A stretch of 64,000 bases of DNA, taken from assembly GCA_905479985.1 (NCBI GenBank), contig CAJQOM010000011.1, positions 1-64,000 on the forward strand. Direction: 5' to 3'. How positions within the stretch are numbered: position 1 is the first letter of the stretch; every line of letters starts with the position of its first letter. Positions 1 through 64,000 of the stretch are shown here, piece after piece. Origin of the DNA: an uncultured Gammaproteobacteria bacterium (GTDB lineage: Bacteria; Pseudomonadota; Gammaproteobacteria; Nitrosococcales; Methylophagaceae). The notes beneath the pieces are model-generated. The model worked only from the letters and a program-made list of their open reading frames with translations. It did no database searches and had not been told where the DNA came from. The position numbers were made by a program, and so were the translations under genes.

Positions 1-165
1 GCGACTGATAAGTCTGAACAAGGTGATTTTAGTTTGGTTAATGAATTACTTGAGGTATTTAGACATCCTTATGATGCCCAACCTGACAAATCACATTTTG
101 CCGTTAAGCGGCCAGATTGGGCACGGGAACGCGCTGGCTGCTCGATGTTATCGTGTAGTTCATAA
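1..165 (+). CDS. selO: Protein adenylyltransferase SelO, C-terminal end (partial)
   Basis: Frame 1 is open from the first base and stops at 163-165, giving the last 54 residues of a protein that begins outside the window. The tail holds an RHPYDAQP-like segment, a PDWA motif and ends in Cys-Ser-Ser, as in the SelO/YdiU family, where the penultimate-region Cys (selenocysteine in some animals) is conserved. SelO is a pseudokinase-fold enzyme that transfers AMP to target proteins and is linked to redox stress. Only the tail is visible, so catalytic residues cannot be checked. The next gene starts 3 bases after the stop. Confidence 0.75.
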   Translation, partial: ATDKSEQGDFSLVNELLEVFRHPYDAQPDKSHFAVKRPDWARERAGCSMLSCSS

Positions 166-168
166 ACT

Positions 169-1290
169 ATGACTAACTTGCTTCGCCTCGTTGTTTTCAC
201 TTGTTTGTTGTTGCCCGCATACGGTTATAGCCAAGATAACGATGGTTTTAAAGTTACAACCGTTGCCGAGTTGTTCGGCATTCCTTGGGGCATGACCTTC
301 ATTTCAGATCATGCGTTACTGGTGACTGAACGTGATGGCGCATTAGCATTAATTAATACCAGAACAGGGAAACAAAAGTCCGTGTCTGGTTTACCTGATG
401 ATATTCATTTTCAAGGACAAGGTGGTTTGCTTGATGTCGCAATCTCACCCGACTTTAAAGAAACAGCCTGGGTTTATTTTAGTTATAGCAAAGCCGTTGA
501 GGGTTTGGGTGCCACCACATTGGCACGGGCTAAATTAAATGGACTGACGTTAACTGCCTGGCAAGACTTATTGGTGACCCAAAGCCGAACACGTGCTGGT
601 GCTCACTTTGCTGGTCGCATCGCCTTTGACCAACAGGGTCATGTCTTTATGTCGATCGGTGATCGCGGTACCCGTGCCAATGGACAAAACCTGAAAACCC
701 ATGCTGGTAGTATTATTCGGCTTAAGCTTAATGGCGAAATTCCTGCGGACAACCCTTTTGTTGGAGATGATTCGGCATTAGCTGAAATCTGGAGTGTTGG
801 GCATCGCAACCCGCAAGGCTTGTTTTTCAATTCAGACACGCAACAATTTTGGTCAAATGAACATGGTCCGCGGGGTGGTGATGAAATTAACCTTATCCAA
901 AAGGGCCGTAATTATGGCTGGCCGATTATTTCTTATGGTAAAGAATATGCTAGTCCGTTTGCTGTTGGCGAAGGGACACATAAACAAGGAATGGAACAAC
1001 CGCTTAAGGTTTTTACCCCCTCTATCGCACCGAGCAGCTTGATGCTATATACCGGTAATGCCTTTCCTGATTGGAAAGGACAGCTATTTTCTGGCGCTTT
1101 GAAATTACAACATTTAAATAAAGTCACGCTTGATGATGCCAATCATGTTATCGATGAAACCCGGTTATTATCGGGCTTAAATGAACGTATTCGCAATGTG
1201 ATTCAAGGGCCAGATGATTTAATTTACCTTTCAACCGATAGTGGAAAAATATTGCAGCTTTCGCCTACGCTTAATACGAAATCGCAATAA
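169..1290 (+). CDS. PQQ-dependent soluble aldose sugar dehydrogenase (YliI/Asd family)
   Basis: A 373-residue secreted protein with a signal peptide (about residues 1-21, Leu-rich, ending AYGYS). The rest is a six-bladed beta-propeller of the glucose/sorbosone dehydrogenase family. Typical family segments are visible: IPWGMTF near 38-44, AGRIAFD near 148-154, SIGDRG near 162-167, and GHRNPQG in the middle. The family oxidises aldose sugars in the periplasm using PQQ, and the length matches E. coli YliI (about 371). It starts 3 bases after the selO stop, so it is probably co-transcribed with selO. Its 3' end overlaps greB by 20 bases on the opposite strand. The true substrate cannot be told from sequence. 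Confidence 0.85.
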   Translation: MTNLLRLVVFTCLLLPAYGYSQDNDGFKVTTVAELFGIPWGMTFISDHALLVTERDGALALINTRTGKQKSVSGLPDDIHFQGQGGLLDVAISPDFKETAWVYFSYSKAVEGLGATTLARAKLNGLTLTAWQDLLVTQSRTRAGAHFAGRIAFDQQGHVFMSIGDRGTRANGQNLKTHAGSIIRLKLNGEIPADNPFVGDDSALAEIWSVGHRNPQGLFFNSDTQQFWSNEHGPRGGDEINLIQKGRNYGWPIISYGKEYASPFAVGEGTHKQGMEQPLKVFTPSIAPSSLMLYTGNAFPDWKGQLFSGALKLQHLNKVTLDDANHVIDETRLLSGLNERIRNVIQGPDDLIYLSTDSGKILQLSPTLNTKSQ

Positions 1291-1738
1291 TACTGTAGGT
1301 TTTACGACCTTGCTGAATATGAATCGTCACATGATCATCGACTCGTTTTTTTAATAGCGCTTGTGCCAATGGGGAGTCTAGGCTGATATTGCCTTTTTCA
1401 TGATCAATTTCATCTGGGCCGACAATGCGATATTCGACTTCTGCGCCCTCTTCGGTTTCCAACTTCACGCGTGCAGCAAAAAAGATAACGCCTTGATCAT
1501 CAGGCTTATCTGAGATAACCCGTAAATCAGGCATCCGTTTTTGTAAATAACGAATACGCCGATCAATGCCTCTCAATTCTTTTTTTCGATAAATATACTC
1601 GGCATTTTCAGAGCGATCACCTTCTGCTGCCGCGGCAGACAAGGCTTTCACCACATCTCTTCGACGTTGCCAGCGCTCTTCTAGCTCTTCATTTAGCCGA
1701 GCCATGCCTTGAATGGTGATATAAGGTGATGATTTCAT
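1271..1738 (-). CDS. greB: Transcription elongation factor GreB
   Basis: A 155-residue Gre factor. The N-terminal half is a coiled coil carrying the conserved acidic tip region AEGDRSENAEY (about residues 38-48), whose Asp and Glu sit in the RNA polymerase secondary channel and stimulate cleavage of backtracked RNA. The C-terminal half is the FKBP-like domain that docks on RNA polymerase. Basic residues in the N-terminal domain (RRIRYLQKRMPDLRVI) favour GreB over GreA. The 3' end overlaps the convergent sugar dehydrogenase gene by 20 bases. It lies 13 bases downstream of the CheW-like gene and may share its transcript. Confidence 0.93.
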   Translation of the reverse strand: MKSSPYITIQGMARLNEELEERWQRRRDVVKALSAAAAEGDRSENAEYIYRKKELRGIDRRIRYLQKRMPDLRVISDKPDDQGVIFFAARVKLETEEGAEVEYRIVGPDEIDHEKGNISLDSPLAQALLKKRVDDHVTIHIQQGRKTYSIIAISY

Positions 1739-1751
1739 GCTAATTTCACCG

Positions 1752-2576
1752 TTAAGCCATTGCTAATTGTTGCTGTGTGCCGAGCAATTGATTAACGTTG
1801 ACAAAAAAGCAATTGGGCATGCCCTCATTGATATAAATGCCATCAACAGCGTGTTTGGTTGATTGTATGACACCCATCGGCCCAGTTTCACATGATTGGA
1901 AGCCTGTTATTGGATAAGATAAAACATCATTTATTTGATCAATTAACAGTGCGTAACTTGGCGTCTTTCCATCTGTTGTTAAATACAATAATACTTGTCT
2001 TACCGTCGTTTTCAGGTGTTTTCGAGCACGATCCAACCTCTGTTCAATCTGTTCGAGAATTACCGCCTTTTGTTGGTTAAATAAAATATCCGCTTGTTGC
2101 CACTGCTGTTCGGCTGTCAATGTTATTAATTGTTCCAAGCAGTGTTTAAATGCTGTTTTAGGCTCGTCTATTGAGCTCAATAGGGTCTGCAGAGTCACAT
2201 CGCGTATCTGAATGTGATGATGCCAATTTAATAAATTCGCATTTTGCCATAGTTCTTTGTTAGCTAAAGGTTGATGCGCGGTCAGTTTCCACTGTATCTC
2301 TTGACACCAATCTTGGTAACCTTGCTGTACCGTTTCAAATTGAGTCAATAAGGCATTTTTCTCATCAGTACCAGAGCGTAGGCCAATACGAGCAGCAAAA
2401 TCGATCACAGGGATAGCGCTTTTTTGCAGTTTAATCATCCCTGCCACACCCACTTCTTCAAAAGGTAAGGTTTCTATGGCATTAATATCTTGGCCTAATA
2501 ATAAAATATCGGCGACATCCAGACCAAAGAGCTTATCTTCGACATAAAATGTCATTACTTCCTTTCGATCTGCCAT
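1752..2576 (-). CDS. CheW-like domain protein with a helical insertion
   Basis: A 274-residue soluble protein. Residues about 6-66 read as the first half of a CheW domain (VMTFYVEDKLFGLDV, then an IPVIDFAARIGLR stretch). The last ~80 residues read as its second half (SYALLIDQINDVL, then GPMGVIQ and VDGIYI). Between them lies an insertion of about 120 residues rich in Trp and His, mostly helical, which might be a divergent zinc-binding CZB-like region. CheW proteins couple receptors to CheA; what this one couples is unknown, since no cheA or receptor gene is in view. I chose the ATG at 2576 because a purine-rich AGAG lies just upstream; a TTG at 2639 would add 21 residues in the same frame. 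Confidence 0.7.
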   Translation of the reverse strand: MADRKEVMTFYVEDKLFGLDVADILLLGQDINAIETLPFEEVGVAGMIKLQKSAIPVIDFAARIGLRSGTDEKNALLTQFETVQQGYQDWCQEIQWKLTAHQPLANKELWQNANLLNWHHHIQIRDVTLQTLLSSIDEPKTAFKHCLEQLITLTAEQQWQQADILFNQQKAVILEQIEQRLDRARKHLKTTVRQVLLYLTTDGKTPSYALLIDQINDVLSYPITGFQSCETGPMGVIQSTKHAVDGIYINEGMPNCFFVNVNQLLGTQQQLAMA

Positions 2577-2701
2577 TTTCTCTTTAACTCTTCTTCTCTC
2601 GTCATTTAAAGTTATCAATTCAACCTTTAAATACGCCAATAATGTGTTTCACAACTATCGTAAGTTAGATCATGAAACTACTATAAGCTACTGACTTAAC
2701 G

Positions 2702-4033
2702 CTATTTATGAAGTCGTTCTGCTATTTTAGCCTGATCAACTGTTTTCCCTAAGAAATCAGCTATTAAATTCATATCTAATTCGGCATTTTCTAAACAACT
2801 CGATGCCCCAGGCGATGGTGTCATATTAAAAATGACGCCTGTGCCGGGATTAATTTTCGCTTCGCCCATCATTAAGACTTTATTTACTTTATCAATCAGT
2901 TGCGGCCGAACACCGCCGTAACCGGGTGCAAATTTGACGTCTTTAAATTGTAATGTTGGCACTACTTTTCGAACGTCTTTTAAGAATAACCAACGGCGTA
3001 AGCCGGGCACTTCAAATAAAAAGTTTTTGAAAATATAATTACGAATGTCGCTGACTTTAAAGAGATCCCATAGCACTTTAACCACGCGCGTATCTAAACG
3101 CAGCACCCGTAGAAAATCGAAAAAGCTTTGACGGTTGTAGCGTTCTAACATCGGTGTAATTAGGGCTGTAGGACCGAATCGCGTTTTGCCTGGGACTAAT
3201 ACATCGGGATCACCATGGACTGCAGCAAAGGGTAATTTGTCGTTTTGTACGGTATACACTTTGCCATTCAGCACTTTCGGGGTGAAATAAAAGCTGCCAG
3301 CGACAGGTAGACAAGAAAACTCAAGCCCATAGCCCATTTGTTGCGCCAGTAATAGGCTATGACCGCCTGCTGATACGACGACAGAACGTGCCTTGACAAT
3401 CCCTTGTTTGGTTTCAATATGAAATAAGCCGGCACTTTCTTTAATGTCATCAACATGGCTATTTAGCTGAATCTGAATGTTTTTATCTGTGACTGTTTGC
3501 GCTTGTTCGGCAAATGATTCAGCTAATTGATTGAAATCGACAGCACTAAACTCATCTAATACGGCGAGTGCGACACATGGTTCAGGCCGCATTTCACCGT
3601 CAATTAGGACAACATTCGGTTCGATGTCGGCAATTTGCTCTTTTTCTAATAATTCTAAGCTAGTAAAAACTGGTTTAAAATCCTCAAAACGCGCTCTTAA
3701 CTGATCACACTCTTTTTGGCCGACGCCAATCACCATTTTGGGATATTTAAAAATAATATGATCGCGTTTTGCCAATGTTTCAGTGTAATTAACCACCATT
3801 GAGGCGGCTTTTTTAACTTTGGTGGCCTTTTCTAAAGTGTAGTTGGTTTCAATATCGCCACAATGCAGGGTTTGGCTATTATTGCGGCCACTCGAATTGA
3901 CCTTGGCTAAACCATCATATTTTTCCAATAAGATGATATCGTCAATATCGGTATATTCCGCCAACATATACAGTGAAGCTGTGCCACATACCCCGCCCCC
4001 GACAACTGCTACTTGATAAACCTGTTCCGTCAC
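2702..4033 (-). CDS. FAD-dependent oxidoreductase, malate:quinone oxidoreductase-like
   Basis: A 443-residue flavoprotein. Residues about 7-20 are a dinucleotide-binding loop (VAVVGGGVCGTASLY) ending its first strand at ILLEKYD. The following SSGRNNSQTLH segment is the FAD-contacting region seen in the malate:quinone oxidoreductase / L-2-hydroxyglutarate dehydrogenase group, and VVVSAGGHS is the second FAD motif. The length is nearer the shorter MQO-like proteins (about 450) than E. coli Mqo (about 550). The likely role is membrane-associated oxidation of a 2-hydroxyacid with transfer of electrons to quinone. Malate is the favoured substrate but not proven. It appears to be transcribed alone. 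Confidence 0.65.
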   Translation of the reverse strand: MTEQVYQVAVVGGGVCGTASLYMLAEYTDIDDIILLEKYDGLAKVNSSGRNNSQTLHCGDIETNYTLEKATKVKKAASMVVNYTETLAKRDHIIFKYPKMVIGVGQKECDQLRARFEDFKPVFTSLELLEKEQIADIEPNVVLIDGEMRPEPCVALAVLDEFSAVDFNQLAESFAEQAQTVTDKNIQIQLNSHVDDIKESAGLFHIETKQGIVKARSVVVSAGGHSLLLAQQMGYGLEFSCLPVAGSFYFTPKVLNGKVYTVQNDKLPFAAVHGDPDVLVPGKTRFGPTALITPMLERYNRQSFFDFLRVLRLDTRVVKVLWDLFKVSDIRNYIFKNFLFEVPGLRRWLFLKDVRKVVPTLQFKDVKFAPGYGGVRPQLIDKVNKVLMMGEAKINPGTGVIFNMTPSPGASSCLENAELDMNLIADFLGKTVDQAKIAERLHK

Positions 4034-4156
4034 GTCATTACACTCGCTACACTTAATTTGTTTTATAGAAGATTGAGAGTCAAACTCATCTCGACCTCGT
4101 TATTATAATCCCGCGGCCAAATTAGCGTGCGATAGATTTCAAGTTAGCATCTAGGT

Positions 4157-7048
4157 TTATTTATGTTTCGGTGGATCTTTTGCTTCTGCCTCAATATGCC
4201 AAACATTCGTTAAGAGCTCATCCAGCGTCTCGTCATCTGGTAGAGGGCCTTGATTAAAGGCTAAAAAATCGAAGTCTGATGACACTGTTTTTGTTTGCAT
4301 AGGGGCCAATTCGGCTTCAGCTTCTGGCTCGGCTGCAACTTCTGGCTCAGCTGCAACTTCTGGCTCAGCTGCAACTTCTGGCTCAGCTGCAACTTCTGGC
4401 TCAGCTTCAACTTCTGGCTCAGCTTCAACTTCTGGCTCTGCTGCAACTTCTGGCTCTGCTGCAACTTCTGGCTCTGCTTCAACTTCTGGCTCGGCTGCAA
4501 CTTCTGGCTCGGCTTCAGCTTCAGCTTCTGGGTCTGGGTCTGGGTCTGGCTCAGCTAGCGCAGATAAATCTACTTCTATATCAGATTCAAAGCCATTTTT
4601 ACCATATATATCAGGCGTTTTATTTTTCCATTGTTCACTCACGAAATCAGCCAATGTGTTAATCACTATTTCGTCGTCAATTTCTTCTGCCGATACAGCT
4701 TCTTCGACAGGTGCTTCACCCTCTTCAATATCTAAAGATGATGCCGCTACGTCTTTTTCTGGTACTTCAATTTCATTATGTTGAAGCTGGGCTGTCTTAT
4801 CTCTTAGTCTTTGTCTTAATTCTTCGAGCGTTAGTGCTTCTTCAGGTTCTGGGTCAAGTTCTTGCGTGACTTCAACTTCTGGCTCGGCTTCAACTTCGGG
4901 CTCAGCTTCAACTTCTGGTTCGGCTTCTGCTTCTGGCTCAGCTGCAACTTCTGGCTCAGCTGCAACTTCTGGCTCGGCTTCAACTTCGGGCTCTGCTTCA
5001 ACTTTTGGCTCAGCTTCAACTTCTGGTTCGGCATCAACTTCTGGCTCGGCTTCAACTTCGGGCCCAGCTGCAACTTCTGGTTCGGCTGCAACTTCTGGCT
5101 CAGCTGCAACTTCTGGCTCGGCTTCAACTTCGGGCTCTGCTTCAACTTCTGGCTCAGCTGCTACTTCAGGCTCGGCTGCTACTTCTGGCTCGGCTGCAAC
5201 TTCTGGTTCGGCTGCAACTTCTGGCTCAGCTGCAACTTCTGGCTCAGCTGCAACTTCTGGCTCAGCTGCAACTTCTGGCTCAGCTGCTACTTCTGGTTCG
5301 GCTGCAACTTCTGGCTCGGCTTCAACTTCTGGCTCGGCTTCAACTTCTGGCTCGGCTGCAACTTCGGGCTCGGCTTCAACTTCTGGTTCGGCTTCAGCTT
5401 CTGGTTCGGCTTCGGCTTCTGGCTCGGCTGCAACTTCTGGCTCGGCTTCTGCAACAATCGCTGACAATAATGCTTCTTCTGACTCAAAGCGCTCTTCGAT
5501 TTCAGATTCTAATTCGCGTACGTCGACTGGCGTTTCACTATTATCACTCTGTTGATTTAATTGATCATTTTCAATGTCAGCCATAATGGCAGCCAACTGA
5601 CCTTCTTCTGTCTCAAGCTCAGAAGTTTTCGCTGGTGTTGTTGTGCTTTCTTGGGCGGCAGTGGCTGAATCAACGGCGGCCGCCACTGATTCAGCTTCAT
5701 CCTTTTTTAGATCGGGATCTCCTGGCTCGGTATCTTCACCGATATTGGCCATAATCGCCGCTAATTGTTCTTCTTCAGTCTCAAACTGTTCGCCCTCTGG
5801 TTCAGATTCGCCTACTGAACTTGTGTCCTGCGCTTGCGCCAATAAAGCATCAATATCATCAGCAAGTGGCTCGTCAGCAACAACTTCATCTAATAAGGCA
5901 TCAATATCATCGGCTGCTACATCAGGCACTGTCACTTGTTGTGCTGCGGACTCTATCTCTGTCGATGCGCCATTTAGAATCGCGTCGATATCTTCTTCAT
6001 CGAGATCTTGTTCTGTCGATGCTTGATTCAGAATTGCATCAATATCCTCAATATTAACGTCGTCGCTTTGTTCCGGTACGGCAGCTACTTCTGCAGCGCC
6101 GCCGACCTGATTTAAGATTGCTTCTATATCATCATCTGCCGTGCTCTCTCCAACGACAACATCTGGTTCAGGTGTCGGTTCATCTTCTTCTTCGATGGCG
6201 GCAAGGTCAACACCGGTGTCAAATAAATCATCTACGCCTATATCTGATAATAAGGCATCAATATCATCCTCTGAGACTAACTCTTCTTCCGCCTGTTCGA
6301 CCTCAGCATCGGCTTCAACGGCCTCTTCTATCAATGTTTCTTCAGGCTCGACTTCATTTAATTGCGCAATAATATCTTCCGGCGCAGGTGCTTGTACTAC
6401 ATCCTCTGGCTCATTTAATGTCTCAGCGTCTTCAACTGCTGTTGCTTGTTCGATTGGCGCTAGTTCTTCTGGTTCTGGGGCTTCCTCTACCGCTATTGTA
6501 CTTTCAGCTTCCGGCACCAGTTCGGCCGATGTTTGCGCTATCAATGCGCCACTACTTAAACGACGGAAACCTTCGACGAGTTCATCGACTTTCACTGCTG
6601 TGGCAGTAACTGTTTCGGTCAGTGCCGACGTTTCTATTTTAGCTTCTGCTGTGCTCGACACCGACGCATCATTACCAACAGGCAATAAACTCAAACAAGC
6701 ATCAATGGCATTTTCTAGTTGTGTCGGGGCCGCTTTCAGCGCCTTAGTATCTTGTTCAACAAATAAAGCCAACTGGGCTTTGTATATTTTCTGCTCGCGA
6801 CTTTGAAACTCTTCTGCAGCCTGCTTTAGCGCTTGTCCCGTTAAACCATATTTTTCAGACAATATCGTTGTCAGTTGCTCAATACGGCGATCTTTGAGAC
6901 GCTTTATTTTCTTGACGGCAGTCGCCGCATCCGCTTGTACCTGTTTGTCTTTTTTATGTGCCCTAAATAACAACCATGCACTTAAAAGACCAAAAATAAG
7001 CGCCAATTCATAGGCTAGCATTTGGAATGTTGGATCTGTCATGTCCAT
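4157..7048 (-). CDS. Acidic, repeat-rich single-pass membrane protein (function unknown)
   Basis: A 963-residue protein that I do not recognise. One membrane segment lies near residues 11-28 and is followed by RAHKKDK, so the bulk is predicted cytoplasmic. Residues 35-115 are a charged helical region, probably coiled coil. Residues about 260-403 contain six copies of an (E/D)DID-A-LL/IL motif, and 420-535 contain three copies of a related EEQLAAIMA-type motif. Two arrays of a degenerate hexapeptide (E-P-E-V-A/E-A) follow, at about residues 531-727 and 836-911, encoded by an 18-base unit. The ATG follows directly on the stop of the upstream VWA gene, with an AGGAG ribosome site inside that gene's end, so the two are translationally coupled. 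The array length may be uncertain in the assembly. Confidence 0.8.
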   Translation of the reverse strand: MDMTDPTFQMLAYELALIFGLLSAWLLFRAHKKDKQVQADAATAVKKIKRLKDRRIEQLTTILSEKYGLTGQALKQAAEEFQSREQKIYKAQLALFVEQDTKALKAAPTQLENAIDACLSLLPVGNDASVSSTAEAKIETSALTETVTATAVKVDELVEGFRRLSSGALIAQTSAELVPEAESTIAVEEAPEPEELAPIEQATAVEDAETLNEPEDVVQAPAPEDIIAQLNEVEPEETLIEEAVEADAEVEQAEEELVSEDDIDALLSDIGVDDLFDTGVDLAAIEEEDEPTPEPDVVVGESTADDDIEAILNQVGGAAEVAAVPEQSDDVNIEDIDAILNQASTEQDLDEEDIDAILNGASTEIESAAQQVTVPDVAADDIDALLDEVVADEPLADDIDALLAQAQDTSSVGESEPEGEQFETEEEQLAAIMANIGEDTEPGDPDLKKDEAESVAAAVDSATAAQESTTTPAKTSELETEEGQLAAIMADIENDQLNQQSDNSETPVDVRELESEIEERFESEEALLSAIVAEAEPEVAAEPEAEAEPEAEAEPEVEAEPEVAAEPEVEAEPEVEAEPEVAAEPEVAAEPEVAAEPEVAAEPEVAAEPEVAAEPEVAAEPEVAAEPEVAAEPEVEAEPEVEAEPEVAAEPEVAAEPEVAAGPEVEAEPEVDAEPEVEAEPKVEAEPEVEAEPEVAAEPEVAAEPEAEAEPEVEAEPEVEAEPEVEVTQELDPEPEEALTLEELRQRLRDKTAQLQHNEIEVPEKDVAASSLDIEEGEAPVEEAVSAEEIDDEIVINTLADFVSEQWKNKTPDIYGKNGFESDIEVDLSALAEPDPDPDPEAEAEAEPEVAAEPEVEAEPEVAAEPEVAAEPEVEAEPEVEAEPEVAAEPEVAAEPEVAAEPEVAAEPEAEAELAPMQTKTVSSDFDFLAFNQGPLPDDETLDELLTNVWHIEAEAKDPPKHK
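4313..4540. repeat. 18-base tandem repeat array, short block
   Basis: About 12 copies of a degenerate 18-base unit (plus-strand form close to GCAACTTCTGGCTCAGCT) inside the acidic membrane protein gene. The copies encode E-P-E-V-A/E-A on the minus strand. Copies differ mainly by GCA versus TCA and by synonymous changes. Slippage at such arrays commonly changes copy number. Confidence 0.9.
4866..5455. repeat. 18-base tandem repeat array, long block
   Basis: Just over 30 copies of the same 18-base unit as the shorter block at 4313-4540, separated from it by about 325 bases of non-repeat coding sequence. A central run of about nine units encodes identical EPEVAA hexapeptides and is the most homogeneous part, pointing to recent expansion. 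The array keeps several reading frames open on both strands, which creates false open frames. Confidence 0.9.
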
Positions 7049-9067
7049 TTATAATTGCTCTCCTGGATTTTTACTGGCGGCTGATTTGCGCCGCCACATG
7101 AAGAAGGCGAGTCCTACTATCAGTAATAAGATAGCATTTCCGACCATCAACATCGACGACGAAATTTCTCCCGTTGGAGCCTCTTCCTCTTCAGTAAGAT
7201 CATTGCCTAATTCGCCGAAGTCATCATCACCTACGGGTAATAGTTCATCAATATCACTGCTGAATTCATCTGTTAGCTCAATTTCATCGAGTGGACTCAA
7301 TTCATCTAACTCGTCTACCTCATCTAATGGCGAGAGTTCCTCAACTTCTTCAAGCAAATTCTCTTCTGGGGTCATACCGTCTGGCTTTTCCTCTTTTGCT
7401 TCTTCTGCCTCTGCGACTTCTTCTAATAGCGCCAATTCATCGGATATTTCTTCTGATAAATCAGGTATTTCAGGCGTTTCAGGTTTGGTTTCATCAAGCA
7501 ATACAATTTGATTTGGTTGCAAAAATAGCGCGCGGCCTTTTAAGGTTTCACCTTTAATTTGTAGATTAATTTTATATTGTTGTGCAGCCTCTAATTCCGC
7601 TAACGTCAGCTGCCAACTGTCTTCTTCTGATTTGAGGACATCATAAGACCATTCGCTGCCATCTTCCGCTGTTAGCATCGCTGCAATACTGATTTTTTTA
7701 GTATCAACTAAGCTCGCGTCTGGTTTGAGTGTTACACGATGCGTACGTGTCACTTCATCCATTAACTGTTCAGTCGAAATGGTAAAGGGCATTTCAACCA
7801 CATTGACGCTTTGACGTCTTTGGCGTTCGAATGTGCCACTTGTTAATGTGGTAACCACATCATTTCTGCCCGGTTGGAAAGTTTCACCCACTTGCGAGCG
7901 GTAATTACCTTTACGTAAGCTTGGATTAAGATCCTCTTCGACCAGATCTGTCATCTCATTTTCATGTGCTAGTTTTGCATTCACTAAGTTTAAAAAGCTT
8001 TCACGCACAATCATTTCGTTTTTATTGGTTAAATTGACGTCAAAATCAAATGTCTCACCAATCAAGATATTATTGGGTAAATCTGTTGTTTTTAGTTTTA
8101 AGTCCGTTAACACCATCACGCGATTGTCTGGGTCTAAGGCAGCATCAATTGCCCACTCTCCGACTTGCGGTTCAGCAATGGTAATCAAGTCATAACCCGA
8201 CTCGCTACTCTGCCAACGTACCGTGTCATTATCACTTAGGCTTGTAAGCTTATTTTGGTCTGGTTGAATAAGCACTGTTGGCTTTGCGTCGGCTTGTCTG
8301 AAAACTAACACTGTCATTTCAGTCACGCTGTCATCAATCTTAAACGTGTTTTCTTTTAAAGGTACGGTGTCTCTTTTTGCCGCTTTCTCAAATAGGTGTA
8401 AGAAAACACGTTGCAGTTGTTCGGCATCATCGACTTGTTCGTACCAGCCATCGGTTTCCAATGCGATTTCTCTTAATAGTTCCTGATCCGAACCAGATGA
8501 TAAAGCAATGGTATGAACCGCAATATTCGCTTGTTTTAGTTTTGGTACGACTTCATTCAAAATTCGCTTTCTTGATGTCTCGCTGGCTTTCGGATCGGTT
8601 GAAATATCAACCAGTCCATCTGACAACAAAATGACGCTTCGACGTAACTTATTATTTGGCTTAGTTTGATTGGCTGTTGCCTTATTTAATACCTGTTCGA
8701 TATCGGTAAATAGACCATTGGAATGAATTTTCCCAGTCTGTTTTTTGGCATCAGTGCGCCACTTTTTCGTGACCTCTCGGTGTGGCACCAACATGTTGAC
8801 GTATTTTGCAAAGGTCCAAACGCCCGCTTTTGATTGATCGGGCAATAAGCCAACGATCATTTCTAAGGCTGGCGTCCTTAAATTTTGAGGATCATTTTTT
8901 TTCATACTACCGGACACATCTATCAGGATTCTGACATCTCTGACCGGTTCATCAGCGGCGAGAACCTGCCGGTTAGACAATACCAATGTCAGAAAAACGA
9001 ATAGCAGTAAAATTTTATTGGTACGTAGCATAAGGCAATAACCCATTGTTTTTATTAACCACTTCAT
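7049..9067 (-). CDS. von Willebrand factor A domain membrane protein
   Basis: A 672-residue exported protein. A signal peptide covers about residues 1-37 (ending QVLA); a start at Met13 (9031) is also possible. A VWA domain follows at about 42-220, with an intact metal-site motif DVSGS at 50-54 and a later LLSDG. The middle looks like beta-rich, Ig-type domains. Residues about 540-635 are very acidic with repeats such as SPLDE and a DIDELL motif. A membrane segment at about 639-658 is followed by WRRK, so the VWA part faces the periplasm. VWA domains bind proteins through a bound metal ion. It is the first gene of a two-gene unit with the acidic repeat protein; the ligand is unknown. Confidence 0.8.
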   Translation of the reverse strand: MKWLIKTMGYCLMLRTNKILLLFVFLTLVLSNRQVLAADEPVRDVRILIDVSGSMKKNDPQNLRTPALEMIVGLLPDQSKAGVWTFAKYVNMLVPHREVTKKWRTDAKKQTGKIHSNGLFTDIEQVLNKATANQTKPNNKLRRSVILLSDGLVDISTDPKASETSRKRILNEVVPKLKQANIAVHTIALSSGSDQELLREIALETDGWYEQVDDAEQLQRVFLHLFEKAAKRDTVPLKENTFKIDDSVTEMTVLVFRQADAKPTVLIQPDQNKLTSLSDNDTVRWQSSESGYDLITIAEPQVGEWAIDAALDPDNRVMVLTDLKLKTTDLPNNILIGETFDFDVNLTNKNEMIVRESFLNLVNAKLAHENEMTDLVEEDLNPSLRKGNYRSQVGETFQPGRNDVVTTLTSGTFERQRRQSVNVVEMPFTISTEQLMDEVTRTHRVTLKPDASLVDTKKISIAAMLTAEDGSEWSYDVLKSEEDSWQLTLAELEAAQQYKINLQIKGETLKGRALFLQPNQIVLLDETKPETPEIPDLSEEISDELALLEEVAEAEEAKEEKPDGMTPEENLLEEVEELSPLDEVDELDELSPLDEIELTDEFSSDIDELLPVGDDDFGELGNDLTEEEEAPTGEISSSMLMVGNAILLLIVGLAFFMWRRKSAASKNPGEQL

Positions 9068-9282
9068 CTGAAAAAACAGTCTTTATCCTTATCTTTTCAT
9101 GATGCAATAGCACTAGATAAGAATGACTTAAGCAGGTTTTGTGCCGTGAATTCTGTTATCCGTTCATTCATCACAAATTTAAGAGACGTAAGGGTAAAAT
9201 TAGCACCTCAAAACTTCTGTCAGGTTGTTGTAATAAACCAACAATATTGACAATGTTTATCTTAAATACTACTCTTTCTCGC
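9068..9282. other. Divergent intergenic region upstream of the VWA gene and the riboswitch
   Basis: This AT-rich stretch lies between the divergently read VWA gene and the cobalamin riboswitch. It must hold the promoters for both directions. A TTGACA-like hexamer at about 9247-9252 followed by AT-rich sequence could be the -35 of the riboswitch transcript. I see no open frame or RNA gene in it. Confidence 0.4.
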
Positions 9283-9492
9283 ACATTAGGTGCCTTCTAT
9301 CAAAAGATAGCAGGATAATCGGGAAGTTGGTGCGCGTTTATATCAAGCTAGTCCAACACTGCCCCCGCAACGGTAATTGAGTGAAACAAGTGAACATGCC
9401 ACTGTGTTTTTTGACATGGGAAGGCCATTTGTTTTGAACCTCATGAGTCCGGAGACCGGCCTAGCGTGATTGTGACCAATTCGCGGCGGGCG
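9283..9492 (+). promoter_or_regulatory. Cobalamin (adenosylcobalamin-type) riboswitch
   Basis: The leader before btuB shows the hallmarks of the B12 riboswitch in the right order: an early TAGGTGCC-type stem, GGGAAGTTGGTGCG, CCCCCGCAACGGTAA, GGGAAGGCC, then the B12-box-like GAGTCCGGAGACCGGCC at about 9445-9461. When B12 is plentiful these elements fold to hide the ribosome site or terminate transcription of uptake genes. The ATG of btuB lies about 105 bases further on. Family-level recognition is strong; the exact ends are approximate. Confidence 0.92.
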
Positions 9493-9598
9493 ATATCTGG
9501 ATAAAGGAATCAGTTCTTCTGATGCCTTCCATATGCCGTGTCTTGGTTAATTGAAATTGCTTGTTTCACCCATAACAAGCTTACCTTATAGGCACACT

Positions 9599-11525
9599 AT
9601 GTCATTTCGCTTTATTGCTTTACCACTTCTTACTCTGCCGCTCATATCACCACTTGTACTTGCAGAAAACACCTCTCTTTCACCTCTTATAGTGACTGCG
9701 ACAAACACCACAACCTCTGGGCTCTCTTACCAGTAATGTTGATATCATCACTGCCAAAGATATTGAGCAAAAACAGTTTCAGACTCTAAGCCAAGCCTTA
9801 CGAACAATACCGGGGTTACACGTTGTTCAATCAGGTGTAACCGGCTCTCAAACATCTGTCTTTATGCGTGGTAGTAACTCAGATCACGTATTAGTGTTAA
9901 TCGATGGCATTGAAATTAACGATCCAAGTTCACCCACTGCTGCTTTCGATTTTGCCAACTTATTATTAGACGATGTTGAACAAATAGAAATTGTCAAAGG
10001 GGCTCAAAGTGTTTTATATGGATCAGATGCTATTGGCGGCGTGATTCAAATTAGGACCAAACAAGGTGATGGCAAATTAACTGCCAAAGCTAAATTTGAA
10101 TTAGGTTCCAATCAAACTCATCGAGAAGTTATCGGCGTATCTGGCTCCACAAATTTAATACATTATTCTGCCCAATATAGTGCACTTGAAACAGAGGGTG
10201 AGAGCATTGCCACTAGAAAACGCTTATCTCCGACCAATGGTTCTCGCGATGATGATGGCTATGAAAATGAAACACTCTCATTCAAATTAGGTTTAACCCC
10301 TTCTGAGCTCATCAATGCTACTTTCACTGCCAAATATAGTAAAGCAGACGTTGAAATTGATGAGTTCCTCAACGATGATCTCGATGCTAATAATGAAAGT
10401 GACCAACTGTTTCTCAATGCTAACTTTCAAGGAAATTTCTTCAATAATCAATGGCAGCCTAGCTTGTCATTAAGTCACACCAATATCGAAAGAAAAAGTA
10501 GAAATGATCGCATAATAGCCACGCGTAATCTCGTTAGAACAAATTTTGAGGGCGAGAAAAATAAGTTTAGCCTGCAAAATGATTTCTATTTTATTCCTAA
10601 CAATCTAATTACATTAGGTGTCGAAGTTGAGAAAGAAGAAATTGATTCTGATGGAACAAGCGCTTTTGGTGCTTTTATTATCGAACAACTTACTCGTGCT
10701 GATCGCAAAACAAAATCGGTCTATTTACAAGATCAAATCAACTTAACACCTACTCTTAATTTGACGTTAGGTCTACGCCATGACAATCCTAATGATTTTA
10801 ATTCTGAAGTGACTCATCGTGCTAGTTTAAGCTACCAAATTAATAGTGACACACGTTTAACTGCATCTTATGGTACTGGTTTCAAAGCCCCTAGCTTATT
10901 TAACTTAGTGGGTTCAGCCCCCAATAATTTTGGCAGCGCTTTCTTTGGTAACCCAGACTTAAAACCAGAGACCAGTAAGGATTGGGAGATTAGCTTATCA
11001 AATATTCTATGGCAGGATAAAGTATCTACAAAAATAAGTTATTTTGAATCAGATATTGAAGATCTCATTGTTACTGTCTTTTTGCCTAGTTTCGATAGCA
11101 CTACCATTAATCGCGATGAAGCTAATATCCAAGGCGTTGAAAGCAGCCTAAAATTTCTTATGTCAGAACAACTAGATTTTGATTTTTCACATACTTTCAC
11201 CAGCGCCAAGGATGATAATGATCAGCTTTTATTGCGTAGACCCAAGCATAAGGCCAGTGCCCAACTGAATTACTCCCCTTTAACCGCATTAAACTTAAAT
11301 GCAACGCTATTACATATTGGCAGTTGGAAAGATCGTGGTGATGCTGGAAGAACAAATATGGGCAGTTATACCACTCTAAATTTGGCGGCCAATTATCGCT
11401 TCAATTCTCAAGTTAGCTTATTTACACGTATTGATAATATTGGTGATAAAACTTATGAACCTGCTTTTGGCTTTCAAGCCCTCGGCACCAGCGTTTATGT
11501 TGGTATCGCCCTCCAACACCGTTAA
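9599..11525 (+). pseudogene. btuB: TonB-dependent vitamin B12 receptor BtuB, frameshifted
   Basis: The gene starts with ATG at 9599 and encodes a signal peptide and a TonB-box-like region (SPLIVTATNT), but this frame stops at 9734-9736. The next frame continues the same protein: LTSNVDIITAKDIEQ, then the plug domain (MRGSNSDHVLVLIDG) and a beta-barrel to 11525 ending in an aromatic-rich strand. Removing one G from the GGG run at 9719-9721 restores one frame of about 641 residues, near BtuB size. The riboswitch before it and cobO after it support a cobalamin substrate. The shift could be a real null mutation, a sequencing error or, less likely, recoding. The rest of the gene has no further damage, which favours error or a very recent event. 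Confidence 0.85.
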
Positions 11526-11532
11526 TTAAGAA

Positions 11533-11570
11533 AATGCTAGTCAGAGTAAAACACTTCTCTGGCTAGCATT
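11533..11570 (+). terminator. Stem-loop between btuB and cobO
   Basis: A 14-bp inverted repeat (AATGCTAGTCAGAG against CTCTGGCTAGCATT, one G-T wobble) with a 10-base loop begins 7 bases after the btuB stop. No T-run follows, so it is a weak terminator at best. It may protect the btuB message or partly reduce cobO expression. Confidence 0.5.
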
Positions 11571-11585
11571 ATATAAAGGCTCACT

Positions 11586-12191
11586 ATGTCAAATAACCAG
11601 TCAGAACGTCATCAAAAAAGAATGAAACGACAAAAATCTGTGGTTGATGAGCAAGTACAAAAAGCCGATAAGGACAAAGGTTTGCTACTTGTTATTACCG
11701 GTAATGGCAAAGGTAAAAGCTCGTCGGGTTTCGGTATGGTTGCCCGTGCGCTTGGCCATAATATGAAGGTCGGTATTGTCCAGTTTATTAAAGGGGCTTT
11801 CAGTACGGGTGAGGAAGCCTTTTTTAGACGATTTCCTGATGAAGCTGAATACCATGTCATGGGAGATGGTTTTACTTGGGATACTCAAAATTTAGAACAA
11901 GACATTGCTTCTGCAAAAGCCGGTTGGGCTGTGTGTCAAAGGCTATTGCAAGATCCCGTGGTTAAAGTTGTCTTACTTGATGAACTTAATATCGTGCTTA
12001 AGATGGGTTACTTAGATACAGAAGCCGTATTGAATGATATTGCACAACGGCCAGCTATGCAGCATGTAATTATAACGGGCCGAGGTGCGCCTGACGCTGT
12101 CATTGAAGCTGGCGATACTGTCAGTCGTATTGAAGATGTTAAGCATGCCTTTAGAGCAGGAATTCAGGCTCAAAAAGGCATCGAACTTTAA
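11586..12191 (+). CDS. cobO: Cob(I)yrinic acid a,c-diamide adenosyltransferase
   Basis: A 201-residue enzyme of the CobO/BtuR/CobA family, which transfers the adenosyl group of ATP to the cobalt of reduced corrinoids. The P-loop variant GNGKGKSSSG lies at about residues 39-48. Further family motifs are VGIVQFIKG and VVLLDELN, the acidic strand before the metal site. The first 30 residues are polar and Lys/Gln rich, as in relatives where this tail covers the corrinoid. It lies 60 bases after btuB and is probably under the same riboswitch, giving an uptake-plus-adenosylation unit. Confidence 0.93.
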   Translation: MSNNQSERHQKRMKRQKSVVDEQVQKADKDKGLLLVITGNGKGKSSSGFGMVARALGHNMKVGIVQFIKGAFSTGEEAFFRRFPDEAEYHVMGDGFTWDTQNLEQDIASAKAGWAVCQRLLQDPVVKVVLLDELNIVLKMGYLDTEAVLNDIAQRPAMQHVIITGRGAPDAVIEAGDTVSRIEDVKHAFRAGIQAQKGIEL

Positions 12192-12531
12192 AAAAATGTC
12201 AACTTTCGGGAACTTTGTCACAAAACTGTAAAGTTACTCACAATTCCTGTGGATAAGTCTGTGGTTAAGTCTGTTCTTGGTCGATAAACTATTCATATAT
12301 AAGCGATCAGCTTAAATTGGTCACTTTTTAACCAACTTATTTAATTACTTAAAAATCAACAAGTTACGAACACTATTTTATTAATCAACAGCTTAGCGTG
12401 ACTTCGTCATCACGGGTTCATGACCCATTGTTATCTGGTGCATAACTGTTGACTTGTCAAGCTTTTATATTGACAATTTTGGGCAATTTGAGGTGGTAGT
12501 AGCTACTCACAATCTAAAAAACACACCTTTT
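12192..12531. other. Convergent intergenic region between cobO and clpA
   Basis: This 340-base gap between two converging genes holds no convincing open frame. It contains a perfect DnaA-box sequence TGTGGATAA at 12248-12256 and a one-mismatch copy TGTGGTTAA at 12260-12268, which form two tandem 12-base units. The remainder is AT-rich with short inverted repeats such as TTGACTTGTCAA near 12450. Confidence 0.5.
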
Positions 12532-12536
12532 TTAGA
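12513..12536 (-). terminator. Possible A/T-rich terminator hairpin at the clpA end
   Basis: A perfect 9-bp inverted repeat (TCTAAAAAA against TTTTTTAGA) overlaps the clpA stop codon. The stem is almost all A/T, so it is thermodynamically weak, and it could act in either direction. Confidence 0.35.
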
Positions 12537-14787
12537 CGGATTCTATTTCATTCTCAAATTCAAGTGCCAGTTCTCCATCACTGAGTACGACACGTACATG
12601 TCCACCTTTGCTCAATTTGCCAAAGAGTAATTCGTCAGCCAATGGCCGTTTGATCTTTTCTTGTACTAACCTTGCCATTGGCCTTGCACCCATACTGATA
12701 TCGTAACCATTATCAGCTAGCCATTCTCTGGCATCATTTTCAATCTCTAATGTTACCTGCTTATCTTGCAATAACATTTCAAGTTCGAGCACGGCTTTAT
12801 CTGCGACACGCAAGATAGCATCTTTGGTCAACGGTTTAAATTGAATGATACCGTCCAAACGGTTACGAAACTCTGGTGTGAAGGCCCGTTTGATCACTTC
12901 CATGCCATCAGCTTGGTGATCTTGTTGGGTAAAGCCCATTGAAGACCGTCCCATCTCGTGTGCACCTGCATTACTGGTCATCACCAAGACAACGTGACGG
13001 AAGTCGGCCTTGCGACCGTTATTATCGGTTAATGTCCCATGATCCATCACTTGTAGTAATAGATTAAAGACATCCGGATGGGCTTTTTCAATTTCATCCA
13101 ATAATAAAACGGCATGAGGCTGTTTAGTAATCGCTTCCGTTAACAAACCACCTTGGTCGTACCCAACATAGCCCGGGGGCGCACCGATCAGTCTTGAAAC
13201 GGTATGACTTTCCATATATTCGGACATATCAAAACGAATCAGTTCCACACCTAGGTTGTGTGCTAATTGACGTGTGACTTCTGTTTTACCCACACCGGTT
13301 GGGCCAGTGAATAAAAAGGCCCCTGTTGGACGCTCAGGATGGCCTAAGCCTGATCTCGCCATCTTAATCGCTGATGATAAAGATGCAATCGCTTCACTTT
13401 GACCGAAAATAACGTGTTTCAGATTTTTCTCAAGGTTTTTGAGATTATCTTTATCGGTATTATTAACCGTTTTGGCTGGTATTCTGGCAATCTTGGCTAC
13501 AATATTTTGAACATCGGTAACACCAATCATTTTCTTGCGTTTTGATTTAGGCAGAATACGTTGTGCTGCACCGACCTCATCCAACACGTCAATCGCTTTG
13601 TCGGGTAAGTAACGATCGTTAATATGCCGATCTGCTAATTCTGCAGCTTGCTCCAATGCTGCTGCGGTATATCGCACATCGTGATGCGCTTCTAGCCCGG
13701 CCTTGAGGCCTTTTAAAATTTGTTTGGTTTCTTCTACTGACGGCTCTGGCACATCAATTTTTTGGAAACGACGCGTTAGCGCGTGATCGTGTTCAAAAAT
13801 ACCGCGATATTCTTGATAGGTCGTTGAGCCCATGCATTTCAACTCACCGCTCGCTAGTAGTGGCTTCAATAAGTTCGCCGCATCCATTGCTGAATTACCG
13901 GCAGAACCCGCTCCAATTAAGGTATGTATCTCATCTATAAAGAGAATCGCATCTGGCTGTTTTTTGATTTCACGCAATAAGGCTTTTAATCGTTTTTCGA
14001 AATCACCACGATATTTGGTACCGGCGACCAAGGCGCCCATATCAAGCGAATAGATAACGGAATTTGCCAGCACTTCTGGTACTTTCCCTTCAACAACTTG
14101 CTTCGCTAAACCTTCAGCCAGCGCTGTTTTACCGACACCTGCTTCACCGACAAATAAAGGGTTGTTTTTACGACGGCGACATAAGATCTGTAAGGTCCGC
14201 TCAATTTCATGCTCGCGGCCAATCAAGGGATCGATTTTCCCAGCTAAAGCCAAAGTATTAAGATTACTCGCATACAAGACCAGTGGGTTTTTACTGTCTT
14301 TTTCGTCCGACTCTTGACTTACTACTTCTTCGTCATCAGCCTGTAATTCAAGAAGATCTTCCTCTGTCCCTTGGCTAATAGCATTAACGACATCTAATCG
14401 CATCACGTCTTGCTTTTGTAAGAAATAGACTGCTTGTGATTGTTGCTCTGAGAAAATCGACACCAACACATTAGCACCGGTTACTTCAGTGCCTCCTGAT
14501 GATTGAACGTGCATAACTGCACGTTGCAATACCCGCTGAAAAGCCAGCGTAGGCTGTGTTTCACGCTCGCTTTCTTCTGCTAATGTCGGCAGATTGTCAG
14601 CTAAAAAATCTGATAATTCCTGCCTTAATGTCGTGATATTGACATCACATACTTTCAGAACGGCTAATGCCTGACCATTTTCTAATAAGGCTAAGAGTAA
14701 ATGTTCCACTGTCAAAAACTCATGCGCTGACTTTCTCGCATGACTAAATGCCTGGCTTAATGTTTGTTCTAGCTCTTTACTTAGCAT
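12532..14787 (-). CDS. clpA: ATP-dependent Clp protease ATP-binding subunit ClpA
   Basis: A 751-residue Hsp100 unfoldase. Residues 1-145 are the double Clp-N repeat domain. The first AAA+ module has Walker A GEAGVGKT and Walker B ILFIDEIHT; the second has GPTGVGKT and VLLLDEIEKAHPDV, then the C-terminal D2 small domain. There is no long middle domain, so it is ClpA rather than ClpB. It works with ClpP, which is not in the window, to unfold and degrade proteins. It lies 27 bases after clpS, the standard adaptor-unfoldase arrangement. Confidence 0.97.
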   Translation of the reverse strand: MLSKELEQTLSQAFSHARKSAHEFLTVEHLLLALLENGQALAVLKVCDVNITTLRQELSDFLADNLPTLAEESERETQPTLAFQRVLQRAVMHVQSSGGTEVTGANVLVSIFSEQQSQAVYFLQKQDVMRLDVVNAISQGTEEDLLELQADDEEVVSQESDEKDSKNPLVLYASNLNTLALAGKIDPLIGREHEIERTLQILCRRRKNNPLFVGEAGVGKTALAEGLAKQVVEGKVPEVLANSVIYSLDMGALVAGTKYRGDFEKRLKALLREIKKQPDAILFIDEIHTLIGAGSAGNSAMDAANLLKPLLASGELKCMGSTTYQEYRGIFEHDHALTRRFQKIDVPEPSVEETKQILKGLKAGLEAHHDVRYTAAALEQAAELADRHINDRYLPDKAIDVLDEVGAAQRILPKSKRKKMIGVTDVQNIVAKIARIPAKTVNNTDKDNLKNLEKNLKHVIFGQSEAIASLSSAIKMARSGLGHPERPTGAFLFTGPTGVGKTEVTRQLAHNLGVELIRFDMSEYMESHTVSRLIGAPPGYVGYDQGGLLTEAITKQPHAVLLLDEIEKAHPDVFNLLLQVMDHGTLTDNNGRKADFRHVVLVMTSNAGAHEMGRSSMGFTQQDHQADGMEVIKRAFTPEFRNRLDGIIQFKPLTKDAILRVADKAVLELEMLLQDKQVTLEIENDAREWLADNGYDISMGARPMARLVQEKIKRPLADELLFGKLSKGGHVRVVLSDGELALEFENEIESV

Positions 14788-14814
14788 TGTATGGCCTCTT
14801 TTTGACTCAGTGGT

Positions 14815-15141
14815 TTATTCTTCTTCCATGGTGCACTGCAAGGGATGCCCGTGCTGCTGAGCATAACTATTCGCTTGCTCTACTTTTGCTTCTGCTATTT
14901 CAAAAGTATAAATGCCACATTGAGCGAATCCTTCAGTGTGAACCTGCATCATTGTGCGTGTTGCGCTCTCACGTTCCATACTGAACAGACCTTCCAGTAT
15001 TTCGATGACAAAATCCATTGGCGTATAGTCGTCATTTAGCATCAGCACCCGATATTTCGGTGGCTGTTTTAAATCTGGCTTAACAGGAGATACGGTTAAG
15101 CCGCTTTCCCCTTGCCAATCATGATCCCGTTCATCGCTCAT
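14815..15141 (-). CDS. clpS: ATP-dependent Clp protease adaptor ClpS
   Basis: A 108-residue adaptor. After a flexible N-terminal tail comes the ClpS core beginning YRVLMLNDDYTPMDFVIEIL. The NDD-Y-TPM-F segment forms the pocket that binds N-terminal Leu, Phe, Tyr or Trp of N-degron substrates. The later HTEGFAQCGIY motif is also typical. It delivers such substrates to ClpA, whose gene follows directly. The glutaredoxin gene upstream ends 5 bases before its start. Confidence 0.96.
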   Translation of the reverse strand: MSDERDHDWQGESGLTVSPVKPDLKQPPKYRVLMLNDDYTPMDFVIEILEGLFSMERESATRTMMQVHTEGFAQCGIYTFEIAEAKVEQANSYAQQHGHPLQCTMEEE

Positions 15142-15146
15142 TTCTA

Positions 15147-15461
15147 TTATTTGCCTGCTTGTTCAACCATTGTTTTTAATTCGCCCGATTCGTAAAGCTC
15201 CATCACGATATCGCAACCGCCTACTAATTCGCCACCAATATAGAGCTGTGGGAATGTTGGCCAATCAGCATAACGATGTAAATTTTCACGTACTTCTGGC
15301 TCAGCCAACACATTAATGAAAGCAAACTCCTCGCCACATTCTGTTAATGCTGCTGACGAACGACTAGAAAATCCACATTGTGGAAAATCTGGTGTGCCTT
15401 TCATAAACAAAATGATGCTATTTGACTCAATAGCTTGTTTAATCCGTTCCATTACATCCAT
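15147..15461 (-). CDS. grxD: Monothiol glutaredoxin Grx4
   Basis: A 104-residue CGFS-type glutaredoxin. The active site is in PQCGFSSR (about residues 28-35), and later WPTFPQLYIGGELVGGCDI carries the cis-Pro and the glutathione-binding GG-CDI. Such proteins bind a [2Fe-2S] cluster shared by two monomers and glutathione, and pass it to targets, often with BolA. The length (E. coli GrxD 115) and motifs are complete. It is the first gene before clpS-clpA, 5 bases apart, so it is probably part of one transcript. Confidence 0.95.
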   Translation of the reverse strand: MDVMERIKQAIESNSIILFMKGTPDFPQCGFSSRSSAALTECGEEFAFINVLAEPEVRENLHRYADWPTFPQLYIGGELVGGCDIVMELYESGELKTMVEQAGK

Positions 15462-15549
15462 CGTACTACCTCATTTATTAAAATATTTGATCCTCGTTCA
15501 CATAAGTGGGGATCTTGTGGCTAATTTCAAGCTTATGCTAGTTAAAAAA

Positions 15550-16386
15550 CTACTGCAACATTCCGAGTACACCTTCAAGCCCGCAATAGTTCAGTACTGT
15601 TTGTGCTTGTGACTGGACTTTGGGTTTGGCGTGGTAGGCAATGCTTAATCCTGCTTCTTTCATCATTAAGAGATCATTAGCACCATCCCCCATTGCGATA
15701 ACTTGTGACGGTGAGATCGCTAAGGCTTCGCATTGCTTTAACAAAAAGTCAGCTTTAGCCTCTGCGCCACAAATGGGGCCGTCGATTTCACCTGTCAATT
15801 TGCCATCATGTTCTGCCAGCACATTTGCCAAGGTATAATCTAGACCGAGCTGCTGTTTCAAACGTTCCGTAAAGAAGGTAAAGCCACCTGAGACTAATGC
15901 TGTTTTAATCCCTTTCTTTTTTAAACCTGCCAACATGATTTCTGCACCAGGGTTAAGGCGTAGACGCTGTTCAAAGACTTGATCTAAAACCGTGACATCT
16001 AACCCTTTTAACAAGCCTACACGCTGACGTAGTGAGGTTTCAAAATCTATCTCACCCCGCATGGCCGCTTCAGTAATCGCTGACACTTGTGGCTTGGCAT
16101 TAATAAAATCGGCTATTTCATCCACGCATTCAATACTGATTAAAGTGGAATCCATATCGGTGACTAATAAGGCGGTTTGGCTTGGATCAAACTGTTCTGG
16201 CAGCACATTAATGTCGAAGGCATGATCCGCACGTAGTTTATTCAAGGCGGCACTATCTACCGTCTGCTGCGTGGTTATCACCATCGCTTGGCCATCCGGC
16301 GATGTTAATTGACCACTCACTTGTTCGGCTATTTCATTTGCCAGTGAAAGGTTAAGTTTCTCACCTTGTAATACTAGTCTTGCCAT
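15550..16386 (-). CDS. serB: Phosphoserine phosphatase
   Basis: A 278-residue HAD-family enzyme performing the last step of serine synthesis. The nucleophile motif is DMDST at residues 77-81; later come LVSGGFTFF (motif II) and KADFLL then GDGANDLLMM (motifs III/IV). Cap residues ECVDEIADF follow the nucleophile. The N-terminal ~70 residues are a short ACT-like leader, shorter than in E. coli SerB (322), as in many non-enteric relatives. A start at 16386 is supported by MARLVLQG and the family length. It is downstream of ppa on the same strand, separated by a strong hairpin. Confidence 0.95.
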   Translation of the reverse strand: MARLVLQGEKLNLSLANEIAEQVSGQLTSPDGQAMVITTQQTVDSAALNKLRADHAFDINVLPEQFDPSQTALLVTDMDSTLISIECVDEIADFINAKPQVSAITEAAMRGEIDFETSLRQRVGLLKGLDVTVLDQVFEQRLRLNPGAEIMLAGLKKKGIKTALVSGGFTFFTERLKQQLGLDYTLANVLAEHDGKLTGEIDGPICGAEAKADFLLKQCEALAISPSQVIAMGDGANDLLMMKEAGLSIAYHAKPKVQSQAQTVLNYCGLEGVLGMLQ

Positions 16387-16409
16387 TGTTTGCCCTGTCC
16401 CAAAACTGT

Positions 16410-16445
16410 TTTCGGCGAGACTGATTGTCCACCAGCTCGCCGAAA
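16410..16445 (-). terminator. Stem-loop between ppa and serB
   Basis: A perfect 10-bp inverted repeat (TTTCGGCGAG against CTCGCCGAAA) encloses a 16-base loop that itself contains a short CTGGTGGACAATCAG-like pairing. It lies after the ppa stop on the minus strand. No long T-run follows, so full termination is uncertain. Confidence 0.55.
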
Positions 16446-16470
16446 GTGTTATTGATTTATGTGGTTAAGC

Positions 16471-17010
16471 TTAGAAGTTAGGTTTAACTGGTGCTTCATT
16501 AAAGCGTGTCACACTGGCCATAATTTCAGCCTTTGCTTCTTCTATTCCAACCCAGCCTTCAATTTTCACCCATTTATTTTTCTCTAAATCTTTATAATGC
16601 CCAAAAAAGTGGGAAAGTTGCTCCAACAAGCGCGGCGAAATATCAGAAATATCATGGACATCGTCATACATTGTATCGTGTGGCACAGCGATGATTTTGG
16701 CATCTTCGCCTGACTCATCCGTCATTTTAAGCATGCCAACAGGACGACATTGCACAACAGAACCGCTGATTAACGAATAAGGACTCATAACGAGTACATC
16801 AACCGGATCACCATCGTCAGATAAGGTATGAGGCACATAGCCATAGTTACAAGGGTAGAACATGGCAGTGTTCATAAAGCGATCAACAAATAACGCACCA
16901 GTTTCCTTATCAACCTCATATTTTACCGGGTCAGAGTGAGAAGGGATTTCTATAATAACGTTAATATCTTCAGGTAAATTTTTGCCTGAACCGACGCGGT
17001 CAAGATTCAT
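16471..17010 (-). CDS. ppa: Inorganic pyrophosphatase, soluble family I
   Basis: A 179-residue cytoplasmic enzyme that hydrolyses pyrophosphate to phosphate. Family I signatures are complete: [36 protein letters not shown] (split metal-site Asp cluster) and later DVHDISD and [13 protein letters not shown] chose the ATG at 17010 because GGAG lies 9 bases upstream; an in-frame TTG at 17025 would add five residues lying over that ribosome site. A membrane pyrophosphatase is encoded 1.2 kb away, so this cell has two routes for pyrophosphate. Confidence 0.96.
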
Positions 17011-17093
17011 AAAATGGTGCTCCAAATAAGCCAGTAATCAAAACAATCTATTATATAAGAATTTAGCAGGCGATTAAACTCAGTACCTCTCGG

Positions 17094-17267
17094 CTAACCC
17101 TCTTCCATCAATACCATCTCGAAGTCTTCTTTCCCAACTGAACATTCCGGACAACGCCAATCATCAGGAATATCATTCCAGCGGGTACCCGGTGCAATAC
17201 CCTCCTCTGGTAACCCTTTGGCTTCATCATAGATAAAACCACATACTGTGCAAATCCACTTATTCAT
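17094..17267 (-). CDS. rubA: Rubredoxin
   Basis: A 57-residue electron carrier with one iron held by four cysteines: CTVCG near residues 6-10 and CPECS near 39-43, between them the family [17 protein letters not shown]. The start is the ATG at 17267, which has AGGA about 8 bases upstream. The reading frame remains open further 5', but that part merely overlaps the transporter gene end. It lies 11 bases after the TSUP gene stop and is likely in the same transcript. The partner reductase and oxidase are not in the window. Confidence 0.93.
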
Positions 17268-17278
17268 ATTTGTTCCTA

Positions 17279-18070
17279 CTACCCAAAAAATAATGATACT
17301 GATACTGCCATTAAGACTAATGAGAACAAGCGTTCTAATAATATTAATGGCAACTTTTTTGCCCATTTTGCTGCAAGTGGCGCAAATATGATGCTGGTGC
17401 TAATGACACCTAAAAAAGCCTGCCAATGCACAAAGCCCGTTTGCCAGCTGTTTTCTGATCCTTGTTGCTCTGCAAAAACCATAAATCCAATGACGCCCGC
17501 AACCGCAATAGGAAAGGCACAGGCTGCTGATGTACCGATGGCCCGTTGGATATTTTTGCCAGCCAATAACAAATAAGGGACGACCATTGTCCCGCCGCCC
17601 ATTCCCACTAAGGCTGAGATGCTGCCAAACACGCTGCCTGCTACAAATAAATACGGCTGCTGTAATAATCGCGTTGATACTGTGAGTACTGGCATCGATA
17701 CCCAAAGCCTGATCGACATTAAAAAAGCATAGACTGCAAACACCTGTTGCAATACTTGGCTGCTGAATAATATGGCCGAATAAGCCCCTAAAAACCCGCC
17801 AAAAATTAGCCCACCTGATAGCCGTTTCATCAATGGCCAGTCAACATTATGACCTCGGTGATGTGCCATCAATGATGACATTGAAGTCACAATGATCGCC
17901 ATCAATGACGTGCTGACGGCAATATGCATGAGATGCGTTTCTGGCATGCCATAAAACTTAAACACATACAGTAACGCTGGTACCGTCACCAACCCGCCGC
18001 CTAAACCAAGCAACCCAGCACTTATACCTGCAAATATGCCAATCACGGCAAAGCTTATCAACTCAATCAT
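17279..18070 (-). CDS. TSUP (TauE/SafE) family anion permease
   Basis: A 263-residue inner-membrane protein with about eight hydrophobic segments. Both TSUP half-motifs are visible: [20 protein letters not shown] near residues 15-34, and [20 protein letters not shown] in the second half. The family moves sulfite, sulfoacetate or related organosulfur anions out of or into the cell. Nothing here fixes the substrate. The rubredoxin gene follows after 11 bases. The upstream 150-base gap faces hppA divergently. Confidence 0.85.
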
Positions 18071-18225
18071 AACCCGCTAATTTAACAGGTTTATGTTGTT
18101 TACGGCTACAACTTTACACATCGATACGATACAGGGTATAAGACTACGACGTGTTTAAAAAATATTATTAAGTTTTCATATCGATCCAGCCCTTAAATTA
18201 TTAATCATTATGTGAGGTTTTGCTT

Positions 18226-20238
18226 ATGTCTGCGTTGAGTTACCTGCCTGTCTTACTCGGTATCATTGGTCTTTATTGCGCATACCTGGTTTACGGTATC
18301 GTCAAAGCTGCGCCAGCAGGCTCCGGGAAAGTGGTTGAGATAGGGAATGAAATACACCTTGGTGCGATGGTGTTTATGAAAGCCGAATACAGTCGTCTCG
18401 CTATTTTTGCGACTGTCGTTTTACTCGCTATTTGGATGAGTGATTTGGGTGGTACAACCGCCTTTGCGTTCTTACTAGGCGCCTTATGCTCTGGTGCTGC
18501 TGGTTATATCGGCATGTATACCGCCACGCAGGCGAATGTACGTACAGCTACTGCCGCACAAGATGAAGGTGCTTCGCAAGCCTTAACCGTTGCCTTCTTT
18601 GGCGGATCGATTATGGGTTTGACCGTCGCTTCAATGGGCTTACTCGGCTTAGGTATTCTCTATTTATTGTTTGGTTCAGATCCCCACACTGTCCATGTAA
18701 TTCATGGCTTTGGTATGGGCGCGTCTACCGTTGCCCTGTTCTCTCGTGTTGGTGGCGGTATCTTTACTAAAAGTGCCGATGTCGGTGCTGATTTAGTTGG
18801 CAAACTTGAGGCCGGTATTCCAGAAGATGATCCACGTAACCCCGGGGTTATTGCTGATAATGTGGGCGATAATGTGGGTGATGTCGCCGGTATGGGCTCT
18901 GACATTTTTGAATCATATTGTGGTTCGATGATCGCAAGTCTGGCGATTGCTTCGACGATGGGTTTAGCTGCTATACACCAGCTCGCTGACAACCAACAAA
19001 CGCTGATGTTTATGCCATTGGCTTTAGCCTCGCTTGGCTTATTGTGTTCTATTGCGGGCATTTATGCTGTCAAACAATTTGCAGATAAAAGTCCAGAAGT
19101 CGCACTTAGATTTGGGACGATAGGTGCCTCAGCCCTCTTTATCATCACCGCCCTTATTTTAATTTTTTCTATGGGCGGAACATTCAATCTGTGGATGGCC
19201 GTACTCGCCGGTTCTGTTGGTGGCATCATCATTGGATTAGTCACAGAATATTATACCGGCGGCGCGCCTGTCAGAAAGCTTGCCAAAGATGGTGAAACGG
19301 GTGCTGCTACTGTCATGATCAGCGGTTTAGCCTTGGGGATGCAATCTGTTGCGCTTCCCGTTGTGACCATTGCCGCTATTATCTTTATTGCCAGCCACTA
19401 TGCGGGGCTCTATGGTGTTGGCATCGCTGCGGTCGGGATGTTAGCAACCGTCGGCATCACGATGGCGATTGATGCTTACGGCCCTATTGCCGATAACGCA
19501 GGCGGTATTGCTGAAATGGCAGAGATGGAAGAACAAACACGGGAAATCACTGATTCACTTGATGAGTTAGGCAATACGACTGCCGCTATTGGTAAAGGCT
19601 TTGCCATTGGTGCTGCTGCTTTGGCTGCTCTAGCATTGATTAGTGCTTATATTGAGACCATTAGCCATGGTAACCCTGATTTCCAATTACTTCTTAATGA
19701 TCCTATTGTCCTCGTCGGCATGTTTTTAGGGGGTATTTTTCCCTTTTTGATTAGTGCTTTGACCATGACGGCTGTCGGTGATGCCGCTTTCGAAATGATT
19801 CACGAAATTCGACGTCAATTTCGTGATATCCCCGGGTTACTAGAAGGAACAGCAAAACCCGATACCGCACGTTGCATTGATATTGCCACCAAGGCTGCTT
19901 TAAACAAAATGATCTTGCCCGGCGCTATTGCAGTCTTTGCCCCTGTTTTAATCGGCTTTGGCTTAGGTCCTGAGGCTTTAGGCGGTATGCTAGGCGGTGC
20001 ACTGATTACCGGTGTGATGATGGCGCTCATGATGGCTAATGCAGGTGGTGCTTGGGACAATGCTAAAAAGTATGTCGAAAAAGGCAACCTCGGCGGTAAG
20101 GGTTCTGATGTCCATACTGCCGTCGTCGTCGGCGATACTGTTGGTGATCCTCTGAAAGATACGTCTGGCCCAGCGATGAATATTTTAATCAATGTCATGG
20201 CGATTGTTAGCCTTGTTATCGCACCATTGTTAGTCTAG
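18226..20238 (+). CDS. hppA: Membrane-bound ion-pumping pyrophosphatase (K+-dependent type)
   Basis: A 670-residue polytopic protein with about 16 membrane segments that couples pyrophosphate hydrolysis to outward pumping of H+ or Na+. The signature [20 protein letters not shown] and the Asp-rich [12 protein letters not shown] bind magnesium pyrophosphate; the C-terminal [14 protein letters not shown] is the third site. The [10 protein letters not shown] motif has Ala where K+-independent enzymes have Lys, which predicts K+ dependence. Whether H+ or Na+ is pumped cannot be settled by eye. I chose the ATG at 18226, with GAGG about 9 bases upstream, over a TTG two codons earlier. A clear terminator follows. 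Confidence 0.96.
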
Positions 20239-20260
20239 ACACTTAAAACACTTTTTTTAT

Positions 20261-20288
20261 AAAGCCACGTGCTTGCGCGTGGCTTTTT
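20261..20288 (+). terminator. Rho-independent terminator after hppA
   Basis: The stem AAAGCCACG/CGTGGCTTT with an 8-base loop is followed by a T-rich tract (TTTTTC). It is placed 23 bases after the hppA stop and ends just before the MATE gene. Confidence 0.9.
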
Positions 20289-20306
20289 CTTTGGATCTTA
20301 ATACCC

Positions 20307-21614
20307 GTGTCCAACAACGACCAAGCTGTTAACCACCGTCAAATTTGGCAAATCGCTGGCCCAATGATTGTGGCCAATATGTCTATTCCGTTACTCGGTA
20401 TGGTCGATACCGCCGTGGTCGGGCATTTAGACTCTCCGTCTTATGTCGGCGCTGTGGCTGTTGGCACCTTAATTTTCAGTTTTTTATTCTGGGGGTTTGG
20501 TTTCCTCAGAATGGCGACTACCGGCCTCACAGCCCAAGCAATGGGCCGCGAAGACATCTCGGAAAGTCACCTCATTCTACAAAAATCAATTGTGCTCGCC
20601 CTCGTTATTTCACTGTTCTTAGTTATTTTTCAACAACCCTTATCTCAATTGGCTTTTGCCATTATCGACAGTAGTGAACAAGTGAGGACGCTCGGACAAA
20701 ATTACTTTGCGATTAGGATTTGGAGTTCACCCGCTATTCTCATTAATTATGTCATTTTAGGGTGGCTTATTGGGCAAGCTGCAACGCGGGCGGCTTTGTC
20801 ATTAGTTTTGCTCATTAATCTTAGCAATATCATTTTAGATTTACTGTTTGTATCGCTCTTTGATCTGGCTGTTGACGGTGTTGCGATAGCCTCGGTGATT
20901 GCAGAATATCTTGGCCTTGCTTACGCTTGTCTTTTAATACGACAACGTCACTTTCGATTCTCCAAAACAAATTCAACCGATAAAAGCCAACTGGGCTTGG
21001 CTAAGATGTTACCTCTACATGGTAATATTTTTATTCGTACTTTGTGTCTTGTCTTTTGCTTTGGTTTTTTCACCGCCCAAGGTGCTAAACAAGACGATAT
21101 TACATTAGCTGCCAATGCCGTCCTGCTCCATTTTATTACTTTTATGGCTTTTTTCTTAGATGGTTTTGCCAATGCGGTAGAAGTTATTGCTGGCAAGGCA
21201 ACGGGTGCTAGAAACAAGACTTTATTAAAGCAGGGATTATATTACGCCGCCATTTGGTCTGTTGGCATTGCGGGCTTATTTAGCATTAGCTATAGCGCAT
21301 TTGGCCCCAGTATTATCCGACTATTAACCTCGATTCCAGAGGTTGTGTTAAGCGCCGAGCAATATTTGCCTTGGTTATTTGTTGCGCCTTTGATTGCGGT
21401 CTGGAGTTATCTATTCGATGGCTTATTCATTGGGACAATGCGCAGTGTGGCAATGCGAAATACGATGTTGTTTTCGACTTTTTGCTGTTACTTGCCGGCT
21501 TGGTATTTTCTGCAACCCTATGGGAACCATGGGTTATGGCTTGCTTTATTAATTTTTCTGGCTGCGCGTGGCATTAGCCAAGCCTGTTATTTACCCAACA
21601 TTTTATCTAAGTAG
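20307..21614 (+). CDS. dinF: MATE family efflux transporter (DinF-like)
   Basis: A 435-residue protein with 12 hydrophobic segments in two similar halves. Early DinF-subfamily motifs are visible: IWQIAGPMIVANMSIPLLG, MVDTAVVGHL and MATTGLTAQAMG. The family exports organic cations or metabolites using H+ or Na+ gradients. The start is a GTG at 20307 with only a weak ribosome site (GGAT 12 bases upstream). No LexA site is visible upstream, unlike E. coli dinF. It is probably expressed from its own promoter, as a terminator lies just before. Confidence 0.88.
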   Translation: MSNNDQAVNHRQIWQIAGPMIVANMSIPLLGMVDTAVVGHLDSPSYVGAVAVGTLIFSFLFWGFGFLRMATTGLTAQAMGREDISESHLILQKSIVLALVISLFLVIFQQPLSQLAFAIIDSSEQVRTLGQNYFAIRIWSSPAILINYVILGWLIGQAATRAALSLVLLINLSNIILDLLFVSLFDLAVDGVAIASVIAEYLGLAYACLLIRQRHFRFSKTNSTDKSQLGLAKMLPLHGNIFIRTLCLVFCFGFFTAQGAKQDDITLAANAVLLHFITFMAFFLDGFANAVEVIAGKATGARNKTLLKQGLYYAAIWSVGIAGLFSISYSAFGPSIIRLLTSIPEVVLSAEQYLPWLFVAPLIAVWSYLFDGLFIGTMRSVAMRNTMLFSTFCCYLPAWYFLQPYGNHGLWLALLIFLAARGISQACYLPNILSK

Positions 21615-21680
21615 CAGTGCTTATAGTTAGTTCGGCTAATTGGTTTTGCAAAGCACATTAAACACACCTTTTACCTAAGT

Positions 21681-21881
21681 TTAAAAAGTATGATCATTCT
21701 GCCATGCATTGGCATTGCTGCGGCGGTCTTGATAGTTTCGGCGCTCACCTTGCTCTAAATCGAAGCGAATCATTTCACGCCTGTCACCGCCATCGCGTCT
21801 TTCCTTTGCGCGACGATCTCTATTGCCCGCGGCTAACCACTCGGCATACGTCCTAATTTTCTTTTGTTTGAAATCAGCCAT
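21681..21881 (-). CDS. Small basic/acidic hypothetical protein
   Basis: A 66-residue polar protein with no membrane segment. It is rich in Arg and Asp, with RRAKERRDGGDRRE and RRNYQDRRS stretches repeating an RR-D theme. I do not recognise a family. A good ribosome site (GGGGA about 5 bases before ATG) and its isolation from other frames support translation. Such charge suggests nucleic-acid or protein binding, but that is only an inference. It is downstream of the pseudouridine synthase on the same strand. Confidence 0.55.
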   Translation of the reverse strand: MADFKQKKIRTYAEWLAAGNRDRRAKERRDGGDRREMIRFDLEQGERRNYQDRRSNANAWQNDHTF

Positions 21882-21939
21882 GTCTTCCCCTTTTTCACTG
21901 TCCTTATACTGTGCACAATACGCTTTTAAGCCGTATTTT

Positions 21940-22782
21940 TCAATCCTTTAGCGTTAACTCATACTTTTTTTTCTGATGACTAAACGGACATTCAAAGGCC
22001 AAATAGTAAGCTGTTAATTGTAAATCTTCTTTCACCTCAATGTCGCCATATAAACGATCTCCTACAACAGGAAACCCGATAAATGCACTGTGCCGCCTAA
22101 TTTGATGCTTACGGCCTGTTTCAATTCTGACTTCCAGCAAAGAGCGATTTTGGTCTGGATCAAATTGTAAAAAGATAAAGTGACTTTTTGCTTGTCGGCC
22201 ATCAATCTCTTGTTCTACCGTTAGGGGCTGATGCATTGTCGCTGCTTTGTCAAATTGGCCATGTACCCATATTTGATAGCGTTTATCAATGTCACGCTGT
22301 TGGAATAAGGCCGACAGTGCCGCTGCTGCTTTTTTTTCATGCGCTACAATAATTAACCCATTTGCCGCCCTATCAAGTCTGTGGACAGTGAAACTATTTC
22401 TTTGTGGCAAAAGATGCTGTTCTGCCCAGCGGGTTATGGTGCAGTGATCACCCCATTTAGATCCTTGCGATAACATGCCGTAGGGCTTATTCCAAATACT
22501 GTAATGCTTCTCATCACTGATAAGTATTGGCGTTGGTGGTATACGGTCAATAACTGATTTATCGTAATAAAGATGTAATGTTGCGTTTGTGCTAAGTACT
22601 TTTTTTGCACGCCTTAGCCGTTGCGTTTTCTTGCCCACAGTCTGCCAGACTGCGCCCTTTTGCATTAATTGTTTAATCAATTGCTTGGATAAACCGCTTT
22701 CACTCGCCAACACATCAACGGCAAACCTTCCCTGCTCAGTCACTTCAATGTGTTTTTCGAACCGATTTGCTAACTCAGACAT
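21940..22782 (-). CDS. RluA-family pseudouridine synthase
   Basis: A 280-residue enzyme that isomerises uridine in rRNA or tRNA. The active-site motif is HRLDRAANGLIIVAHEK, a variant of HRLDR-TSG, with the catalytic Asp present. GRKHQIRRH and GDRLYGD are the later conserved motifs. The N-terminal ~90 residues include a short S4-like region (SGLSKQLIKQLMQKGAVW). The NG in place of SG resembles some RluA/TruC-like outliers, so the target base is unclear. It is divergent from the DUF4124 gene, with about 55 bases between starts. Confidence 0.88.
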   Translation of the reverse strand: MSELANRFEKHIEVTEQGRFAVDVLASESGLSKQLIKQLMQKGAVWQTVGKKTQRLRRAKKVLSTNATLHLYYDKSVIDRIPPTPILISDEKHYSIWNKPYGMLSQGSKWGDHCTITRWAEQHLLPQRNSFTVHRLDRAANGLIIVAHEKKAAAALSALFQQRDIDKRYQIWVHGQFDKAATMHQPLTVEQEIDGRQAKSHFIFLQFDPDQNRSLLEVRIETGRKHQIRRHSAFIGFPVVGDRLYGDIEVKEDLQLTAYYLAFECPFSHQKKKYELTLKD

Positions 22783-22837
22783 GTTATGTTCCGTGACTTT
22801 AACGTAAAATTAAGTTTTTTGATTGGGAGGCTAGTCA

Positions 22838-23296
22838 ATGTTTAATCATTATTTAAAATACTGCTGCGCCATTATTGTCATTTTATCATTTCAGAGTACG
22901 TCTTACGCACAAGCCTATAAATGGGTGGATGAAAATGGTCAAACCCACTTTTCACAGCAAGCCCCTACGGATAGAGAAGCTGACGTTATCAAAACCCGGC
23001 CCGGCCCTAAAGTCGCGCCGGCACAATCTCAACAAGTCGTCGATGATTTAATTAACAAACAAAAAATTGATGTTAAATCAAAAGAGCAAGCAAAAATAAA
23101 ACAGCAGCAACAAGCTGAACAAGCCAAAATCAAATCCAAAAACTGCGATATTGCTAAAAATAACTTAACCAGCTATCAAAACAACCCTAATGGCAAAACT
23201 AAAAATGCCGATGGTGAGTATATCCGCGTTGACGAAATTGAACGCCAAAACAGAATGAAGCAGCTCAAACAAGATATTCAAAAACATTGCCAGTAA
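22838..23296 (+). CDS. Secreted DUF4124 domain protein
   Basis: A 152-residue protein with a signal peptide (about 1-24, ending SYAQA). It is followed by the short DUF4124 motif AYKWVDENGQTHFSQQAP, which occurs in many periplasmic proteins of gammaproteobacteria. The rest is Lys/Gln-rich and probably coiled coil, with two Cys residues late in the protein. The function of the family is unknown. A GGGAGG-like ribosome site lies upstream. The tautomerase-like gene follows 12 bases later. Confidence 0.8.
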   Translation: MFNHYLKYCCAIIVILSFQSTSYAQAYKWVDENGQTHFSQQAPTDREADVIKTRPGPKVAPAQSQQVVDDLINKQKIDVKSKEQAKIKQQQQAEQAKIKSKNCDIAKNNLTSYQNNPNGKTKNADGEYIRVDEIERQNRMKQLKQDIQKHCQ

Positions 23297-23308
23297 GGAG
23301 AAAACATC

Positions 23309-23644
23309 ATGCCCTATTTAAATATTGTAACCAATAAAGCCGTTGATGATGAATCCAGCCTATTGAAAGCCGCCAGTCGTGTTGTCAGTCAAGCCACTGG
23401 CAAACAAGAAACCTATGTGATGATCAGTGCTGACCATAACCCGCATATGATCATGGGTGGCAGTGATGCACCTTTGGCATTATTGGATTATCGCGCCTTA
23501 GGTCTACCGGCTGAACGTTCGGCTTTTTCTGATGCTTTATGCCAACTCATTACAGATCAGCTCTCTATTCCCGGTGAACGCATTTATATCAGTATGACTG
23601 ATTCTGAGCGCCAAAACTGGGGTTGGAATCATCAGACTTTTTGA
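23309..23644 (+). CDS. MIF-like phenylpyruvate/dopachrome tautomerase family protein
   Basis: A 111-residue protein of the macrophage migration inhibitory factor family. Pro2, the catalytic base of the family, follows the start Met (MPYLNI). The YVMISADHNPHMIMGGSDAPLAL segment and the C-terminal ERIYISM and NWGWN motifs match the family, and the length is standard (about 115). These proteins form trimers and tautomerise keto acids; the natural bacterial role is uncertain. An AAGGAG ribosome site lies 9 bases upstream. Confidence 0.88.
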   Translation: MPYLNIVTNKAVDDESSLLKAASRVVSQATGKQETYVMISADHNPHMIMGGSDAPLALLDYRALGLPAERSAFSDALCQLITDQLSIPGERIYISMTDSERQNWGWNHQTF

Positions 23645-23709
23645 TGTTTCACGACATTAACTCATTGTCTTAATTCACTTACTATTTTTAACAGGATCTC
23701 ACCCCGGAT

Positions 23710-25422
23710 ATGCGTAGTTCTCAAGTCCTTATTGCCACTCTAAAAGAAACCCCTGCTGATGCCGAAATCATCAGTCATCAGTTAATGCTTCGTGCCGGAT
23801 TAATTCGTCGCTCAGCATCAGGCTTATATACTTGGTTACCGATGGGGCTAAAGGTCTTACGCAAGGCAGAAGCCATTGTTCGTGAGGAAATGGCGAAAGC
23901 AGGTGCTCAGGAATTGTTAATGCCATCAATACAACCTGCAGAACTTTGGCAACAAACTGGCCGTTGGGAAAAATATGGGCCTGAATTACTGCGTATTAAT
24001 GATCGCCATGGTCGTGAGTTTTGTTATGGCCCGACCCATGAGGAAGTCATTACCGACTTAGTGGGGCAAGAAATTCGTAGTTATAAACAATTACCAATTA
24101 CTTTTTATCAAATTCAAACCAAATTCCGTGATGAAATCAGACCCCGTTTTGGTTTAATGCGTGCCCGTGAGTTTTTGATGAAAGATGCTTACTCTTTTCA
24201 TCTTGATCAAGATTCACTGCAGCAAACCTATGACACGATGTTTGCGGCTTACACCCGTATTTTTGAACGGATGGGCTTAAACTTCCGTCCTGTGCTGGCA
24301 GATACCGGCAGTATTGGCGGCAATGCGTCCCATGAATTCCATGTTTTAGCCAGTTCTGGTGAAGATGCCATCGCCTTTAGTAACCAAAGCCAATATGCCG
24401 CCAACGTTGAATTAGCTGAAGCAATCGCACCTAGTGGTGAACGCCCTGCCCCGACAGCCACCATGGCTGCTGTCGATACGCCTAAACAACATACCATTGA
24501 ACAAGTTTGTGACTTTATGAAAGTCTCGGCAGATCAATGTGTCAAAACATTACTTGTCGAAGGTGTCGCAGAAGATAGTGTTGTAGCACTTGTGCTGCGT
24601 GGTGATCATGAGTTAAATGACGTTAAGGCTGAAAAACACTCACTTGTAGCTAGTCCCTTAACCTTTGCAACACCTGAACAAGTGACTGCTGCTTGTGGTG
24701 CCAATATTGGTTCTATCGGACCAGTTGGCTTAACGATTCCCGTTATTGTTGATCGTGCTGCCGCGCATCTTGCTGATTTTATCTGTGGTGCTAATCAAAA
24801 CGGCCAACACCTCGCCGGCGTCAACTGGGTGCGTGACTTGCCAGAACCTGAAACAGTTGATCTACGTAATGTTATCGCAGGTGATGCCAGCCCTGATGGC
24901 GAAGGTAATCTAGAGATTGCCCGTGGTATTGAAGTCGGTCATATCTTCCAATTGGGTGACAATTACAGCCAAAAACTCAATGCCAATGTGTTGGCTGAGT
25001 CTGGTAAAGCACAAATCTTGACTATGGGTTGTTATGGTATTGGTGTGTCACGTGTCGTTGCAGCGGCGATTGAGCAACATCATGATGACCGCGGCATTAT
25101 CTGGCCATTGGCACTCGCGCCATTCCAAGTGGTTTTAGTCCCGATTAATGCCCATAAATCAGTCCGTCTGCGTGACGCTGCAGAAGCGATGTATCAACAA
25201 TTACTTGATGCCGGCTTCGATATCTTATTTGATGACCGTAAACAAAGACCCGGCGTTGCTTTTGCTGATATGGATTTGATCGGTATTCCACACCGCCTTA
25301 TTCTGGGTGAACGTGGTTTAGATGAAGGATTGGTAGAATATAAATGTAGAGCTGACGGCAGCGATGCTGAATTTGCTATTAGCGATGTCATTGAGCAACT
25401 CACTCAACGGATGGAAGCCTAA
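23710..25422 (+). CDS. proS: Prolyl-tRNA synthetase
   Basis: A 570-residue class II synthetase of the bacterial type. Motif 1 lies around [18 protein letters not shown], motif 2 is [25 protein letters not shown] (shown here only by its ends, [10 protein letters not shown] and MKDAYSF), and motif 3 is GCYGIGVSR. Between motifs 2 and 3 lies the long insertion domain that edits mischarged Ala-tRNA(Pro). A C-terminal anticodon-binding domain completes it. The length agrees with E. coli ProS (572). The fumarase gene starts 9 bases after the stop. Confidence 0.97.
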
Positions 25423-25431
25423 ACCTAAACT

Positions 25432-26955
25432 ATGACGGTTATCAGCAAAAAAGACTTTATCGATAGCATTGCAGATGCCTTGCAATTTATTGCGTGTTAT
25501 CACCCCAAAGACTTCATCCAAGCGATGTCGGCGGCCTATGATAAAGAGCAATCGCCTGCTGCCAAAGATGCCATCGCTCAGATTCTGATTAACTCACGCA
25601 TGTGTGCTGAAGATCAGCGCCCTATTTGCCAAGATACCGGCATAGTGAATGTCTTTATTAAAGTTGGTATGTCGGTGCAATGGGACAGTGACCAAAGCAT
25701 TGAAGATATGGTCAATGAAGGCGTTCGACGTGCGTATACCCATCCTGATAATGTCTTGCGGGCTTCTATTGTTGATGATCCTATCGGCACACGCAAAAAT
25801 ACCGGCGATAACACACCAGCAGTGGTTCATAGTGAAGTGGTACTCGGCGATAAAGTCGAGATTCATATTGCTGCCAAAGGCGCTGGTTCTGAGAATAAAG
25901 CCAAATTTACCGTGCTTAACCCCAGTGATAATTTAGTAGACTGGATTTTAGAGACCATTCCTAAAATGGGTGCAGGCTGGTGTCCACCTGGGATGATTGG
26001 TATTGGCGTCGGCGGCACGGCTGAGAAAGCAATGTTAATGGCCAAAGAATCGTTAATGGCGCCAATTGATATCCATGATCTTATTGCACGTGGCCCTGTC
26101 ACTGCCTCGGAGAAATTACGGCTTGAACTGTTTGAGAAAATAAATCAACTCGGTATTGGTGCCCAAGGCCTTGGCGGACTGACAACGGTATTAGATGTCA
26201 AAGTCAATGACTATGCTACGCATGCCGCATCACTACCTGTCGCGCTTATTCCCAATTGTGCTGCCACTCGCCATTGTCATTTTGTGCTTGATGGTTCTGG
26301 CCCCGCTGAATTTACACCACCCGCCTTATCAGACTGGCCTGACATCACACGACATATCGCCGCTAATACGCGCCACATTAATTTAGATACCGTGACTGCC
26401 GATGATATTCAGTCTTGGCTGCCGGGTGATACGTTATTACTCACTGGCCGTTTATTAACTGGTCGCGATGCTGCCCATAAAAAGATTGCCGACTTGTTTG
26501 CAAATGGCCAAACTTTGCCCGACAACTTAGATTTCAAAGGTCGCTTTATTTATTATGTTGGCCCTGTTGATCCTGTTAAAAATGAAGTCGTTGGCCCTGC
26601 TGGCCCTACCACGGCAACTCGCATGGATAAGTTCACAGACATGATGTTGGGCCAAACAGGCTTACTGGGTATGATTGGTAAAGCAGAGCGTGGCCCATCA
26701 GCCATTGCGGCAATTAAGAAGTATCGCTCGGTGTCACTGATTGCGGTTGGCGGATCAGCTTACTTAGTCTCTAAAGCAATCAAATCGGCTCGCATCGTGG
26801 CCTTTGAAGAGTTGGGTATGGAAGCGATTCGAGAATTCACTGTAGAAAATATGCCGGTGACTGTCGCTGTTGATAGTCTTGGCCAATCGGTGCATGAATC
26901 TGGCCCCAAAGAATGGCGACAAAACATCGCCGATATCGCCATTTATAAAAAATAA
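25432..26955 (+). CDS. fumA: Class I fumarate hydratase ([4Fe-4S], homodimeric)
   Basis: A 507-residue enzyme interconverting fumarate and malate. The N-terminal alpha domain has the family motif RPICQDTGIVNVFIK with a cluster-ligand Cys; other likely ligands are in PNCAATRH and the MGAGWCPPG segment. The C-terminal beta domain carries GPTTATRMDKF. The one-piece length matches the FumA/FumB type, not the split alpha-beta form. Tartrate dehydratases share this fold, so activity on related diacids cannot be excluded. It directly follows proS. Confidence 0.9.
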   Translation: MTVISKKDFIDSIADALQFIACYHPKDFIQAMSAAYDKEQSPAAKDAIAQILINSRMCAEDQRPICQDTGIVNVFIKVGMSVQWDSDQSIEDMVNEGVRRAYTHPDNVLRASIVDDPIGTRKNTGDNTPAVVHSEVVLGDKVEIHIAAKGAGSENKAKFTVLNPSDNLVDWILETIPKMGAGWCPPGMIGIGVGGTAEKAMLMAKESLMAPIDIHDLIARGPVTASEKLRLELFEKINQLGIGAQGLGGLTTVLDVKVNDYATHAASLPVALIPNCAATRHCHFVLDGSGPAEFTPPALSDWPDITRHIAANTRHINLDTVTADDIQSWLPGDTLLLTGRLLTGRDAAHKKIADLFANGQTLPDNLDFKGRFIYYVGPVDPVKNEVVGPAGPTTATRMDKFTDMMLGQTGLLGMIGKAERGPSAIAAIKKYRSVSLIAVGGSAYLVSKAIKSARIVAFEELGMEAIREFTVENMPVTVAVDSLGQSVHESGPKEWRQNIADIAIYKK

Positions 26956-26978
26956 TCATTGTTTAATCAGGAGAGATC

Positions 26979-27425
26979 ATGCTTGCCATTACCTTACATT
27001 TATTAGCTGCCGTTATCTGGGTCGGGGGTATGTTCTTCGCCTATATGGCTTTGCGACCTGCTGCGAGTTTTTTAGAACCCTCACTTCGGTTGCCGTTATG
27101 GTCACAAACTTTTAGACGCTTCTTCCCTTGGGTCTGGGTATCTGTGATTACATTACTCGCGTCTGGTTTTTGGATTATTAAGCAATATGGTGGCATGGGT
27201 GAAGTTGGGCCACATGTTCATATTATGTTGCTATTAGGCCTTATTATGATGCTGATGTTTATGCATGTGTTTTTTGCACCGCATAAAAAACTAGGTCGCG
27301 CCGTTGAAAGCCAAGACTGGGAAACCGGCGCCAAAGCGTTAAACCAAATTCGTTTACTGATTTCAATTAACCTGATGCTAGGCTTAATTACCACTGTCGT
27401 CGGCAGTGCTGGTCAGTATTACTAA
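26979..27425 (+). CDS. CopD-family small membrane protein
   Basis: A 148-residue protein with four hydrophobic segments. The opening LAITLHLLAAVIWVGGMFFAY and the central HVHIMLLLGLIMMLMFMH carry His residues in membrane segments, as in the CopD-like and UPF0093 families, where they may bind heme or copper. AGGAG precedes the ATG by about 6 bases. It follows the fumarase by 23 bases and precedes the transglycosylase by 12. The specific function is unknown. Confidence 0.75.
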   Translation: MLAITLHLLAAVIWVGGMFFAYMALRPAASFLEPSLRLPLWSQTFRRFFPWVWVSVITLLASGFWIIKQYGGMGEVGPHVHIMLLLGLIMMLMFMHVFFAPHKKLGRAVESQDWETGAKALNQIRLLISINLMLGLITTVVGSAGQYY

Positions 27426-27437
27426 ACGTTGAACACG

Positions 27438-28124
27438 ATGCTCATGCGCTTATTGTTATGCCTCTTCCTGCTGCCTAATCTGTGCGTTGCAGAGGGTATG
27501 ATTGAGCGTATTGAATCTGAAGGTGGCACAGTCGAATTTAGTAATCTCACCACGGTTAAAAAGAAAAAGCCGGTTAAAACGACCATTATTTACAAATATT
27601 CCGAATCTGATGATGTCATGGTGTTTACCAATAAAAAGCCGCAACATGTCACTGAGTTCGAAGTCTTAAAATACGATTGTTATGCCTGCAACCCTGACTC
27701 TAAAATTGACTGGTACCAGGTTAGGTTGAATCTAACCTCTTATTCCGATGCAGTCACTCAGGCAGCTAAAAAACATCAGGTCGATCCTGCATTAATACGC
27801 GCCTTAATGCATGCTGAGTCAGCCTTTAACCCCAATGCCACCTCTCACAAAGGCGCACAAGGTTTAATGCAATTAATGCCCGCCACTGCAAAAGAATTGG
27901 GTGTTGAAGATGCGCTAAACCCAGCTCAAAACATCGCAGGCGGCGCCAAGTACCTTGCTAAATTACTAAAACAATTTAATGGCAATATTCAACTTGCCAC
28001 GGCTGCTTATAATGCCGGACCGACGGCTGTGAGAAAATATAATGGCGTGCCGCCGTATAAAGAAACCGAAGTCTATGTCGAGCGTGTTGGTATACTACAT
28101 CAACGCTATCAAACGGCTCTTTAA
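27438..28124 (+). CDS. Lytic transglycosylase, SLT domain
   Basis: A 228-residue exported protein. A signal peptide (about 1-18, ending LCVA) is followed by a short beta-rich region of unknown function. The SLT domain then has the catalytic Glu in ALMHAESAFNP, with GAQGLMQLMPATA and AAYNAGPTAVRKYNG, the family motifs. It cleaves the glycan strands of peptidoglycan with anhydro-sugar formation. I chose the ATG at 27438; a TTG three codons earlier is in frame. The final VERVGILHQRY tail is typical. Confidence 0.9.
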   Translation: MLMRLLLCLFLLPNLCVAEGMIERIESEGGTVEFSNLTTVKKKKPVKTTIIYKYSESDDVMVFTNKKPQHVTEFEVLKYDCYACNPDSKIDWYQVRLNLTSYSDAVTQAAKKHQVDPALIRALMHAESAFNPNATSHKGAQGLMQLMPATAKELGVEDALNPAQNIAGGAKYLAKLLKQFNGNIQLATAAYNAGPTAVRKYNGVPPYKETEVYVERVGILHQRYQTAL

Positions 28125-28134
28125 TGATGAAACA

Positions 28135-28407
28135 ATGAAAAGTATAAAGAAATTTCTGGCCGAGAATGACAAACTCATCCACTCCACCATGCAAAAAATC
28201 ACTTCCCATGTCCAGCGACGTAAGGGTGAATGGGTCTTTAACACGGTCTTAGTTGATGGCCAAGAAGTGCCTTTTAAATACAAACGCCAAAAAACTTACA
28301 AATCGCTACAAGGTGCACGGGTTGATATCATTTACTATCCGGATACCGAATCTGTCGCAGGAATGGACTTCGAAATAATGAAAGTGGTGAAAATTAATAT
28401 TTCTTAA
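28135..28407 (+). CDS. Small hypothetical protein
   Basis: A 90-residue soluble, basic protein beginning MKSIKKFLAENDKLIHS. It contains WVFNTVLVDGQEVPFKYKRQ and ends KVVKINIS, which reads as a small beta-rich domain. The pattern looks like a conserved gammaproteobacterial small protein, but I cannot name a family. The start at 28135 is chosen because the longer frame overlaps the upstream transglycosylase gene. The gap to that gene is 10 bases, so the two probably share a transcript. Confidence 0.65.
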   Translation: MKSIKKFLAENDKLIHSTMQKITSHVQRRKGEWVFNTVLVDGQEVPFKYKRQKTYKSLQGARVDIIYYPDTESVAGMDFEIMKVVKINIS

Positions 28408-28446
28408 TATGGCTGGCATCATCACCACGCTCGCTAAGGACACAAC

Positions 28447-29163
28447 ATGAGCAAGACAGAACAAGCGGCATTAAAAGCCAGAACCTTATTTAACACCCGT
28501 TGTGATGGCGTGTTAAGTACCCATTCAATCGACCTCCCTGGCTATCCTTTTGGCTCTATTACGCCCTACTGTATTAATCGTGATGGCCAGCCCGTTATTC
28601 TCATCAGCACCATTGCACAACATACCCGCAATATCCTCGCTGATAATAAAGTATCTTTGATTGCCTACGATCCCCAAACTGATGATACCCAAGCCGCGGG
28701 ACGCGTTACCTACATCGCTAATGCCGTAAAAATTGACGATGAAGACATCGCAGAACGTTATTACCGCTTCTATCCCATGTCTCGTAACTTCCATAAAACG
28801 CACAATTTCAATTTCTATACGCTCGACTTTGTACGCGTTCGCTATATCGGTGGTTTTGGTGAAATCTATTGGATTGAGAAAGATGATTTCCTTAAAGCTA
28901 ACCCGTTTAGTTTTGAAGAAGAAACTGGCATCGTTGAGCATATGAATGCTGATCATCAAGATGCGATGAATCACTACTGTGATTTATTTGAACTTGCTTA
29001 TGATGCTGATAACTTACCAAAACTAGTCGGTATTGATAGCGAAGGTTTTGAGCTTCGTATTGGTGGACGATTAGAACGACTTCAGTTTGATTCGGCTATT
29101 AGTAATACTTTGGAAGCTAGGCAGGCTTTGGTGGAATTGGCTAGAAGGCCAATATCCGTATAA
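28447..29163 (+). CDS. HugZ-family heme-binding/pyridoxamine oxidase-like protein
   Basis: A 238-residue protein with an N-terminal split-barrel fold (GVLSTHSIDLPGYPFGSITPY) of the pyridoxamine 5'-phosphate oxidase-like superfamily. A C-terminal DUF2470-type domain includes IVEHMNADHQDAMNHYC, the segment that holds heme-ligand His in HugZ proteins. Members use or degrade heme to release iron. FGEIYWIE and FYPMSRNFHK are further family segments. AAGGA lies 6 bases before the ATG. True heme degradation is inferred from the family only. Confidence 0.82.
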   Translation: MSKTEQAALKARTLFNTRCDGVLSTHSIDLPGYPFGSITPYCINRDGQPVILISTIAQHTRNILADNKVSLIAYDPQTDDTQAAGRVTYIANAVKIDDEDIAERYYRFYPMSRNFHKTHNFNFYTLDFVRVRYIGGFGEIYWIEKDDFLKANPFSFEEETGIVEHMNADHQDAMNHYCDLFELAYDADNLPKLVGIDSEGFELRIGGRLERLQFDSAISNTLEARQALVELARRPISV

Positions 29164-29200
29164 TTTTTTTACCATAAGGTAATGGAATACATATTGTGGA

Positions 29201-29228
29201 AATCAAGAGGTCAGCCAGCTTGATCTCT
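29201..29228. repeat. 28-bp direct repeat, left copy
   Basis: This sequence recurs at 30014-30041 with one mismatch, at position 6 (A here, T there). Both copies carry the core AGGTCAGCCAGCTTGATCTC. The left copy also has an ATCAAG/CTTGAT inverted repeat. The two copies bracket the CDGSH gene. Confidence 0.85.
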
Positions 29229-29399
29229 TCCCATCAGCCCTCTCCACTCTTAATGAATCTAATTCAGGGATCACACTTTCCCGTTTTATCCGACAATATT
29301 CCTGTCCTAGAATAGAGAAAAGTAGTGTGCGTAACTCTTGCTCCCCAGCAATTCACGACGTATTCTAAAGTTACCACTTCATCACCAATGGAGAATCTG

Positions 29400-30011
29400 A
29401 TGAACCCAAAAATAACCATGATCCCCAACGGACCGCTGAAATTGGAATCTCACTCCCCCATCCTTTTTAAAGATGGAAAACAACTTGATATACAGGGAAC
29501 TGCCTATCTTTGTCGATGTGGGCTATCGAAAAACAAACCGTTTTGTGATGGGGAACATGCTAAAAGCAACTTTAACAGCTCGAGTGAAATAGAGGAGGAA
29601 TTACTTCAGGAATATCCCGGCGAGAAGATTACGATTCATTTTAACCGGTCCATCTGCTCGGGCGCTTCCGAATGCGTTCGGGGACTGCCTTCGGTCTTCA
29701 AAAGTGATAATAGTGAAGATTGGATCCGTCCCAATGAAAATCGTGCCGAGCACATCGTTACCACAATAAATAAATGTCCCTCAGGTGCCCTTTCCTACAG
29801 CATTGCCGATCGCTTAGAAATTGATGGTCGAGATATCGCGATAATTAGTATCGTAGAAAATGGCCCATATGATGTAGAAGGCGTTGAGGTTTCGGATAAA
29901 CCGACCCCGACCAACGCCTCCTCAAGCAAAATGTCACTTTGCCGATGCGGGCACTCAAAAAACAAACCTTTTTGCGACTACTCTCATGCCGAAAAAGGGT
30001 GGAAAGAGTAA
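29400..30011 (+). CDS. CDGSH-Fer4_19-CDGSH iron-sulfur protein
   Basis: A 203-residue soluble protein. A CDGSH-type [2Fe-2S] domain at about residues 36-55 (C-R-C-G, then PFCDGEH, ligands C38, C40, C49, H53) is followed by a YjdI/Fer4_19-like domain with SICSGASECVRG and NKCPSGALSY. A second CDGSH motif closes the protein (C181, C183, C192, H196). The first has Gly-Glu and the second Tyr-Ser before the His. It may carry electrons or clusters; the partner is unknown. The ATG at 29400 has GGAG 8 bases upstream; frame continues 75 bases further 5'. It uses GGA, CGG and CCC codons more freely than its neighbours and sits between 28-bp direct repeats, suggesting transfer. Confidence 0.88.
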   Translation: MNPKITMIPNGPLKLESHSPILFKDGKQLDIQGTAYLCRCGLSKNKPFCDGEHAKSNFNSSSEIEEELLQEYPGEKITIHFNRSICSGASECVRGLPSVFKSDNSEDWIRPNENRAEHIVTTINKCPSGALSYSIADRLEIDGRDIAIISIVENGPYDVEGVEVSDKPTPTNASSSKMSLCRCGHSKNKPFCDYSHAEKGWKE

Positions 30012-30013
30012 GG

Positions 30014-30041
30014 AATCATGAGGTCAGCCAGCTTGATCTCT
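30014..30041. repeat. 28-bp direct repeat, right copy
   Basis: The second copy of the repeat at 29201-29228, identical in 27 of 28 positions. It begins 2 bases after the stop of the CDGSH gene. Confidence 0.85.
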
Positions 30042-30065
30042 GATTGCTAAGTAGACAAGACAGCC

Positions 30066-30152
30066 GTAGGTTGAATTGAAAAATGAAACCTGATGCTTTT
30101 TGTTATGATGATATCAACTCGTTGGGTATCATTATCACTCAACCTAACCTAC
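30066..30152. mobile_element. MITE-like imperfect palindrome
   Basis: The 87-base element starts GTAGGTTG and ends CAACCTAACCTAC. Its two arms pair imperfectly over about 30 bases, with GTAGGTT, TTGA, ATGA and ACC blocks in matching order. The arms resemble the GTAGGTTGGGT-type palindromes scattered between genes in many bacteria. It has no coding capacity. Confidence 0.5.
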
Positions 30153-30180
30153 TACTAAGACATAAGCTGCTTACTTATAA

Positions 30181-30813
30181 ATGAAACCAACTATGCGACT
30201 TTTAACTCTTCTTTTAGCGTGTTTACTTTCTGCCTGTAGCTCAGTGCCACTGATACAGGAGAATATTAACGATGAGCACCTTGAGTCTAATGCTCGATAC
30301 GACGCACTTGTTCATGCTATAAAAACACAACCCACCCTACCGGCAATAACAGAATTAAGGCAAGTTACTGTTTTAACAACTGGTTATAAAGAAAACTCAT
30401 CTAATGAGCAGGTGCAAAACCAGTTCTTATTTGAAGCCATTGAGACTGAGAACTGGGCGCTCTGCCTTCAAAAAACTAACGAAGGTTTAGCATCAAATTA
30501 CGCGAGTTTAAACAGCCATTTCGGCGCGATGGTGTGTAATATCGAATCGGGCAATGCTATACAAGGTCAGTATCACGAGTCTGTCTTTAACCAATTGTTA
30601 GAAGCCATTTGGACAACGGGTGATGGCGAATCCATTGACACCGCATTTCAAGTTATCAATATCGCTGATAGAGATGCCTTTATTGAGTTTCATGCTTTGG
30701 ATCTTATAAAACAGAGTATTACCCGCCGAGATGGGCAGAACTATGATGTGGTCACCATTTATGACCTCGAAAAAGATGAGGTGTTTGAGTGGTATTTTAC
30801 GCAATTAAAATAG
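30181..30813 (+). CDS. DUF4919 lipoprotein
   Basis: A 210-residue exported lipoprotein with the lipobox LLSAC (lipidated C19) after a short basic-hydrophobic leader. The C-terminal half has TGDGESIDTAFQVI and IADRDAFIEF, typical of DUF4919 proteins. The family function is unknown. There is no clear ribosome site, and an ATG four codons in (30193) is the alternative start. It converges on bioA, whose stop lies 14 bases beyond. Confidence 0.8.
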   Translation: MKPTMRLLTLLLACLLSACSSVPLIQENINDEHLESNARYDALVHAIKTQPTLPAITELRQVTVLTTGYKENSSNEQVQNQFLFEAIETENWALCLQKTNEGLASNYASLNSHFGAMVCNIESGNAIQGQYHESVFNQLLEAIWTTGDGESIDTAFQVINIADRDAFIEFHALDLIKQSITRRDGQNYDVVTIYDLEKDEVFEWYFTQLK

Positions 30814-30827
30814 TTACTTTTTTAGCT

Positions 30828-32129
30828 TTAACTATTTCTGTTGTTTAATTCTACTAATATTTTGCCCATTGCTGATGTCAGTTGGCTAAGTTCATCAGAC
30901 TGAATAATATACGGCGGCATAATATAAATAAGATTTTTAAAAGGTCTGATCCAAACCCCTTGATCAACAATAAATTTGGGCAACCACGTCATTTGCTCCC
31001 AAATCATGTCGTGTAGCTCGATTATGCCTATCGCGCCTTTCACTCTGACCTCTTTAACCAATGGATCGGCTTGATAATCGGCTAGTTCTGTCAGTAATTT
31101 CTGCTCTATCCGTTTGACCTTGTTCTGCCAGTCTGATGCCAGTAAAACATCAATACTCGCTGATGCCACTTTGCAGGCTAAGGGGTTGGCCATAAAGGTC
31201 GGTCCATGCATCAAAACACCATCGTTATCAGCACTGATGCCTTTGGCGACTTTGTCATTACACAATGTTGCGGCCAAGGTCATGTAACCGCCGGTTAATG
31301 CTTTTCCTAGGCAGAGTATATCTGGGCAAATATCCGCTTGTTCATAGGCAAATAAGGTCCCGGTTCGGCCAAAGCCTGTGGCAATTTCATCTAGGATTAA
31401 TAATACATTGTGTTGATCGCAAAGCTGCCTGACTTGGCGAAGGTATTCTGGGCAATAAACCCGCATACCGCCAGCACCTTGTACTAAGGGTTCGAGAATG
31501 ACGGCTGCTAATTCGTGTTGATGCGTTTCAATCAATGTTTTGAATTCGGCAATATCATCGTCTTGCCAATCTTCATCACGCAGGCAAGTCGGCGCTGGTG
31601 CAAAAATCTGTTTTGCTAGCACTTGTTCGAATAGATTGTGCATGCCATTTTCAGGGTCGCTGACAGACATTGCCCCAAAGGTATCCCCGTGATAACCATT
31701 TCGTAACGTTAGGATTTTTTGCTTTTGCGTTTGTCCTTGAGCAAACCAATATTGAATCGCCATTTTAATCGCGACTTCAACCGCCACGGAACCTGAGTCA
31801 GCAAAAAAGACGTATTGCAAAGGTTCGGCCGTGATATCAATGAGTTTTCGGGCGAGCTCAACTGCAGGTGGGTGGGTTAAACCACCGAACATGACATGTG
31901 CCATATCATCGATTTGGTTTTTAGCTGCATGATTTAATTCGGGATGATTATAACCATGAATGGCAGACCACCAAGATGACATGCCATCAATGATTTTTCT
32001 GCCATCGCTGAGTGTAAGATGAACGCCTTGCGCTGATACCACTTCGTGGATCTGGCCGGGGTGCTTTACGCTGCTATACGGATGCCATATGTGTTGGGCA
32101 TCAAAACTGAGGTTATCTAGATCTTGCAT
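30828..32129 (-). CDS. bioA: Adenosylmethionine-8-amino-7-oxononanoate aminotransferase
   Basis: A 433-residue class III PLP aminotransferase that converts KAPA to DAPA in biotin synthesis using S-adenosylmethionine as amino donor. Key motifs are SSWWSAIHGYNHPEL (substrate site), GYHGDTFGAMSVSD, the PLP-ring DEIATGFGRTG and the Schiff-base Lys in CLGKALTGGYM. HGPTFMANPLACKVA is the BioA-type segment. Its length matches E. coli BioA (429). No other bio genes are nearby. It lies 49 bases after iscA on the same strand. Confidence 0.97.
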   Translation of the reverse strand: MQDLDNLSFDAQHIWHPYSSVKHPGQIHEVVSAQGVHLTLSDGRKIIDGMSSWWSAIHGYNHPELNHAAKNQIDDMAHVMFGGLTHPPAVELARKLIDITAEPLQYVFFADSGSVAVEVAIKMAIQYWFAQGQTQKQKILTLRNGYHGDTFGAMSVSDPENGMHNLFEQVLAKQIFAPAPTCLRDEDWQDDDIAEFKTLIETHQHELAAVILEPLVQGAGGMRVYCPEYLRQVRQLCDQHNVLLILDEIATGFGRTGTLFAYEQADICPDILCLGKALTGGYMTLAATLCNDKVAKGISADNDGVLMHGPTFMANPLACKVASASIDVLLASDWQNKVKRIEQKLLTELADYQADPLVKEVRVKGAIGIIELHDMIWEQMTWLPKFIVDQGVWIRPFKNLIYIMPPYIIQSDELSQLTSAMGKILVELNNRNS

Positions 32130-32178
32130 AACAAGATCATAGCAGTGTTGGCATTACTATCGGAAGTTTGACGCTTGT

Positions 32179-32505
32179 TTATTTAGTCAGACTAAAACTT
32201 TCACCACAACCGCACTCTGATACGGCGTTAGGATTATTAAATTTAAAGCTTTGGTTTAAGCCTTCTTTAACAAAATCCAATTCGGTGTCGTCAATGATTT
32301 CCATGCTTTTTTTATCAACAACGACTTTGACATCATCACGCTCAATTACGATGTCATCATCTGTGACTGATTCTGCGTAATCAAGGGCATATTTATAACC
32401 AGAACAACCGCTTTCTGTCACGCCCACACGTAAGCCGACACCTGAGCCACGTTTGGCTATCATGTCTCGAATACGGTTTGCAGCTGATTCTGTTACTGTG
32501 ATCAC
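32179..32505 (-). CDS. iscA: Iron-sulfur cluster assembly protein IscA
   Basis: A 108-residue A-type carrier. The three conserved Cys are present in ESGCSGYKY and ECGCGESF, with the C-terminal ESFSL ending typical of IscA. It begins MITVTESAANRIRDM. A-type carriers accept clusters or iron and pass them to apo-proteins. It lies 6 bases after iscR. iscS and iscU, which usually stand between them, are absent here. ErpA or SufA naming is possible since the family is closely related, but the iscR context favours IscA. Confidence 0.88.
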   Translation of the reverse strand: MITVTESAANRIRDMIAKRGSGVGLRVGVTESGCSGYKYALDYAESVTDDDIVIERDDVKVVVDKKSMEIIDDTELDFVKEGLNQSFKFNNPNAVSECGCGESFSLTK

Positions 32506-32511
32506 GCTTTG

Positions 32512-32967
32512 TTACCCCATTGCTTCAAATTTGATGACTTTCTCGCCATCGCCATTATTTTTCGCTTTGTGATCTTTAACCACTTGGCCTAGTGTGATGC
32601 TACTCAAGTATAGTCGAATTTGATCACTCAAACTTTGCCATATTTCGTGGCTTAGGCATTGTTCTCCATTATCGCAATTACCCTTACCTTCGCAGCGTGT
32701 TGCATCGACCTTTTCATCGACAGCAGAAACCACATCTAATACTGTTACTTCATCGGCTGAACGGCTTAAACGATAGCCGCCACCCGGACCACGTGAGCTA
32801 ATCACCAGTCCTTGACGACGTAAATTAGCAAATAGTTGCTCTAAATAGGATAAAGAAATGCCTTGGCGATCAGAAATATCGGCTAATGTAATAGGCCGAA
32901 TGCCATAATTTAGACTTAAATCTAGCATTGCGGTGACGGCATAGCGGCCTTTGGTTGTCAATCTCAT
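32512..32967 (-). CDS. iscR: Fe-S cluster-sensing transcription regulator IscR
   Basis: A 151-residue Rrf2-family regulator starting [17 protein letters not shown] with a winged-helix domain. The cluster ligands are C92, C98, C104 and H107, at the spacing of E. coli IscR. With a [2Fe-2S] cluster it represses its own operon; apo-IscR acts on other sites. The ATG at 32967 has AGGG about 9 bases upstream; a TTG one codon earlier is in frame. It is followed by iscA after 6 bases. A close match to a type 1 site lies upstream, so it is likely autoregulated. Confidence 0.95.
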
Positions 32968-33026
32968 CAAAATATCCCTCTATTTACTAGATGTTTTTAT
33001 TATTATTTGATATCTGAAATTTTCAC

Positions 33027-33051
33027 ATACCCGACTATTTTGGTCAACTAC
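33027..33051 (-). promoter_or_regulatory. IscR type 1 binding site upstream of iscR
   Basis: Read on the minus strand, this 25-base stretch matches the published type 1 consensus (half-sites of the YYGACT and AGTCRRSTAT kind) at 23 of 25 positions. It starts 60 bases before the iscR ATG. A TTGACC hexamer inside it may be the -35 element. It predicts repression by cluster-loaded IscR. Confidence 0.8.
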
Positions 33052-33072
33052 TTTTGGGTGAATTCACCTATT

Positions 33073-33867
33073 TTATTTGGGTGAATCAGTCTTTTCACCC
33101 ATTTCTTTGTCTAAATCGCAGTCTGCTAGATCGGGCATTTTGATATTTGGGATTTCGCCACCGAGTAAATGTATCGTTTCACACAAGGTATCAACCCGTT
33201 TATCCATTGCGTGGATATGCTCAATTAAACCATGGATCGCTGTGGCCACCGGATCCAATGTTTCACTTGATGTACCGTAGGCGTCAAAGCCTACTTCTTG
33301 TGCCAATTTTTGTTTTTGTTTTTGATCTTCTGTTAAGGCATTTTTAACAATCCGGCCTGGCACGCCGATAACGGTTTGCTCAGCTAAGACATCTTTTGTC
33401 ACAACGGCATTTGAGCCTATACGCGCACCCTCATGCAATGTAATCGGCCCTAATACTTTTGCTCCGGCACCGACGACAACATTATTCGCTAATGTAGGAT
33501 GACGTTTGCCCTCTTTCCACGATGTGCCACCTAACGTCACGCCATGATAAAGCGTGCAATCATCACCGATTTCGGCCGTTTCCCCAATCACGACGCCCAT
33601 GCCATGATCAATAAAGAATCGACGGCCAATTTTGGCACCTGGATGGATTTCAATCCCGGTTACCCAACGGCTAAACATCGATAAGAAACGGGCAAACCAC
33701 TTGACCTTATGCTGCCACAACCAGTGACTTAAACGGTGCCATTGAACGGCATGTACGCCGGGATAGGTTGTGATAATTTCAAACACTGTTCTGGCAGCAG
33801 GATCACGATCAAAAACACAGCTGATATCTTCTTTGATATGTTGCCAGATGCTGACTTTGTCATTCAT
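33073..33867 (-). CDS. cysE: Serine O-acetyltransferase
   Basis: A 264-residue enzyme that acetylates serine for cysteine synthesis. An N-terminal helical domain is followed by a left-handed beta-helix of hexapeptide repeats from about residue 65. The active-site region is [20 protein letters not shown] and GVTLGG, with conserved His and Asp. The C-terminal tail is longer than in the shortest CysE and is Lys/Asp rich. The start overlaps the trmJ stop in an ATGA. It is upstream of iscR and probably supplies cysteine for Fe-S assembly, as in related bacteria. Confidence 0.94.
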
Positions 33868-34598
33868 GAACGTTCACCTTTATTATTTTCTGCCGCACGC
33901 AGGATACCATGTAAAATTTGTAGTTCATTTCGGTCTAAATCTGCACGATTAAATACCCGTTTTAATCGACGCATTAGGTTTTTGGGGTTAGCAGGATCTA
34001 GGAAGCCAATTTCTGTCAGACTTTGTTCAAAATGTTGATACAGATGGTCTAAATCCTTGGCGTCTATCGCTTCTCTGTCTTCACCTATACGCCCGACCTC
34101 TATACTCGGGTCAAAGCTCATCTTGAGTTCATAGGCGAACACTTGCACTGCTGCCGCTAAATTTAATGAACTATAATCTGGGTTAGCCGGGATATTAATC
34201 AGATGATGGCAACGATCTAACTCTTCATTCGATAAACCTGAATGTTCACGGCCAAATAAGATTGCTGTTTGGGTGTCATCCGGCTGCTGCTGGATTTGCT
34301 CAACGGCTTGTCTCGGATCAACGACTGGCACTGGGAGGTGACGCAACCTTGCACTCATACCAAAAACTTGGTGGCAGCCCGCTATGGCTGACACTAAATC
34401 ACTATGTACCGTGGCATTCGCAAGTACATCGTCAGCCCCCGACGCCCGCGCTGTGGCTTCAGCATTCGGATAATGTAATGGTTCAACCAAATGTAGCTTT
34501 GTTAAGCCCATTGTTTTCATGGCGCGTGCCGCAGCACCGATATTTCCGGGATGCGTTGTGCCCACCAGCACAAAGCGAATATTATCTAATGAGTTCAT
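33864..34598 (-). CDS. trmJ: tRNA (cytidine/uridine-2'-O-)-methyltransferase TrmJ
   Basis: A 244-residue SPOUT-fold enzyme that methylates the ribose of residue 32 in tRNA. The N-terminal [26 protein letters not shown] and the knot motifs [15 protein letters not shown] and [15 protein letters not shown] are typical (given here in part). The C-terminal extension (about 170-244) is the TrmJ-specific tail that binds tRNA. The start overlaps the queA stop, and the stop overlaps the cysE start, so queA-trmJ-cysE form a tight operon. TrmJ/cysE/iscR neighbourhood is common in gammaproteobacteria. Confidence 0.94.
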
Positions 34599-35626
34599 CG
34601 TGTTTTCCGAATGATAAACATGGCATCACCGTAACTAAAGAAACGGTATTGCTGTTCAACCGCATGTTGGTATGCGTGCAAAATATTGTCTCTTCCCGCA
34701 AATGCTGACACCAGCATTAATAGGGTTGATTCTGATAAATGAAAGTTGGTTATCATCGCATCAACTTGCTTAAAGTCATAGCCAGGATAGATAAAAATAT
34801 CCGTTTCGCCTTCAAAAGGTGCAATCTGGCCTGATTGCGATGCACTTTCTAATGCTCTGACGCTGGTTGTGCCGACGGCAATCACCCTGCCGCCTCTGGC
34901 TTTGGTATCGCGAAGTTGTTGGCATACTTGTTCTGATACTTCGATCCGTTCTGAATGCATTTGATGGGTTTTTATGTCATCTACCCGTACCGGTTGAAAT
35001 GTACCCGCGCCTACGTGCAGTGTGACTTCAGCGGTTTCAATGCCTAACTCTGCCAGCGTATCCAGCATCGCGTGGTCAAAATGTAAACCCGCTGTGGGTG
35101 CTGCAACGGCACCTGTGTGCTGGGCATAGACAGTCTGATAGCGATCGGCATCACTTTGTGCCACCTCTCTTTCTATATAAGGTGGCAATGGCAAACGGCC
35201 GTGTTGCTCTAATAGGCTAGTCACCGATTCCTCATGATGAAAAACCAATTCAAACAAAGCGTCTTGCCGGCCAAGGACTTCGGCATCTAGCTTTTCTTCT
35301 AGCCTTAAATGTCGACCGGCACCGGGTGATTTACTACTGCGAATATGGGCCAATACGCGATGCTCATCTAGCACACGCTCAACCAGCACCTCGACTTTGC
35401 CGCCGCTGTCTTTATGGCCTAATAAGCGTGCTGGGATGACCTTGGTATTATTAAACACCAATAAATCATTTGGCTCTAATAACGACGTTAAGTCGGCAAA
35501 TTGTTGGTCTTGTAACTCACCCGTTTCGCCATGCAATGTCAATAAACGGCTAGCCGTTCTATCTGGCATAGGGAATTGAGCAATTAGGTTAGTAGGACAA
35601 TCAAATTTAAAATCAGTTAATTTCAT
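34595..35626 (-). CDS. queA: S-adenosylmethionine:tRNA ribosyltransferase-isomerase
   Basis: A 343-residue enzyme of queuosine synthesis that moves the ribosyl part of S-adenosylmethionine to 7-aminomethyl-7-deazaguanine at tRNA position 34. Family motifs are [21 protein letters not shown] at the start (split here), [25 protein letters not shown] and YPGYDFK...[15 protein letters not shown] (in parts). Length agrees with E. coli QueA (356). Its stop overlaps the trmJ start by 4 bases. No tgt gene follows, unlike many genomes. Confidence 0.96.
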
Positions 35627-35757
35627 CCATTGATCATAACAAACTGGCCTGTTTTTTCATTGCTTTACGGTTATTTTTATTTTAGGCATAAAGTCTAAAA
35701 GTCATCTAGGCTAAGGCTTCCCATAAAATAAGACTTCCCTAAAGGACTTTCAATCGC

Positions 35758-35763
35758 TATAAT
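35758..35763 (+). promoter_or_regulatory. -10 element of the tRNA-Leu promoter
   Basis: A perfect TATAAT lies 16 bases before the mature tRNA 5' end, which is right for a short leader. I see only a weak -35 (ACTTCC-like) upstream. Confidence 0.6.
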
Positions 35764-35779
35764 CCCTAGCCTGAATATT

Positions 35780-35864
35780 GCCGGGGTGGCGGAACTGGTA
35801 GACGCGCCGGATTCAAAATCCGGTTTCTTCGGAAGTGTCGGTTCGATTCCGACCCTCGGTACCA
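35780..35864 (+). tRNA. tRNA-Leu (anticodon CAA)
   Basis: An 85-base tRNA including an encoded CCA end. The acceptor stem is GCCGGGG against CCTCGGT with two G-U pairs. The anticodon loop TTCAAAA is closed by CCGGA/TCCGG and gives anticodon CAA at 35814-35816, decoding UUG. A long variable arm (TTTCTTCGGAAG region) and GGTTCGATTCC T-arm fit tRNA-Leu, a class II tRNA. Confidence 0.96.
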
Positions 35865-35892
35865 TATTCAGTGTTTAAGCTACTTTCTAGGC

Positions 35893-36927
35893 TTATTTCA
35901 ACTTCCAAGCAATCGACAATGAGCCGTATTGGGTTAAGTCTTCCAGCTCTTCTTCTGATCGGGTATCCAGAATATTGGCATCACTCAATGCTAATGTGAT
36001 CGAAAACCTCTGCCAGGAATAGGCTAGGCCCGCTGTTACGCCTAACCGTTCGTGATCATAATCAATCGACCGGCTGTCTCGATAGGTATTACCATCGGTA
36101 TAAATTTGGTTGAAGGTATAACCTGCGGTCACTCCTGCATAAACATACCAACCATTATCGATTGCGACGGGATTTGTGGTTCGTGAATTATTGAGCAATG
36201 CACTGGCATAAGAGCGGTTTAAGCCTCTGCCGTAGCGTACCACCATGCCTGTTTCAGCATAACTGGACAAGGTCCCCAGTCCTGCTTCGCTACTTAGCAA
36301 TAGATCATAATGCTGATTGTCTGATACCCAAGTTCGCCATAATCGTCCACGGCTGAATTGAAAGACAAACTCATTCTTTAATTGTGTGTCCCATCCTTTA
36401 GGATCATCTGAGCCAATCAATTTATGTACTGTCTTTTGGGCTGCTTTAGCACCAGTGGCAGGACCGATAATGCCAAAGGTTGAGGCGAGTTTATCGGCAT
36501 GTTCATCATCAATTGCCAAGTAAGTGGTGCTAAAAAAAAGTAAACCAGAATAAGGCAGTTGATTTTCTGCGGGGACTTCGACGGTAATGTCATCAGGCGT
36601 CATCATCACTTGCCCTACACTGTAGGCATTAACGGCTGCATTGACGCTTTTTTCTGGCAACGACCACAGTAGTGGCCAAACAAAATGACTGGGGGCCGGT
36701 TGGTGTTCGGCGATACCCGTGTCATAAGCGGAAATAAAAACACCGTTGGTATAGCCGTTGTCATTGCCTAAGAAGAGATCGTTGTCTAGTGTGCCTGACA
36801 CCCAATCCATATCCCAATCCCAGCTTGAATCCGTTTCGGCATGGCTGGTGTTCATGCTCAATGCCATTAGCATTAATACACTATATTGATATGCTTTCAT
36901 CTTGGCATTCATCTTAACTTGGTTCAT
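35893..36927 (-). CDS. LpxR-like outer membrane lipid A deacylase (DUF2219)
   Basis: A 344-residue exported protein. A signal peptide covers about residues 1-30 (ending SHA); in-frame ATGs at 36912 and 36900 are possible starts, and the ribosome site is poorly spaced for all of them. The mature part reads as a 12-strand beta-barrel with the family motifs GTLDNDLFLGNDNGYTNG, IIGPATGAKAAQK and PKGWDTQLKNE. The last residues (YGSLSIAWKLK) form a typical final strand. LpxR removes the 3'-acyloxyacyl group of lipid A. Catalytic residues were not mapped with certainty. Confidence 0.78.
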   Translation of the reverse strand: MNQVKMNAKMKAYQYSVLMLMALSMNTSHAETDSSWDWDMDWVSGTLDNDLFLGNDNGYTNGVFISAYDTGIAEHQPAPSHFVWPLLWSLPEKSVNAAVNAYSVGQVMMTPDDITVEVPAENQLPYSGLLFFSTTYLAIDDEHADKLASTFGIIGPATGAKAAQKTVHKLIGSDDPKGWDTQLKNEFVFQFSRGRLWRTWVSDNQHYDLLLSSEAGLGTLSSYAETGMVVRYGRGLNRSYASALLNNSRTTNPVAIDNGWYVYAGVTAGYTFNQIYTDGNTYRDSRSIDYDHERLGVTAGLAYSWQRFSITLALSDANILDTRSEEELEDLTQYGSLSIAWKLK

Positions 36928-37145
36928 TCCTTCATTTGATGTGGGCTGATCATATCATCACCCTACTGACAGATTTAATGAACTGAAGTTTACTTCTCAT
37001 TTTCAATCTTTAACCATGGTTATGGAAAGAGTGACCTTCTTCACTTAAAAATCAGCTATTTCGTGACATTATGCGTTGCTATAAATCAAATAAAACCAGT
37101 TTAGCTAGATTCTGCACCCGCTAAACCAACTTTTGAGGCAATACG

Positions 37146-38357
37146 ATGGAAAGAAATGAAGCAATGTCCTTGGTAGTGAAGCTACTCAGTATGATGTTAG
37201 AACAAGATGGTTCTGATTTGTTTATCACGTCTGGTTTCCCACCTGCTATCAAAATAAAAGGTGTGATGACGCCGTTATCACAACATCCTCTCTCTGCAGA
37301 GGATGCCCAATCTATCACGCAGTCTGTGATGAATGACAAACAGCTTAAGCAATTTGAAGAAACCAAAGAATGTAATTTTGCGATTGCCCCTGCGGGTTTA
37401 TGCCGCTTCCGTGTCAATGCCTATGTTCAACAAGGGATGTTGGGCTTGGTCATTCGGGTTATTGCATCTGAAATTCCCACGATTGATAAATTAGGTTTAC
37501 CCCCTATTCTAAAAGACATCATCATGACTCAAAATGGTCTGGTAGTGATGGTCGGTGGTACGGGCTCAGGTAAATCGACTTCAATGGCGGCAATGCTTGA
37601 TCACCGAAATGAACATAGCTTTGGTCATATCATTACGGTTGAAGATCCGATTGAGTATGTTCATCCCCATAAAAATTGCGTCATTATGCAACGTGAAGTG
37701 GGTGTTGATACCGATGGTTGGGAAGAGGCATTACACAATACATTACGACAAGCACCTGATGTGATTGTGTTGGGTGAGATTCGAGATAAGAAAATCATGG
37801 ATTTTGGTGTTGAGTTTGCTCAAACCGGTCATTTAGCCTTGGCAACGCTCCACGCCAATAATGCTAACCAAGCCATTGATCGTATCTTGGGCTTTTTTCC
37901 ATCAGATAAACAAATTAAGTTGATGCAAGATTTATCACTTAATCTACGGGCCATTATCTCGCAGCGGTTAATTAAAACCTTAGATGGTGGCCGTGTGGCT
38001 GCAATCGAGATTTTAATCAATACGCCCCTTATTGCTGATTTGATTTCTAAAGGCGATGTGTTTGGCGTTAAAGAAGTCATGACGCGCTCACGCGAGCTGG
38101 GGATGCAAACGTTTGATCAAGCGGTTTTTGATCTCTACCAACAAGGCAGAATCAGTTACGACGAAGCGTTAAGAAACGCAGATTCAGTCAATGAAGTTCG
38201 ACTAAAGATCAAATTGGCAAAAGAAAATAACGGCGAAGATGTCAGTGATGATTTCAGCCCGGGCTTACAAGTTGATGCTGATCCTCAAACTACCGTTCAG
38301 CAACAACGTTCAAGCGCTGCTTCCGTCAGCGCGGGTCTAGCACTATTGGCCGACTGA
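37146..38357 (+). CDS. pilU: Type IV pilus retraction ATPase, PilU/PilT family
   Basis: A 403-residue hexameric ATPase. The N-terminal PAS-like domain (GSDLFITSGFPPAIKI) precedes the RecA-like core with Walker A GGTGSGKST at about 137-145, an Asp box ITVEDPIEYVH, Walker B VIVLGEIRD and His box TGHLALATLHANNA. The C-terminal AIEILINTPLIADLI follows. An extra tail of about 45 residues, rich in Gln and Ser, resembles PilU. It drives pilus retraction. GAGG lies 7 bases before the ATG. The next gene is a second ATPase 67 bases later. Confidence 0.88.
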   Translation: MERNEAMSLVVKLLSMMLEQDGSDLFITSGFPPAIKIKGVMTPLSQHPLSAEDAQSITQSVMNDKQLKQFEETKECNFAIAPAGLCRFRVNAYVQQGMLGLVIRVIASEIPTIDKLGLPPILKDIIMTQNGLVVMVGGTGSGKSTSMAAMLDHRNEHSFGHIITVEDPIEYVHPHKNCVIMQREVGVDTDGWEEALHNTLRQAPDVIVLGEIRDKKIMDFGVEFAQTGHLALATLHANNANQAIDRILGFFPSDKQIKLMQDLSLNLRAIISQRLIKTLDGGRVAAIEILINTPLIADLISKGDVFGVKEVMTRSRELGMQTFDQAVFDLYQQGRISYDEALRNADSVNEVRLKIKLAKENNGEDVSDDFSPGLQVDADPQTTVQQQRSSAASVSAGLALLAD

Positions 38358-38424
38358 CGATTAACCCTGACTTAATGAACTTCAATCGTTTCAGACGATA
38401 CCCGACTTTAATACAAGCGAGAAC

Positions 38425-39858
38425 ATGATGGATATCAGCCCTTACGTAAGACTTATGCTAGAAAAAAAGGCCGAACATTTAATCTTCGATGCTGGGAAAG
38501 CGCCCCGTGTTTTGCTAGATGGCCAAGAGCGCGCTGTCGGTCAGCAAGACATAACCAGCGAGATGCTGTCCGTTATTTTTGATGAAATTACAACCGATAC
38601 GCAAAAACTACAATTCTCAATTAATAAGAAAATTCGCTTTATCGCTTCTTTATTAGGCGGCACCAATCTTATTACTGAAATTACCGAAACACCGGAGCAA
38701 CAATTACACGTTTTAATCACCCAAGATCAGCGTGAAAACACGCTGAGAACGGAAATTCCTACTGACATTAACGTTTTAGGCGCTGCCCCTTCTGAAACGC
38801 TTAATATTATGCCCTATCTCAGCAAACTCGTTGAAATAGACGGCTCTGACTTATTCATTAGTTCGGGCTCTGCCGTTAAGGCCAAAATCCATGGCACCGC
38901 TGTAGACTTAGATAGCTATTTACTCACGCCAGAACTCAGTCAATCTGCTGCTTATGGCATTATGTCTGAAGATCAAGTTATTGAATTCGAGACTAATAAA
39001 GACATCGATTTTGCGATTAGTTTGCCAGATAATAGTGCTCGATTCCGGGTTAATGTATTCTATCAACGCCATACTATCGGTATTGTGCTTCGCTTAATTC
39101 CAACTACTATTCCAACGGCAGAATCACTCGAGTTGCCAGAAGTGCTATTAGACTTAGTGATGGCCAAACGGGGTTTATTATTGATGGTTGGCGGTACCGG
39201 TTCAGGTAAATCAACCACTATGGCAGCGATGATCAATCATCGTAATCATCACGCTGCGGGCCATATCCTAACAATTGAAGATCCCGTTGAGTTCTCACAT
39301 CCTAATATCAAATCGATTGTGAACCAGCGAGAGATTGGTATCGACACCACCTCTTATGCTCGCGCTTTAAGAGCCAGTTTACGTGAAGCACCTGATGTTA
39401 TCCTTATTGGTGAGATTCGTGATCGTGAAACAATGGAAGCAGCGCTAGAGCTGTCTAATACTGGGCACCTTTGTATTTCAACATTACATGCTAATAATGC
39501 AAACCAAGCGATGGAACGTATTATCAATATGTTCCCGCAAGCACAGCATAAGCAGTTATTCATGGACTTGTCAGCCAACTTAGGCGCGGTTATTTCTCAA
39601 CGTCTAATTCCTGATAATAAAGGTAAACGCTGTGCTGCAATTGAGGTCCTATTGAGTACGCCTCATATTGCAAACTTAATCTTAAAAGGTGAATTAAGCA
39701 CAATTAAAGAAGCGATGAATAATAGTGGTACGAAAGGTATGGTCACATTCGATGAAGCATTACTATCCTTATATAGAGATAACCGCATCTCATTAGAAGA
39801 GGCGTTACGTAATGCCGATTCACGTAATGACTTAGAAGCCAAAATTAATTTCGGTTAA
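38425..39858 (+). CDS. PilT/PilU-family ATPase with an extra N-terminal domain
   Basis: A 477-residue secretion ATPase. Residues about 130-477 are a complete PilT/PilU core: GSDLFISSGSAVKAKIHG, Walker A GGTGSGKST at about 255-263, LTIEDPVEFSH, VILIGEIRD and TGHLCISTLHANNA. The first ~130 residues are additional and begin SPYVRLMLEKKAEHLIFDAG, which looks like a degenerate second copy of the same N-terminal domain. Other PilT-family proteins start directly at the core. It lacks the Gln-rich tail of its neighbour. Both genes are likely co-expressed. Its precise role in pilus retraction is inferred. Confidence 0.85.
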   Translation: MMDISPYVRLMLEKKAEHLIFDAGKAPRVLLDGQERAVGQQDITSEMLSVIFDEITTDTQKLQFSINKKIRFIASLLGGTNLITEITETPEQQLHVLITQDQRENTLRTEIPTDINVLGAAPSETLNIMPYLSKLVEIDGSDLFISSGSAVKAKIHGTAVDLDSYLLTPELSQSAAYGIMSEDQVIEFETNKDIDFAISLPDNSARFRVNVFYQRHTIGIVLRLIPTTIPTAESLELPEVLLDLVMAKRGLLLMVGGTGSGKSTTMAAMINHRNHHAAGHILTIEDPVEFSHPNIKSIVNQREIGIDTTSYARALRASLREAPDVILIGEIRDRETMEAALELSNTGHLCISTLHANNANQAMERIINMFPQAQHKQLFMDLSANLGAVISQRLIPDNKGKRCAAIEVLLSTPHIANLILKGELSTIKEAMNNSGTKGMVTFDEALLSLYRDNRISLEEALRNADSRNDLEAKINFG

Positions 39859-40477
39859 CACTTTATTCACGTCGGTCATGCTAACGGCCACTGTACCTGT
39901 TTGTGCCTGAGCTTATTTTAAGCAACTTTTAGCATGGCTTACATATGAAGGCATATATCACATCCGAACTATTTCGCACTGCGACTGTATGTCAAAATAT
40001 CATTTAATACCGCTATTTTTCGTCAAGGCTCTGTATTCAGCTTTTTTCGACCAAAAAGGCTCGCCAAATCGCTTTATAGCTGGTATCTTTTAGTCATCAC
40101 TTTGTCATATTTGTATAAGACAGTATTTTTATGGAAAAAATAGAAAAATTTATTATTGGTCTGCTATTTCAGAGCATTACGGCTTTCTCTATTTTTTTAG
40201 CTGCCCTTAATCATTTATGCCATTTTGAGCTCTTAAAAAGTCTTGGTGCGATCTGCATTTTAAAAACCAAACGAAATCGTCTGGCTGATCCGCTAAACTA
40301 AACTTTAAAATTTATACTGAGAAGCTGTTTAATCTGTGTGTCTTAATGTTGAAAACCTCACTGTTCTCTCCCGCTTTCGTTGTCTATCGAAAACTCAGCA
40401 CTGTGTCATCAATATTGTTCAGATAAGTGTAACCACTTCTTTTATTAATCCAATTAGATATAACTAGGGGTATTTAA
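39859..40477. other. Long intergenic region before ppsA
   Basis: This 619-base AT-rich stretch separates the PilT-type gene from ppsA. It contains one plausible short frame (40131-40301) and, near 40100, a TTGTCA...TATAAG pair that could be a promoter for that frame. The last 100 bases before ppsA hold a good ribosome site (AGGGG 7 bases before ATG). No RNA gene or terminator hairpin is apparent to me. Confidence 0.4.
40131..40301 (+). CDS. Possible small membrane protein (56 residues)
   Basis: An ATG-initiated frame of 56 residues with a hydrophobic middle (about residues 7-27, FIIGLLFQSITAFSIFLAAL) and a basic tail (KTKRNR). That layout fits a small inner-membrane protein. No clear ribosome site is present, and I do not recognise the sequence. 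It may be a chance frame in AT-rich DNA. Confidence 0.25.
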   Translation: MEKIEKFIIGLLFQSITAFSIFLAALNHLCHFELLKSLGAICILKTKRNRLADPLN

Positions 40478-42889
40478 ATGAGCTATAAATATATTCGCTT
40501 TTTTGCTGATGTTGGCATTGAAGATGTTGATATTGTCGGTGGTAAGAACGCATCTTTGGGTGAAATGTACAGTGAACTGAGTCGTGAAGGAGTCAATGTT
40601 CCTAATGGCTTTGCAACAACCGCCGAGGCTTATCGCGAATTCCTCCAGCATAATGACTTGGTCGGTCCGATTACGGCTGCATTGGATTCGTTAGACGTTG
40701 AGGATACCAAAGCTTTAGCAAAAACAGGGGAACATATCCGTACCTTAATCAATCAAGGTGCGATGCCAGATGCTATTGTTAGTGAAATTGAACAAGCTTA
40801 TAGCCAATTAGAAACTGAATACGGCCGTAATGTTGATGTTGCAGTACGTAGTTCGGCCACTGCTGAAGATTTACCTGATGCCTCTTTCGCAGGTCAACAA
40901 GAGTCTCATCTTAATATCACGGGTACAGCACAATTAATTAACAGCTGTCGCCAAATTTTTGCTTCATTATTCACCAATCGCGCTATTTCTTATCGCGTCC
41001 ATCAGGGCTTTGACCATATGAGCGTTGCCTTAGCTATCGCTGTGCAGAAAATGGTACGTTCTGATAAAGCATCTTCGGGTGTGATGTTCTCAATTGACAC
41101 TGAAAGTGGCTTCCGTGACATTGTCTTTATTACAGGCGCCTATGGTTTAGGTGAAAATGTTGTTCAGGGTGCCGTTAACCCTGATGAGTTTTATGTCTTC
41201 AAGCCGACATTGGGTACAAAGTATCAGCCAATCATTAAACACAACCTGGGCAGTAAAGCCTTAAGAATGATTTACGCCGAAACTGATTCGGTGATAGGTG
41301 ATACGGGTGCAGTCATTAATACGCCAGTTCCTGTTGAGATGCAGGAACAATTCTGTATTAATGATGATGAAGTCCTTGAGCTAGCTAAAACAGCCGTCAT
41401 TATCGAGAAACATTATTCGAAAAAAGCTGGCAAACCAATGCCAATGGATATTGAGTGGGCTAAAGATGGCGACAGTGGTGAATTATTTGTTGTACAAGCT
41501 CGCCCTGAAACGGTTGAGTCTGGTAAGTCTTTACAAGCCTTAGAAAATCATGTTCTCGAGCAGAAAGGCAAAGTCATCATCGAGGGTAAAAGCGTCGGCA
41601 GTAAAGTTGCCAGCGGTAAAGCACGCGTCATACTTAAAACAAGTCAAATGGCAGACTTAAAGCCAGGCGAAATATTAGTGACTGACATAACGGATCCTGA
41701 TTGGGAACCCGTTATGAAAATTGCAGGCGCTATTGTTACCAACCGAGGTGGTCGAACTTGTCATGCTGCCATTATTGCCCGTGAATTAGGTATCGCGGCT
41801 ATTGTCAGTACCAATACGGCAACTAAAGTCATTAAGACGGGTGATATTGTCACGGTAAGTTGTGCTGAGGGTGATACAGGTACTGTTTACCAAGGCGCCC
41901 TACCTCATCACGTCCAAAACATTGATATTTCAACCATTCCTGTACCGAAAAACACAGGCATAATGCTGAACCTTGCTAACCCCGAAATTGCATTTAAGAC
42001 AAGTAACCTGCCAAATTCTGGTGTTGGTTTAGCTCGAATGGAATTCATTATCAATAATAGTATCGGCGTACACCCTAATGCTTTAATTGATTATGATGAC
42101 CTTACTAAAACGCTACAAAAGAAAATTGCCCCAAGAATGGCTGGCTATCCTAACCCGATTTCATTCTATGTGCATAAATTGGCTGAAGGCATTGCCACTA
42201 TTGCTTCAGCGTTTTACCCTAAACCGGTTATTGTACGTCTGAGCGATTTCAAATCAAATGAGTATGCTAATTTAATTGGTGGTCCCCTCTACGAACCTGA
42301 AGAAGAAAACCCAATGTTGGGGTTCCGTGGCGCCACGCGTTATTTAAGTGAATCATTCAGTGAAGCATTCGCACTGGAGTGTAATGCGCTACGTATCGCA
42401 CGTACGACAATGGGCTTAGATAATATTACGGTAATGATACCGTTTGCTCGTACCGTTGCTGAAACAAAACAAGTTATTGATTTAATGGCGTCACATGGCT
42501 TAGTTCGCGGCAAAAGAGGGCTTAAAATTTATCTCATGTGTGAACTTCCCGCTAACGTCATCTTGGCTGACCAATTCCTTGAGCTTGTTGATGGTTTCTC
42601 TATTGGTTCTAATGACCTAACGCAACTCACGCTTGGTGCAGATAGGGATTCTAGCTTACTCGGGCATTATGATGAACGTAATGAAGCCGTCCTTAAAATG
42701 ATAGAAATGGCCATAGCTGCATGTAAAAAAGCGGGCAAATATGTTGGTATTTGTGGACAAGCACCATCTGATTTCCCAGAAATTACAAAGTTCTTAGTTG
42801 AACAAGGTGTTAGTACGGTCTCTGTTAATCCTGATAGTGTCGTTGAAATGGCACATGTTATTGACGAAATGGAGGGTAAGTTGACTTAG
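40478..42889 (+). CDS. ppsA: Phosphoenolpyruvate synthase
   Basis: An 803-residue enzyme that makes phosphoenolpyruvate from pyruvate and ATP, giving AMP and phosphate, for gluconeogenesis. The N-terminal ATP-grasp domain carries GGKNASLGEM and VAVRSSATAEDLPDASFAGQQES (in part). The swivel domain has the catalytic His429 in GGRTCHAAIIARELG. The C-terminal PEP-binding barrel ends with GFSIGSNDLTQLTLG and the catalytic Cys segment KYVGICGQAPSD. Length and order match E. coli PpsA (792). AGGGG lies 7 bases upstream of the ATG and a strong terminator follows. Confidence 0.97.
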   Translation: MSYKYIRFFADVGIEDVDIVGGKNASLGEMYSELSREGVNVPNGFATTAEAYREFLQHNDLVGPITAALDSLDVEDTKALAKTGEHIRTLINQGAMPDAIVSEIEQAYSQLETEYGRNVDVAVRSSATAEDLPDASFAGQQESHLNITGTAQLINSCRQIFASLFTNRAISYRVHQGFDHMSVALAIAVQKMVRSDKASSGVMFSIDTESGFRDIVFITGAYGLGENVVQGAVNPDEFYVFKPTLGTKYQPIIKHNLGSKALRMIYAETDSVIGDTGAVINTPVPVEMQEQFCINDDEVLELAKTAVIIEKHYSKKAGKPMPMDIEWAKDGDSGELFVVQARPETVESGKSLQALENHVLEQKGKVIIEGKSVGSKVASGKARVILKTSQMADLKPGEILVTDITDPDWEPVMKIAGAIVTNRGGRTCHAAIIARELGIAAIVSTNTATKVIKTGDIVTVSCAEGDTGTVYQGALPHHVQNIDISTIPVPKNTGIMLNLANPEIAFKTSNLPNSGVGLARMEFIINNSIGVHPNALIDYDDLTKTLQKKIAPRMAGYPNPISFYVHKLAEGIATIASAFYPKPVIVRLSDFKSNEYANLIGGPLYEPEEENPMLGFRGATRYLSESFSEAFALECNALRIARTTMGLDNITVMIPFARTVAETKQVIDLMASHGLVRGKRGLKIYLMCELPANVILADQFLELVDGFSIGSNDLTQLTLGADRDSSLLGHYDERNEAVLKMIEMAIAACKKAGKYVGICGQAPSDFPEITKFLVEQGVSTVSVNPDSVVEMAHVIDEMEGKLT

Positions 42890-42914
42890 ACGTCATACTC
42901 TTTCCGCTGTAAAC

Positions 42915-42948
42915 AAAAAAGCCGTGATTCATTTCACGGCTTTTTTTT
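42915..42948 (+). terminator. Rho-independent terminator after ppsA
   Basis: A 12-bp stem (AAAAAAGCCGTGA against TCACGGCTTTTTTTT with a short TTCAT loop) is followed by eight Ts. It is A/T symmetric and could also work in the opposite direction. Confidence 0.93.
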
Positions 42949-43249
42949 GCCCTATCTTTTCTTTCTTTAAATAGAGGAAGGCATAAACTCTATCATCGTT
43001 TATTAGTTAGATTTACACCCTCACAACATTCATGACTGATAGGCACCGAGATAAAATGATCACCCGAACTGTACTCTGCTCGCCCTAATACACGTCCTCT
43101 CTAAGTTTACCTCAATACTTTCTCATAGCTTACTTAGCTGTCCCTCATACAAAGTAATGCTTCACAGCGTAGATATACTATGGCAACACTACCACCCCCT
43201 TCCGGCTCATTAGCAATGCTACAGTAACAATGGACTTTTCTTTGTCGCA
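42949..43249. other. Intergenic region between ppsA and the PEP-CTERM-type gene
   Basis: About 300 bases between two terminators that face each other. It is T/C rich, with no convincing open frame, RNA gene or repeat that I can see. Confidence 0.4.
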
Positions 43250-43290
43250 TAAAAAAGCCGGAGTGAATAAAATATTCGCCCCGGCCTTTA
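43250..43290 (-). terminator. Terminator after the PEP-CTERM-type gene
   Basis: On the minus strand a hairpin reads AAGGCCGGGG...CTCCGGCTTTTTT, with an inner GAATA/TATTC pairing and a six-T tract at the end. It lies 28 bases beyond the stop of the gene at 43318-43926. Confidence 0.8.
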
Positions 43291-43317
43291 AGCTAATTAG
43301 ACTAGCTTTGTTTTACT

Positions 43318-43926
43318 TTATGCTGCTTTATTTTTTCTACGTAACCCTAAGAAACCTAATAACGCGGGTGCAAATAGGAACAATGCAGCTGGAACAGGTA
43401 CTTGTGAAACCGTCACAACACGAATCCAATCACCTGGTTCAGTAACCACCATTCGTAAGTCAAGCATCGCACCTAAAACAGTGTAACCATCACCAGTTAA
43501 GATATTGTTTTGTTCTAATCCTGCTGCATTAAATGGTAGTGAACTACCCGTTGTAAAGTAATCGTTAAATGCAGCCAATAAATCATTACTGTCATCCATT
43601 AGACTACCACTTTTGTTTGACATTACACCGAGAATATCGCCACCAAAAGTCCATTTTTGCGTATCGTCAGCACGTGTGCCGCCCTGTGTATTTAAAAATA
43701 TAAGGTGACTATCTACTTTCATGCCTTTAGCAATTGTGCCGCCATCGACGTTGATAGTACGGCTTAATACAACGCCTTGTTGCTCGTCAAAACCTTGTTG
43801 TGCACGGTTCGTAGGGCTATCCTCTTGAACACTCACTGCAACGATAATATCTGGGCCACTTATGATTGCAGCCTGGGCTTGGAATGACATCAGCAGTGCT
43901 GATGCGAATAAGACTATTTTTTTCAT
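43318..43926 (-). CDS. PEP-CTERM/VPLPA-type sorted exported protein
   Basis: A 202-residue secreted protein starting MKKIVLFASALLMSFQAQA (signal peptide to about 19). The mature part is beta-rich and of unknown fold. The C-terminus has VPVPAALFLFAPALLGFLGL followed by RRK, the sorting signal (variant of VPLPA/PEP-CTERM), which exosortases cut and process in bacteria with exopolysaccharide systems. I chose the ATG at 43926 because AGGA lies about 8 bases upstream; an ATG 12 codons earlier is possible. No exosortase is in view. It is a single gene with its own terminator. Confidence 0.82.
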   Translation of the reverse strand: MKKIVLFASALLMSFQAQAAIISGPDIIVAVSVQEDSPTNRAQQGFDEQQGVVLSRTINVDGGTIAKGMKVDSHLIFLNTQGGTRADDTQKWTFGGDILGVMSNKSGSLMDDSNDLLAAFNDYFTTGSSLPFNAAGLEQNNILTGDGYTVLGAMLDLRMVVTEPGDWIRVVTVSQVPVPAALFLFAPALLGFLGLRRKNKAA

Positions 43927-44195
43927 GTCATTTTCCTTTATCGAAAAATGCAACCCAGCCATCTTTAAATTAAAATTTTCAAGACCTGTGGCTTTCCGTA
44001 CTTGGCTCGCACCAAACTTGGCTTAGTTTATTATTAATTAGGGCTCTGTCGTCATTACAGTTAGCCCGTACTTTGAGAAGATACAGCTAGTTATAATCAA
44101 AATCAATTGGACTTTGGTACTAATTATTTTCTCAATAATGCTAGTTTAACATTTCAATATTGCTAAGCCATCCCCCCTTTTGGGCTAGTCAAGCT

Positions 44196-45527
44196 TTATG
44201 TTTTCTCGAAAACAGCTATCGATTCCACATGACTTGTATGCGGGAACATATCCATGATGCCGGCAGATACCAACGTATAACCCAGGTTATTGACTAATTC
44301 TCCTGCGTCTCTGGCTAAGGTTGCCGGGTTACATGACACATAAACAATTCGTTCAGCACCAAGCTCGGCTAGCTGCGGTAATACCTCGAAGGCGCCGCTT
44401 CTTGGTGGATCCAACAAAATTTTATTGAACCCCGCTTTAGCCCAAGGGTATTCTTTCAGTGTCGTTTTTGTTAAATCAGCCAGCTCGAATACCGCATTAT
44501 CTAAATTATTAAGTGTGGCATTGTTTTGTGCATGTCGGACTAGGGCGGCATCCCCTTCCACGCCAACCACTTCACTCACGCGTTTCGCTAAAGGTAAACT
44601 GAAATTCCCTAAGCCACAAAACAGATCCAAAACACGATCTTGCTCCGACACTTCAAGTAATGCCATCGCTTTTTGTATCATTTTTTGATTAATACTGGCG
44701 TTGACTTGGGTAAAATCATTGGGCTCAAAATTCATGGTTAATCCGGACTCTGGTGCATAACTTAACTGTGGTGATGCAGGCCAAATCGGCGTTACCGTGT
44801 CTGGGCCACCTGATTGTAAATAAATCCAGAAATTATTCTCTTGGCCAAATTGGATGAGTATTTGTTGATCCGAATCAGATAGGTCATCTAAGTTTCTAAA
44901 CACTAAAGCGACATGTTCATCATCCATTGCAACTTCAATTTGAGCAATGCGATTATAAGCGGCTAAGCCCGCTATCATTTCGCCTAAATCGGCAAGGCGG
45001 CTACCTACTCTTGGATCAAGGACTTCACATTGTTCTAATAAAGCCAAATAAGGCGTGCCTTTTTCTCTAAAGCCCACTAAAACACGCTCCTTTTTAGGTA
45101 CATGCTTAACCCCTAGGCGCGCTTTACGACGATAACCCCATAATGGCCCTGTCAACGGTTCAAGCCATTGTTGTGGCGCTACTTGGCCGAAATGGTGCAT
45201 TTGTTCCATCAATGTATTTTGTTTTAAAATCAATTGTGCTTCGGGTGACATATGCATTAAGCTGCATCCGCCACAAACACCAAAATGTTGGCATTTTGCC
45301 TCGACCCGATCAGCGGCAGGGTTTGTTATTTCAATTGCCCTACCTTCATCAAATTTACTGTGTGTTTTAGTATAACGAAACTGAACGGTTTCCCCTGCTA
45401 AAGCAAAATCAATGAAGATAGCTTTACCTTCAATACGGGCAACACCACGACCATCATGTGATAGCGATTCTATGACCGCCTCTACTGGATCTTGTGGTAG
45501 TCTTTTCCGACGGTTTCGTCTTGCCAT
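44196..45527 (-). CDS. rlmD: 23S rRNA (uracil-1939-C5)-methyltransferase RlmD
   Basis: A 443-residue enzyme that methylates U1939 of 23S rRNA. It has an N-terminal TRAM domain (AVIESLSHDGRGVARIEGKA), three cluster ligands C79, C85 and C88 (CQHFGVCGGC), with a fourth Cys in LLEQCEVL, and then a SAM-binding domain (VLDLFCGLGNFSLPLA). The catalytic Cys is in IVYVSCNPATLARD. The length is close to E. coli RlmD (433). It is a single gene, with a 100-base gap to the terminator of the YdbH/YdbL unit. Confidence 0.95.
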   Translation of the reverse strand: MARRNRRKRLPQDPVEAVIESLSHDGRGVARIEGKAIFIDFALAGETVQFRYTKTHSKFDEGRAIEITNPAADRVEAKCQHFGVCGGCSLMHMSPEAQLILKQNTLMEQMHHFGQVAPQQWLEPLTGPLWGYRRKARLGVKHVPKKERVLVGFREKGTPYLALLEQCEVLDPRVGSRLADLGEMIAGLAAYNRIAQIEVAMDDEHVALVFRNLDDLSDSDQQILIQFGQENNFWIYLQSGGPDTVTPIWPASPQLSYAPESGLTMNFEPNDFTQVNASINQKMIQKAMALLEVSEQDRVLDLFCGLGNFSLPLAKRVSEVVGVEGDAALVRHAQNNATLNNLDNAVFELADLTKTTLKEYPWAKAGFNKILLDPPRSGAFEVLPQLAELGAERIVYVSCNPATLARDAGELVNNLGYTLVSAGIMDMFPHTSHVESIAVFEKT

Positions 45528-45569
45528 TGTGCTTTCTCTATTAAGTTAAATTTTGCGTTAAACTTACGC

Positions 45570-45601
45570 AAAAAACCAGCGATGGTACACCATCACTGGT
45601 T
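45570..45601 (-). terminator. Terminator after the YdbL-like gene
   Basis: Read on the minus strand, a 13-bp stem with one mismatch (AACCAGTGATGGT / ACCATCGCTGGTT) and a two-base apex is followed by six Ts. It begins 34 bases after the stop of the gene at 45635. Confidence 0.85.
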
Positions 45602-45634
45602 AATATAGTCAATTTGTTTATCTACTCAGAAAAA

Positions 45635-46234
45635 TTACTTTTGCTGCCAACTACCGCCGCTTTGATACCACCAGCCTTTCGCTGCTTTACTGACCCAACG
45701 GCGCGCGAAGGTGGCTTGTATTTCTGCTTGCCATTCTGGATGACCATTCGCTCTGGCGATTTCGCCATATAATGCCTGACGATCTTTATTTTCATCTGCA
45801 ATTAAGCCTTTAAGCTTATTTCTATCTTTTAAAGCGACTGCTTTGATATTGTGCACGGTCACTAGGCCTTGATCGGTCAGTCCTATCGCCCCGTTATCAA
45901 AATATGGTTTTAAACTATTATGCCGTGCTTTCATTTTCGCTTGAATGCCGGTAATCGCTGCAGAATTAATATTTAAATCGGGTTCTGCTGCTGCAACAGG
46001 CGGAATCACCCAATCTAAGATGGCTAAACCTATCGTTGCCGCATTCGATTGCTGTTCGTTTTTCTCTGGCTCTGGTACTGCTTTAGGTTGACCTTCTGGC
46101 CCCCAAATATCCTCAATAATCCGATCAGCTGCTTTTTCTGCCGCTGCAGCAGGGAAATAAATATTAATCGTCACACAGGAAACCAACATTAAACCTGTTA
46201 TTAAGCTAGTGACACTATTTCTAAACCTTTTCAT
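45635..46234 (-). CDS. YdbL-like DUF1318 lipoprotein
   Basis: A 199-residue exported lipoprotein with the lipobox LVSC (lipidated C20), then VTINIYFPAAAAEKAADRI. Residues about 85-150 contain the DUF1318/YdbL-type ALKDRNKLKGLIADENKDRQ segment, and the tail has RRWVSKAAKGWWYQ. E. coli YdbL is a soluble periplasmic protein of about 108 residues, so this one is longer and lipid-anchored. It follows the YdbH-like gene by 28 bases. Its role is probably in lipid transport between membranes, inferred from the neighbour. Confidence 0.75.
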   Translation of the reverse strand: MKRFRNSVTSLITGLMLVSCVTINIYFPAAAAEKAADRIIEDIWGPEGQPKAVPEPEKNEQQSNAATIGLAILDWVIPPVAAAEPDLNINSAAITGIQAKMKARHNSLKPYFDNGAIGLTDQGLVTVHNIKAVALKDRNKLKGLIADENKDRQALYGEIARANGHPEWQAEIQATFARRWVSKAAKGWWYQSGGSWQQK

Positions 46235-46262
46235 GTTATTTCCTTAAAATATTATTATCATT

Positions 46263-48332
46263 TTATTCCACCACCGGCCCCGGACTATTACTGACTGTCT
46301 TCAAACGATCAATAAGTTCTGGCCAATCAACGCGACGCGTATAGCCAATCACATTAATTCTTGGCGGAAAACCACCGCCTTTGACCATATAATAACCTTG
46401 TTCTGCTTCTTCGACACCGGCCATTTCACAGACTTCGTTTCTCAGTTTGCAACTTAGACCCAAACGTTGATAGGAAAAATCCTCGAAGAATCTTAATGCA
46501 CTACGAGATAATGCTCCTGATGCACCACCACCCAGTTCTGATAAATTGTTCACCGCTTGTTGGCTAATACGATGTCGCACTTTGTCTTTTTTTTGCGTTC
46601 TCAAATAGGCATCAAACGCGACGGGCTGCCAATTGGCCAGACGTAAGTTTTGTATTTTACCTTCTAATGTACCGGTTATTTTTCCAAAATCGAACGTTTC
46701 GGTCATGGTTTCTAGATCAAACCCTATTAGATCAATATTGCTATAAAGCTGCGGTATCGCACCAAAAGCATTGGTTAATCGTAAATCATGAATAATGGTC
46801 GTTCCATGGAATAGTTTAATCATCAAAGCACCGTCAATTTTAATTTCTTGTGCTTGGTAAGCAACTTTCGGAATAACACCTGATAGTTTGCCATGAAGTG
46901 TCGGCCAACCTAGGTGTTCACTTAATTCTGTCATCGATACTGGGGTTAGTAGTCCTTCAAACTCCCACGTCGTGCCTGACGTCTCGTGATTATTTAAGGC
47001 AAACTCTTTTATCTTTAATTCGCCATCCAAAATGGGTACATGCCAAGGCTGTAACAGCGTCATACCGGCTTTTTGTGTCTGAACCTTCAATATCGACAGC
47101 CCTATAGGGATCGAATATAGCGTCGCTTTTTGCCATTCAAGATTGATGGGGATAGTTTTATCTCGTGTTGTCCATGCCAATTCACCTGTTGCGCCTTCAA
47201 TAGCAAACCGGTTTAAGCCATCTGACGCAGACACATTATCCAAACCCAATTGCAATTCATAACCTGTTTTTCCTTGTTGGTAATGCAGACTCGTTTGGCC
47301 ATTTATCGTTAGATTATCCGTCGCGGTGCCAACGGTAAAAGGTTGTAACCAATGTTGGTATACAGGCGCTAAAGCTGTTTTCGGTATATCGATCTTCAAC
47401 GATTCAATATCTTGTTCTATTACTGTCATCGCAATCTCTGCTTGGCCGACATTCTGGTGCTTTATGGTGCTTTTTGTGACTTCAAAGTGATTCGTTTTCT
47501 GCTGCCAGACTCCTTCAGCTTTTAATTCGATTGGCGTTTCATGAAGATCTAAGAAAATGGGTTCGGCGTAAGCTTGCCCTTGTGATAAATCTAGCGCTGT
47601 TTGCCAATGCCAACGATGACCGTGTCGTTTGAATTTGAATGTTAAGTTGGTTTCCAGTCCCTCCGTCACAAATTGTCCCGTGTCATTACTTACTTCTAGC
47701 TGCGTAATATGAGCGTCCACCTGTGCTTGATTGACCTGCTCTTTATCTCCTTTAGCCGCAAGCTTTAGAGTGGCTTTCCCAGCATGTTGCCAAGCTAATA
47801 ATGTTTGCTGCAGCTGCTTTGAAAGGTAGGGTCTTAGGAATGTGCTTAAAGCTGCTATATCGACTGTGTCGACATCAGCATATATTTGCCATTGTCTCTG
47901 ATTGAGTGCAATCACCACTGCTATTTTTGCTGAGGCCAGCATGAAGCCAGAGGTCGTAATACGATAATGCTGTCGCTCCGGTTCCGCCTCGACTGTAAAA
48001 TCAATTTTTTGTCGGCCGACATCTTTTTGCGTGAAGGTAAACTGACCTTTTTGGCAGCTGATTTGTTGTCCGACATATTGCACTTCAACGCAATGCAACC
48101 GTATGCCAGATAGCTTATTCAATGGCCCTAGCACGCGCATTTCGTCAGCCGTGACATCGAATGTTAAACCCTGTTCTGTATACCTAGCATCGAAATCAAC
48201 GTTCTCGAGTTTCAGTCCATCAGCTTTCTCAGAATTGAGTTGCCAATGGCCAATTGTCACCTGTAGTTGTTCAATCGCCCATGCGGTTGAGCTCATCAAG
48301 CAGCATAAGAACACGACACACCGTATTAACAT
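46263..48332 (-). CDS. YdbH-like AsmA-family intermembrane lipid transport protein
   Basis: A 689-residue protein beginning with a signal or anchor segment (MLIRCVVFLCCLMSSTAWA). The rest is beta-rich, as in the AsmA-like YdbH proteins that bridge the envelope. The C-terminus has GYYMVKGGGFPPRINVIGY and LSCKLRNEVCEM, a YdbH signature. Relatives carry phospholipids from inner to outer membrane. I chose the ATG at 48332; the longer frame (to 48404) overlaps the cysM end. The lipoprotein gene ynbE, found with ydbH in E. coli, is not between this gene and the YdbL-like one. Confidence 0.78.
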   Translation of the reverse strand: MLIRCVVFLCCLMSSTAWAIEQLQVTIGHWQLNSEKADGLKLENVDFDARYTEQGLTFDVTADEMRVLGPLNKLSGIRLHCVEVQYVGQQISCQKGQFTFTQKDVGRQKIDFTVEAEPERQHYRITTSGFMLASAKIAVVIALNQRQWQIYADVDTVDIAALSTFLRPYLSKQLQQTLLAWQHAGKATLKLAAKGDKEQVNQAQVDAHITQLEVSNDTGQFVTEGLETNLTFKFKRHGHRWHWQTALDLSQGQAYAEPIFLDLHETPIELKAEGVWQQKTNHFEVTKSTIKHQNVGQAEIAMTVIEQDIESLKIDIPKTALAPVYQHWLQPFTVGTATDNLTINGQTSLHYQQGKTGYELQLGLDNVSASDGLNRFAIEGATGELAWTTRDKTIPINLEWQKATLYSIPIGLSILKVQTQKAGMTLLQPWHVPILDGELKIKEFALNNHETSGTTWEFEGLLTPVSMTELSEHLGWPTLHGKLSGVIPKVAYQAQEIKIDGALMIKLFHGTTIIHDLRLTNAFGAIPQLYSNIDLIGFDLETMTETFDFGKITGTLEGKIQNLRLANWQPVAFDAYLRTQKKDKVRHRISQQAVNNLSELGGGASGALSRSALRFFEDFSYQRLGLSCKLRNEVCEMAGVEEAEQGYYMVKGGGFPPRINVIGYTRRVDWPELIDRLKTVSNSPGPVVE

Positions 48333-48336
48333 GTGT

Positions 48337-49221
48337 TTAAGCGGGGAAAACACCCGTCGATAAATAACGATCACCGCGATCACAGATAATCGCCACAATG
48401 ACACTGTGAGTCACTTGTTTGGACAACCTTAACGCTGCGGCAACATTACCGCCGGACGAGACACCACAGAATATCCCTTCTTGAATCGCTAACTGTCGCA
48501 TCGTTTCTTCTGCAACGTCCTGTTCCATGTCCATTGTCTGATCAACACGTTCTGGCTCAAATATGGTGGGCAAGTATTCCTTCGGCCAACGACGAATACC
48601 GGGAATAGCACTGCCCTCAGTCGGCTGGACGCCCAGGATGTTAACGGCTTGGCTTTGTTCTTTTAAATAACGTGATACACCCATGATCGTGCCTGTTGTC
48701 CCCATCGCACTGACGAAATGGGTCACGCTGCCTTCGGTATCTCGCCAGATTTCTGGGCCGGTAGTTTCATAATGCGCTAAGGGGTTATCTAGGTTGCCAA
48801 ATTGGTTGAGCACTTTACCCTGTCCATCGGCTTCCATTTTTAAGGCAAGATCACGTGATGATTCCATTGAGTCCGTTAAAATAATCTCGGCCCCATAGGC
48901 TTTCATTGATGCTCGCCGTTCAATGCTCATATTTTCAGGCATGATGAGGATCATTCTATAGCCCAAAATAGCCGCAATCATCGCTAGTGCAATGCCGGTA
49001 TTGCCGCTCGTTGCTTCGATCAAGGTATCGCCAGGCTGAATATCACCTCTTTCTTGGGCACGTTTAATCATGCTCATGACCGGGCGATCTTTTACTGAGC
49101 CCGCGGGATTATCCCCTTCTAACTTTACTAAGATCGTATTTGTTGTTTCGCCGGGAAGTCGCTGTAATTTCACTAAAGGCGTATTGCCAATACAGCCATC
49201 AATCGTTAGATAGTGTGTCAT
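48337..49221 (-). CDS. cysM: Cysteine synthase B
   Basis: A 294-residue PLP enzyme making cysteine from O-acetylserine and sulfide or thiosulfate. The PLP Lys lies in PAGSVKDRPV, the substrate loop is TSGNTGIALAM, and the phosphate-binding segment is SAMGTTGTIMGVSRYL. IPGIRRWPKEYLPTIF is CysM-type. Length and motifs are complete. The start overlaps the acpS stop by 4 bases. The YdbH-like gene follows after 4 bases. Confidence 0.95.
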   Translation of the reverse strand: MTHYLTIDGCIGNTPLVKLQRLPGETTNTILVKLEGDNPAGSVKDRPVMSMIKRAQERGDIQPGDTLIEATSGNTGIALAMIAAILGYRMILIMPENMSIERRASMKAYGAEIILTDSMESSRDLALKMEADGQGKVLNQFGNLDNPLAHYETTGPEIWRDTEGSVTHFVSAMGTTGTIMGVSRYLKEQSQAVNILGVQPTEGSAIPGIRRWPKEYLPTIFEPERVDQTMDMEQDVAEETMRQLAIQEGIFCGVSSGGNVAAALRLSKQVTHSVIVAIICDRGDRYLSTGVFPA

Positions 49222-49601
49222 GTCTTTTGCTCCATCACGACGTGGGCAACAGCATAATGCTGTTCATCACTTAAACTTAGAAAGCAGGCACCTATGTTCA
49301 ACTCAGCTAATAATGCCGTTGCACGATGACTGAACTGCAGTTCTGGTCGGCCTAAGCCATTATTTTTAACCGCAATATGAGGCAAATTTAACCCATCACG
49401 GAAACCGGTGCCAAACGCTTTTGCCGTCGCTTCTTTAGCCGCAAAGCGTTTTGCCAAAAAAGCCGCGGGATTCACCGTTTGTTCGAACTCAGTAAACTCA
49501 TCATCACTCAGAATTTTTTGTGCTGCTTTATCGCCATGTTTTGCCAGCAGCGCCTGCATACGCTGAATTTCAACTATGTCGGTGCCGATACCAAAAATCA
49601 T
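49218..49601 (-). CDS. acpS: Holo-[acyl-carrier-protein] synthase
   Basis: A 127-residue enzyme that transfers phosphopantetheine from CoA to a Ser of acyl carrier protein. The metal site is in [12 protein letters not shown] and [14 protein letters not shown]; the [14 protein letters not shown] end is typical of the family. It overlaps pdxJ upstream and cysM downstream, each by 4 bases, as ATGA-type junctions. The order pdxJ-acpS is widespread in gammaproteobacteria. Confidence 0.95.
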
Positions 49602-50326
49602 CCGCGCGCAACTCGCATTAACTCTTTCATTTCCCGAACTGCGGTTTTTAAACCTGTGAACACTGAACGGGCAATAATGGCATGACCAATATTGAGTTCA
49701 ACGATATCGGGGATTTTAGCAATCGCTGTCGTATTGTGATAATTCAAGCCATGACCCGCATTGATTTTTAAGCCGGCTTGTTTGGCATATTCAACGGCTT
49801 TTGCAATCACTTGCAATTCATATTGTGCCGCTTCGTGCGTCGGTGCATCAGCATAAGCACCCGTATGTAGCTCAATCACGGGTGCGCCACAGGCAACGGC
49901 AGCATCAATCTGAGCAAAATCAGGGTCGATAAATAACGATACGGCGATATTAGCTCCAGCTAAACGTTCGCAAGCAGGCTTCATCTTGCTCATTTGGCCG
50001 ACGACATCTAAGCCACCTTCTGTTGTTAACTCTTGGCGGCGCTCTGGGACTAAGCAACAATCATTGGGTTTGTATTTTTCAGCAATGGCTAACATCTCAT
50101 CGGTCACTGCCATTTCCAAATTCATTTTAGTTTGCAAAATATCCGATAACATCATGACATCGCGCTCTTGAATATGACGTCGGTCTTCACGTAAATGAAT
50201 AGTGATGCCATCTGCCCCGGCTTGTTCTGATTCAATCGCCGCTTGTACCGGATCTGGGTATAGCGTGCCTCTAGCCTGTCTCAGTGTCGCAATATGGTCT
50301 ATGTTGACGCCTAATTGAATTGTCAT
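49598..50326 (-). CDS. pdxJ: Pyridoxine 5'-phosphate synthase
   Basis: A 242-residue TIM-barrel enzyme that closes the ring of vitamin B6 phosphate from 1-deoxyxylulose-5-phosphate and 3-amino-2-oxopropyl phosphate. Motifs are [16 protein letters not shown] at the start, [32 protein letters not shown] and the phosphate-binding [15 protein letters not shown]. Length matches E. coli PdxJ (243). recO lies 22 bases upstream. Its stop overlaps the acpS start. Confidence 0.97.
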
Positions 50327-50348
50327 GTTCCCTTGTACCTTGTCTCTG

Positions 50349-51068
50349 TTAATGCTGTGTCGTGGTGTTATGCAGTTGGTTAAATAATGTTCGACTATGC
50401 AATGGCTTACCTGCTAAATAAAAATGTATCACCATTCGCATCAATTGTTTAATTTCCTTTAAGCTTGTCCGATCAAAGCCTTGCCCATCAATAAGGTGTT
50501 GCAAGCTTCTGCCAGAAATTCGATTATATTTATTGCCGGCTTGCCAACGATGTAAACCGGTATCAGCAACATAATAATAGTCTTGTTCTGCTGTTATATT
50601 ATCACCGGTTTCGACTTCTTGTTCTAAGACCAGCCCATAGCCTAGATGACTAAGTAACTGCTTTTCAAATAAGCGTAAGGTGATTTCATTATTCTCAGCT
50701 AATTGCAAACCGGTTAAAGCGCGCTGATAGGCGATAAACAATTCAGGCTCTGTTTCGCCTAAGGGCAGGAGCTTGACCATCAATTCGTTGATGTACAGGC
50801 CGCATAATGCGGATTCTGCTTGTAGTAAATAGGCTGGTCCATCGGCCTCTGCAGCGCTTAATACTTGTAGTTCGCTGCGACCAAACCAGGATAATAATAA
50901 CGGTTGATAGAGCTGTAATAGGCCTGATTGGCTGCGTTTTTTTTGCCTAACACCTTTGGCAACCAAACTAACCCGGCCGTGATCTTGGCTATAGACATCA
51001 AGTAGCACACTACTTTCTCTATAAGGACGTTGATGCAAAATAAAGGCTGGGTTGAAATCCACATTCAC
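50349..51068 (-). CDS. recO: DNA repair protein RecO
   Basis: A 239-residue recombination mediator with an N-terminal OB domain ([24 protein letters not shown], in part) and a helical C-terminal domain. It loads RecA on SSB-coated DNA together with RecR. The N-terminal VKG/K-type motif and [18 protein letters not shown] segment match the family. Zinc-binding Cys residues present in some RecO proteins are not seen. It sits 8 bases after era, in the conserved era-recO-pdxJ order. Confidence 0.93.
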
Positions 51069-51076
51069 ACCATTAT

Positions 51077-51982
51077 CTATAACTCGTCGTTATACCCAAG
51101 GTTTTTAAGCATGCGTTCATTATCAGACCAACCATCTCGCACTTTAACCCACAATTCCAAAAACACCTTACTTTCGAATAAGCTTTCCATTTCCATCCGC
51201 GCTTCTCGTCCGATGGATTTCAACAACTCGCCTTTTTTACCAATCACAATCGATTTTTGCCCGTCACGCTCAACGTAAATGATGGCACCGATTCTCAATA
51301 ACTTACCTTCTTGCTTGTACTGCTCAATTTCAACTGTTAATGAATAAGGTAATTCCTGCCCTAGATGTCTAAACAGTTTCTCGCGAACCAATTCAGCCGC
51401 TAAAAAACGTGAGCTTCTATCCGTGAATTGATCTTCAGGAAAAATCAATTCGCCTTCTGGCATCAACAGATCTATTTCTGCTTCCAATTCATCAACATTG
51501 AGGCCTTTACGGGCTGAGATTGGTAATACTTTAGCAAAGTTATATTCTTTGGCTATCGCCTCAATATGCGGTAACAATGTGTCTTTATCTGACAATTTAT
51601 CCACTTTATTAACGACCAATATGACCGGGCAAGTAGCATTGCTTTTCAGTCTTTCTAATACGTGCTTATCTTCATCTGTCCAGTTCAGCCCATCAACAAC
51701 AAATAAAATGACATCAACATCATCAATCGAAGAAGCCGCCGCACGGTTGAGATAGCGGTTCATCGCTCGCTTGCCATCAACATGTAGCCCCGGCGTATCG
51801 ACATAGATAAACTGGCTATTTTTTTCAGTTTTTATCCCTAGAATACGATGTCTTGTAGTTTGAGGCCGACGAGAAGTAATACACAGCTTCTGACCCAACA
51901 CACGATTGATGAGTGTTGATTTACCAACGTTAGGCCGGCCGATAATGGCGACATAGCCTGATTTAAAGGTTTTTTCTGTCAT
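51077..51982 (-). CDS. era: GTPase Era
   Basis: A 301-residue GTP-binding protein of 30S ribosome maturation. G1 is GRPNVGKST at about 16-24, G3 is DTPGLH and G4 is NKVDK; the C-terminal KH domain has [17 protein letters not shown], which binds 16S rRNA near its 3' end. The length equals E. coli Era (301). The start overlaps the rnc stop by 4 bases, the standard coupling. Confidence 0.97.
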
Positions 51983-52668
51983 GATTGCTCTGCTAATAAT
52001 ATAAGTGCACGTTCAGCTGACTTTTGTTCGGCTTTGCGGTGACTCGCGCCTTGTGCAATCACCAATTTATCTAGTAACGCGATTTGGCATGAAGCCTCAA
52101 ACTGAGGCGGTTTATTGGGTGCTTGTTTAATTTCTTTAACGCTATAAAGCGGTAGTGCTTGTTGGCGACTCTGTAATAGTTCCTGTAGCCGTGTTTTCGG
52201 GTCTTTTATCACTTCATCAGCATCAATGGCTGCTAGCCGTTCGTCATATAGCCTTAATATCAAGGCTTTGACTTGGCTAATATCACTGTCTAAGTAAACC
52301 GCGCCCAATATCGCTTCAACAGTATCCGCTAAAATTGATTCGCGCCGGAAACCGCCACTTTTCAGTTCACCCGGCCCTAAGATGAGGACTTCCCCAAGTT
52401 GTAACTCTCGTCCTATTTCGGCCAAGGTCACGCCTTTCACCAGTGATGATCTGAGCCGACTCAGCTTGCCTTCTCTCACTTGAGGAAATCGCTCAAATAA
52501 AGCCTCAGCAATGATAAAGCTGAGAATAGCATCGCCTAAGTATTCTAATCGCTCATTATTCTTCGCTTCGGCACTGCGATGCGTTAATGCCTGTTGAAAC
52601 AATTCAACCGACTTAAACTCATATTGTAATTGTTTTAGTAATGCTTTTTGGCGCGTTGTCATACTCAT
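51979..52668 (-). CDS. rnc: Ribonuclease III
   Basis: A 229-residue double-strand-specific ribonuclease. The catalytic signature is [18 protein letters not shown], with the second metal ligand region [15 protein letters not shown]-terminal double-stranded RNA binding domain contains [18 protein letters not shown]. It processes rRNA precursors. Its start and stop overlap the DUF4845 gene and era by 4 bases each, so the whole set is translated together. Confidence 0.97.
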
Positions 52669-53051
52669 CTAAGGGCTGTTTTTGCCTCTGCTTCAAGGTG
52701 GAAATTACCAACTAAACTGATATGGGCAATAAACGGTTCTCTGACCTCATAGTCAATGATAATTTTGTCGACATGGACATTGTTTTTACCGCGTAAGAGA
52801 TCGATATTGTCTTTTTTAACAGCAAAAATATAGCCTGTATTAAAACGCTTGTATAACAATGTCATCACTTGTTGTTTAGTCAGTTTGTTTGCGGTAATTT
52901 CTTTTTCCATCCCTTGCATCACTGTCACCACATTAAAATACTCTTGATACATTGGAAACAAACGCATTACAAATGTCGCTAAAAAAGCAATTATTCCTAA
53001 TACAATCACCCAGCTTATCAGTGTCATACCTGCTTGTTGTCGTTTCATCAC
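52665..53051 (-). CDS. DUF4845 small inner membrane protein
   Basis: A 128-residue protein with one N-terminal membrane segment (about 9-27, MTLISWVIVLGIIAFLAT) and a small periplasmic domain. The opening resembles a pilin-like leader, KRQQAGMTLISW. It belongs to the DUF4845 family, often encoded between lepB and rnc in gammaproteobacteria. The function is unknown. It follows lepB by 9 bases and overlaps rnc by 4. Confidence 0.85.
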   Translation of the reverse strand: MMKRQQAGMTLISWVIVLGIIAFLATFVMRLFPMYQEYFNVVTVMQGMEKEITANKLTKQQVMTLLYKRFNTGYIFAVKKDNIDLLRGKNNVHVDKIIIDYEVREPFIAHISLVGNFHLEAEAKTALR

Positions 53052-53060
53052 ATACTCCGT

Positions 53061-53828
53061 TTAGTTAATTGAATTACCAATACGTTCTAAGTTAATACAT
53101 AGCTTGCTCGCATTACAATCCCAACTCATCCAAATATAAAATGCCTTGCCCACTAAATTTTCTTCCGGTACCGTTCCCCAAAAGCGACTATCGCTGCTGT
53201 TATCTCGGTTATCTCCCATGACGAAATATTCGCCAGCTGGAATAATCATATCAACCTGCGCCCGCTGCTTACCCGGTGCCATTGCAATCTGATGGCTCAC
53301 ATCGTCTAATTGTTCTGTCAGCACTTTATCTTGTGCTGCGACAATGCCGAGTAAATCGACGGCTTTATTTTGAAGCGTCTGCGTCATCTCCTTGCCATTA
53401 ATATAAACGATTTTATCTTTATACTGAACATGATCGCCCGGTAGGCCAACCACCCGTTTTATATAATCTATTTGCGGGTTTGGTGGGTAACGAAACACCA
53501 CAACATCACCGCGTTCAGGTGAACCCATTTCTATCACTTTACTATTTAATACTGGCAACCGAATACCATAATCAAATTTATTCACCAAAATAAAATCGCC
53601 AATGCGTAAGGTAGGCACCATCGAGGCTGATGGAATTCTAAAGGGTTCGATGAAGAACGAGCGCACAATTAAGACAGCTAAGAGAATAGGGAAAAATGAT
53701 TTGGCATATTCGACGATGATCGGGTCATCTTCATGGGGCCCCCGGTTCGATGCCCAAAACCATTTATCTAATAACCAAATTAGCCCTGTCACTGCTACCA
53801 GGGTCACCATTAAAGCGGGAAAACTCAC
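53061..53828 (-). CDS. lepB: Signal peptidase I
   Basis: A 255-residue inner-membrane protease that removes signal peptides. It has N-terminal membrane segments, the catalytic Ser in RIPSASMVPTL and the catalytic Lys in YIKRVVGLPGDHV. Later YFVMGDNRDNSSDSRFWG is family box E. It is shorter than E. coli LepB (324) but similar to other non-enteric enzymes. It follows lepA by 13 bases, as in E. coli. Confidence 0.95.
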   Translation of the reverse strand: MSFPALMVTLVAVTGLIWLLDKWFWASNRGPHEDDPIIVEYAKSFFPILLAVLIVRSFFIEPFRIPSASMVPTLRIGDFILVNKFDYGIRLPVLNSKVIEMGSPERGDVVVFRYPPNPQIDYIKRVVGLPGDHVQYKDKIVYINGKEMTQTLQNKAVDLLGIVAAQDKVLTEQLDDVSHQIAMAPGKQRAQVDMIIPAGEYFVMGDNRDNSSDSRFWGTVPEENLVGKAFYIWMSWDCNASKLCINLERIGNSIN

Positions 53829-53841
53829 GTTACGTTCCTCA

Positions 53842-55638
53842 TTAAGATTTTTTAGATAATTGTAAAACGGCTAAAAAAGCCTCTTGTGGCACATCGACTT
53901 TACCGATCGACTTCATCCGTTTTTTACCCTTTTTTTGCTTATCTAATAGTTTACGTTTACGGGAAACATCACCGCCATAACACTTCGCTATTACATTTTT
54001 ACGCATTGCTTTGACTGTCGAGCGGGAAATAATATGGCCGCCGATCGCCGCTTGAATCGCAATATCAAACATTTGTCGAGGAATGAGTTCTTTCATTTTT
54101 TCCACAAGATCTCGCCCACGCCCAATGCTTTGTTCGCGATGGACAATCATTGATAATGCATCGACGCGTTCGCCATTAATCAAGATGTCGAGCTTGACCA
54201 AATCAGCCGTTTGGAAGCGCACAAAGTGATAATCCAGAGAGGCATAACCACGACTGACTGATTTGACGCGATCAAAGAAATCAATCACGACTTCATTCAT
54301 TGGGATTTCGTAGCTAAGCGCCACTTGTTTGCCCATATACTGCATGGATATTTGCACACCGCGCTTTTCAATACATAGACTGATCACGGCACCTAAATGA
54401 TCTTGTGGGACTAATATATCAGCCACCACAATAGGTTCACGAATTTCGTCAATAGTGCCGATATCCGGCAGTAATGCAGGGTTTTCTATTTGTAGCTCTT
54501 CGCCTTTGCGGTTTAATACTTGGAACACTACCGTTGGTGCTGTGGTGATGAGATCTAGATCATATTCGCGTTCCAGCCGCTCTTGAATGATCTCCATATG
54601 AAGTAGCCCTAAGAAGCCACAACGAAAACCAAAGCCCAAGGCTTGCGAGTTTTCAGGTTCGAAGAATAAGGAGGCATCATTGAGCCTCAATTTGCCCAAG
54701 GCTTCACGAAAAGCTTCAAAATCATCTGAACTGACTGGGAAGATACCGGCATACACTTGTGGTGTGACCGATTTAAAGCCCGGCAACATGTCTGTCGCAC
54801 CCTTGTTGGCATGCGTTAAGGTATCGCCCACTGGTGCACCATCAATGTCTTTAACACCAGAAATTACGTAACCAACTTCACCACAAAATAATCCATCACG
54901 CTGTGCCCGCTTCGGCGTAAACACGCCCACTTGCTCAACTTGATATTCATGTTCAGTCGACATAACTTTGATTTTATCTTTGGCTTTGATGCTGCCTTGC
55001 ATGATTCTGACTAAAGAAATCACACCGACATAACTGTCAAACCAAGAATCGATAATCAAGGCTTGTAACGGCCCATCAGGATCGCCTTGCGGCGCAGGGA
55101 TACGTTCAACCAATGCTTCTAATAGATCTTCAATGCCTATGCCTGTTTTTGCACTACATTGGACGGCATCTAATGCATCGACGCCAATAATGTCTTCTAT
55201 TTCTTGTGCAACCCGTTCTGGTTCAGCTGACGGGAGATCAATTTTATTCAGTACCGGTAACACTTCAAGATCTAAATCGATCGCGGTATAACAGTTGGCA
55301 ACACTTTGTGCTTCGACCCCTTGTGCCGCGTCGACGACTAATAGCGCGCCTTCGCATGCCGCCAATGAACGAGATACTTCATAAGAGAAGTCAACATGAC
55401 CCGGCGTATCAATAAAGTTTAAATGGTAGATTTCGCCATTACGAGCTTGATAGTCTAATGAAACACATTGCGCCTTAATAGTAATACCACGCTCACGCTC
55501 AATATCCATTGAATCAAGCACTTGAGAAGACATTTCCCGCGCGGTTAAACCACCACAGACTTGAATAAAGCGATCTGCAATGGTGGATTTACCATGGTCG
55601 ATATGCGCGATGATCGAAAAATTACGGATGTGCTCCAT
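53842..55638 (-). CDS. lepA: Elongation factor 4 (LepA)
   Basis: A 598-residue translational GTPase. G1 is [10 protein letters not shown]3 DTPGHVDF and G4 NKIDLPSA; the C-terminal domain ends with [19 protein letters not shown]. It promotes back-translocation or initiation efficiency of ribosomes. Its length matches E. coli LepA (599). It comes after the terminator at 55669-55701, so it has its own promoter, then lepB follows. Confidence 0.98.
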
Positions 55639-55668
55639 AAAAATATGTACTACCTTAATCTATTGAGT

Positions 55669-55701
55669 AAAAAAATCGGCCGATACACTGTACCGGCCGA
55701 T
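55669..55701 (-). terminator. Rho-independent terminator after the degP gene
   Basis: On the minus strand a perfect 8-bp stem ATCGGCCG/CGGCCGAT with an 11-base loop is followed by seven Ts. It begins 82 bases after the stop of the degP-type gene and separates it from lepA. Confidence 0.93.
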
Positions 55702-55782
55702 AAGACTTTATTTCACTAATTTTACGGTAAAATGGCTTGCCTGTCCTGTTTAGACTGGCCCGCTCAGTTCTTTTCGTAACTT

Positions 55783-57207
55783 TTATTCTTTTTCAATTTT
55801 AAGTGCTAAGAAAATAGCCCCTTGTTGTCGTTGCACTAGCACCGGAATCGCTTTGTCTTCGGGTAAGTCACGGGCGATATCTAAGAACTGCTTTGCACCC
55901 GTAATTTGCAAATTATTCAAACTCACTACAACATCACCTCGACGCAAACCCGCTTTACCCGCAGGGCCTCGTTCCACACTCACAACAATAACGCCTTTTT
56001 CAACGTCATATTGTTCACGTTGCTGCTTAGTCAGCTCGGCCACTTCGACCGCTAAGCGCTCATCCATTAAGCGGCCCGGTTTAGTGCCGGTTTTGATCAT
56101 TGTCGCGGCATCTTCTTCCAGTTTTTCGATTTTCACCTTTAGCGTCTTCTGCTTTTTATCACGCATCACGATGACAGGCACAGACTCGCCAATTTTCGTT
56201 CTGCCGACAAAAGGCGGTAATGTTGAGGATGTTGTAATTTGGTTGCCGTTGAATTTCAAGATAACATCGCCCGCTTCAATACCCGCTTTTGCTGCTGGGC
56301 TCTCAGGCATAACACGTGACACTAATGCACCTTGCGGCTTATCTAAACCGAATGACTCGGCTAATTCTCTCGTGACGTTCTGAATCACGACGCCTAACCA
56401 ACCTCGGCTAACATAGCCTTGTGATTTAATCTGTTCCACCACATCCATCGCCACGTCCATCGGAATGGCAAACGACAAACCCATGAAGCCACCAGTCCGA
56501 CTATATATCTGGGAGTTGATACCGACGACTTCACCATCCATATTAAATAATGGACCGCCGGAGTTACCCGGATTAATGGCCACATCTGTTTGGATAAATG
56601 GGACGTAATTATCACTGGGTAAGTTACGTCCTAACGCACTGACAATACCTGCTGTTGCTGACGAATCAAAACCGAATGGTGAGCCAATGGCTAATACCCA
56701 CTCCCCGACTTGCAATTCGGTTGAATCACCTTGCTTGACTGCGGTTAACCCTGTTGCTTCGACTTTTAATAATGCAATATCACTGCGTTCATCACTGCCT
56801 AGCACTTTGGCTTCTAATTCTGTTCTATCGTTGAAACGGACAATGATCTCATCAGCATCTTTAATGACATGATGATTGGTCATGATGTAACCATCTTCAG
56901 ACAACACAAAACCTGACCCCAATGAATGTGACTCATAAGGTTGTGGTCGTTGTCCTCTTTGCCCCGGACCAAAGAAATGTTTAAACATTTCATCAAATGG
57001 CGTGCCTTCTGGCATTTCCATTCCCTTAGGCAGACTAGGCATTTTCCGTGCCTTATTTTTTTTTGTGGTGCTGATATTAATCACAGCTGGGCTGTTGACA
57101 GAGACCAATTCCGTGAATTCGGGTAAGCTCCTCGCCTGTGTTGGTAGGCTCAACATCAATAACGTCGACATTACGGTTAGCCATGCCCAAATTTTATGCT
57201 GTTTCAT
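55783..57207 (-). CDS. degP: DegP/MucD-type periplasmic serine protease
   Basis: A 474-residue HtrA-family protease. A signal peptide (about 1-25, ending QARS) precedes a trypsin-like domain with catalytic His in TNHHVI, Asp in SDIALLKV and Ser in GNSGGPLF. Two PDZ domains follow, starting near GWLGVVIQNV and VAVEVAELTKQ. It degrades or refolds misfolded envelope proteins. It is last in the rpoE-rseA-rseB-rseC operon, the position of mucD in Pseudomonas, so naming it degP or mucD is a matter of convention. Confidence 0.95.
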   Translation of the reverse strand: MKQHKIWAWLTVMSTLLMLSLPTQARSLPEFTELVSVNSPAVINISTTKKNKARKMPSLPKGMEMPEGTPFDEMFKHFFGPGQRGQRPQPYESHSLGSGFVLSEDGYIMTNHHVIKDADEIIVRFNDRTELEAKVLGSDERSDIALLKVEATGLTAVKQGDSTELQVGEWVLAIGSPFGFDSSATAGIVSALGRNLPSDNYVPFIQTDVAINPGNSGGPLFNMDGEVVGINSQIYSRTGGFMGLSFAIPMDVAMDVVEQIKSQGYVSRGWLGVVIQNVTRELAESFGLDKPQGALVSRVMPESPAAKAGIEAGDVILKFNGNQITTSSTLPPFVGRTKIGESVPVIVMRDKKQKTLKVKIEKLEEDAATMIKTGTKPGRLMDERLAVEVAELTKQQREQYDVEKGVIVVSVERGPAGKAGLRRGDVVVSLNNLQITGAKQFLDIARDLPEDKAIPVLVQRQQGAIFLALKIEKE

Positions 57208-57210
57208 CTT

Positions 57211-57630
57211 TTATTCCTCTATCACACTGGCCTGAAAGCCATCTTTATTGTTCTTTAAGCGTTGCTTAGTCCATATAAAACCAAGCACTAGGCCAATTAG
57301 ACCCAGTATTATCTCTGCTAATTCGCCCAACACTAACGCCCTTGCAGCCATCGAAAACATAAATAATAAGCCCAAAGGCAATAAATACATTAATGCTGCA
57401 CCTTGTAATAAGGTTTGTTCTGGGATCGCCACCGTCACGTGCTGGCCGATGCTAACGTCTGTTGTGTTATTGACCGCTATTTTTGAAAAACGTTGCCCGA
57501 CATGTTTTGCCAATAAGCCTGTGCCACAACCCTGTTTAATCTGGCATTGACCACAGGTTGATTGACGCTCGGCTTGCAGCCAAATCGTGTCGTCTTTTAT
57601 CTCAATAACGGTCGCTTGTTGTTCAATCAT
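57211..57630 (-). CDS. rseC: SoxR-reducing system/RseC family protein
   Basis: A 139-residue inner-membrane protein with two hydrophobic segments (about 77-97 and 99-118). The N-terminal part carries a Cys cluster, CGQCQIKQGCGTGLL, that could hold a redox-active site. RseC/MucC modulates the sigma-E response, in a way that is not well defined. It lies between rseB and degP with gaps of 5 and 3 bases, so the whole set is one transcript. Confidence 0.92.
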   Translation of the reverse strand: MIEQQATVIEIKDDTIWLQAERQSTCGQCQIKQGCGTGLLAKHVGQRFSKIAVNNTTDVSIGQHVTVAIPEQTLLQGAALMYLLPLGLLFMFSMAARALVLGELAEIILGLIGLVLGFIWTKQRLKNNKDGFQASVIEE

Positions 57631-57635
57631 CTGGC

Positions 57636-58622
57636 TTAATCTGCGACCTTAATCGACCGACCAATTTTCTCAACGGTATGACCAGGAACTTGTCCTACGG
57701 CCGTAATAAAATGGGTGTCGGCAATCAGACCAAACGCATTGACTGCGCCCATCCTTGTGCCCCCTTCTAAATGACCATGTGCCAGTGTTTTTTGCTCTAG
57801 GAAAACCGACACAGAACTCAAACCATCACTATAAACACGCTGTTTGACCACCATACCGTTAGACTTCCGGCGACTTTGTTCTGCCACTAAGGCAAAGCCA
57901 TCTGGCAACCAAGCAACTTGCCATAGCGAGGACGCCGCTTCATCGTCTTTGTCTTTTCTTTTCGCTTTACTGACAGGTTCGGTTTGGTTTCGATTCCAAG
58001 TCAGTTCTTGCCCTTCTATTTGCGGCTGAAGTGCTAACTCTGGAATGTCGACATTCATATTAATGGATGAAAAAGTAAACCTTTCTAAGACTTGCCTTTT
58101 CTCTGTTAACAAGTCTGACTGTAATAAAAGATCAGTTTCTTCATCAACCCAGAGATGGTAGCCATAGCGATAATCATCGACGGGGGTCACGACCAGTTGT
58201 CTGGCTTTTCTATTCGCGACGCGGCCTTTCTCGCCTATCGTAATGTCATAATAAGGTATTGCAGAACTCATCCGGCTCAATAAATCACTCGGGAAGCCAC
58301 GCCCTAGCGGCCTTCTGTCTATATTGATTCGTTTACCTTCGGGGAAAATGCAGGTGACGAGATCATTGGTTCTGATTAATTCGCGTGCGGCGCCATTAAG
58401 TGACAATAACCGCTCAACTTCGCCGTTTTCATTGGCACTATGAATGATGCGAATCGCTTGTACTTTACGGCCAGTTTGGTAGGTGAAAACACCATCGTAA
58501 TTTAACTGCTTCGCTGCCGACCCCATACGTTCTAATAACGCAATGGCTTCCGGCTCTGCTACTGTCATCGCCGAAGATAAACTCAGGCAGAATCCCAAAC
58601 AAATTTGTGCTAGACGTTGCAT
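57636..58622 (-). CDS. rseB: Sigma-E regulator RseB/MucB
   Basis: A 328-residue periplasmic protein with a signal peptide (about 1-22, ending AMTVAEP). It has two lipid/protein-binding domains; NYDGVFTYQTGRKVQAIRI is the typical opening and YRYGYHLWVDEETDLLLQSDLL (in part) the central motif. It binds RseA and protects it from cleavage until misfolded outer membrane proteins or LPS appear. It overlaps nothing but follows rseA by 3 bases. Confidence 0.95.
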   Translation of the reverse strand: MQRLAQICLGFCLSLSSAMTVAEPEAIALLERMGSAAKQLNYDGVFTYQTGRKVQAIRIIHSANENGEVERLLSLNGAARELIRTNDLVTCIFPEGKRINIDRRPLGRGFPSDLLSRMSSAIPYYDITIGEKGRVANRKARQLVVTPVDDYRYGYHLWVDEETDLLLQSDLLTEKRQVLERFTFSSINMNVDIPELALQPQIEGQELTWNRNQTEPVSKAKRKDKDDEAASSLWQVAWLPDGFALVAEQSRRKSNGMVVKQRVYSDGLSSVSVFLEQKTLAHGHLEGGTRMGAVNAFGLIADTHFITAVGQVPGHTVEKIGRSIKVAD

Positions 58623-58625
58623 TAC

Positions 58626-59258
58626 TTAACGACCTGATTCATAAGCAATCACGCGGGCATTAGAAAAAATATCTGAGGCACCGGCATATTCATTGTGATC
58701 GACGAGATAGACATTAAGCCTGTCTTCTATTGCTTGTTCCGTCACCGTCCAACGATTACCAGACTCTTGTACTGCTACGGTTACTACAGGGACTGGAGCA
58801 ACTTGTTGTTGTGCTACCACGACATTGGGAACAGGAATCGCTTCGACAGCTGCCATTGATGCAGCAGGCATCACCGCATAGTCAGGTTGTGTCATTGTGC
58901 CGACAACCGCTAATGCGCCAAATGAAGCTGCCACCGCCAAACCTACTGTTTGTTTCCAGAATCGTTCTGGGAATGTCAGCACATCGGCCGTCGGTGTTTC
59001 CGGTACTGCCTTGGCCTGAACAGGCGTCACGCTGTGCACCGGTTCATCAGCAATTGCTGCACTAATTTGTTGTGTTATGTCGCCTTGTTGATGTCCAATA
59101 GCTTGCCCATGAAGTACATTACTCGCCAGTTGGTAGCGTTGAAACCGCTCTCTTGCTGTCTGATCTGTACTTAATAGTGCTATTGCTCTGTCTAGCGCTT
59201 CGCCTTGCAGTTCCCCATCAACTAAGGCAGACAATAATTCTTCGTCATTGGCTGTCAT
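58626..59258 (-). CDS. rseA: Anti-sigma-E factor RseA/MucA
   Basis: A 210-residue inner-membrane protein. Residues 1-80 form the sigma-binding domain (ELLSALVDGELQGEALDRAI, then ERFQRYQLASNVLHG), followed by one membrane segment near 108-127 (TVGLAVAASFGALAVVGTM). The remainder is periplasmic and binds RseB. Stress-triggered cleavage frees sigma-E. Its start overlaps the rpoE stop by 4 bases. Confidence 0.95.
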   Translation of the reverse strand: MTANDEELLSALVDGELQGEALDRAIALLSTDQTARERFQRYQLASNVLHGQAIGHQQGDITQQISAAIADEPVHSVTPVQAKAVPETPTADVLTFPERFWKQTVGLAVAASFGALAVVGTMTQPDYAVMPAASMAAVEAIPVPNVVVAQQQVAPVPVVTVAVQESGNRWTVTEQAIEDRLNVYLVDHNEYAGASDIFSNARVIAYESGR

Positions 59259-59836
59259 TGTTGCTCCCCTTCACCCATTATCGTTTGTATTTTTTGCTCT
59301 ATTGCTTCACGTGCACGAAAAATTCGTGATCGCACTGTTCCTATAGGACACTCCATTGCCTCAGAAATTTCCTCGTAACTCATTCCTTCGAATTCACGCA
59401 GCTTAATCGCTGTCGCTGTATCTTCTTGTAATGCATCAATTGCTTGATGAATTGCTTGTTCTAATTCATCACTAACAAGATTACTTTCTGGTGTTTCAAA
59501 TTCTTTTAATTCTGGTGCATCGAAAATATTGGTTGCCTCAGTCGCATCGACGTCCATTGCTGGGGGTCTTCTGGCTCTTGCGGTTAAATGGTTTTTCGAT
59601 GTATTAATTGCAATTCGATATAACCAGGTATAAAACGCACTGTCTCCCCGAAAATTAGGTATTGCTCGATAGGCTTTAATAAAGGCCTCTTGAGCGACAT
59701 CTTGAGCTTCTATCGGATCATGGACAAAACCGGTGATCACATTAATGATGCGTTGCTGATACTTCATGATCAGCACGTCAAATGCACTCTTGTCACCTGC
59801 TTGTACACGTTGCACTAGCTCTTGATCCACACTCAT
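59255..59836 (-). CDS. rpoE: RNA polymerase sigma factor RpoE (sigma-E/AlgU)
   Basis: A 193-residue ECF sigma factor. Region 2 lies at about 20-90 with VAQEAFIKAYRAIPNFRGDSAFYTWLYRI (in part), the helix-turn-helix of region 4.2 at about 135-180 with EFEGMSYEEISEAMECPIGTVRSRI (in part). It directs the envelope stress regulon. Its length matches E. coli RpoE (191). A candidate self-recognised promoter lies upstream at 59890-59918. Confidence 0.97.
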   Translation of the reverse strand: MSVDQELVQRVQAGDKSAFDVLIMKYQQRIINVITGFVHDPIEAQDVAQEAFIKAYRAIPNFRGDSAFYTWLYRIAINTSKNHLTARARRPPAMDVDATEATNIFDAPELKEFETPESNLVSDELEQAIHQAIDALQEDTATAIKLREFEGMSYEEISEAMECPIGTVRSRIFRAREAIEQKIQTIMGEGEQQ

Positions 59837-59889
59837 CCTTTGTTCCGACCCGCCCCGGATCGCCGGAGATGTTTTTTGATTTCGCTGTT

Positions 59890-59918
59890 ATTGACTCGCA
59901 TGGCAATGGCTTTGTTCC
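59890..59918 (-). promoter_or_regulatory. Possible sigma-E-type promoter of rpoE
   Basis: On the minus strand GGAACAA is followed after 17 bases by TCAAT. The known sigma-E consensus is near GGAACTT, 15-17 bases, then TCTGA/TCAAA. Both boxes have one or two mismatches. Its position, about 55-80 bases before the rpoE start, fits autoregulation. Confidence 0.4.
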
Positions 59919-60106
59919 CAATAAGCGTTTAAATATAAAGCCTTTAGGCTAAAAATCATAATGGATTTCACATTTTTTTCATCTGCCTGGCAGTCAGCCC
60001 TTTTTATTTTGTTCGGTTATCCACGCCAAACACCTTCTTATTTTGCCTCCCACAGCGTTTAATCACTGCTATATACTGGCGACATTGATTTTTATTATAT
60101 TGAATT

Positions 60107-61729
60107 ATGACCACACATTCTGAGTACGATGTTTTAATTATTGGCAGTGGCACCGCTGGATTAACACTGGCTTTACAGTTGGCTGATGATGCCCGCGTCG
60201 CCGTATTATCAAAAGATCAATTGAAAGAAAGCGCCTCGCTCTATGCTCAAGGGGGTATTTCTGTTGTCCTTGATCAAGCCGACTCCATTGAATCCCATAT
60301 TAATGACACTTTGATCGCGGGTGCAGGCTTATGTGATGAAGACAGTGTGCGTTATACCGTCGAGCATGCCCGAGAGAGTATTGAGTGGTTAATTGAGCAA
60401 GGCGTGTCTTTTACCAAGGACGGCGTCACATCAGAGACCTATCACCTCACACAAGAAGGCGGCCATAGTCATCGTCGGGTTATCCACTCAGCCGACGCCA
60501 CGGGCCGTGAGGTTGAAACGACCTTATTAGCCAAAGCCACTGCACATCATAATATTGCCCTATTCCCTTTTCATATAGGGATTGACTTAATTACTAGCCA
60601 AAAACAACTTGGCGAATCAGACAATCACTGTCTCGGCTGTTATGCCCTTGATATTAAATCAGATACAACACATCAGTTTCTCGCGCCGATTACAGTGCTA
60701 GCAACGGGCGGCGCGGGTAAAGTTTATTTGTATACCAGTAACCCTGACGTTTCAACCGGTGATGGCATTGCGATGGGCTGGCGTGCGGGCTGTGATGTCG
60801 CCAATATGGAATTTGTGCAATTCCACCCTACTTGCTTATACCATCCAAAAGCCAAATCTTTCCTGATCAGCGAGGCTTTGCGTGGTGAAGGTGCCAAATT
60901 ACTCTTAGGGAATGGCGAACGGTTTATGACGCGTTTTCATGAACAGGCAGAATTAGCACCGCGTGATATCGTCGCTAGGGCTATCGACCATGAAATGAAG
61001 CGCCTTGGCGATGACTGTATCTATCTCGATATTAGCCACCAGCCACCGGAATTTATTGAATTGCATTTCCCAACCATCCACCAGCGTTGTCTTGAACTGG
61101 GTATCGATATGACCAAAGGGCCCATTCCAGTCGTACCAGCAGCGCATTACACTTGTGGCGGTTTGATTACCGATCAGCAAGGGCAAACAAACCTGAGTGG
61201 CTTATATGCCATTGGCGAAACAGCCCATACCGGATTACATGGCGCTAATCGAATGGCCAGTAACTCCTTATTAGAATGTTTGGTTTATGCCCGTTCAGCA
61301 GCACAACATATTCGTGCACAATTGCCTTTTAATCAGCCTTTACCCGTCGTGCCAGATTGGGATGCCAGCCGAGCCAAACCAGCAAAGGAAGCAATTGCCA
61401 TTAGCCATAACTGGGATGAGCTGCGGCGATTTATGTGGGATTATGTCGGCATTGTTCGCAGTAATGATCGTTTAAATCGCGCCCAACGCCGTCTGACTTT
61501 ATTACAGCAAGAAATTAATGCGTTTTATCAACAACATCACATCACCAGTGATTTATTAGAGCTGCGAAATTTAGCAGATGTGGCCGAACTTATTATTCAA
61601 TCTGCTCTAACACGAAAAGAAAGTCGTGGTTTGCACTATACGCTTGATTATCCAACGTTAAACTCTGAACAACCCGCACAAAATACCGTTATTGCTGGAA
61701 AGTCTTGGGATCGCGACAATACACCCTAA
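60107..61729 (+). CDS. nadB: L-aspartate oxidase
   Basis: A 540-residue flavoenzyme that oxidises aspartate to iminoaspartate, the first step of NAD synthesis. An N-terminal FAD loop (VLIIGSGTAGLTLALQL), substrate segment GGHSHRRVIHSADATG, LATGGAGKVYLYTSNP, and HPTCLYHP and HGANRMASNSLLECLVYAR match the family; the C-terminal helical domain begins RFMWDYVGIVRS. Length equals E. coli NadB (540). It converges on the ygfX gene with a 41-base overlap. Confidence 0.97.
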   Translation: MTTHSEYDVLIIGSGTAGLTLALQLADDARVAVLSKDQLKESASLYAQGGISVVLDQADSIESHINDTLIAGAGLCDEDSVRYTVEHARESIEWLIEQGVSFTKDGVTSETYHLTQEGGHSHRRVIHSADATGREVETTLLAKATAHHNIALFPFHIGIDLITSQKQLGESDNHCLGCYALDIKSDTTHQFLAPITVLATGGAGKVYLYTSNPDVSTGDGIAMGWRAGCDVANMEFVQFHPTCLYHPKAKSFLISEALRGEGAKLLLGNGERFMTRFHEQAELAPRDIVARAIDHEMKRLGDDCIYLDISHQPPEFIELHFPTIHQRCLELGIDMTKGPIPVVPAAHYTCGGLITDQQGQTNLSGLYAIGETAHTGLHGANRMASNSLLECLVYARSAAQHIRAQLPFNQPLPVVPDWDASRAKPAKEAIAISHNWDELRRFMWDYVGIVRSNDRLNRAQRRLTLLQQEINAFYQQHHITSDLLELRNLADVAELIIQSALTRKESRGLHYTLDYPTLNSEQPAQNTVIAGKSWDRDNTP

Positions 61730-62129
61730 GTTGGCGAAAACATTCAGACTCGACCTGATCGGCTGTGATGATGAGAGAATGCGTTTGCCAAAACGAGGTT
61801 GTTTCAAAATAGAGTATGACAAGTTGCGGTATCACGACGCTTTGTTGCACCACTAAATCTGCAACTTGTCGCCCATCACCATAATCAACTGTCCACGTTT
61901 CGTCACTTAAACGCATCAACATTCTCGCGTTATAACGGCCTGTTGCTAGATAATGCGTTCGATAATAAAAACAGAAACTGAATAATACGAGCAAACCAAG
62001 TCCCGTTCGCCAAAGCCAATCTATTGCCAAACTTAGTGTGATAGTGAACATAAGCCCGTGCAGCAGTAGTAAATAATAGCGTAACCATACCGACTGTTTT
62101 AATTGAATTGTTAAGGCTTCCTTTGCCAT
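61689..62129 (-). CDS. ygfX: YgfX (CptA)-like inner membrane protein
   Basis: A 146-residue protein with two membrane segments (about 15-50, WLRYYLLLLHGLMFTITLSL then GLGLLVLFSFCFY) and a soluble C-terminal domain, as in YgfX/CptA, an inhibitor of cell-division and cytoskeleton proteins in E. coli and a membrane partner of SdhE. I chose the ATG at 62129 with GGAG 9 bases upstream; an ATG at 62144 would add five residues. It overlaps nadB by 41 bases. SdhE, its usual neighbour, is missing from the locus. Confidence 0.75.
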   Translation of the reverse strand: MAKEALTIQLKQSVWLRYYLLLLHGLMFTITLSLAIDWLWRTGLGLLVLFSFCFYYRTHYLATGRYNARMLMRLSDETWTVDYGDGRQVADLVVQQSVVIPQLVILYFETTSFWQTHSLIITADQVESECFRQLRVYCRDPKTFQQ

Positions 62130-62211
62130 AGCGCTCGACTCCATTCGAGTTGGTGGGTTTGTTTATTAAGGCTACAATACTCAGTCCTTAAATAATACCC
62201 ATAAGTAGACT

Positions 62212-63174
62212 ATGACTTCCTCTTGGCAAACTTTAATTCAACACGCAAACTCAGATGCTGCATTCAGTAGTCTAGCGACAAGCCCCTGCTACATGCCACT
62301 CGATCAGCTTGGGCTGTTATCTGTTTCTGGCGAGGATAGCCAAGCTTTTCTACAAAACTTACTCACCAACGATATTGCCTTACTCGCTCTGAATCAATCT
62401 CAATATAGTGGTTTATGTAATCCAAAGGGCCGCTTACTGGCTTTATTTGTCATTATTCGTACTGGTGAAGCATCATATCAACTCATTATGCCGAAAGCAT
62501 TGTGTGAGCCTATTGCTAAACGTTTAAGCATGTATAAGTTACGCTCTAAGGTCACGATCAGTGATGATTCGGAACGGATGGTTTGTCTTGGCTTAACACA
62601 AGGTCAAGACAGCAAACTTGATCTTGCCGACGTCGACTACCAAGGTGCAGGACAGGATGATTATCGCAATACTAAACTCCCTGCACAGCTGGCAAGATGG
62701 CTAATTGTCTGTGAGAAAGAGGCTGTTTCTGATTTAGTTGATACTTTAGACAATCAAGATTACCAATGCCAACATGCTGATTATTGGCAGTGGCTAGATA
62801 TTACAGCCGGTTTGGCGTCTATTTCCCTCACCACGCAAGAGAAGTTTACGCCGCAGCAACTTAATCTCGATTTGACTGAGGCGGTGAATTTTAAGAAAGG
62901 CTGTTACCCCGGCCAAGAAGTCGTGGCCCGTCTGCATTATCTTGGCAAGCCTAGCCGCCGGTTATTTATTGCCGAAGCTGATAGCCATTTAACGCCTGCC
63001 GATGGTGATGAAGTGATGACCGCTCAAGACGGTGTTGCTGGTCATGTTGTTTCGTCAGTACAGCAACAAGATAGCTTATGGTGTTTACTCAGTCTTAAAC
63101 TCAAAGAACACGGCAATGGCTTAATCTTAGCGGATGGTAAAACGTTGACCTTACTCAGTGATTTAGTCGATTAG
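62212..63174 (+). CDS. ygfZ: Folate-dependent Fe-S protein YgfZ
   Basis: A 320-residue protein of the YgfZ/GcvT-like family that binds tetrahydrofolate and supports repair or assembly of certain Fe-S enzymes, including radical-SAM proteins. It begins with LSVSGEDSQAFLQNLLTNDI and holds the signature KGCYPGQEVVARLHYLGKPSRR, with the essential Cys. Length agrees with E. coli YgfZ (326). It is divergent from ygfX, with about 80 bases between the starts. Its 3' end overlaps the convergent aldo/keto reductase by 4 bases. Confidence 0.95.
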   Translation: MTSSWQTLIQHANSDAAFSSLATSPCYMPLDQLGLLSVSGEDSQAFLQNLLTNDIALLALNQSQYSGLCNPKGRLLALFVIIRTGEASYQLIMPKALCEPIAKRLSMYKLRSKVTISDDSERMVCLGLTQGQDSKLDLADVDYQGAGQDDYRNTKLPAQLARWLIVCEKEAVSDLVDTLDNQDYQCQHADYWQWLDITAGLASISLTTQEKFTPQQLNLDLTEAVNFKKGCYPGQEVVARLHYLGKPSRRLFIAEADSHLTPADGDEVMTAQDGVAGHVVSSVQQQDSLWCLLSLKLKEHGNGLILADGKTLTLLSDLVD

Positions 63175-64000
63175 GGTGCTGGATTAGGGTACTGCTGATG
63201 AATTGCTTCAATACCCTGACGTAGTTCTTCCGTTAAGACTAGCTCCGCACTATCAATATTGGTTTTTAATTGGGCCATATTGGTTGCACCGATGATGTTG
63301 CTGGTGACAAAGGGTTGGTCATTCACAAACGCCAAAGCCAGTTGCGCTGGGTCCCAATCGTGTTGCTTAGCCAGATCAACATAAGCCTGTGTCGCAGCAA
63401 CACCTTGTGGACTGCTATAACGGGCATAATTCGGCCAGCGCGTTATTCTCGCGCCTGCTGGTTGTTGATTATTCAAGTATTTACCCGTCAACACCCCAAA
63501 GCCTACTGGTGAATACGCTAATAAACCGACCTTTTCACGGTGATTCACTTCGGCATTGCCTATTTCATAAGTTCGGTTCAATAAGCTATAGGGGTTTTGC
63601 ACTGAGACGACTAATGGCAAATCATACTGCTTTGCCAATGTAATAAATTGCATGATGCCCCAAGGCGTTTCATTCGATAAACCGATAGTACGTATCTTGC
63701 CCGCGTCGACTTGTTTCTTGAGTGCACGTAAAGTTTCGTCGATCGGCGTTAAGTTAGCCTCAAGCTTGCTATTTTTATAGCCTAATTGGCCGAAAAAATT
63801 GGTATTCCTTTCTGGCCAATGCAGTTGATATACATCAATATAATCTGTTTTCAGCCGCGCCAAACTGGCCTCTATGGCCTGACTAATATGAGCCGCATTA
63901 AATTGCGTTTTACCATTACGGATATGGCTGACAAAATCTAAACCTGGCCCTGCAATTTTACTTGCTAGGATAATATCATCACGTTTGCCACGTTTTTCCA
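63171..64000 (-). CDS. Aldo/keto reductase, Tas-type (partial at its 5' end)
   Basis: A 276-residue C-terminal part of an NADPH-dependent oxidoreductase; the start is outside the window. The visible part opens EKRGKRDDIILASKIAGPG, with YIDVYQLHWPERN, IRTIGLSNETPWGI, VSVQNPYSLLN, LAYSPVGFGVLTGKY and NIIGATNMAQL, all in Tas/Tas-like aldo/keto reductase order. The catalytic Tyr region lies upstream and is not seen. E. coli Tas is 346 residues. Substrate is unknown. Confidence 0.9.
   Translation of the reverse strand, partial: EKRGKRDDIILASKIAGPGLDFVSHIRNGKTQFNAAHISQAIEASLARLKTDYIDVYQLHWPERNTNFFGQLGYKNSKLEANLTPIDETLRALKKQVDAGKIRTIGLSNETPWGIMQFITLAKQYDLPLVVSVQNPYSLLNRTYEIGNAEVNHREKVGLLAYSPVGFGVLTGKYLNNQQPAGARITRWPNYARYSSPQGVAATQAYVDLAKQHDWDPAQLALAFVNDQPFVTSNIIGATNMAQLKTNIDSAELVLTEELRQGIEAIHQQYPNPAP

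Follow-up and report, generated by a model that had tools for sequence, protein, structure and literature searches.

A flagellum-linked two-gene family of Gammaproteobacteria with FliM-, CheZ- and FliN-like peptide arrays suggests a scaffold or decoy tuning swimming

The acidic membrane protein P0001 of an uncultured gammaproteobacterium of the family Methylophagaceae, a relative of Methylophaga, carries, in its predicted cytoplasmic tail, six copies of a short motif that matches the docking peptides of FliM and CheZ, and together with its partner P0002 it belongs to a family with a strong link to flagella across the Gammaproteobacteria. The analysis suggests an undescribed scaffold or decoy which may tune swimming, most likely an array of switch peptides tethered to the membrane, which would hold phosphorylated CheY (CheY-P), or else FlhG, close to the flagellar pole. 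Both genes lie in a stretch of 64,000 nucleotides (contig CAJQOM010000011.1, positions 1 to 64,000), which is referred to as a whole as the window. It had been described before in a sequence-only reading, which proposed P0001 as a multivalent scaffold for CheY-like response regulators.

Two-Gene Module and Domain Organization

The gene of P0001 begins at the base right after the stop codon of P0002 (Table 1), and the pair is kept in relatives of the genus and family. A scan of GTDB genomes revealed 80 loci across many gammaproteobacterial groups; in almost all loci with enough downstream sequence, the next gene encoded a protein with a transmembrane (TM) helix and a coiled coil. Many of the compared genomes are metagenome-assembled and their contigs often stop inside repeats. 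Outside the relatives of Methylophaga no neighbour besides the VWA gene and its partner was generally kept, and for this reason the CheW-like gene, the FAD oxidoreductase gene and greB were rejected as members of the module. The CheW-like gene, which the sequence-only reading had placed 2 kb away, does exist about 1.5 kb past the end of the acidic gene and is restricted to some Methylophaga relatives. The CheW-like proteins of loci L050, L060, L063, and L064 retain the zinc-ligand residues HIEW...ECxFGKW...HRxIH, which are lost in the copy of the window.

P0001 is predicted to consist of an N-terminal TM helix with a cytoplasmic helical hairpin and coiled coil (residues ~6-174), followed by a disordered acidic tail. 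The structure model of residues 1-190 showed a single long TM helix, a helical hairpin and a coil. When 29 partner N-termini were aligned, an invariant Glu was found at the start of the TM segment (Glu14 in P0001), and the common coil read ENxxLxxELxxTMxxMLxEYSxMF. This Glu and the nearly invariant Asn644 in the TM helix of P0002 are candidates for an intramembrane contact. Searches of Pfam and NCBIfam with P0001 yielded no credible match, a PARP match being due to low complexity, and no FliM domain (PF02154) was detected by Pfam, the one FliM of the genome being encoded elsewhere; a search for folds like that of the helical N-terminal part gave no match below E 0.6. Two arrays of AEPEV repeats in the tail look neutral, and in several relatives the contigs stop or enter N inside the corresponding 18-bp repeats. 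Another short repeat, (F/L)E(T/S)EE(E/G/A)(Q/L)L(A/S)AI(M/V), is present in three copies, at window positions ~5750-5785 and in two later places, and also occurs in relatives.

The model of P0002 comprised the VWA domain, three beta sandwiches, a disordered stretch and a TM helix, its PDB matches in Foldseek were VWA and Ig/FN3 proteins, and the DxSxS motif of the VWA domain is apparently intact. From residue 234, after the VWA domain, P0002 matched TIGR03503 with 153 bits (E 9e-45), below the curated cut-off of 305.6 bits, and we regard it as a relative of that family with an added domain and not as an equivalog. TIGR03503 matched in 77 genomes of the class sample; this equals the count for the VWA profile, and on inspection the two sets coincided. 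Only one of them, G214, exceeded the cut-off, with a protein that has a signal peptide, the Ig-like part, a coiled coil, a TM helix and an RKRKNKG tail and no VWA domain; its gene adjoins dnaQ and rnhA, with no P0001-type neighbour with a long cytoplasmic tail. We take VC2233-VC2234 of V. cholerae to be dnaQ-rnhA, which would fit these neighbours. MotW of V. cholerae is made up of a signal peptide, three Ig-like domains, a coiled coil, a C-proximal TM helix and a short basic tail; the protein depends on HubP, and cells that lack it tumble less and swim more slowly (PMC8789113). The same signal peptide, three Ig-like domains, C-proximal TM helix and short basic tail are found in P0002, a likeness drawn from the published description of MotW; P0002 differs in its additional VWA domain in front and in being paired with a gene whose product has a long cytoplasmic tail. 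Given this topology and the TIGR03503 match, P0002 is probably, with fair confidence, a VWA-bearing relative of MotW (VC2232), and TIGR03503, on which a literature search found no paper, is probably the MotW family. The single DIDELL that the sequence-only reading had assigned to P0002, on the other side of the membrane, was located at residue 605, on the periplasmic side of the C-terminal TM helix, and is most likely incidental.

Table 1. Features of the P0002/P0001 module and its neighbourhood in the window.
Feature	Residues	Position	Strand	Basis or remark
P0002, 672 aa	1-672	7049..9067	-	Signal peptide, VWA, three Ig-like domains, C-proximal TM, short basic tail
P0002 VWA domain, DVSGSM MIDAS sequence	44-221	8405..8938	-	Domain search, alignment
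P0002 three predicted Ig-like beta sandwiches (TIGR03503 part)	233-523	7499..8371	-	Profile match, model, fold search
P0002 C-proximal TM helix, nearly invariant Asn644	637-663	7079..7159	-	Alignment, model
P0001, acidic membrane protein, 963 aa	1-963	4157..7048	-	ORF; model of residues 1-190; 29 partner N-termini aligned
P0001 TM segment	~11-29	6962..7018	-	Alignment of partner N-termini, structure model
Unit 1, DDIDALL	261-267	6248..6268	-	Context SEDDIDALLSDIG; nearest, CheZ C-terminus QDDVDDLLSSLG
Unit 2, DDIEAIL	306-312	6113..6133	-	Pattern match, unit comparison
Unit 3, EDIDAIL	334-340	6029..6049	-	Pattern match, unit comparison
Unit 4, EDIDAIL then NGAS	352-358	5975..5995	-	Nearest, FliM QDEVDALLNGMD
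Unit 5, DDIDALL	380-386	5891..5911	-	Pattern match, unit comparison
Unit 6, DDIDALL	397-403	5840..5860	-	Pattern match, unit comparison
18-bp tandem repeat array, AEPEV(A/E) spacer repeats		4873..5447	-	Repeat search
Second 18-bp tandem repeat array, AEPEV(A/E) repeats		4321..4522	-	Repeat search
CheW-like gene with CZB-like insert		1752..2639	-	Neighbour, outside the conserved module

The DIDALL Units of P0001

The search of P0001 with the pattern [DE][DE]I[DE]A[LI]L gave six exact matches, all of the form [DE]DI[DE]A[LI]L, in an array that spans nucleotides 5840-6268 of the minus strand. They are the six FliM-like copies that the sequence-only reading had pointed out, including NGAS after the fourth. 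Unit 1 (peptide VSEDDIDALLSDIGVDD) is, as EDDIDALLSDIG, close to CheZ, while unit 4 (peptide DEEDIDAILNGASTE) is, as EEDIDAILNGAS, close to the FliM QDEVDALLNGMD of the same genome. In 20,000 residue shuffles of P0001 residues 181-540, only 0.004 units appeared on average, with a maximum of one. Between units, identity was 0.79 over the seven core residues and 0.14 in the flanks, the spacing was irregular (45, 28, 18, 28, and 17 residues) and different codons were used in 41 of 83 identical residue pairs. Therefore, the units are neither an accident of composition nor fresh DNA copies of the kind that form the AEPEV arrays in P0001.

In the whole 2.2-Mb genome the back-translated unit pattern was found at 13 sites, six of them in P0001, and the reversed control pattern at none. 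Four of the seven sites outside P0001 were located in large frames, once each (integrase, proB, glmM, and an M3-type peptidase), and the remaining three in frames of 28-68 codons. The unit region gave only conserpin, at E 1.5, in a PDB sequence search, and nothing relevant was returned by a literature search on EIDALL/DIDALL.

Similarity to FliM, CheZ and FliN Peptides

The FliM N-termini of 31 genomes read (S/T)QDEIDALLHGV, the CheZ C-termini (G)QDDVDDLLSSLGF, and the FliN N-termini (E)DPWAEAMDEQ or DDWAAAMNEQ; in the genome studied, FliM starts with MAAQDILSQDEVDALLNGM and CheZ ends with EQDDVDDLLSSLGF. Position-specific scoring matrices (PSSMs) of these three segments were compared with 100 non-redundant tails, taking the shuffles of each tail as its null (p ≤ 0.005), and column-permuted PSSMs, counted at a laxer threshold, served as controls. 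The FliM PSSM, built from the 31 N-termini, picked 15 of the 100 tails (permuted controls, 0-4) and the FliN PSSM nine (controls, 0-3), while the five tails picked by the CheZ PSSM were barely above background (controls, 1-4). P0001 itself reached p ≤ 0.005 against its own shuffles with both the FliM and the CheZ PSSMs. Since the CheZ class was near its controls, a claim on it alone was rejected and the combined FliM/CheZ class is claimed instead. The possibility that the units resemble just generic acidic linkers, named in the sequence-only reading, did not hold given the counts for the FliM PSSM and its permuted controls.

The chain of the CheZ structure 1kmi includes the C-terminal segment; we take this structure to be the CheY-CheZ complex. 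The EIDAL segment of FliM binds CheY (PMC6946799), and FlhG interacts with FliM/N via the FliM N-terminus (PMC12826062). The core of these docking peptides, (Q/E)DD(I/V)D(A/D)LL, matches the units of P0001. FliM and CheZ have one copy at a terminus, whereas the P0001 family has up to 14 putative docking copies, internal and in the disordered tail of a membrane protein. The FliN N-terminal segment DPWAEAMDEQ is absent from P0001 itself and has its counterpart in relatives with DPWADALAEQ arrays, which are nearly the FliN segment of their own genome.

Co-occurrence with Flagellar and Chemotaxis Genes

Full-length relatives of P0002 were found in 77 of 276 gammaproteobacterial genomes that were at least 90% complete, a sample in which phylogeny was considered solely via even sampling of the class. 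FliM was present in 74 of these 77 genomes and in 75 of the 199 others (Fisher p = 3.6e-21), and matches to the VWA domain only had no link to FliM (6/24). CheZ was detected in 68 of the 77 module-bearing genomes, and FlhF and CheA in 73 each. No strict DIDALL tail occurred in the four genomes lacking CheA, which are too few to count, and the idea that the motif is lost from tails where CheA has been lost was dropped. One genome (G359) has the module without FliM but with CheZ and FlhF, and the absence of FliM may simply reflect a gap in the assembly. Two genomes, G162 (locus L254) and G177, retain the VWA gene without FliM, CheZ and FlhF, and in G177 this gene is split into two frames, as would fit decay once flagella had been lost. 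The genome studied carries CheY, CheA, CheB, CheZ, FliM, FliN, FlhF, and FlhG, and throughout the class the module co-occurs with FliM and CheZ; the co-conservation with a CheY-like system on which the sequence-only reading depended is thus observed.

Among FliM-bearing genomes, CheZ was commoner with the module (67/74 vs. 45/75, p = 2e-5), while FlhF was not enriched (72/74 vs. 69/75, p = 0.28). These counts bear on the main rival explanation, which concerns FlhG, a MinD-like ATPase that counts flagella and binds the FliM N-terminus in monotrichous bacteria, with FlhF as its partner. In this explanation the units bind FlhG and not CheY, and the tail would be a membrane depot that retains FlhG, or subunits of the C-ring, at a single pole while assembly proceeds. 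It agrees with the FlhG-FliM/N interaction cited above, with an FlhF frequency as high as that of CheZ, with the flhF-flhG genes of the genome studied and with a membrane-anchored display, as would suit landmark-type proteins such as HubP and FipA. We consider it unlikely, given that the enrichment among flagellates is with CheZ and not with FlhF, that the CheZ-like C-termini of relatives point to CheY, and that genome G297, only 90% complete, combines a tail of two DIDDLL-type units with CheA and FliM and with no FlhF or CheZ over the cut-off. The CheZ-like forms and the link with CheZ favour CheY-P as the putative partner.

Motif Variation among Relatives

In a tree of 69 VWA proteins, 17 partner tails had the DIDALL motif (FliM- or CheZ-like), 21 had the W motif (FliN-like), counted by a loose pattern, none had both and about 45% had neither. 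At least four changes are required for the DIDALL tails and at least three for the W tails. Among the W motifs DPWADALAEQ is the clearest, and EEWAKLLEE, the form seen in the Thiodiazotropha group, matches less well. In one clade (G103, G095, and G108) the tail repeats DPWAEALAEQ/DPWADALAEQ resemble the FliN of the same genomes (DPWAEAMDEQ); we know of no partner of the FliN N-terminal peptide. In close relatives the number of units varied between 0 and 14, with one anchor copy, SADDVDALLAGID, in most of them and CheZ-like C-termini in some, e.g., SQEELQAILSSIPSFSDM. The turnover of units is high, as follows from the motif-less tails and from the close relative L045, which has only weakened copies (DDIETLL, DDIDVLI). 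A conserved CheZ-like C-terminus, xELQxILSSIPSFxxMNKK, is shared by L048, L049, L057, L060, and L066 and absent in P0001. In L058 (genome G020), 13 of the 14 units read xETDIDALL(E/D)QAE, indicating a strong recent amplification.

The same arrangement, which the sequence-only reading had suggested looking for in relatives, was found as regards the gene pair and those tails with DIDALL, but most tails are without it and others are FliN-like. Its scaffold idea is thereby broadened, with partial support, from one odd protein to a flagellum-linked family with two alternative flavours of switch peptide. The strongest argument for switch-peptide mimicry is the repeated gain of switch-complex peptides in a family tied to flagella. 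The units might instead be non-functional, drifting low-complexity acidic tails producing D-I-D-A-L-L helices by chance, as the AEPEV arrays in the same tail, the 14 near-identical units of L058, the fast turnover in L045 and the share of motif-less tails would allow. This is improbable in view of the contrast between core and flank identity with half of the codons different, the shuffle and permuted-PSSM controls, the repeated gains, the lineage-matched FliN flavour and the strong link to flagella. Binding of the units to C-ring subunits or export partners (FliG, FliH), with the envelope complex docking on the motor as a collar, is very doubtful: FliM-like or FliN-like C-ring peptides do occur within one family, mutually exclusive by clade, and a genetic interaction with FliG and FliM is reported for MotV/ZomB, which is likewise a client of HubP (PMC8789113), but the FliM N-terminal peptide is known for binding CheY and FlhG, not C-ring neighbours.

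Proposed Mechanism and Significance

In the preferred reading, that of a membrane-tethered display holding CheY-P, P0002 and P0001 would form a two-protein envelope complex of the flagellar system. P0002, with its VWA domain, three Ig-like domains and TM helix, would face the periplasm, its VWA domain acting as the periplasmic input, and P0001 would carry the output into the cytoplasm, its TM helix and coiled coil holding the disordered acidic tail. The tail would display copies of the CheY-docking peptide of FliM and CheZ and so may keep phospho-CheY at the membrane, close to the motor; the protein held could also be a CheY-like receiver, e.g., the one in CheV. The CheY-P held in this way could be a local reservoir or a competing sink that sets the switching probability, possibly under the control of the periplasmic VWA domain. 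We put this explanation forward as a whole tentatively, at a little under even chances. A switch decoy, in which a VWA sensor with a FliM- or FliN-like array titrates CheY-P near the pole and an adjustable number of binding sites outside the motor sets its bias, is conceivable, though on the unlikely side.

The proposal of a FliM-like multivalent scaffold is well supported at the sequence level, by the match and the flagellar link; its partner may be CheY-P or FlhG, as the CheZ C-terminus belongs to the same class and FlhG binds the FliM N-terminus, and nothing was found in support of the sigma-like partners suggested along with it. The polar landmarks HubP and FimV, linked to chemotaxis and flagella, also have an inner-membrane anchor and a long, acidic, repeat-rich cytoplasmic part (PMC12918733), in which P0001 resembles them; in contrast to them, P0001 showed neither a periplasmic LysM nor a C-terminal FimV/TPR domain in the Pfam and NCBIfam search. 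The genome has a separate FimV, matched by TIGR03505 in a gene other than P0001, and the part of it that was read has no DIDALL.

If the proposed mechanism is true, motor switching would be tuned, besides by kinase and phosphatase, by an envelope complex that displays the docking peptides of the motor itself, in a copy number that evolves fast. A large and unnamed VWA family with a link to flagella would thereby have a function and a connection to MotW, and would offer a natural system for multivalency and competition in CheY signalling.
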